IMG/VR virus record: IMGVR_UViG_3300035034_001947
Coordinates: 1-26,407 of that record
From: a virus
Reading direction: 5' to 3' (one strand)
DNA length: 26,407 nucleotides
In this document: in pieces, positions 1 through 26,407 of the stretch
Layout: each line of letters opens with the position of its first letter
Position numbering within the stretch: the stretch's first letter is position 1
Notes under the pieces: model-generated
What the model saw: the letters and a program-made list of their open reading frames with translations, nothing else
Databases searched by the model: none
What the model was told of the DNA's origin: nothing
Program-made: the position numbers and the translations under genes

Positions 1-144
1 ACCGTAATCTACAGTAGATAATACATCAATATTGATTAATTCTATTTGTTTTGTTGCTACATCAAAGAACACATTTCCATCGGGTGTTCCATCTGAGCCT
101 TGTGTTGATTGTAATAAATCATCTGGGTCTACAATTTTAGTCAT
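1..144 (-). CDS. Virion-associated protein, N-terminal 48 codons only
   Basis: Only the first 48 codons lie in the window; the gene runs off the low-coordinate edge. The visible protein starts MTKIVDPDDL and is a short acidic/polar leader followed by a beta-type stretch (FFDVATKQIELINIDVLSTVDYG). From memory, proteins beginning with 'TKIVDPDDL' followed by 'TKTIxL...LSxDG' are large predicted structural proteins of marine and Bacteroidetes T4-like phages; that link is recollection, not a search result. It is the last minus-strand gene here, 20 bases after the preceding small gene, so it is probably co-transcribed with it. The start is preceded by an A-rich stretch without a Shine-Dalgarno site, as is common here. 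Confidence 0.6.
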   Translation of the reverse strand, partial: MTKIVDPDDLLQSTQGSDGTPDGNVFFDVATKQIELINIDVLSTVDYG

Positions 145-164
145 AACTTAATTTATCTTTTTTT

Positions 165-341
165 TTATTTTTTTCCTTGGTGGATTTTATTTCCCAATGA
201 ATCTAAATACTCATTTAGATTCAACGTAATTCGGAATAAAGCTTTAGTATCAATAGGATCTTCATATAGTTTTTCCTGTATCAATCTAACTGCAGATTTT
301 GCCTCATTTATAGAGTCTACAATAATGTTTTCTTCTTCCAT
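165..341 (-). CDS. Small helical protein of unknown function (58 aa)
   Basis: I do not recognise this protein. It is 58 residues, charged and predicted helical (MEEENIIVDSINEAK...LFRITLNLNEYLDSLGNK). A longer frame opens at 377, but the start at 341 is preferred: AAGGAG sits six bases before this ATG, and the upstream gene stops at 343, so stop and start are one base apart, the usual sign of translational coupling. The 377 start would overlap the upstream gene by 35 bases and has no such site. It lies between the acidic protein (343-921) and the partial virion gene, within one minus-strand transcription unit. Confidence 0.7.
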   Translation of the reverse strand: MEEENIIVDSINEAKSAVRLIQEKLYEDPIDTKALFRITLNLNEYLDSLGNKIHQGKK

Positions 342-342
342 A

Positions 343-921
343 TTATTCTCCTTTTGTATTTTTTGATAAGAAATCATTGAAGTTTAAAAAGTTACCTTCC
401 ATATCTTCTACACGTTCAGTATTTTCAGATATTTCTTCTTCTTTATCTTCTTCAATAATTACTTCTTTATCTATTTTTATTTCTTCTTTCTCTTGTGTTT
501 TTTCTTCAACTTTTTCTTCTTCAATCGACTCATTAACTAGTTCTTCTTCCTCAACAGATGATAGACTAACCACGCTTATTTTTGGAGCTACCACTGCTTC
601 TTCTTGTTCTTCGTAATTACTTTCAACTACTTTGATTTCAGTTTTAGAAATAGTTTCAAAATCTTCTTCCCAAAGTTTACTGTATTGCTCATTAGATACG
701 ATTACCTCGTAATACACTTTACCTTTTTCACCTTGGATTAAGCCTTCTAACATGGGTATAACAAAATTACATTCCTTGTTTTCAATCTTCCCTTTTACCA
801 TGTAATTCTTATCCTCAGTTTCGATGATCAATCTAGGTTTAACCTCAGATGCATCAACGCCTGTGATATCAACTTTAAACTTAAGTTTCTTGTTATTATG
901 GTTATTATATAAATTTATCAT
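343..921 (-). CDS. Acidic protein with N-terminal beta-rich domain
   Basis: A 192-aa protein in two parts. Residues about 10-95 are a beta-rich domain (KLKFKVDITGVDASEVKPRLIIE ... PMLEGL ... GKVYYEVIVSNEQYSKLWEEDFE) of a type I recall in T4-like phages of marine bacteria: a 'phage-strand' domain ending in a W-E-x-x-F motif. Residues about 105-180 are very Glu-rich and probably disordered, ending in a hydrophobic/polar tail (GNFLNFNDFLSKN). No enzymatic motif is visible. Acidic low-complexity proteins next to virion genes in T4-like phages can be head-core components (T4 gp67 is strongly acidic), but that is only analogy. The gene leads a short minus-strand unit with the two genes downstream and is separated from the genes above it by the hairpin at 982-1011. 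Confidence 0.7.
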   Translation of the reverse strand: MINLYNNHNNKKLKFKVDITGVDASEVKPRLIIETEDKNYMVKGKIENKECNFVIPMLEGLIQGEKGKVYYEVIVSNEQYSKLWEEDFETISKTEIKVVESNYEEQEEAVVAPKISVVSLSSVEEEELVNESIEEEKVEEKTQEKEEIKIDKEVIIEEDKEEEISENTERVEDMEGNFLNFNDFLSKNTKGE

Positions 922-981
922 ATATGGTTATCATTTTATACAGTATATATAAATATTATATTCTCTTTTTTTACCAAAAAC

Positions 982-1011
982 AAAAAAAAGGATAGTTTCC
1001 TATCCTTTTTT
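982..1011. terminator. Bidirectional Rho-independent terminator
   Basis: An A-run, then stem GGATAG (990-995), loop TTTC, stem CTATCC (1000-1005), then a T-run. The A and T runs extend the stem and make it work on either strand. The stop codon of the 1000-1374 gene lies inside the stem, so the hairpin ends that minus-strand unit and separates it from the acidic-protein gene. Confidence 0.8.
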
Positions 1012-1374
1012 ATTTTCCTTTAACATTTCGTTAGTTTTCTCGACTGTTATTATATTCTTTAAACCACTGACTGACCAATTGTGCTTTTTCTCCACTTTAG
1101 TTAAATTGTTCCTGAAGGGGAATCGATGTCTACATAATTTATCATCTGCATACCAAACCACATGTAAATATCTCAAAAAAGAAGATATTGTAATTAAGTT
1201 ATGAATAATAATCTTTTTTTTATTGGGATCGATTGTTATATCTTCTGTTCCAATATTTTCATATTTTATACCAAGCTGAGTATATATCTTTTCGTCTTTA
1301 TATCTATTATCAACTCTATTTAACCTTTTGGTAATATCAGGTCTATAACTATCTCCTTGTATTTGCATAGTCAT
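1000..1374 (-). CDS. Unknown protein (124 aa)
   Basis: I do not recognise this protein. It is 124 residues, basic, with a mixed alpha/beta pattern and a central stretch of aromatic and basic residues (LRYLHVVWYADDKLCRHRFPF, about residues 67-87). It begins MTMQIQGD; a second Met at codon 3 is an equally possible start. It starts five bases after the stop of the 1380-1754 gene and its own stop lies inside the terminator hairpin, so the two 124-aa genes form a short operon transcribed away from the giant plus-strand gene. Position beside baseplate-type genes suggests, but does not show, a virion assembly role. Confidence 0.65.
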   Translation of the reverse strand: MTMQIQGDSYRPDITKRLNRVDNRYKDEKIYTQLGIKYENIGTEDITIDPNKKKIIIHNLITISSFLRYLHVVWYADDKLCRHRFPFRNNLTKVEKKHNWSVSGLKNIITVEKTNEMLKENKKG

Positions 1375-1379
1375 AATAT

Positions 1380-1754
1380 CTATTTATCATTTTTTATTTC
1401 TTCTTCTATTTCATTTTTAATTTGTTCTAATCGCTCTTCAGCTTTTAACTTTTTTAGTATATCCTTTATGTTTTTGTTAATATGTGAATTCTTATTACTT
1501 AAAGTAAAGTATCCCACTTTACTTAATCCATTTACTTTTATACTATAAAGTTCATATGTCCTATCTTCTATATCTCTTTCACATATATCAATAACTATCT
1601 CTATGTTATCCTTCTCTTCAAGTAGTAAACAACCAAGAAAAAACTTTTCACCTGCTATCTTTTCTTTACCTGAAAAGTATTTTTTTTCTTCTATTTTATC
1701 AATTATATGTTGTGTCATCTCATTTTTAAATAGACTTTCTGCTTTTTTTCTCAT
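1380..1754 (-). CDS. Unknown charged protein (124 aa)
   Basis: I do not recognise this protein. It is 124 residues with a basic N-terminal helix (MRKKAESLFKNEMTQHIIDKIEEKKYF), a central beta section (about 45-85) and a highly charged C-terminal helix likely to form a coiled coil (KDILKKLKAEERLEQIKNEIEEEIKNDK). No catalytic motif is seen. It is the first gene of a two-gene minus-strand operon that diverges from the 2199-aa gene; the AT-rich motif at 1780-1794 may drive it. It could be a small baseplate or tail accessory protein, but this rests on position only. Confidence 0.65.
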   Translation of the reverse strand: MRKKAESLFKNEMTQHIIDKIEEKKYFSGKEKIAGEKFFLGCLLLEEKDNIEIVIDICERDIEDRTYELYSIKVNGLSKVGYFTLSNKNSHINKNIKDILKKLKAEERLEQIKNEIEEEIKNDK

Positions 1755-1859
1755 ATTTGAATGTTATTATTTCTGTGAATATTATATATTAAAATAGTCA
1801 TTTTGTTTACTTAACGATATAGACATATTTTATATATAGATAAAATTATCTTATAGAAG
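1755..1859. promoter_or_regulatory. Divergent promoter region with two copies of the AT-rich late motif
   Basis: This 105-base gap separates a minus-strand operon from the giant plus-strand gene. Read on the minus strand it holds TTTTAATATATAATA (1780-1794); read on the plus strand it holds TTTTATATATAG (1828-1839), about 20 bases before the TTG start. Both resemble the motif found before several other late genes in this window. Assignment as promoters is inference from recurrence and position. Confidence 0.45.
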
Positions 1860-4800
1860 TTGTCTACTATTAAAATTAATACATGTGATCAAAATTGGTT
1901 CAATAGAGATTATGTCTTTTACAACAAAAAAGGCAATCCTATTAACATATTATTCGACGAAGAACTAGGTTATTACAAAGGTAAATTATACTTTGAAGAA
2001 AATAGTTCAGACACATTCAAGAATCTAGAAATAAGTACATTCGAAAGAATAAGAGGATTTGAGTATCAGCAATATAATTCTGATACTAAGACTGATGAAT
2101 TATCCACAGAAAAGTTCCAACTTTTCAATACTAATGGTATGTCAATAATAGGCAACACTAGTAGTATAGGTGTTACTAAAGTAGAGGCAGTTAATGATAG
2201 GAAAGACTTCTTTTCAAAGTGGATATACGGTCAAGCAATTAATACCATTTTTAGAAAAGGCGAGGAAATTAAATTCAGTAGAGATATATTTGGTATCAAT
2301 AGTAAAGAAACATATACAGTAATTAGTACTAAAACCAACGCTGTGATGATTATAACAGGGACTAATAACAGAGAGTTCATAAATCAAAGTGGTGGTGTTA
2401 TTAATGATCCGAATCAGTATACGAATGTTACAGCTAATGGCGTTAATGCTATTAAAATATATGATTATATAGATAGTGATTATTCTAATAATTTCCCGAA
2501 TTGGAGTGAACCAAATTTTTACAACTTAATATACAGTGGTCAGAAATTAAACTTAGTTAACTTAGAAAATAATGACGATACTATCGTTACTATCAATTCT
2601 AAAACATTAGGCGATAATTATTATACAGACTTTAAATTAATGATGGATGATTTTGATAATAACCTTAAAATCAGAGTCACTAATAAAACAAATAATATAC
2701 TTCTATATAATGGTAATATAAACATTGTGGCAACGGGTAGTTATATCGGGTTATCTTCGAGTGTCAACACTTTAATTAAACCTAATTCTAAATTAACTAT
2801 ACCTAATTCAAATAATAATGTAGGTACTATAACAGTAGATAGCACACAGATATCGACATTCAATAGAATAAATCAGTATTACTTCAATGGTGGTTTAACA
2901 CCATCTGACGCAAGTAAAGTACTTTTCAATAACCAAATATATTCTTGTGTTACTTCTTATACACAATCAGCTACTAGTAGCATAACACCTGAGGATAATG
3001 ATTTTTGGGAAGAAACTAAATATTTACCAATAGTTGAAAGTATAAACGATGAAACTATTAATGGTACACTATATTTAGAAACTAATTCAGTTGATTTGTC
3101 TTATACATATGATAATAATATTAACGCAATATCGAATATTAATAACGCATTTACTATACATAGTGATAGTATAAACCAATTAGGATTATACTCTGATATA
3201 GATCCACTTGGAGAGTTTGTTAGATTAAGGAGTCTATACCCAACTAACTATGTAGATGTTAAATTCTTCGTAGATAAAGTAGATAGCTTTAGTGGAAGTA
3301 TAACAGATGGGACTAATTTCTCACCAACAGGATATACATTTTCATATGATCCACACCCTGAAACAAATGTATCAGTTACTGTAAATGGAACTAATGTAAT
3401 TACTACAGAAACATTAACTTCACCAACAGGTTATGTTTTCTTCTCAGATGATGCGGCATCGACTGCTACTAAATTTAATGAATTAACAAATGATTCGGGA
3501 TTATATTGGCAAGAGATAAACGCTAACTTTGGATTAACCGCTACGGATATAGTTAATGTTAATTATACTACTGAGGTTTCTAGTAAAGAGAGAACAATTG
3601 AAAGAATAATAGAAATTGAAGAAACATTAAACAACGAAGATAGAGATGACTACGCTGAGAGAAACGAAGAAAGAATAGTATTCAATGATATAGATGATTT
3701 CGGAATATCGATAAGAATCAATAATCAAGTATATGTGATAGAAAGCACTATTATAACAAGAGGTAATGGATCGGAAGATACGGAAGAATCAATTGATATT
3801 ACATTAAAAGCATTTGTAGAAAAATGGAAATTAGAATTAGATAAAAGAGGAATATATGTAGACTCTGAATACTTCGGTAATAATAATGTTAATGTATTAC
3901 ATAATTCTCTTTATTTTAGAACAGCATATCCTAATGTATTAATGAATATTAATAGGATCGATGTAGGTGCTAATACTGACTATTCTATATTAGATAAATA
4001 TATTATCTTCTATCAACTTGGTGGAGATAATACACAACTAAGTATTAATATCAATAATATAAATTATATCACAGGGTTTGATACTGATGTAGAAACTACT
4101 TTAGGAAATTGGATTATACAACACACAGAAGTATTAAATGATAATGGAATATACGTAGACAGGGAATTCAATAATTTAATAATCAATAAGAAAACAAACT
4201 TTGTTATCGATATTAATATTAACGTAGGTAGATTCTTCTATGAAGGAGAACAAGTATTTGAAATAATAAATTATTCTAAGGGATATGAAGGTCTTATTAT
4301 AAGTTCTAATAAGGTTGTACAGAATAATAATAATATTTCTTTCGAGGACGAATGTTTCTCAACAGGACAGATCGTGAGTATAAACAATACAGATTGGACA
4401 TTAGTTAATCAAGAATATAATATAATTCAATTAGATCCTGATAGAATGGTATTTTCTTACCAAGGAGCTTTTTGGGGAACTAGTAATAATAGTACACAAA
4501 ACGCATTTTTTAATTTAGCATTTGGAGAAGACTTTGAAATAGGTGATACTATTCTATACATTGATAGTGGTAGTTTCTCTACTGCGTCTGTAACAAAGGT
4601 TGCTAAGAATTTCTACCAAGCTGCTGATGGAAACCAAGTCATTACTATAGAAAGAGAGAATGCTTTTTATTATGATGAAAGCGCAATTAGTTTAACAGCT
4701 TCTTTTAATCCTGATGATATTAAGTACCTTACTTTAAATTCTAATTTAGTTGATATCGACTACTTAAACTCTACGTTTAAGAATATAGCATTGACCGATC

Positions 4801-7800
4801 AAGTTAATTTAATTAGTTCTACTTTTAGGGTAGAGGATACTATTAGTAGTATAGAAGCCCCTATTATGCAGTCTATGAACCCATTTAATAACCTTTTATA
4901 TGTACTCAGTGATAACTTTGTATATGTTATAGATCCTTATTTAAATCAGATAAAATCAACTGTTTCTAACTTAGGAATTGGTTGGGATATGGAAGTTGAT
5001 TATATAACAGGTGAAACATATATATCATTTACAGATAGTGATAGAATAATGATCATTGACCCTGTTGATTTTAGTTTCATATCATTTGATTTCCAAGCAA
5101 ATTATAATTGGAATAAGATGACTTATAACAGAGATGAAGAAGCAATGTATATCTTCGGTAGACAAAACTTAGATATTGGTATAACAAGCGATAAAATCCT
5201 TTATAAAGTTAATACTGATACTAAAGTAGTATTTGGTGATTTCTTAATAGATGGAATAACTGCTAGTAACATAGGAGTTGGTTCTACAGGATCTACGCCT
5301 AGTTATTTGGGACTAGAAAGAGAATCGGGTGAGTTACACTACAACCCATATAATGGATCAATGTACGTAGCCAACGATGGGGAATTAAATAAGATAAACA
5401 GTGATTCTACATTCACTAGCTTTGGTATATCGACTAATAATTATTATTCTATAACATTAGATAATTTCAATAAGTATTTTTGGATTAATAACGAAGAAGG
5501 GAAATTAGTTTCTATAAGTGAAATAGATATCATTGCTGATAATCTTGATATCACAGATCATGGATTTATATTTACTAGTCCTAATGATTCTCATATTTAT
5601 ATTGCAACACAGAATCAAGAAATAAAAGTATTTTCAACCTATGTTAATCAAGTATTCTTTACTTTAAATGTTGATTTCAATGTTGATAAAATAAATATAA
5701 ATAAGAGTACTAATGATATATATGGTATTAACTTAAATAATAATCAAATATTATCAATTGATGTTGATTTTATTTATGAACTAAAGGCATTTTCTAATAT
5801 ATTTAACTTATCATCACAAGCTTCTGCTTCAACACCGTTTGATACTAACGGATCAGAAACATATGGATCATTATCAGAAGACAATGATACTTCCTTAGAT
5901 GATTACATTAAGTTAAAGACAAGAGAGTTTATTAGAAGACCAAGGAAGAATTACATGACTGATGGCGCACCACAGGCTACTTGGGAATATAGATGGGAGA
6001 ACACAGAAGATGAAATACTTAAAGAATTATTTATGTATGACGTAACAGGTGATTTCCTTGAATCAACAGGTAGTTATTCATACACAGGAACTAAACCATT
6101 ACCTAATCCTATTATAAAAAGGAAACCAAATAGAGATTTAAATTTAGTAGATGAGGGATATGCACAACAAACAATATTTAATAATCTTACATATACATTA
6201 GATTATAATGATAGTGAGGAAAATATATCATTTACTCCTGTGTCTATACAAACTTTTATCGGGTTCAATTCCAAAACAGAGGGGGTTATTAATAATATTC
6301 TAAACATATATGAAGATGAAGATATTAAATTTACTTTTCCTTCGTATGATTCATTTACTAACTCAGAATTCTCAGTAACACTACCTGATCAAGAATTTAC
6401 ATTTACACATGATAGCGAAAATAATAGAGGTATAATAACATTATCATCCAACTCAACAGATACTTTTAATCAAATAGTTGACTTAGATAATTTAACAGGA
6501 ACAAGTACTAATTTTAATGAAAACCAATTCTTAAACATAAGAGTTCTTGATACTACAAACGATGTTGGGTATGTGTCATCAAATGATAATATTAATGTGA
6601 AAATAATCCAATTATTTGAAAGAGAACTTATTGTTGAATATTTAGATGATAATACATTTACTAATGAAACAACTGCAGTAGAATACCCATCAGAAGGAAC
6701 TACTACATATTTAGATTTAACTTTAGAAGTAATCAAAAAGAAAGTAGCTGAGTTTGATATTTACGCACAAACAGAAATAGAAGATGAAAGATTTAAAAAT
6801 GAATTAACTAATATAGGTAAGATTATAAACCCTGAGGATATTTATATTTTCAAAGACTATGATATAAATGAGGGTGGTATTGATTGGACATTTATGAATG
6901 AGAAACGTAAGGAATTACTTACAGTAAAAAATGATATCTATAACTACTTAGGTGCATATAGAAGTATCATAAATGCTATAAATTACTTTGGTTATAATGA
7001 CCTTATATTATATGAATATTTCCAAAACATAAATGTAGATAGCGCAGAGTTCTTGAAACTATTTAAAGTTGAGGTTGAGGATATATTCAATAATGACATA
7101 GACGGTTGGACAGATAATTATAAATTTTATCAATTCCCTAACCCGAACTATGAAGAAACTAAACTATTTAACCTTACATATAGAATCACTGATTTCGAAG
7201 GAAATAAGTTGATCACATATAGTATAGAAGAAGCTATCATCAAATTAGAAGGTCTTAAATATTGGTTAGAGAAGAATATTATTCCACTAACACATGAAAT
7301 TAAAGATATAACAGGGGAATTGAGTTTCTTATCTATAGATCAAAATTTTGATACATCATCATCTATTAAAGTTTTCGAAACCAATGATACTATGTCAGAG
7401 ATAGACTTTAATATAGAAGAATCTTATGTGATGCCTATACAAAATGGTAGTACAGTATATACTACAATAATTGATTTTCTAACAGCTTCAAATGATTCTC
7501 CTGATTATTTTACATTAGGTGTGAAAACCTATAAGACATATGATAAATGGGAAGCATTTAATTCATACAACACAGGAGATAAGGTGGATTATTTTGGTAA
7601 AATATATGAGAACGTATTAGAAGATGAAGGTAATGTAGTATTAAACTTCAATAATACTCCTTTAGAATTCCAAGAAGTGGATACATGGGATGTTAATACT
7701 TTATACGAAGACAGTAATGTAGTAAAATATAAAAGAAGGTTTTATAAATATTCATTAAGAACTACAACGGTTAATTACTTACCTTGGGTGGGTGCTAGTG

Positions 7801-8459
7801 GATCATGTTTAGTCGGAACACCTGATAGTAGAAATGGTGTAGATGATAATTTATATAACGATCTACTTGATTTATTAGGTAACGAACCCGACACTCCTAA
7901 CTACTTACGAATAGAAGAAGATATGATAGCAAATAATTTTGACGTATTAGATATAATTAGATCCAATTACCCAAATAGATGGTGTGATTTATTAGATAGA
8001 GATGAATCATTATTGACTGATATATCTATTGACCTACTCAATTTACCCGAAACACAATATGAAGGAACTAAACCCGCAAATAGTATCGAAGCTAGGACAA
8101 TGATATTAAACCTAAGAAAAGATTATAATAAGACTAAAGATCTTTATAAAGTTAAAGAGAGAGAAATTTCGCCTCAGGAAAATATATTATTAGAAAACAC
8201 TGATTTTATATTGTGGGATGATGTTACAAAATGGGCAGAAATAGATCTAGAAATGGTACAGAGTTTTAAAGAATATAGAAGTGGTGAAAATATGTTCTTA
8301 CCATATAACTTTACTTTAGATAGTAGTATAGATCCTTATGTAGTAGTAGAGATAAGAGCCGAAAATGGATATGGTCAGAACAGAACTGTGAAAAGGTCTT
8401 ATGAGATAAGATTTGATGCAGACGATAGTGCTATATTAGAAACAGTGCCTACTGTATAA
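1860..8459 (+). CDS. Giant baseplate/tail protein with embedded beta-propeller (gp7-like candidate)
   Basis: A 2199-aa protein. The start is TTG (MSTIKINTCDQNW): an in-frame TAG lies two codons upstream, so no ATG further up is possible. Regions seen: a carbohydrate-binding-like module around 344-385 (NNQIYSC ... PEDNDFWEE); divergent repeats at about 421-475, 616-703 and 727-790; a YVTN/NHL-type beta-propeller at about 1000-1310, with blades such as YVLSDNFVYVIDP, MYIFGRQN, SMYVANDGELNKIN and HIYIATQNQEIKVF; a P2 gpI-like helical segment at about 1680-1820 (EKRKELLTVKND ... AINYFGYNDLILYEYFQ); and CBM5/12-like W...Y..GD.V.y.gk.Y units at about 1894-1976. T4 gp7, the baseplate wedge, is my best structural guess because it is the counterpart of P2 gpI, but this protein is twice as long. 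The propeller and CBM-like parts suggest surface-exposed decoration. It stands alone on the plus strand among minus-strand virion genes. Confidence 0.55.
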   Translation: MSTIKINTCDQNWFNRDYVFYNKKGNPINILFDEELGYYKGKLYFEENSSDTFKNLEISTFERIRGFEYQQYNSDTKTDELSTEKFQLFNTNGMSIIGNTSSIGVTKVEAVNDRKDFFSKWIYGQAINTIFRKGEEIKFSRDIFGINSKETYTVISTKTNAVMIITGTNNREFINQSGGVINDPNQYTNVTANGVNAIKIYDYIDSDYSNNFPNWSEPNFYNLIYSGQKLNLVNLENNDDTIVTINSKTLGDNYYTDFKLMMDDFDNNLKIRVTNKTNNILLYNGNINIVATGSYIGLSSSVNTLIKPNSKLTIPNSNNNVGTITVDSTQISTFNRINQYYFNGGLTPSDASKVLFNNQIYSCVTSYTQSATSSITPEDNDFWEETKYLPIVESINDETINGTLYLETNSVDLSYTYDNNINAISNINNAFTIHSDSINQLGLYSDIDPLGEFVRLRSLYPTNYVDVKFFVDKVDSFSGSITDGTNFSPTGYTFSYDPHPETNVSVTVNGTNVITTETLTSPTGYVFFSDDAASTATKFNELTNDSGLYWQEINANFGLTATDIVNVNYTTEVSSKERTIERIIEIEETLNNEDRDDYAERNEERIVFNDIDDFGISIRINNQVYVIESTIITRGNGSEDTEESIDITLKAFVEKWKLELDKRGIYVDSEYFGNNNVNVLHNSLYFRTAYPNVLMNINRIDVGANTDYSILDKYIIFYQLGGDNTQLSININNINYITGFDTDVETTLGNWIIQHTEVLNDNGIYVDREFNNLIINKKTNFVIDININVGRFFYEGEQVFEIINYSKGYEGLIISSNKVVQNNNNISFEDECFSTGQIVSINNTDWTLVNQEYNIIQLDPDRMVFSYQGAFWGTSNNSTQNAFFNLAFGEDFEIGDTILYIDSGSFSTASVTKVAKNFYQAADGNQVITIERENAFYYDESAISLTASFNPDDIKYLTLNSNLVDIDYLNSTFKNIALTDQVNLISSTFRVEDTISSIEAPIMQSMNPFNNLLYVLSDNFVYVIDPYLNQIKSTVSNLGIGWDMEVDYITGETYISFTDSDRIMIIDPVDFSFISFDFQANYNWNKMTYNRDEEAMYIFGRQNLDIGITSDKILYKVNTDTKVVFGDFLIDGITASNIGVGSTGSTPSYLGLERESGELHYNPYNGSMYVANDGELNKINSDSTFTSFGISTNNYYSITLDNFNKYFWINNEEGKLVSISEIDIIADNLDITDHGFIFTSPNDSHIYIATQNQEIKVFSTYVNQVFFTLNVDFNVDKININKSTNDIYGINLNNNQILSIDVDFIYELKAFSNIFNLSSQASASTPFDTNGSETYGSLSEDNDTSLDDYIKLKTREFIRRPRKNYMTDGAPQATWEYRWENTEDEILKELFMYDVTGDFLESTGSYSYTGTKPLPNPIIKRKPNRDLNLVDEGYAQQTIFNNLTYTLDYNDSEENISFTPVSIQTFIGFNSKTEGVINNILNIYEDEDIKFTFPSYDSFTNSEFSVTLPDQEFTFTHDSENNRGIITLSSNSTDTFNQIVDLDNLTGTSTNFNENQFLNIRVLDTTNDVGYVSSNDNINVKIIQLFERELIVEYLDDNTFTNETTAVEYPSEGTTTYLDLTLEVIKKKVAEFDIYAQTEIEDERFKNELTNIGKIINPEDIYIFKDYDINEGGIDWTFMNEKRKELLTVKNDIYNYLGAYRSIINAINYFGYNDLILYEYFQNINVDSAEFLKLFKVEVEDIFNNDIDGWTDNYKFYQFPNPNYEETKLFNLTYRITDFEGNKLITYSIEEAIIKLEGLKYWLEKNIIPLTHEIKDITGELSFLSIDQNFDTSSSIKVFETNDTMSEIDFNIEESYVMPIQNGSTVYTTIIDFLTASNDSPDYFTLGVKTYKTYDKWEAFNSYNTGDKVDYFGKIYENVLEDEGNVVLNFNNTPLEFQEVDTWDVNTLYEDSNVVKYKRRFYKYSLRTTTVNYLPWVGASGSCLVGTPDSRNGVDDNLYNDLLDLLGNEPDTPNYLRIEEDMIANNFDVLDIIRSNYPNRWCDLLDRDESLLTDISIDLLNLPETQYEGTKPANSIEARTMILNLRKDYNKTKDLYKVKEREISPQENILLENTDFILWDDVTKWAEIDLEMVQSFKEYRSGENMFLPYNFTLDSSIDPYVVVEIRAENGYGQNRTVKRSYEIRFDADDSAILETVPTV
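3120..3283 (+). repeat. Divergent internal protein repeat, copy 1
   Basis: Residues about 421-475 of the giant tail protein (ISNINNAFTIHSDSINQLGLYSD ... RLRSLYPTNYVDVKFFVDKV). It shares with the copies at 3706 and 4039 a helix ending in 'GIY/GLY', an acidic turn, and a short beta hairpin. The match is weak and by eye. Confidence 0.35.
3706..3970 (+). repeat. Divergent internal protein repeat, copy 2
   Basis: Residues about 616-703 of the giant tail protein: ISIRINNQVYVI, a helix ending DKRGIYVDSEY, then NSLYFRTAYPNVLMNINRIDVG. It aligns by eye with copy 3 along its whole length (INNxxY ... GIYVDxEF ... I.IN..VG). Confidence 0.45.
4039..4230 (+). repeat. Divergent internal protein repeat, copy 3
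   Basis: Residues about 727-790 of the giant tail protein: LSININNINYITGF, a helix ending NDNGIYVDREF, then FVIDININVG. It directly follows copy 2, so these two form a tandem pair. Confidence 0.45.
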
Positions 8460-8460
8460 C

Positions 8461-8503
8461 AAAAAAAAGGGGAACAAGATATAAATCTCATTCCCCTTCT
8501 TAA
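8461..8503. terminator. Convergent bidirectional terminator
   Basis: A hairpin with outer stem GGGGAA (8469-8474) and TTCCCC (8491-8496) and an inner AGAT/ATCT pairing across an ATAA loop. The eight A's at 8461-8468 become a T-run when read on the minus strand, so it should stop transcripts of the 8518-9252 gene well; the plus-strand side has only a weak T-run. It lies between the convergent ends of the giant gene and the minus-strand genes. Confidence 0.75.
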
Positions 8504-8517
8504 CCAAATAAATAAAA

Positions 8518-9252
8518 TTACTTAGACTCGGTTGTTTCTGCAACACTAGGTTCAACATCTGCTTCCCCCCAAATAAGATGATACATCTTATCATTTTTGT
8601 TGATATTAACATCCTTTTCTAAGGTGTTTACCCAAAACTGAATAGCTTTAGCTAAGTCTTCGTACTTATTTTTATAATAACCAAAGATATTACTTGATAA
8701 TGCAATTCTTTTGATTACTTCTGCGAAAGTATATGTTCTTTTAGTTAAACCTTTGAAAGTTTGCTTAGAAAGAAGGTGGTATAAATACTGAAGATCAACT
8801 GCATTCATCTTGAATCCAATAGCTTGATCAGCACTATCATAATTACCATTTTCTTTCATGTTATCTAACATGTCTTTTAATTCAATAGCATAAAAGATTG
8901 TGTCAACATCATATTCCAATTTGCTATTAAGCATCTCATTGACAAACTTATATTCTTCTTGGTGTAGGATAAGATCAAAACTAATTGAATTTAATCTACC
9001 GCCATTTTTGCCACTAACCTCATTCCATAGAATTTGAAGTTGTTTATATACAGCTTCTTTTTCACCATCGCTGTAAGTTTTAGAATGTTTATTTCTCATA
9101 AAGTCCATGATTTCATCATACTTAGAATCTAAATAAGTTTCGTCTTCTTGTGATAAAACACGAATCAAAGTTTCATTGTATGCTTTGAAGTTCATATCGG
9201 GCTTTTCCGCTATAACTATGTTTTTTAATTGTTCTTGTTGGGTATTTTCCAT
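8518..9252 (-). CDS. Unknown helical protein (244 aa)
   Basis: I do not recognise this protein. It is 244 residues, almost entirely predicted helical and soluble, without signal peptide or membrane segment. Features include a helix-rich core (DFMRNKHSKTYSDGEKEAVYKQLQILWNEV, about 49-79), a segment DIFYAIELKDMLDNMK at about 117-132 and a short acidic tail rich in Glu, Thr and Ser. The start MENTQQEQ follows an A-rich leader; an AT-rich motif lies further up. It is the last gene of the minus-strand series running down from the tape-measure-like protein and ends at the hairpin at 8461-8503. Position suggests a virion or assembly role; no function can be named. Confidence 0.7.
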   Translation of the reverse strand: MENTQQEQLKNIVIAEKPDMNFKAYNETLIRVLSQEDETYLDSKYDEIMDFMRNKHSKTYSDGEKEAVYKQLQILWNEVSGKNGGRLNSISFDLILHQEEYKFVNEMLNSKLEYDVDTIFYAIELKDMLDNMKENGNYDSADQAIGFKMNAVDLQYLYHLLSKQTFKGLTKRTYTFAEVIKRIALSSNIFGYYKNKYEDLAKAIQFWVNTLEKDVNINKNDKMYHLIWGEADVEPSVAETTESK

Positions 9253-9303
9253 AATGTAATTTTACTTTTTTATTTATATTAAAAATATAATATTTGTTTA
9301 CTA

Positions 9304-9723
9304 TTAAGCTACCATATCTGCTTCTTGTGCAGCAGATAAGTTATCTAAATCGTTAGCTCTTACGATTTTCTCTCTACCATACTTGTTTAATAAAGAAGAA
9401 AATGTTTGAATATTAGGCTTATTCATTTTGATTTTACCGTTATTCATATTGATTTCTACTTTATCAAGCTCTTGTTCAATTAATATTGTAATAGATTCTT
9501 TATCTAATTTATCAAATAATGTTTCGTTGAAAATTACTACCATTTCTTTATTTAAAAGAACCTGATACATCTCAGATAGTTTTTTAATATCTACTACCTT
9601 TTTTAACTTATCATCATTTAAGTAAGTGAATCCAATTTTGATTGGGAAACTTTTTGTGTTATAGATTTCTTGAAAATTTTCAATGATGTCTTCTGACAAT
9701 TCTGTATATCTTTCGCTATTCAT
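9304..9723 (-). CDS. Phage metallopeptidase-like protein lacking the zinc motif
   Basis: A 139-aa protein. Residues about 62-115 (VVIFNETLFDKLDKESITIL ... IEQELDKVEINMNNGKI ... NIQTFSSLLNKYG) follow the layout I know from the phage putative-metallopeptidase family: a hydrophobic strand, a 'LDxxxxxxLLxHELxH' helix, a short acidic strand pair, and 'HDvxxFxxiixxyG'. Here HExxH has become QELDK, and the later HD is PN, so zinc binding and catalysis should be lost. Related non-catalytic proteins are common among tailed phages and their role is not known to me. It lies between a small membrane protein and the 244-aa helical protein in the minus-strand late region. The start is ATG with an A-rich leader. 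Confidence 0.6.
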   Translation of the reverse strand: MNSERYTELSEDIIENFQEIYNTKSFPIKIGFTYLNDDKLKKVVDIKKLSEMYQVLLNKEMVVIFNETLFDKLDKESITILIEQELDKVEINMNNGKIKMNKPNIQTFSSLLNKYGREKIVRANDLDNLSAAQEADMVA

Positions 9724-9767
9724 AATAATTTGTTTTTTTAAGTCTTATTACAAATAATGAAAAAAGT

Positions 9768-10178
9768 TTACAAAAAATTTAAAAAAAAGTAAATACCCGA
9801 TCCTAATAATAACGAAGAAAAGATGATTGTATTCCTGAAAAGCCTTTCTGTTCTAAAACCCTTAAACCCAAATACTATTAAATAATTAGTTTCATCTATC
9901 TGAGTAATATCCCACACACCCACGAATTCAATTAAGTTACTGTTGATAAATATCTTTTCGCACATGTTTATATGCTCTTTAATATATTTCTCTGCTAAAT
10001 TTTTACCGTATTTCTCCACATCTTTGTCGCAATTACATACAGTATAGAATCTTTTTGCTTTGTCTAATCTTAATTGAACAGTATTCTTTTTATCAAGAAT
10101 CGCAATCTTCTTTTGTTTCACTATCCTTAAATAGTCAAATAATAATTTTAGTTTTTTAAAAAATGATAAGTCTTTCAT
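9768..10178 (-). CDS. Small protein with C-terminal membrane anchor
   Basis: I do not recognise this protein. It is 136 residues: a basic N-terminal helix (MKDLSFFKKLKLLFDYLRIVKQKK), a middle part with CNCDKDVEKYGKNLAEKYIKEH (about 48-69) and a beta-like section (EFVGVWDITQIDETNYLIVFGFKG), then a clear hydrophobic helix at the C-terminus (about residues 117-136, TIIFSSLLLGSGIYFFLNFL). The layout suggests a tail-anchored membrane protein with its body in the cytoplasm. It could also be a virion protein with a hydrophobic end. It lies 36 bases below the tape-measure-like gene, with an ATATATAT-type stretch in front of the start. Confidence 0.6.
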   Translation of the reverse strand: MKDLSFFKKLKLLFDYLRIVKQKKIAILDKKNTVQLRLDKAKRFYTVCNCDKDVEKYGKNLAEKYIKEHINMCEKIFINSNLIEFVGVWDITQIDETNYLIVFGFKGFRTERLFRNTIIFSSLLLGSGIYFFLNFL

Positions 10179-10214
10179 AACAAGAATATATATAATTGAA
10201 AACTTCTTCCCTCG

Positions 10215-12317
10215 TTAATATTCTAATTTAGGTTCTTCATCAGTACCCATATTACCTAACATAGCACCTATACCTGAGTTAGTACTAATCAATGCTTCTA
10301 GTCTTTGGTTCATTTTCTTTAATTCGTTTAACATCTCACTATTATCATCAGGTTCAGTTAATCCTTTTAGTTCTTGTATTAAGTTTCCTGTTTCTATGAT
10401 CTGTCTAGTAACTATTTCTGCGTCTGCTGATGCTCTCATACCTGTTACTTTATCTAATACTTGTACAATACCTTCTATTCTATCACTATCTATATCAACA
10501 TCATTAATAGATTCTAATCCTGTTGCTAACATTTCGATACCTTTACCTGTCATAAAAATTTCTTTATGGAATTCTGATAAGTTTTTCAATTGATCCGTTA
10601 ATCCATCACCCGTAAAGAAATCACCTATTCCTTTTATTATTGATCCTGCTGTCATAGCTGCAAGACCCCCACCAATTGCTAGTAAACCTGCGCCTACTTG
10701 TAATAAATTACCACCATCTACTTGACTAAGACTTAAAATTGATTCTGTAACAGTTTTAAATACTCCCATTATACCCTTAGCTATCTTATCAATTATACCA
10801 CCAACTGAATCTAATACAGTTGCTATTGAATCGCCTACTGCTCTAAACACATCACCTACTTTACCTAAAACACCACCAATTTTCTCTAATACTGTACCAA
10901 TAGCTAATATTATATTATCAATTTGTCCCACAGCAAACTTCATATAATCCATTATTTGTTCAAAGTAAGGGAAGAATGAATTTATGATTGTTTCTAAGAA
11001 GTTACCTAACGTTGGTATAATAGCATTTATGAACTTAGCCAATGGTGGTAATATTTTAGTCATAAATGCTCCTGCTATACTAACTAATATAGGTAAGAAA
11101 TTTTTAGCGAATTTAATTACTGCTCCACCTACTACATTCACAAAATAAGCTATAGCATCTGATATAGTATAAAAGAAATCAGGTTTAATAAAGGATAATA
11201 ACCAAGATGCTGCTACAAGTGCTGCTGCTACAATTACTAGTCCTATAGCCCCTGGGATTACAAACTGTAAACCAATCGCCCCCAATATAGCAACAGGTAT
11301 TGCTAATAATAACATAGTAACACTAAATGATAATGCCCAATTAAGTGGAATTGGATTTTCCCAATTACCATGTGCTAACATCATCGATGATAATGTTAAC
11401 GCCCCTGCTACTAAAACAAGAGCTAATGATCCCATTAATACATTTCCTAATCCTACCTTACCTAATATGAATAGTGGTATGGATATAAATAATGCTATGG
11501 CAGCTAAAGCTAATCCCTGTTGTACTAAATTCCATAATTTAGATCCATCAATTTCTTGGGCATATTGTAAAATATGACTTGATGCCATAATCGCTGCTGA
11601 TATACCTATTAATGCTAATGGTAACATAATGATAGATTTCGCTTTCATCTTACCCGAAGCCTCAATAGCCTTACTAAATCCTAATGCGAACATCAAAGTA
11701 AACGTAGCTGCTATACCTAAGAATGTCATAAATTGATATGGTTCTATTTTAGGAATAAGTGCCATTAATGCTCCTGTTACTACAACTGCACCACTCATAG
11801 CAATCAATGCTAACCCAATACTTAAAGCTTCTGCGGGATTTGGAACACCTGCTTCCATTATCTTAGCTAACGCCATCCCCATTAAGGTCATAGAGAAACT
11901 TATAGCGACGATCAACGGTATATCGAACTTACTAGGGTCAATTATATTAAAAGCTGCCCCAAGTGCTAATACAGCCCCTGCGATGAGTATAATAGAACCC
12001 ACCCCTTGTTTTATTTTATCAATATTACTACTCTCTCCTGACTTTTCAAATACACCACCCTCTTTTCCTTTATTTTCTTGTTTTCGGATATTCATAAAAT
12101 CCTCTTGGTTCTTGATGATTTTCTGTGTATCTTCTTTGATCTTATTAATACCGTCTTGTATACTTTTAACTCTTTTAGAAAGAGAATCTTTACCAAAAAG
12201 ATTAGACATAAAACTACCTGTAGTAGCTTTCTGTTGGTTCTGTTTCTTTAGTTCCTCTACAAGTGTATCAATGGCATCACCGAAGTTAGATAAGGCTTTG
12301 ATCGTCTTTTTTTCCAT
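10215..12317 (-). CDS. Probable tail tape-measure protein
   Basis: A 700-aa protein with a charged, coiled-coil-like N-terminus (about 1-95, with repeated K/E/Q helices), a long hydrophobic centre (about 105-540) made of many Ala/Ile/Leu/Gly-rich helices, and a hydrophilic C-terminus with helical segments (ESINDVDIDSDRIEGIVQVLDK). This is the usual build of tape-measure proteins, which sit inside the tail tube, set its length, and can enter the host membrane. At roughly 1.5 angstrom per residue, 700 residues would give a tail near 100 nm. It lies downstream of the tail tube and gp26-like genes, a normal place. It could instead be another multi-helix virion membrane protein. The start is three bases after an AT-rich late motif. 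Confidence 0.55.
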   Translation of the reverse strand: MEKKTIKALSNFGDAIDTLVEELKKQNQQKATTGSFMSNLFGKDSLSKRVKSIQDGINKIKEDTQKIIKNQEDFMNIRKQENKGKEGGVFEKSGESSNIDKIKQGVGSIILIAGAVLALGAAFNIIDPSKFDIPLIVAISFSMTLMGMALAKIMEAGVPNPAEALSIGLALIAMSGAVVVTGALMALIPKIEPYQFMTFLGIAATFTLMFALGFSKAIEASGKMKAKSIIMLPLALIGISAAIMASSHILQYAQEIDGSKLWNLVQQGLALAAIALFISIPLFILGKVGLGNVLMGSLALVLVAGALTLSSMMLAHGNWENPIPLNWALSFSVTMLLLAIPVAILGAIGLQFVIPGAIGLVIVAAALVAASWLLSFIKPDFFYTISDAIAYFVNVVGGAVIKFAKNFLPILVSIAGAFMTKILPPLAKFINAIIPTLGNFLETIINSFFPYFEQIMDYMKFAVGQIDNIILAIGTVLEKIGGVLGKVGDVFRAVGDSIATVLDSVGGIIDKIAKGIMGVFKTVTESILSLSQVDGGNLLQVGAGLLAIGGGLAAMTAGSIIKGIGDFFTGDGLTDQLKNLSEFHKEIFMTGKGIEMLATGLESINDVDIDSDRIEGIVQVLDKVTGMRASADAEIVTRQIIETGNLIQELKGLTEPDDNSEMLNELKKMNQRLEALISTNSGIGAMLGNMGTDEEPKLEY

Positions 12318-12364
12318 AAACTATATATTAAAAATAATCAGATACGAACTTTAATATATACTAT
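12318..12364. promoter_or_regulatory. Divergent promoter region with mirrored late motifs
   Basis: This 47-base gap holds TTTAATATATAGT on the minus strand (12320-12332) and TTTAATATATAC on the plus strand (12350-12361), facing away from each other. Each ends three bases before its gene's ATG. The mirrored arrangement is the clearest support that this motif is a real expression signal in the phage. Confidence 0.55.
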
Positions 12365-13096
12365 ATGAAATATTTAAAACTATACGAAAACTTTAACAGT
12401 GGTAACAAAGCTGACTTCAAACTGATATTCAAAGTGAGTGACAGTGAAGGTGAATTAACAACAATGAACAGAGAAACTGCTGTTGAATCATTATTCGAAA
12501 AAGAGTATGTAGGATTCAGAGGTGATTTTTCTTTCATAGACGAAGATCTAAATAAGCATTTATTTAAAATAAAAGTCAATGAAATTGATGAAGATAATGT
12601 AGAAGTTGAGGTGTTCTTACTACAAGGAGATAAGAATATTTTAAAAGAAGGTTTATCTAAAAGCCTAAGTGATATGTTTTATTATGATTATGAATTAGCT
12701 ACTAAAGTAGATTTAGATTTTTATGAATCAATTAAAGAATCTAATCACCAAACACCTGATAGTGGTGACGTAAATGCCCCTGGTTATGGACAAGGTGCGC
12801 ACGTTGGTAATTGGGGAGTAAATTATGGAAACCCATCTAAAGGAGTAAGAGGACATTTCGGTGAAAAGGGAGATAAAACTGATCCTAATTTACCATTTAA
12901 ACAAAAGGGTCTTGGTATTGATATGCCTCATGCTATATATGATCCTGTTGAAGATATATATTTACACGAAGATGAAGTAGCTGATCTACTTAGACAATAT
13001 GATATTAAAGCTAAACAAAAGTCTGAAAAACCAATGACATTCAGAGGGATTAATTCTAGTGTTATAAAGTTTATTAGAAATTATTTAAAGTATTAA
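12365..13096 (+). CDS. Unknown phage protein with MKYLKLYENFN leader (243 aa)
   Basis: A 243-aa protein. The N-terminus MKYLKLYENFNSG resembles short leaders ('MKxxKxFExF') shared by otherwise unrelated proteins in T4-like phages; in T4 such leaders on internal proteins target them into the prohead and are cut off. Whether it does this here is inference. Residues about 15-100 are an acidic alpha/beta domain; about 125-175 are Gly/Asn-rich and probably flexible (DVNAPGYGQGAHVGNWGVNYG); the C-terminus is basic. No catalytic motif is visible. It is a lone plus-strand gene between minus-strand tail genes, with its own motif upstream, and its stop overlaps the stop of the convergent membrane-protein gene by four bases. 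Confidence 0.6.
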   Translation: MKYLKLYENFNSGNKADFKLIFKVSDSEGELTTMNRETAVESLFEKEYVGFRGDFSFIDEDLNKHLFKIKVNEIDEDNVEVEVFLLQGDKNILKEGLSKSLSDMFYYDYELATKVDLDFYESIKESNHQTPDSGDVNAPGYGQGAHVGNWGVNYGNPSKGVRGHFGEKGDKTDPNLPFKQKGLGIDMPHAIYDPVEDIYLHEDEVADLLRQYDIKAKQKSEKPMTFRGINSSVIKFIRNYLKY

Positions 13097-13536
13097 TCTT
13101 CTTGTTTCTTATCTAATTCAACATCATCATTATTTTTATTAGTCTTAACATAGTTAATAGACCTTTTATTATGATCAAGTTTAATCATACCAAATGTTAG
13201 TTTATTAAGTAGGACTCCAAATAGAACGATGAATACATCTTGTAAAGATAGTGTTATAATAAAAGATTGTAACAGTGAAACAACTGTTTCAACACTTATC
13301 CCACCCGTACCTATGAAAGTATATGCTAATATAAGTAAAAATCCCGTAAATGGTGCAGCAGATAACTTTACTTTATTAAGTAGTTTTTCATACCATTTAA
13401 AGTTATTTGTGTACTTAATACCCACTAAAATGGTTATATATGCTAAAATATAGTGTAAATTGAACACGAATAAGTATTCACTTATACCATATACTATAAA
13501 GTCATAAAAATCGTTTATTAGTGTAGTTATTTCCAT
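13093..13536 (-). CDS. Membrane protein with about three helices, holin candidate
   Basis: A 147-aa protein with hydrophobic helices at roughly residues 15-40, 55-80 and 83-110 (ISEYLFVFNLHYILAYITIL; FTGFLLILAYTFIGTGG; LLQSFIITLSLQDVFIVLFGVL), followed by a strongly charged soluble tail (KTNKNNDDVELDKKQED). Size, number of helices and a charged C-terminus fit class I holins, but no lysis enzyme lies next to it, so this is only a candidate. It sits between the small protein after gp26 and the tape-measure region. The start follows an AT-rich late motif at 13542-13554. Confidence 0.55.
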   Translation of the reverse strand: MEITTLINDFYDFIVYGISEYLFVFNLHYILAYITILVGIKYTNNFKWYEKLLNKVKLSAAPFTGFLLILAYTFIGTGGISVETVVSLLQSFIITLSLQDVFIVLFGVLLNKLTFGMIKLDHNKRSINYVKTNKNNDDVELDKKQED

Positions 13537-13541
13537 CGTAC

Positions 13542-13554
13542 ACTATATATTAAA
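13542..13554 (-). promoter_or_regulatory. AT-rich late motif before the membrane-protein gene
   Basis: On the minus strand this reads TTTAATATATAGT and ends six bases before the ATG at 13536. It matches the motif before the tape-measure-like gene exactly. Promoter function is inferred. Confidence 0.45.
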
Positions 13555-13959
13555 TTAGGATTTGAATTTGTTAGCCATACCACTTATCTTATTAAGATAA
13601 CTACTAGGGTTAGCAGACTTATTTTGACTTTGGTTTTTCTGTTTTTCTTCTTGTTTTTTCCTTTCGTCTTTCTCTTCCTCAGCTAGTTTGTTAGCAATAT
13701 CGACATACCTTTCATATCTCCAAAAAGCCATTCTTTCTATTTCACCAATAGACAAGCCACCTTTAGATCTAATAGACAATAACCACATATTTCGATTAAG
13801 TGCTTCATCATCTATCATAAATAAGGAGAAGTATTCTTTTAAGAAATTGCATTCTGCTTTTAATTTAGTACCCTCAGCGACTTCTTTTTTATGTAAGGAA
13901 AGTATCAAAGGCATCATGTTGAACGAATAGCCCACTAAACCCTTTGGGAAATATCTCAT
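13555..13959 (-). CDS. Small protein overlapping gp26-like gene, possible tail-assembly chaperone
   Basis: About 134 residues, starting MRYFPKGLVG. The start at 13959 is chosen because AGGAGG lies nine bases before it, the strongest ribosome site in the window, inside the upstream gene; a frame start at 13980 lacks one. It overlaps the gp26-like gene by 71 bases. Residues about 40-90 are a helical domain (NFLKEYFSLFMIDDEALNRN ... GEIERMAFWRYERYVDIANK) and the rest is a charged Lys/Glu/Gln-rich coiled coil ending NKISGMANKFKS. A small helical protein between tail tube and tape measure, overlapping its neighbour, recalls G/GT-type tail chaperones or T4 gp51; sequence alone does not decide between them. 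Confidence 0.55.
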   Translation of the reverse strand: MRYFPKGLVGYSFNMMPLILSLHKKEVAEGTKLKAECNFLKEYFSLFMIDDEALNRNMWLLSIRSKGGLSIGEIERMAFWRYERYVDIANKLAEEEKDERKKQEEKQKNQSQNKSANPSSYLNKISGMANKFKS

Positions 13960-14800
13960 CAGAGCGGACCTCCTGACCACTCTGATTATCTATCATTTTT
14001 ACCCCTTTGATACCAAACGTCATCTTTTCTGCAGCACCGTTTAAGAATTGGAACATTTCTATATCCATTTCACCAAATTCCTTCAATTTCTTTTCGATAC
14101 CTTCTTGAGTAATACTTAATCTATTCGGTAATGTGAAAGGTATTATTTTTAAGAAACTTTGGTTTAATACTTTTCTTTTTTTAGTTTGGTCTACCATATA
14201 ATCAGTAAATGATTTTTGGACACCTAAGGTTGGGGGAGACATTTCGACCTCACCCATTTGTGTAGTAAATATAAATTTACCTTCTTCTTTTCTGTAATAT
14301 TTTTTTAACTTGTCGTCCATTTTATAAAATTCAAAGTTTTTTCTCTGAATAGGAATCTGAACATTATCTACCTCAATATATAGATCTTTCCCCTTTTGGA
14401 AAGTAAGTTCTCTTATAACAAATAGTAAATACCATCTATCTCCGTCCTTCAAATGAGTATATGGCATTTTATCTCCTGTTGGTGATATTAAAAATACACA
14501 AGATGATACTAAGTGATTTACTTTTTCGTATACATCATACATATTAGTATCATCAACCATACTATAAGCTTGTATCTCAGATACTTTAGCGGGTCTTACC
14601 TTAACCGTAGTCCCTGCAGGATAAAAATCTCTACATGGTAACTCACTAATATCTATCCCAATAAAATCTAAATCTTTTACTGATCCTAGGTCTTTTATTT
14701 CTTCTTTATTACTTTCTTCTACTTTAGGTTTATTATCTGCATGATCTTTCTGATCAAGAAATTCCTTTAAATATTCTTCTGATGAACTCTGTGTTGCCAT
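13889..14800 (-). CDS. T4 gp26-like baseplate hub protein
   Basis: A 303-aa protein. After a disordered charged N-terminus (1-45), the core starts DFIGIDISELPCRDFYPAGTTVKVRPAKVSEIQAYS, the 'LP..G.FYP.Gt.v.vRp.t..E' opening known from the T4 baseplate (gp26) family. It continues with the family's 'D..N.yDvye.vn.l..sCv' and 'kDGDRWYLLFVIRELTFQKG' segments. The Cys-rich finger present in many members is absent: DLYIEVDNVQIPI replaces it. In T4 the gp26 protein belongs to the hub at the centre of the baseplate. The C-terminal third (about 210-303) is mostly helical and ends with GFSGLFVQHDAFDTFLT. It follows the tail tube gene, separated by a terminator, and overlaps the next gene. Confidence 0.6.
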   Translation of the reverse strand: MATQSSSEEYLKEFLDQKDHADNKPKVEESNKEEIKDLGSVKDLDFIGIDISELPCRDFYPAGTTVKVRPAKVSEIQAYSMVDDTNMYDVYEKVNHLVSSCVFLISPTGDKMPYTHLKDGDRWYLLFVIRELTFQKGKDLYIEVDNVQIPIQRKNFEFYKMDDKLKKYYRKEEGKFIFTTQMGEVEMSPPTLGVQKSFTDYMVDQTKKRKVLNQSFLKIIPFTLPNRLSITQEGIEKKLKEFGEMDIEMFQFLNGAAEKMTFGIKGVKMIDNQSGQEVRSDEIFPKGFSGLFVQHDAFDTFLT

Positions 14801-14884
14801 ACTTGTATTTTATATTTTAATCTATATAGTTTTTTAGCTATACTTCCTATTATATTAAAAGGGGGTGAAATGTTTTATAAAAAT

Positions 14885-14915
14885 AAAAAAGGAGCGAAAA
14901 TATTTCGCTCCTTTT
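14885..14915. terminator. Rho-independent terminator after tail tube gene
   Basis: Perfect nine-base stem GGAGCGAAA (14891-14899) and TTTCGCTCC (14903-14911) with a three-base loop. The A-run upstream gives U's on the minus-strand transcript, so it ends the tail tube message and separates it from the gp26-like gene. Confidence 0.85.
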
Positions 14916-14948
14916 CAAAAAAAAAAAATAGGAATATGAATAAGCTAT

Positions 14949-15581
14949 TTATGTGCCATATACATTACCAATATCAGATGTATCAAGATCTACTCTTTCA
15001 TCTGTCCAATAGTCTACTACAAATTCTGCATTTACGTCAGTAAGTATTGAAGTAGTATCACTCCAATCAACAGAATCTAAATATCCTCCGATGTTTTTGA
15101 TTTGACAGTTATGTAAAGTAATTCTTCTAATTACGAAACCTTTTCTGTCGTGATGGTTGATTACAATTGTACCAACGATGTCTCTCTTATAAGCGAGTGT
15201 ACCGTTTTGTGAGTTCCAAGCTAAATCATACCATGCTCTTAATGCGTTATAGTTAAATACATCACCTGCGTTTCCGACATTTACGTTGAACTTAATATTA
15301 AGTCCATCGATTGATGTATTTTCAGGCATTGTTAAGAACATTCTAGTACTGTACTTGAAACGTTGTTCCTGTGTTCCTAATGCTTTGTGTACTTCGATTC
15401 CTTCAACGCTTGTTGCGTTTTCTAAAAGAAGAAGTGGGTCTCTACCCTGATCTTGCACGATTGTAGGTAGTACAAATGTTACTTCAAATAACGATGGATA
15501 AACAGGTTCGAATATCTGCTCGGTATTTGGGTGTGTTGACCCGTGTGAGTTTACTTGTGAGAAGTGTGGTAAAGGTGACAT
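14949..15581 (-). CDS. 19: Tail tube protein (T4 gp19-like)
   Basis: A 210-aa protein of the T4 gp19/tail-tube type, building the inner tube of the contractile tail. After a short N-terminal arm (MSPLPHFSQVNSHG) comes EPVYPSLFEVTFVLP, the 'DP.....F.V.f' entry strand, then an EGIEVHKALGTQEQRFKYSTR strand pair, the helix FNYNALRAWYDLAWN, and closing strands ending DVNAEFVVDYWTDE. Length is close to T4 gp19 (163 aa) plus a terminal extension. It could in principle be the related tube-terminating gp54, but the length and its own strong terminator and promoter motif fit the abundant tube protein. In T4 gene 19 directly follows the sheath gene; here about 4.1 kb of accessory DNA separates them. Confidence 0.75.
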   Translation of the reverse strand: MSPLPHFSQVNSHGSTHPNTEQIFEPVYPSLFEVTFVLPTIVQDQGRDPLLLLENATSVEGIEVHKALGTQEQRFKYSTRMFLTMPENTSIDGLNIKFNVNVGNAGDVFNYNALRAWYDLAWNSQNGTLAYKRDIVGTIVINHHDRKGFVIRRITLHNCQIKNIGGYLDSVDWSDTTSILTDVNAEFVVDYWTDERVDLDTSDIGNVYGT

Positions 15582-15611
15582 ATATCTTAATTTTTTTTTA
15601 TTTTCTATACT

Positions 15612-15624
15612 CTATATATTAAAA
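15612..15624 (-). promoter_or_regulatory. AT-rich late motif before tail tube gene
   Basis: On the minus strand this reads TTTTAATATATAG, 30 bases before the tail tube ATG. It also encodes the last residues (NFNI) and stop of the endonuclease relic, so the relic's frame ends in the tail tube gene's signal. Confidence 0.45.
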
Positions 15625-15893
15625 TTAATACTTTCCATTAACTCTATAACCTCTTTATTATAAGGGATTCTTATTAATTTTATATTGTTTTCTTGACAAT
15701 ATTTTGTTTTTATATTGTCTCTTTTTTTAATATCCTTAAGTGTTTTTATTCCTCCAAAAAAATCTACAGGTTTATAATGTTGGATACCATCATATTCTAT
15801 ACACATATCATAATTAGTTTTATCATATTTATATAAACCTTTGTGTACACTATCCACCTTAGATATAAATTTTTCATTGGTTAATTTTCTCAT
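15612..15893 (-). pseudogene. Internally deleted homing-endonuclease relic
   Basis: A 93-aa frame. Its N-terminus (TNEKFISKVDSVHKGLYKYD, then KTNYD) is the start of a well-known phage endonuclease layout, 'F..k...iH...YdYskvnY', and its C-terminus (MCIEYDGIQHYKPVDFFGG, IKTLKDIKKRDNIKTKYC, NNIKLIRIPY) is the end of the nuclease domain. In full-length members well over 50 residues, including the 'D.YlP' strand with a catalytic aspartate, lie between these two parts; here they are joined directly after NYD. The frame is open but very likely inactive. A short functional version is less likely. It faces the plus-strand cassette and ends in the tail tube promoter motif. Confidence 0.7.
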
Positions 15894-15938
15894 AAAATAT
15901 ATATTATTTTATAAAAGTGTTTTTTTACTATATACTAC
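15894..15938. promoter_or_regulatory. Divergent AT-rich intergenic region before accessory cassette
   Basis: This 45-base gap lies between the relic (minus) and the zinc-ribbon gene (plus). The minus side reads AATAATATATATTTT, four bases or fewer before the ATG; the plus side reads TTACTATATACTAC directly before ATG. No TTTG/TAnnTTTG promoter is visible. Probably the start region of the plus-strand cassette. Confidence 0.35.
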
Positions 15939-16109
15939 ATGGAAAGTAAAGTAATATGTAGTAAATGTAGTTGGTCATGGGAAATAAAGTCCGATGATGA
16001 TCATCCTTATTTATGTCATAAGTGCGGGTTTGATAATGAGAAAAAAATCTTTAACTTTGACGAATATAATAAATGGATGAAACAACATTTAGATGAAAGA
16101 AAAGATTAA
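15939..16109 (+). CDS. Small zinc-ribbon protein (56 aa)
   Basis: A 56-aa protein starting MESKVICSKCSWSWEIK, with two knuckles: CSKC (residues 7-10) and CHKC (26-29), followed by GFDN. This is a rubredoxin-like zinc ribbon of a type I recall as a stand-alone protein or C-terminal tail ('C..CGWSW......PY.CHKCG.DN') in flavobacterial phages. The tail (FDEYNKWMKQHLDERKD) is helical. Its DNA or protein partner is unknown. It opens the plus-strand cassette; the ATG of the next gene lies inside its last codons, within TTAGATGAA (17-base overlap), so translation is probably coupled. Confidence 0.75.
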   Translation: MESKVICSKCSWSWEIKSDDDHPYLCHKCGFDNEKKIFNFDEYNKWMKQHLDERKD

Positions 16110-16413
16110 GCTGACTATACCTATAATAAAAATGATTGATTCTAATTTTCAATATTTTTGGTATAATGTAAACACAAAAAATTCTGCTAGGCTTAGTTGG
16201 TCAAAAAAAGGGATGTTCTGTCAAATAACAGTCAAAATGAATGATCACCCTTACCATGAGACAAAGATACATAACATTATTAGTATTATATTAGACCAAA
16301 AACACATTGAATTTTATGATATTAACGATAAACTCATGGGGGATATGGATTTTAATATCGATATAGAAAAAATAATCAAAAGAGATCTCATTTTAAATTC
16401 TTTACTATCATGA
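16093..16413 (+). CDS. Tandem paralogue array, member A (106 aa)
   Basis: Unknown function. It is 106 residues, alpha/beta, basic, without membrane segment. The C-terminus (NIDIEKIIKRDLILNSLLS) is nearly the same as that of member D (DIEKIIKRDQIINNLI), which is the evidence that they belong to one family; the rest is diverged and shorter. The start overlaps the zinc-ribbon gene by 17 bases, and its stop overlaps the next start in ATGA (four bases), so the cassette is read as one coupled message. No catalytic residues are recognisable. Confidence 0.65.
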   Translation: MKEKIKLTIPIIKMIDSNFQYFWYNVNTKNSARLSWSKKGMFCQITVKMNDHPYHETKIHNIISIILDQKHIEFYDINDKLMGDMDFNIDIEKIIKRDLILNSLLS

Positions 16414-16835
16414 AAAAGATAACAACAGACTTCTTAGATATTATTACAAATATTGACCTTTATAATAAAGTAAGAGATCATTACCTCAATTATAGTATAT
16501 GTGACTTTAAACTTAAAGATAAAATTAATATTGGTTATACAAAGGATACCAAAGATTATGTATATGGTGATTATGGTAAGTTATCAGAAAATAAAGGTGA
16601 CCTTTTTATGGTAACTACTATACCCGAAAGCATTAACATAAACCCCAAAACAATTAAGGGTTTAAATAGATATACGTTGTCAGTACGTCACGCACTTAAT
16701 GATGAGACTTATACAGTTATAATGCTGTATCAAAAATATAAAACAAGACCTAAAATAAAATTTTATACGCAGACTAACATATTTACTATTTTAAATAGAG
16801 ATAATATCATAAATAATATCTTAGATGAACATTAG
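16410..16835 (+). CDS. Tandem paralogue array, member B (141 aa)
   Basis: Unknown function. It is 141 residues. Features shared with member D: an N-terminal helix 'tdFLDIITNIDLY', the strand pair DYVYGDYGKLSENKGDLFMVTT (D: YYYGDFGERETKGGVYKITT), the motif GLNRYTLS (D: GINRYSIF), LYQKYKTRPKIKFYT (D: FYQKYKSNARYGFYT), and the C-terminal helix FTILNRDNIINNILDE. This one-to-one order of motifs makes B and D clear paralogues. It is soluble, with no recognised active site. The start overlaps member A by four bases (ATGA) and the end overlaps member C by 11 bases within TTAGATGAA. Confidence 0.7.
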   Translation: MKKITTDFLDIITNIDLYNKVRDHYLNYSICDFKLKDKINIGYTKDTKDYVYGDYGKLSENKGDLFMVTTIPESININPKTIKGLNRYTLSVRHALNDETYTVIMLYQKYKTRPKIKFYTQTNIFTILNRDNIINNILDEH

Positions 16836-17223
16836 AACAGAAAATATAAACGAAGATATATTGAACACTATATCAGATAGGATTAATTATATGTGTATAT
16901 ACACAGAAGGTAATCTTTGGAATGTTTCTAATTTCAGATATATGAAAGGATTTAATGATTGTTTTTCTCTGAATTTCCAAACTAATCAGGTAGACGATAT
17001 CACTTTACATTATATAGATAGAATTGGATTTTCTCAATCTCATATATCTGATATAAAACATTATAATATTTTCCATCAATTAGAATGGGAAGATATACAT
17101 ATAATAAGTTTTTTCGAAAAAGGTAAGGATAAAGACAATCACTACTTTGTAACACGTGATGGTAGTTGGATCAAACAAAGGAATAGAGAATTAAGTATTA
17201 ATAATATTTTAGATGAAGATTAA
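16825..17223 (+). CDS. Tandem paralogue array, member C (132 aa)
   Basis: Unknown function. It is 132 residues. The N-terminal helix NEDILNTISDRINYM matches the 'xEDIItiFnNIDkY' helix of member D, and the C-terminal LSINNILDED matches NIINNILDEH of B; the middle is diverged. I treat it as the most derived member, with less certainty than B and D. It overlaps both neighbours by 11 bases, and both junctions have the same form: the next ATG is made by the TTAGATGAA that encodes 'LDE'. That the junction itself recurs supports duplication of a whole unit. Confidence 0.65.
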   Translation: MNIRTENINEDILNTISDRINYMCIYTEGNLWNVSNFRYMKGFNDCFSLNFQTNQVDDITLHYIDRIGFSQSHISDIKHYNIFHQLEWEDIHIISFFEKGKDKDNHYFVTRDGSWIKQRNRELSINNILDED

Positions 17224-17593
17224 ACGAAAACCACTAACAGAGGATATTATTACCATTTTCAATAATATAGATAAGTATATAACGAAAAGTGCTTTAGCAC
17301 GAGATTATAAATTAGAATTTACTATTGAAGTTGATAATGGTGTGTATTATTATGGTGATTTTGGAGAAAGAGAAACTAAAGGTGGTGTTTATAAGATAAC
17401 CACAGGGTCAGATAAAACAGCCTTAAGTGGTATAAATAGATATAGTATATTTAATTCTTATTCAGAATTAGGTGAACTGTGGAGTATTGACTTTTACCAA
17501 AAATATAAATCGAATGCTCGATATGGATTCTATACTACAATAGATATAGAGAAGATTATAAAAAGAGATCAAATAATAAATAACTTGATATAG
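17213..17593 (+). CDS. Tandem paralogue array, member D (126 aa)
   Basis: Unknown function. It is 126 residues, the clearest paralogue of member B: YYYGDFGERETKGGVYKITT, GINRYSIF, IDFYQKYKSNARYGFYTT and IEKIIKRDQIINNLI all have counterparts in B in the same order. It has no membrane segment and no familiar catalytic motif; the alternating strands and closing helix suggest a compact alpha/beta fold. It starts inside member C (11-base overlap) and ends the coupled series; a host-type promoter begins 16 bases after it, so the next gene can be expressed separately. Confidence 0.7.
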   Translation: MKIKRKPLTEDIITIFNNIDKYITKSALARDYKLEFTIEVDNGVYYYGDFGERETKGGVYKITTGSDKTALSGINRYSIFNSYSELGELWSIDFYQKYKSNARYGFYTTIDIEKIIKRDQIINNLI

Positions 17594-17608
17594 AAAAGTC
17601 ATAAATTC

Positions 17609-17639
17609 TTTGGTATTATCATATTTTTTAGTATATTTG
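17609..17639 (+). promoter_or_regulatory. Bacteroidetes-type promoter (TTTG-N19-TATATTTG)
   Basis: TTTG at 17609-17612 and TATATTTG at 17632-17639 are 19 bases apart and match the Bacteroidetes primary-sigma consensus TTTG/TAnnTTTG exactly. Transcription would start near 17646, about 14 bases before the ATG at 17660. It suggests early or constitutive expression of the membrane protein by host polymerase. Confidence 0.8.
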
Positions 17640-17659
17640 TATTAACAAACTAAAAAACT

Positions 17660-17917
17660 ATGAAAACTTTATTCACATTATGTAAATTAATAATCAACGG
17701 AACTGTTGCTATTGCTACATTTTCAATATTTGTCGCATTAGAGCTTTATGTAACTAAAATCGTAATCGGTCTATTGATCAGTGATCATGGGATGAATCCT
17801 GATTATGGGAAATATATTTGGTTATTTTGTTATGGTGTAATCGCAGTAGAACTATTTGTGTTCATATTAAGAGTATTAGTAAGAGGAACTAAGAACTTCT
17901 TTCTAAACTTAACATAG
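17660..17917 (+). CDS. Two-helix membrane protein (85 aa)
   Basis: An 85-aa protein with two hydrophobic helices: about residues 7-38 (INGTVAIATFSIFVALELYV and on through TKIVIGLLI) and about 50-70 (YIWLFCYGVIAVELFVFILR), linked by SDHGMNPDYGKY, with a basic C-terminus (VRGTKNFFLNL). No recognised family. Short two-helix phage proteins with their own early promoter are often superinfection-exclusion or host-takeover proteins, but nothing in the sequence proves this. It is the last gene of the plus-strand cassette and the only one in the window with an exact host-type promoter; its 3' end converges on the homing endonuclease with only 19 bases between. Confidence 0.7.
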   Translation: MKTLFTLCKLIINGTVAIATFSIFVALELYVTKIVIGLLISDHGMNPDYGKYIWLFCYGVIAVELFVFILRVLVRGTKNFFLNLT

Positions 17918-17936
17918 ATATTAGGAATAGGGGTTA

Positions 17937-19661
17937 CTATATGTGATAAACCCACTTATCTTGACCACTATTCCATATTCTATAAGCACCCACTTGTTCA
18001 TACATAATTTCCCTTTCTGATAAATTGGGATCGTATCCCTTTTCTACTAGTTTATGTTTAGCAAAATTATATCTATGCTTTCTCTCTTTGTTTAATACCC
18101 AATGGTAATTTATTTTACTTCTGTGACTATATTCAAACCCTAATATCTTATAAAGATTACCATTAGAATATGACCTATCACTAAAAGAATATATTTCTTT
18201 AGGAGAATGTTCTTTTATAAAGTGTTTAAATAATTTAGAAGCACCACCTACTATATTGTAATTAGTCTTATTACAAAACCTAGCTAACTCATAAACATTA
18301 TCTCTACTTTTATGTCCCATCATATTCCTTGGTTTAGAAAAGGTCATTAGACTAACTAATTTTTCGTTATAATACAAACCATACGAGTAAGTAGAATTAG
18401 AATAACCTTGTATATGATTATTATCTAAGAATTCTCTGTATTCCTTAGAGCCAACTTTTTTAATTTTACATTTTCTACCAAATACTTTATTAGGAGTATT
18501 ATTGAATTTATTCTTTAACATAGATTTAACTATATCATCCTTCAATAGCCAATCGTCTTCCCAAATATGTAACATCTGTATGCCTTCTTTCTCAGCTTCA
18601 TTAGTTTTATTGAAGTGATAATACTTGTCCTTATTGATCTCACTATGCCAAAAAAGACCATTAAATTCAATAGCTAATTTGATTTCAGGTAGATAAATAT
18701 CTACTTCGTGTGGCGGTATAATAGTTCTATTATTAGTTATGATTTCACCTTCATAACTTTCTTCGATGAAATTAAGTAGTTGTAATTCTAATCCACTTAC
18801 ACTTCTATTATTTTGAGGATGACATTCAGTACATATCACTGTATCGTTTTTAACTGTCCTATGATATAAAAGATCATTATTTATGACAAATTCATGACCC
18901 TTATTACATAACATCCTACTACTTGTTCTGTTATGTAATTCACTTTCTTTGAATATTCCAAGTAATTTATAATCACTTGGTATCCTCTTTTTAATTTTAG
19001 TTTCTTCCTTTTGAAGTTTTTTCTTATTAGTAGTTTTAATTCCTTTATCGTGTATTTCTTTAACCATCCAATGGTGTTCCACACCATATTTCTTTAAGCT
19101 AGTTTCTTTGAAAGAAGCCTTAAACTGATCTATATTTTTTTTAAAACTCTTAATTCTTTTTTCTGTTAAATCTTTATGTCTGTTAGGGTTTTCTACACCC
19201 CAATTACCCATTAAAGTTTTCTTAGATTTCTCTTGAATTTCTTTATTTGACATAGGAGAATTACCACCATATAATTTATTATTAGTATTGATCATTTTTT
19301 GTTTGATTACTTCTGATTCGGCAGGTGTTTTTGTGCCAAACTTTTCTAAAGACTTTTGTTCTTTTCTTTTGATCATATTAGGATCTGAACCAATACATTT
19401 ATTAGAACAATACTCTCTATACCCTAAAGTAGTATTTCTGAATTTTACCTTGTCATTACAATTAGGATTCTTACAATTAGGAGAATGGTTAATATCATTA
19501 ACAGTTAGATATACTTTCTCTTTAAATGAGATATCTTCTTTAATATTACCTATAATAATATCATAATCCGCAGCATAGTTCTTTGATACATATTTAGAAC
19601 TAGACATCTTACCTGACTTATTATTGAAATTGAACTCTTTTATGAATTCCTTTGATAGCAT
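17937..19661 (-). CDS. Vsr-like homing endonuclease with C-terminal GNAT-like domain
   Basis: A 574-aa protein. In order: a zinc finger (Cys 63, 68, 85, 89; 'NPNCNDKVKF ... GYREYCSNKC'); 'FGxxxPxxxxxxxxK' DNA-binding repeats at about 100-215 (KFGTKTP, NWGVENP, KYGVEHHW); a second finger with LCNKGHEF and CTECHP (about 250-285); a Vsr/EDxHD-type nuclease core at about 288-375 with SGLELQL, EVDIYLPEIKLAIEFNGLFW, HSE and HIWEDDW; and a C-terminal domain resembling GNAT folds (about 390-574, ELARFCNK ... GGASKLFKHFIKEHSPKEIYSF) ending YRIWNSGQDKWVYHI. Free-standing phage nucleases of this build are homing endonucleases, and Vsr-like ones are known to accompany split-intein 'fractured' genes. It sits between gp18 and gp19, downstream of a sheath terminator. 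Confidence 0.8.
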   Translation of the reverse strand: MLSKEFIKEFNFNNKSGKMSSSKYVSKNYAADYDIIIGNIKEDISFKEKVYLTVNDINHSPNCKNPNCNDKVKFRNTTLGYREYCSNKCIGSDPNMIKRKEQKSLEKFGTKTPAESEVIKQKMINTNNKLYGGNSPMSNKEIQEKSKKTLMGNWGVENPNRHKDLTEKRIKSFKKNIDQFKASFKETSLKKYGVEHHWMVKEIHDKGIKTTNKKKLQKEETKIKKRIPSDYKLLGIFKESELHNRTSSRMLCNKGHEFVINNDLLYHRTVKNDTVICTECHPQNNRSVSGLELQLLNFIEESYEGEIITNNRTIIPPHEVDIYLPEIKLAIEFNGLFWHSEINKDKYYHFNKTNEAEKEGIQMLHIWEDDWLLKDDIVKSMLKNKFNNTPNKVFGRKCKIKKVGSKEYREFLDNNHIQGYSNSTYSYGLYYNEKLVSLMTFSKPRNMMGHKSRDNVYELARFCNKTNYNIVGGASKLFKHFIKEHSPKEIYSFSDRSYSNGNLYKILGFEYSHRSKINYHWVLNKERKHRYNFAKHKLVEKGYDPNLSEREIMYEQVGAYRIWNSGQDKWVYHI

Positions 19662-19719
19662 ATTACTATATATTGGTGTTTTATATATGTATCAAATATA
19701 GGAAAAAAGTTTAAACAAT

Positions 19720-19750
19720 AAAAAAAGGAGAATATATTTCTCCTTTTTTT
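19720..19750. terminator. Rho-independent terminator after tail sheath gene
   Basis: An A-run, stem GGAGAA (19727-19732), loop TATAT, stem TTCTCC (19738-19743), T-run. Symmetrical, so able to act on both strands. It lies 18 bases past the sheath stop and separates the sheath gene from the homing endonuclease gene. Confidence 0.85.
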
Positions 19751-19767
19751 ATTCTTATCTATTAAAA

Positions 19768-22700
19768 TTAACTAGTTTGAAAACCTGATGAATCAATTGC
19801 ACCCGTATTAAGTATCGTGATGTTATTAACAATTACACCCATACCTTTAATAATCTCAACATATGTGTCTAATACACCTATTTGATTATCGATAATCTCC
19901 TGTGTGTTGTTTTCACTATCAATCTTATTAAAGAAGTTAAATAGTCCGTTTCTATTTACATAGTCTTGACAGATAGTATCTGCTCTTAATTTGATCTCTG
20001 ATCTAATCTCAGGTGTGTTATATTTCCATTGGAATTGTAGTAACATATCAGAAAGATCTCTTTCTAATTCAATTAATACTTCTCTTGAATGGATAAAGCT
20101 TAATGCACTATTTACTAGTGATTCTGCTGTATTCTCAGTTTCAATTACATTACCTCTGTTTCTCTTAGAAACAATTGGGTTAACTGACATTTGGTTTAAC
20201 TCGATGATATCTTCATTTGTTAAATTATATTCTAATCCTGATATACCTGTAATTTGTCCATCAGTAATACCCGCAGCAATAGTCCATGGTGTCACACTTG
20301 TTAGAGCGTTATTATGCTTTCTAAGGAAAGTGTTAGCCACAAATGATGATGGTGGTAATGAAATTGGTCTACCGTTATCTCCTATTGTTACATAAGGAGT
20401 AAAGTAAGCCACACATGTTTGACCATCGCCTTCTGCTAATGAGAAGTTAAATCCCGCAACTGCTTCAGGGTTACCTCCTAATCTGATATAATCAAATCTA
20501 ATAGCACCTCTACTATCAGTGAAACTCGGTGCTGCAGCATTTCTAAATTGTTTCATACTTGGCATGTTTAATATACCGAAGCAATCTAAACGCTTACCAC
20601 AAATATCAGCTAATTGTTGCTTAGAATTACTTATAAGACCTAATCCATAAGAATCGATCAAGTATCTAAAATCAATGATATTTTTATCTGTTAATGCGTT
20701 ATATAAAGATGTTCCTTTACCTACTACATTTAATATATCTGTTAATCTACTATCAGTATTATCAGGTAAAGAAGCTGTTCTTAATCTGAAACCAAATAAA
20801 TTAATACCTTTATATGTTGATACATAATCATCGATCTGTGTAAATCTGTATGTTTGTTTATCACCATTGAAGTCATATAATCTAATAGCTGAATCACATG
20901 TAATTTCTACTAATGATACATCCTCAGAATATGTTCTTTTTCTGATAACTCTTGTTACTTGTCTTGGAACTTCTCCTAATTCAGTTGCCTCAGGTGCTAC
21001 TGCTTGTAAGAAATCACCTATTCTAATTTCAGCATATCTAGTAGCATCTACTAATATTTTATTAGTTATAGGAGTGTATCCTACAGGTTCTTCTATTTCT
21101 ACTGTTTGTCTAAAATTAGATGATTGTGAAATAATATCAATCGTTTTATTGAATGTACTCGCACCAGGGTTTAGACTAGCATCAGTAAAATCAATTGTCA
21201 ATATATCATTCACTAAGTAAAATCTTAGGAATTTTTGTCCTGTTCCGCTTGTTAACCAAATCTTAGTTGGATTAACTATTACTTCATCAGTAATATTAGA
21301 TGATAATAAATATCCAAAATACGCACCTGTCGCTCCCGTTAATCCCGTAGCAATTGGAGTTGGATCTGAAACGATCAATTCTCCTGTGTTACTTGTAGAT
21401 TCAGGTAAGATAATAGTATCATTCGTTTGGAAATTTAATTCTTTATCACTTATTAAGTAATCATCACCATTGATATCTAATAATCTAACATAGTTTAACT
21501 CAGATGCTTCGGCTGTATTATCTAATCCATCAATTAAGTTTTCGTAGAAATAATCTCCTGTGTTTATATTACCATCTATATAATCTTGATATAAATCACT
21601 GTATTCAGCTACTATACCATATGTTGCTCCAATCCAATTATTTGTTGTAATAGCACCTTCTGATGATAATACAAATTCATTATCAATTATATGTAATACA
21701 AGTCCGTTAGTTTCTAAGATAGAAGAATTTAAAAATCCTGTATCAAATCCACTAATTGTTATTGTTTTATTTAATGTAGTGCTAGTTACTAATGTAACGT
21801 CTAGATCAGCAATAGCTCTTTTCCATGGATTTCCATTAGAACCACTTCCTTCATCTACTAATATTGTTGCTCTATTTCCTGTTGAACTACTTAAGATACC
21901 TGACATATTATTAAATGTCTTCCATCTTCTATATCCAACATAATCAGTTACATCAGGAACTCCTGTTGTGTTTAAGAATTCATATGTAATTTGATTTTGA
22001 TTAGCGTTAACTGTTACTGTTACATCAGTTGAATTATCAAAGTAGATAAATCCACTTTCACCTACTGATACAGGTGTATAGTCAACAGATTGGAAATATT
22101 TAACTCTATCTGCATCTAATGCTACTATAATATCAACGTAACCTAATACTATACCATTTGTGAGGTCATTGTTATTAGGGTTAGTTTTAATACCACCGTC
22201 AGTATCAATAAAGAATACTTTTTGGAAACTTTGTGTTGTTCCAGGACTTGTACTATTTGTCGTAAAATCATCAGGAACAAAATCAAAATCAGTAGCAGCT
22301 ATTAATAAAGCTTGTCCACCAATGATAGCATATGGTTGTTCTGCTCCAATTGTTACAGAAGTTGTACCAAAATCTACGCTATATGTACCATATCCTACAT
22401 CCGATGGGTATGTACCATCAATCTCAGATGCAGAAGGTCCGATAAGACCGATCACAAAATCCTCTGCGTATGCTGCCTTTCTTTCTTGACCCGCTTCTTG
22501 ATAATAAGAACCAAATGTTAATTGGTGTGTATTACCTAATGAATCTAATTGTTTTTCAACATATTCGTTTTTTTCTGTAACATCATCATTATATGATAAC
22601 ATTTCAATTCTTTCAATAGTGTTATCAGCAATAATATTATTACCTACTAAATCTAATAAACCATTTCTATATGTAGTTTCTACTGCGTCGATATTATATG

Positions 22701-23577
22701 CCATATAAATACCTGTTTCATCAGTTCTTAAATTAATTCTATCTTCAATAAAGATGTTAGTGTTACTAGCATCTGTGAAGTAAGGGATTAATGATAAGTT
22801 TCTGAATACCCCTAACGTATTAATACTTTGATTATTCACTAAATTGAATAATTGATCTTTAACTAATCCTTGGTTATTGAAGTATTGACTCCAAATTGGA
22901 TCTACTGATAATTCAGTGTAATTAGTCCAATCTCCTGATAACATTACAACATCTACTAAGTAGTCTGATGCGAAATCATTTTTATCCAAATATAAAGGTA
23001 CTTTATCAACTGATCCATACCATTCTAATAATGTTTTATCAAATCCATATGAGTTTTGTGACTTTACTATAAAGATAGTAACTTGTCTATTATTTAAGTT
23101 AGTGAAGTGTAATACTCTATTTTCGTCACCTGCGTTATCGTCTGTTACAGATAAAAATGCTTCTCTATCTTTTTCCCAAAAAGCAGAAGTATTGAAAAAT
23201 CTACTATATGGTGCTTCTCTTATTGCATCATTTACATAACCTGTTGCTGTTGATAATGATTTATACTCGATTTGATCTAAATCGTCGTCTAAGTCTACTA
23301 TGTTCATAGCAACTACGGGTGTGTTTTGTAAAACTCTTGATATAGTTCTGTGAAAAAAAGAACCCTTTGATTCTAAAGATCTATCAATTGTTCCAAAAAT
23401 TCTTTCTAATTGGATTTGTGAGTTAATTACAACAGGTGTATTGAGAGGTCCTTTCTTACTAGAACCAATAACTAATGACTGAATACCTGTAACAATAGGT
23501 GTTTCTATTGCTGAGTTATTAAATTCTTCTATGAAAATTCCTGGTCTTTGGTATTTACCTATATCTACTGTTGGCAT
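19768..23577 (-). CDS. 18: Tail sheath protein (T4 gp18-like), unusually long
   Basis: A 1269-aa protein that forms the contractile sheath. The N-terminus (PTVDIGKYQRPGIFIEEFNN, ETPIVTGIQSLVIGSSKKGP, then NTPVVINSQIQLERIFG) is the standard sheath opening, ending in a 'P..v.s...f...fG' motif. The C-terminal 400 residues hold the conserved sheath core and polymerisation domain: IDDYVSTYKGINLFGFRLR, LIDSYGLGLISNSKQ, FDYIRLGGNPEAVAGFNFSL, GQTCVAYFTPYV, PPSSFVANTFLRKHN, then WTIAAGITDGQITG and EVLIELERDLSDMLLQFQWK. T4 gp18 has 659 residues; the extra length lies between about residues 130 and 860, a beta-rich, Asn/Thr/Gly-rich region likely to form surface domains. Order terminase-sheath matches T4. 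The start follows an A-rich leader. Confidence 0.88.
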   Translation of the reverse strand: MPTVDIGKYQRPGIFIEEFNNSAIETPIVTGIQSLVIGSSKKGPLNTPVVINSQIQLERIFGTIDRSLESKGSFFHRTISRVLQNTPVVAMNIVDLDDDLDQIEYKSLSTATGYVNDAIREAPYSRFFNTSAFWEKDREAFLSVTDDNAGDENRVLHFTNLNNRQVTIFIVKSQNSYGFDKTLLEWYGSVDKVPLYLDKNDFASDYLVDVVMLSGDWTNYTELSVDPIWSQYFNNQGLVKDQLFNLVNNQSINTLGVFRNLSLIPYFTDASNTNIFIEDRINLRTDETGIYMAYNIDAVETTYRNGLLDLVGNNIIADNTIERIEMLSYNDDVTEKNEYVEKQLDSLGNTHQLTFGSYYQEAGQERKAAYAEDFVIGLIGPSASEIDGTYPSDVGYGTYSVDFGTTSVTIGAEQPYAIIGGQALLIAATDFDFVPDDFTTNSTSPGTTQSFQKVFFIDTDGGIKTNPNNNDLTNGIVLGYVDIIVALDADRVKYFQSVDYTPVSVGESGFIYFDNSTDVTVTVNANQNQITYEFLNTTGVPDVTDYVGYRRWKTFNNMSGILSSSTGNRATILVDEGSGSNGNPWKRAIADLDVTLVTSTTLNKTITISGFDTGFLNSSILETNGLVLHIIDNEFVLSSEGAITTNNWIGATYGIVAEYSDLYQDYIDGNINTGDYFYENLIDGLDNTAEASELNYVRLLDINGDDYLISDKELNFQTNDTIILPESTSNTGELIVSDPTPIATGLTGATGAYFGYLLSSNITDEVIVNPTKIWLTSGTGQKFLRFYLVNDILTIDFTDASLNPGASTFNKTIDIISQSSNFRQTVEIEEPVGYTPITNKILVDATRYAEIRIGDFLQAVAPEATELGEVPRQVTRVIRKRTYSEDVSLVEITCDSAIRLYDFNGDKQTYRFTQIDDYVSTYKGINLFGFRLRTASLPDNTDSRLTDILNVVGKGTSLYNALTDKNIIDFRYLIDSYGLGLISNSKQQLADICGKRLDCFGILNMPSMKQFRNAAAPSFTDSRGAIRFDYIRLGGNPEAVAGFNFSLAEGDGQTCVAYFTPYVTIGDNGRPISLPPSSFVANTFLRKHNNALTSVTPWTIAAGITDGQITGISGLEYNLTNEDIIELNQMSVNPIVSKRNRGNVIETENTAESLVNSALSFIHSREVLIELERDLSDMLLQFQWKYNTPEIRSEIKLRADTICQDYVNRNGLFNFFNKIDSENNTQEIIDNQIGVLDTYVEIIKGMGVIVNNITILNTGAIDSSGFQTS

Positions 23578-23681
23578 ATTGTTTAAATATTTTTTTTCTA
23601 ATATATATATTAACTTCTAAAAGTGGTATTTTACAGTTTATACTATATACCTATATAATGTATATATTTAAATAAAATCCT

Positions 23682-23689
23682 TAACTTTG
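23682..23689 (+). promoter_or_regulatory. Possible Bacteroidetes -7 element (TAACTTTG)
   Basis: TAACTTTG fits TAnnTTTG and would start transcription near 23696, 25 bases before the ATG at 23721. The matching TTTG 19-21 bases upstream is missing, so this is only a half match. Confidence 0.45.
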
Positions 23690-23720
23690 TGGTATGGGTA
23701 GATTATAAAATAATAAGATT

Positions 23721-24077
23721 ATGGATAAAATGAAAGATAGAATAGTAGGGTACTTGGAATTACATACCAATAAAAACGATGTATTTATTGAGATAGTAAA
23801 ACTCACTGAGGAAATATTCGAATCTAACACAATAGGTGAATTAAATGATTTTAATAATGGTCTAAATGAATTAAGAACCGAAAGAACTGTTAGATTACAT
23901 CAAAAAAACAATCAAATATTAGTAGGACTAGAAGCTAATGTTGAGAAGAACCTTAATATAATTAAAAAAGACGCAATCAAGGAAATGGAAACCGAAATGG
24001 AAAATTGTGTTAAAGTTGAAGATTACGAAGGTGCTGCCGAATGGAAAAAAATGATAGATGAAAGCTTAAATAAGTGA
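23721..24077 (+). CDS. Small helical protein with UVR-like C-terminal motif
   Basis: A 118-aa, wholly helical, charged protein. The C-terminus (CVKVEDYEGAAEWKKMIDES) follows the UVR motif pattern '..EDYE.AA..KK.I..' that UvrB and UvrC, and ClpC/McsA-type proteins, use for protein-protein contact; the rest (LNELRTERTVRLHQKNNQIL, about 48-67) is coiled-coil-like. So a small adaptor-like protein is plausible; its partner is unknown. A plus-strand gene between two minus-strand virion genes, it has its own TAACTTTG element, and its 3' end overlaps the terminase 3' end by 12 bases. It could instead be a simple coiled-coil phage protein whose UVR likeness is chance. Confidence 0.65.
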   Translation: MDKMKDRIVGYLELHTNKNDVFIEIVKLTEEIFESNTIGELNDFNNGLNELRTERTVRLHQKNNQILVGLEANVEKNLNIIKKDAIKEMETEMENCVKVEDYEGAAEWKKMIDESLNK

Positions 24078-26303
24078 TTTAGGGTCTATACCCCCTCTAA
24101 AATTTCTAGTATTATAATTTGTGTAATTTTTCTTACCCTTAAAAAAAGATCCATAATCTGTTCCAATAGACTTCTCCTTTTCTAATACCTCAGCTATTAA
24201 TTTATTTATAATATTATTCGGTTCATTATCCATGAAATCTAATACAGTATCTTTAAATGATCTGTTTCTCCAACCTTGTGTTAGATTCACAATAGTCATA
24301 GCTAAGTCATCATTAGAACCATCCCCTCTATAAATCACATTCCCTGCTGCTGTTTCATGTGAAATAAAGGTAGATATCTCTTTGATAGTATTCTCTTCAC
24401 TAACTAAAATAGTCTGATCTTCTAACATTAACTGATAATCTTTAACAAACTTATTTTTATTAAGTCCTACTTTCAGACCTACCTTTCGATCAACAGCATC
24501 TAATCGATGTTTAAATTTTAACATAACATAAGTACTATAATCATTCTCTCTGTTGAATACGTTCTTAATAGCATTCAATAATGTCTTTCCGTCATTGTTA
24601 TATTCAACAACTACTTTCATTTTATCAGGATCAAAAAATTCGAATATCAATACATAAAGTATCTCAGCAAGTTGCTCTACACTAATTATATTAGATCTAA
24701 ATAATCCAAATTGAGTTAATTGAAAAAAGTCTTCTCTTACTGAATAGTGTTCCTTTTGTTCTTCTATTATTTCTTGTGATTTATATCCTAATCTGAACAT
24801 ATTAATTACACTATAATCTTGACCTAATCCCTCAGATACATCGACGGAGATCATACCATACATATTCTTTCTCATATCTTCATCCCAATCTTTAGCGAAT
24901 TTTAATGAGCTATAATCCCATTTTAATTTATCGAATTCTTCTAATCCATTAATATGTCTATACTTTTGTTTACTATTAGTAATTCTTTCAATGGTTTCTT
25001 CTTTTAATACACTTCTAGACCCTGATGCGAAACGAAGATCATATTCTTGATTAAAGTTATCCTCACCACCAATATTCTTAATTGCATCTAATTTCCAAGT
25101 AGAAATACCATCACAGAATGTAGAACAAAATATTTTTTCACCATCTCTATTGACCACAGAAGTATTTTTAAGATCATCATATTTTAATCTTTCTGTGTTC
25201 TGTACATGTATCCATGTTTTCCTATTAATACTTTGTGTTTTCTTTGTTACAAGAGGAATATTATTAGAATTGACATCATCGTTAGGGTTATATATTTCTT
25301 TCAATTGTTCAAAGACCGAATCTAAATCTAAATTCTGTTGTAATAATAAATGTTGGTTTATCTTGAAATAAGTTACATTACGACCAGGTACTTGATGCCA
25401 ATAAACCCTCAATGGGGTAAACTCATTCTTCAATGGATCTGATATTTCTCTCTCAGCATCTGTTAATAGTTTATGAAATAGGTTATATCCATCAGGTGTC
25501 GATGTAATAATCATTTTAGAATTTTCGATAGATGCTAAAGTAGGGAAAATAGATTTATAGAATTTATCTGCTATATTATTATTAATATGGGCAAACTCAT
25601 CAACATATACTAAGTCACCCGCATTACCAATAGAAGCATTTTTCGTCATTGCGAATGCTTTAGCTCTACATCCGTTCTCAAATTTTATCCTATTTACATT
25701 CCATGTATCAATACCTTGTTTTAAAAACAATGGAATGTAACTATAAAGTGTCTTAATTTTATCAAGTACTTCTTGTGATGTTTCTAATTTATTCGCAGCA
25801 ATAAGTACGTTTTTATTATTATTAAACATCATATAATGTAATATATAAATAGCCGCACATACTGTGTTATGACTTAATATACCATTTGTATAATACCTAT
25901 GGTCTTCATGATCAACTGTAATATCAACCATAGAAGTCTTTCTTTTCAATTTCTTTATTATCTTAACTTTAGATATACCTGATTCAGTAGATATTTTATC
26001 ACCTACCTTTAAGTGTTTCACAAACATTTCACTTAAATATTGATCAAATATTCTATGATTATCAGCACAAGTCAAATTCATCCCATTTTCTAACTCTAAA
26101 TAATAATGAGTATATGGTTGTGTGATCATCATTTTACTAATATCAATATAACCCGAATCAGATTTAACTTTATACCCATAAACATCATGTTCAGATAATA
26201 TTTTATAATCATTATCATCTTCGTCTAATATATGGTTTCTATATTCTATCCTTTCTATAAGCTCTATACATTTATAGATTAATTTAATTAAGAATTTTTT
26301 CAT
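24066..26303 (-). CDS. terL: Terminase large subunit, C-terminal half of a split-intein gene
   Basis: A 745-aa frame: residues 1-146 are intein, 147-745 terminase. The terminase part packages DNA into the head (ATPase motor) and cuts it (nuclease). ATPase: it begins TVCAAIYILHYMMFNN right after the Walker A lysine position (T4: SRQLGK/TTVVAIFLAHF); Walker B is DLVYVDEFAH (hydrophobic, then Asp-Glu); coupling motif is MIITSTPDG. Nuclease acidic residues: SVDVSEGLGQDYSV (T4 D401 region), VVVEYNNDGKTLLNAI (T4 E458 region) and GSNDDLAMTIVNL (T4 D542 region). So all nuclease residues are present, but the Walker A start and the N-terminal domain are missing. The ATG at 26303 is preceded by an in-frame TAA two codons upstream, so this is not a mis-set start. 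The partner gene must lie outside the window. Confidence 0.88.
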   Translation of the reverse strand: MKKFLIKLIYKCIELIERIEYRNHILDEDDNDYKILSEHDVYGYKVKSDSGYIDISKMMITQPYTHYYLELENGMNLTCADNHRIFDQYLSEMFVKHLKVGDKISTESGISKVKIIKKLKRKTSMVDITVDHEDHRYYTNGILSHNTVCAAIYILHYMMFNNNKNVLIAANKLETSQEVLDKIKTLYSYIPLFLKQGIDTWNVNRIKFENGCRAKAFAMTKNASIGNAGDLVYVDEFAHINNNIADKFYKSIFPTLASIENSKMIITSTPDGYNLFHKLLTDAEREISDPLKNEFTPLRVYWHQVPGRNVTYFKINQHLLLQQNLDLDSVFEQLKEIYNPNDDVNSNNIPLVTKKTQSINRKTWIHVQNTERLKYDDLKNTSVVNRDGEKIFCSTFCDGISTWKLDAIKNIGGEDNFNQEYDLRFASGSRSVLKEETIERITNSKQKYRHINGLEEFDKLKWDYSSLKFAKDWDEDMRKNMYGMISVDVSEGLGQDYSVINMFRLGYKSQEIIEEQKEHYSVREDFFQLTQFGLFRSNIISVEQLAEILYVLIFEFFDPDKMKVVVEYNNDGKTLLNAIKNVFNRENDYSTYVMLKFKHRLDAVDRKVGLKVGLNKNKFVKDYQLMLEDQTILVSEENTIKEISTFISHETAAGNVIYRGDGSNDDLAMTIVNLTQGWRNRSFKDTVLDFMDNEPNNIINKLIAEVLEKEKSIGTDYGSFFKGKKNYTNYNTRNFRGGIDPKSLI
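25866..26303 (-). other. C-terminal intein fragment (IntC), split near its N-terminus
   Basis: Residues 1-146 of the terminase frame. The end is a textbook intein C-terminus: block F/G MVDITVDHEDHRYYTNGIL then SHN, with penultimate His 145, terminal Asn 146 and Thr 147 as the +1 nucleophile. Block B is at MNLTCADNHRIF with His 83; the 'FVKHLKVGDKI' turn follows. The front part (LIYKCIELIERIE ... YKILSEHDVYGYKV) resembles the 'IKELYxLL ... ykVLs.dGf' that follows block A in whole inteins, but block A itself (a Cys or Ser start and 'GDT') is absent. So the split lies just after block A, as in the known AceL-TerL intein, whose N-part is only about 25 residues. Confidence 0.88.
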
Positions 26304-26407
26304 GAATTATATATAAAAAACTTAATTATAGCCATATAAGACTATATTAAGTACTTATAGGTCTTTTAGCCTATATTTAATTAAAATTGGTTATATTTGC
26401 TGTAATA
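26304..26407. other. AT-rich region upstream of the terminase fragment
   Basis: 104 bases without a gene. On the minus strand it carries TTTTATATATAATT just before the terminase ATG, similar to the late motif, and stops in all frames. An imperfect palindrome centred on TAAGTACTTA lies at 26340-26363. TATATTTG occurs on the plus strand at 26392-26399, without a -33 match. Confidence 0.4.

What the first reader, a model, noticed from the sequence alone, without database searches (positions are those of the whole stretch)
25866..26303. Split intein in the phage terminase large subunit
The frame opens with 146 residues of intein (block B His 83; C-terminus NGILSHN) joined to the terminase ATPase at Thr 147. 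An in-frame TAA two codons before the ATG rules out a contiguous gene, and block A is missing. This is the C-half of a split intein broken close to its N-terminus, the rare arrangement seen in AceL-TerL-type terminase inteins. Such inteins need only a very short N-fragment. Here the IntC is longer (146 residues) and starts with a basic, hydrophobic helix (MKKFLIKLIYKCIELIERIE), so this may be a distinct natural variant.
Basis: partly seen in the sequence, partly recalled or inferred. Interest (0 to 1): 0.85.

Follow-up and report, generated by a model that had tools for sequence, protein, structure and literature searches.

The report
Split intein rejoins broken packaging motor
In this huge phage the gene for the essential DNA-packaging motor is broken inside its ATP-binding site, the two pieces lie 67 kb apart, and each carries half of a self-splicing protein (intein) that should join them; relatives show every stage from unbroken gene to scattered halves.

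Summary
Window 25866-26303(-) encodes a 146-residue IntC, fused at Walker A Thr147 to a T4 gp17-type terminase large subunit (TerL), with an in-frame TAA two codons upstream. I found the missing half on a 270,756-bp contig of the same phage (99.94% identical over 12.3 kb). It encodes the TerL N-terminus ...SILMASRQIGK, then a 51-residue IntN starting at Cys1. It lies 67 kb from the C-half, and no intact terL is on that contig.

Calling it AceL-TerL-like is partly right. The nearest solved structures are VidaL and Cat, and the break lies after alpha-1 (S2), as in AceL/GOS-TerL. But IntN is 51 residues (known natural atypical ones: 15-37), and both halves carry an extra 17-19-residue helix at the break. 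Rare contiguous relatives hold both helices in one frame.

The family is large: 406 IntC relatives in IMG/VR. Of 48 distinct adjacent pairs, 37 hold a homing-endonuclease-like ORF between the halves and 11 do not. Near-identical intein-free alleles exist. Halves are dispersed in this phage, in two related contigs, and in the 735-kb phage LR756501. Synteny puts this phage's rearrangement breakpoint between the halves. Splicing itself is inferred, not shown. Verdict: a new, mobile variant of a known kind.

The parts
24066..26303 (-). terL C-half gene (745 aa): IntC + C-extein (rest of ATPase and nuclease)
26307..26309 (-). in-frame TAA stop two codons upstream of the ATG
25866..26303 (-). IntC, 146 residues
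26244..26300 (-). N-terminal amphipathic helix of IntC (residues 2-20), absent from VidaL and CatC matches
26202..26243 (-). linker (residues 21-34; family motif LDEDDISKKIL)
25866..26201 (-). HINT-fold core of IntC (residues 35-146)
26055..26057 (-). block B His83, invariant in the family
25866..25886 (-). block G NGILSHN (residues 140-146), invariant in A3
25863..25865 (-). +1 nucleophile Thr147, which is the Walker A Thr of TerL
24066..25865 (-). C-extein of TerL
23721..24077 (+). small gene downstream of terL, used as a synteny marker (homologs downstream of terL in L016, L017, L019)
19768..23577 (-). tail sheath protein, synteny marker on the C-half side
17937..19661 (-). 574-aa endonuclease-like ORF (DUF7487) of the same family as the ORF lying between terL halves in L024; not between the halves here

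Best explanation
The window holds one half of a naturally split, mobile intein that interrupts TerL at the Walker A motif (GK|T). Two separate genes encode TerL-N + IntN (51 aa) and IntC (146 aa) + TerL-C. The two intein pieces should associate, through docking of IntN beta1-beta2-alpha1 onto IntC and probably also through the two helices flanking the break. They then splice in trans: Cys1 acyl shift, transfer to Thr+1, Asn146 cyclisation, and joining of ...SRQIGK to TVCAAI..., which restores Walker A. Neither precursor holds a complete Walker A motif, so neither should package DNA alone. The element spread as a unit of IntN, endonuclease ORF and IntC by homing into intein-free terL. Loss of the endonuclease leaves a split intein, and because trans-splicing needs no linkage, genome rearrangements then separated the halves, as in this phage. 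Shown by sequence: both halves, conservation, mobility pattern, dispersal. Inferred: splicing, helix pairing, homing activity, order of the stages.
For: N-half found at G001:184877-185371(+), C-half at 115281-117518(+). IntC fold and motifs. IntN model: beta, beta, alpha-1, then helix 86-102. 48 distinct adjacent pairs: 37 with an ORF between the halves, all in three families (31, 4, 2), 11 without. Contiguous 194- and 203-aa relatives carry tail and head helix in one frame. L215 IntN ends in a remnant of the endonuclease C-terminus, score 68 against a shuffled maximum of 49. Intein-free alleles interleave with split ones: at least 15 changes on the extein tree, 10 forced by starred branches; L074 intact and L020 split have practically identical exteins. 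N- and C-extein distances correlate at 0.95, extein with IntN only 0.34. dN/dS: C-extein 0.15, IntC core 0.20, IntN core 0.29, IntN tail 0.28, IntC head 0.47. Synteny: genes upstream of intact terL in L019 lie with the N-half in G001, genes downstream lie with the C-half; L016 shares eight collinear genes upstream of the C-half with G001.
Against: No splicing assay. G001 is a fragment (270 kb), so an intact second terL elsewhere is not excluded. The specific helix-to-helix pairing is not shown by covariation: the partial Mantel correlation of tail and head is 0.13 (p 0.07), and is lost when the IntN core is controlled. Two relatives have odd junctions (LR756501 ends NLN|T, LR756500 ends SSQ|T), so not every copy need be active. 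The N-half's new position in this phage rests on one contig.
Confidence: 0.88

Rival explanations
1. The intein is decaying: the C-half is a relic and a different, intact terminase packages the DNA.
For: Some relatives have altered block G (LR756501 NLN|T, LR756500 SSQ|T). LR756501 and LR756500 encode a second TerL-like ORF with an altered Walker A.
Against: dN/dS 0.15-0.29 in exteins and intein cores; all splicing residues intact in this phage; single terL N-part and C-part hit on G001; the second TerL-like ORFs lack the Walker A GK.
Confidence: 0.06
2. Assembly or sequencing error: the halves are really one locus, or one continuous gene.
For: Metagenomic contigs; the N-half position in this phage rests on one contig.
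Against: Same 5' end of the C-half in two contigs; L016 shares eight genes upstream of the C-half; both halves have their own start codon, and adjacent relatives have frames broken by stops; LR756501, a curated 735-kb genome, and G044 are also dispersed.
Confidence: 0.03
3. The two TerL pieces work as a non-covalent complex, and the intein pieces only hold them together without splicing.
For: Helices at the break could act as a dimerisation tag; altered block G in two relatives.
Against: Cys1, block B His and SHN|T are invariant in almost all members; the intein lies between Walker A Lys and Thr, where an unspliced insert should abolish ATP binding (inference from the P-loop fold).
Confidence: 0.03

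Closest known systems
AceL-TerL, GOS-TerL and the consensus Cat intein (atypically split TerL inteins)
   Same: Same host gene type; same S2 break after alpha-1 (PMC13014065 for AceL and GOS); CatC is a profile and fold match.
   Different: IntN 51 aa (51-70 in the family) against 25, 37 and 30; extra helix on each side of the break; CatC matches only from profile position 34 on.
VidaL split intein (6vgv)
   Same: Best sequence and fold match of IntC; short-N split.
   Different: VidaL splits at S1 with a 16-aa IntN (PMC13014065); match starts at profile position 47, so no helix equivalent.
Fractured genes (Dassa et al. 2009; known here only through citing papers and memory)
   Same: Essential gene broken by a split intein with a free-standing endonuclease ORF between the halves, as in 37 of 48 adjacent relatives.
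   Different: In this phage the halves are 67 kb apart with no endonuclease between; here the intact, contiguous, endonuclease-less and dispersed stages are seen in one family.
Contiguous TerL mini-inteins of Kuttervirus (Salmonella phages LPST94, Maynard, Marshall, Mooltan)
   Same: Same GK|T insertion site, homologous IntC part (36% over 304 residues); annotated as intein in some records.
   Different: One open frame, no helix pair at the S2 site, no break.
Split DnaE intein of cyanobacteria (from general knowledge)
   Same: Two distant genes joined by trans-splicing.
   Different: Canonical split site, cellular polymerase gene, different intein group.

Membership tests
Intein (HINT protein-splicing element) | Cys/Ser/Thr at position 1 after the N-extein and Asn + Cys/Ser/Thr at the C junction | tested here: met
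   GK|C and SHN|T in this phage
Intein (HINT protein-splicing element) | HINT fold and block B/F/G motifs | tested here: met
Intein (HINT protein-splicing element) | in-frame insertion into a conserved protein, with intein-free homologs | tested here: met
   (L018, L019, L073-L094)
Intein (HINT protein-splicing element) | splicing activity | not testable with these tools
   needs expression of both halves
Atypically split TerL inteins (AceL/GOS/Cat type) | natural break near the intein N-terminus, at S2 after alpha-1, in terL | tested here: met
   IntN model of the close relative L017: beta1, beta2, alpha-1, then break helix; CatC homology
Atypically split TerL inteins (AceL/GOS/Cat type) | short IntN (15-37 aa) | tested here: not met
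   51 aa in this phage, 51-70 in 34 distinct pairs; range from PMC13014065
Fractured gene (split intein with free-standing endonuclease gene between halves) | both halves adjacent with an endonuclease ORF between | tested here: not met
   in this phage: 67 kb apart, no related endonuclease of family A on G001; met in 37 of 48 adjacent relatives
Fractured gene (split intein with free-standing endonuclease gene between halves) | endonuclease of the Vsr-like kind | tested here: inconclusive
   weak Pfam hits to MTES_1575, DUF559 and Vsr, clear hits to DUF7487; no activity test

The most novel reading that the evidence does not exclude
A helical pair inserted at the S2 site of an intein is cut in two and serves as a built-in docking device. 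It lets the halves of an essential phage motor find each other even when encoded tens of kilobases apart or on opposite strands. One phage family then preserves the whole path: intact gene, contiguous intein, endonuclease-fractured gene, endonuclease-less split, scattered gene.
Probability: 0.45. Interest if true: 0.75.

Novelty: new variant of a known kind. Interest (0 to 1): 0.64.

Why it matters
How an intact gene becomes two distant genes that depend on trans-splicing is an open question; the known fractured genes were proposed as a missing link. This family offers the stages side by side in closely related phages, in an essential gene, including a rearrangement breakpoint that falls between the halves. 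It also offers dozens of new natural split inteins with a Cys1/Thr+1 pair and a helix at the break, which may be useful for protein ligation, and it may explain why terL looks truncated or missing in some huge-phage annotations.

Tried and rejected
NCBIfam intein_Nterm found nothing in the window or in G001, although IntN is in G001: the family model misses this diverged block A, so the negative was not trusted. IntN alone in the phage collection gave only weak hits. Partial Mantel tests for helix pairing gave no clear support. The independent-pairs test of IntN type against IntC head motif agreed in 4.6 of 5 pairs but cannot reach significance (p 0.0625). Modelling the complex of both halves was not possible: two structure jobs only, own unchanged chains only. 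A scan of bacterial and archaeal genomes found one distant relative. A read-through or frameshift mechanism was rejected: halves lie 67 kb apart, and on opposite strands in G044. Three of the key papers (Dassa 2009, Bachmann 2015, Stevens 2018) are not held here.

Full report
OBSERVATION. Window 24066-26303(-) is a 745-codon frame with TAA two codons before its ATG. Residues 1-146 are an intein C-part and residue 147 begins TerL (Terminase_6N from residue 147; intein C-terminal motif).

THE MISSING HALF. The window is a 26-kb virus record. The same phage is held as a 270,756-bp contig, IMGVR_UViG_3300023049_000005 (G001), 99.94% identical over 12,339 bases. Searching it with the intact N-extein of LR745206 gave one hit, G001:184886-185218(+). 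The gene reads ...NPLSILMASRQIGK followed by CVDPLTEVKIIDKTDNNYIMPFFRLLYKSKVSKTIYDHIKYVLYSLLYKLS and a stop: the N-extein and a 51-residue IntN. The C-half is at 115281-117518(+), so 67 kb separate them. No other copy of either TerL part is on this contig, but the contig is not a complete genome.

ANATOMY. The IntC alignment of 30 members keeps His83, the acid-rich linker and NGILSHN|T. The IntN alignment of 31 members keeps SRQ.GKC. AlphaFold gives IntC residues 2-20 as a helix (pLDDT 84-88), a linker, then a beta-rich HINT fold (mean pLDDT 83, pTM 0.72). The N-half of the relative L017 gives two strands, alpha-1, then a terminal helix 86-102 in its IntN (mean pLDDT 78.5, pTM 0.45). The best structural matches of IntC are VidaL and Cat. 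In both, the sequence match starts after the helix, and cultured phages with an intein at this site also match only from about residue 33-50 on. So the helix pair is particular to this family. The head helix is amphipathic in 28 of 34 pairs at p<0.05, the tail helix in 9 of 34.

FAMILY. A scan with terminase found 349 relatives, one with IntC found 406. Among the best hits: intein-free alleles; four contiguous contigs of two kinds (194 and 203 aa) in which tail and head helix run on in one frame; and 48 distinct adjacent split pairs. In 37 of these an ORF lies between the halves: 31 of family A (zinc-finger plus nuclease-like), 4 of family B (DUF7487, on the other strand) and 2 of family C. 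The stop of many of these ORFs overlaps the ATG of the C-half by 8, 11, 25 or 28 bases. In 11 there is no such ORF. L024 and L026 are near-identical halves with and without the family B ORF. In L215 the IntN runs into a remnant of a family C C-terminus, which shows loss of the ORF.

MOBILITY. On a TerL extein tree of 53 rows, intact and split states need at least 15 changes, 10 forced by starred branches (quick method, some long branches). L074 (intact) and L020 (split) have practically identical exteins; L088 intact, L035 split and L039 split share one background with two IntN types. Extein halves evolve together (r 0.95) but IntN is much less tied to them (0.34). dN/dS is 0.15-0.29 for exteins, cores and IntN tail, and 0.47 for the IntC head.

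DISPERSAL. In L019 (intact) and L017 (fractured) the order is: upstream genes, RNA ligase, terL, small gene, and in L017 sheath. In G001 the first group stays with the N-half and the second with the C-half, so a rearrangement breakpoint lies between the halves. L016, 66% identical in TerL, has the same eight genes upstream of its C-half and no N-half within 6 kb: the state is inherited. In G044 the N-half is at 1812-2297(+) and the C-half at about 24507-26756(-), on opposite strands and in another neighbourhood. In LR756501, whose 735-kb length matches the largest phage of the huge-phage study (PMC7162821, which does not mention inteins), the halves are 12.4 kb apart.

MECHANISM AND LIMITS. 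Trans-splicing is the reading that best explains two conserved, complementary intein halves inside Walker A, but it was not assayed. The helices may dock the halves; sequence covariation does not prove it. Direction of the evolutionary series is inferred, except for endonuclease loss in L215 and the breakpoint in G001.

KNOWN OR NEW. Atypically split TerL inteins with IntN of 15-37 aa are known (PMC13014065, PMC11766414), as are fractured genes. A jumbo-phage split PolB intein with an endonuclease was reported (PMC6892783). I found no report of this TerL family or of dispersed TerL halves in the held papers, which lack most subscription journals. I file it as a new variant of a known kind.

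Noticed in passing
MF360958.1 (Salicola phage SCTP-2): 429488-429676(-), 256428-257321(+), 215993-218077(-); L136, L014, L135: A cultured phage whose TerL seems to be in three scattered pieces: a 43-aa IntN at Walker A, a middle piece with IntC and a second IntN at Walker B, and a last piece with a second IntC plus a contiguous intein.
   Followed up: partly
L016, L019, L028-L030, L033, L052: A second, contiguous intein of about 370 residues at the TerL nuclease motif (DD|C...HN|C); Pfam finds LAGLIDADG_3 in L016, which also has the split intein.
   Followed up: partly
L140 (Delftia phage PhiW-14) 1476-1949 and 1953-3755: Adjacent split TerL intein without endonuclease in a cultured phage; the N-half is not annotated.
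   Followed up: partly
L141 (Campylobacter phage CP21) 1967-5389: TerL with a contiguous intein at Walker A, a split intein with an endonuclease-like ORF between, and a further intein.
   Followed up: no
L142 (Vibrio phage vB_VmeM-32) 1075-3216: TerL frame that begins with an IntC; the N-half was not looked for.
   Followed up: no
L008 (LR756501) 649-1833; L013 (LR756500) 7931-8749: Second TerL-like ORFs whose Walker A has lost GK (SRQMGIT, SRQMGIS).
   Followed up: no
L002 and L013 intein junctions: Odd block G: NLN|T in LR756501 and SSQ|T in LR756500, so splicing may be altered or lost there.
   Followed up: no
window 15612-15893(-): 93-aa ORF that resembles by eye part of an endonuclease-like ORF next to terL in L005 (4075-4560).
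   Followed up: no
L012 (LR756504) 607-3031; L010 and L011: Other inteins in these huge phages (ribonucleotide reductase and another gene); in L012 the intein seems split by an endonuclease-like ORF.
   Followed up: no
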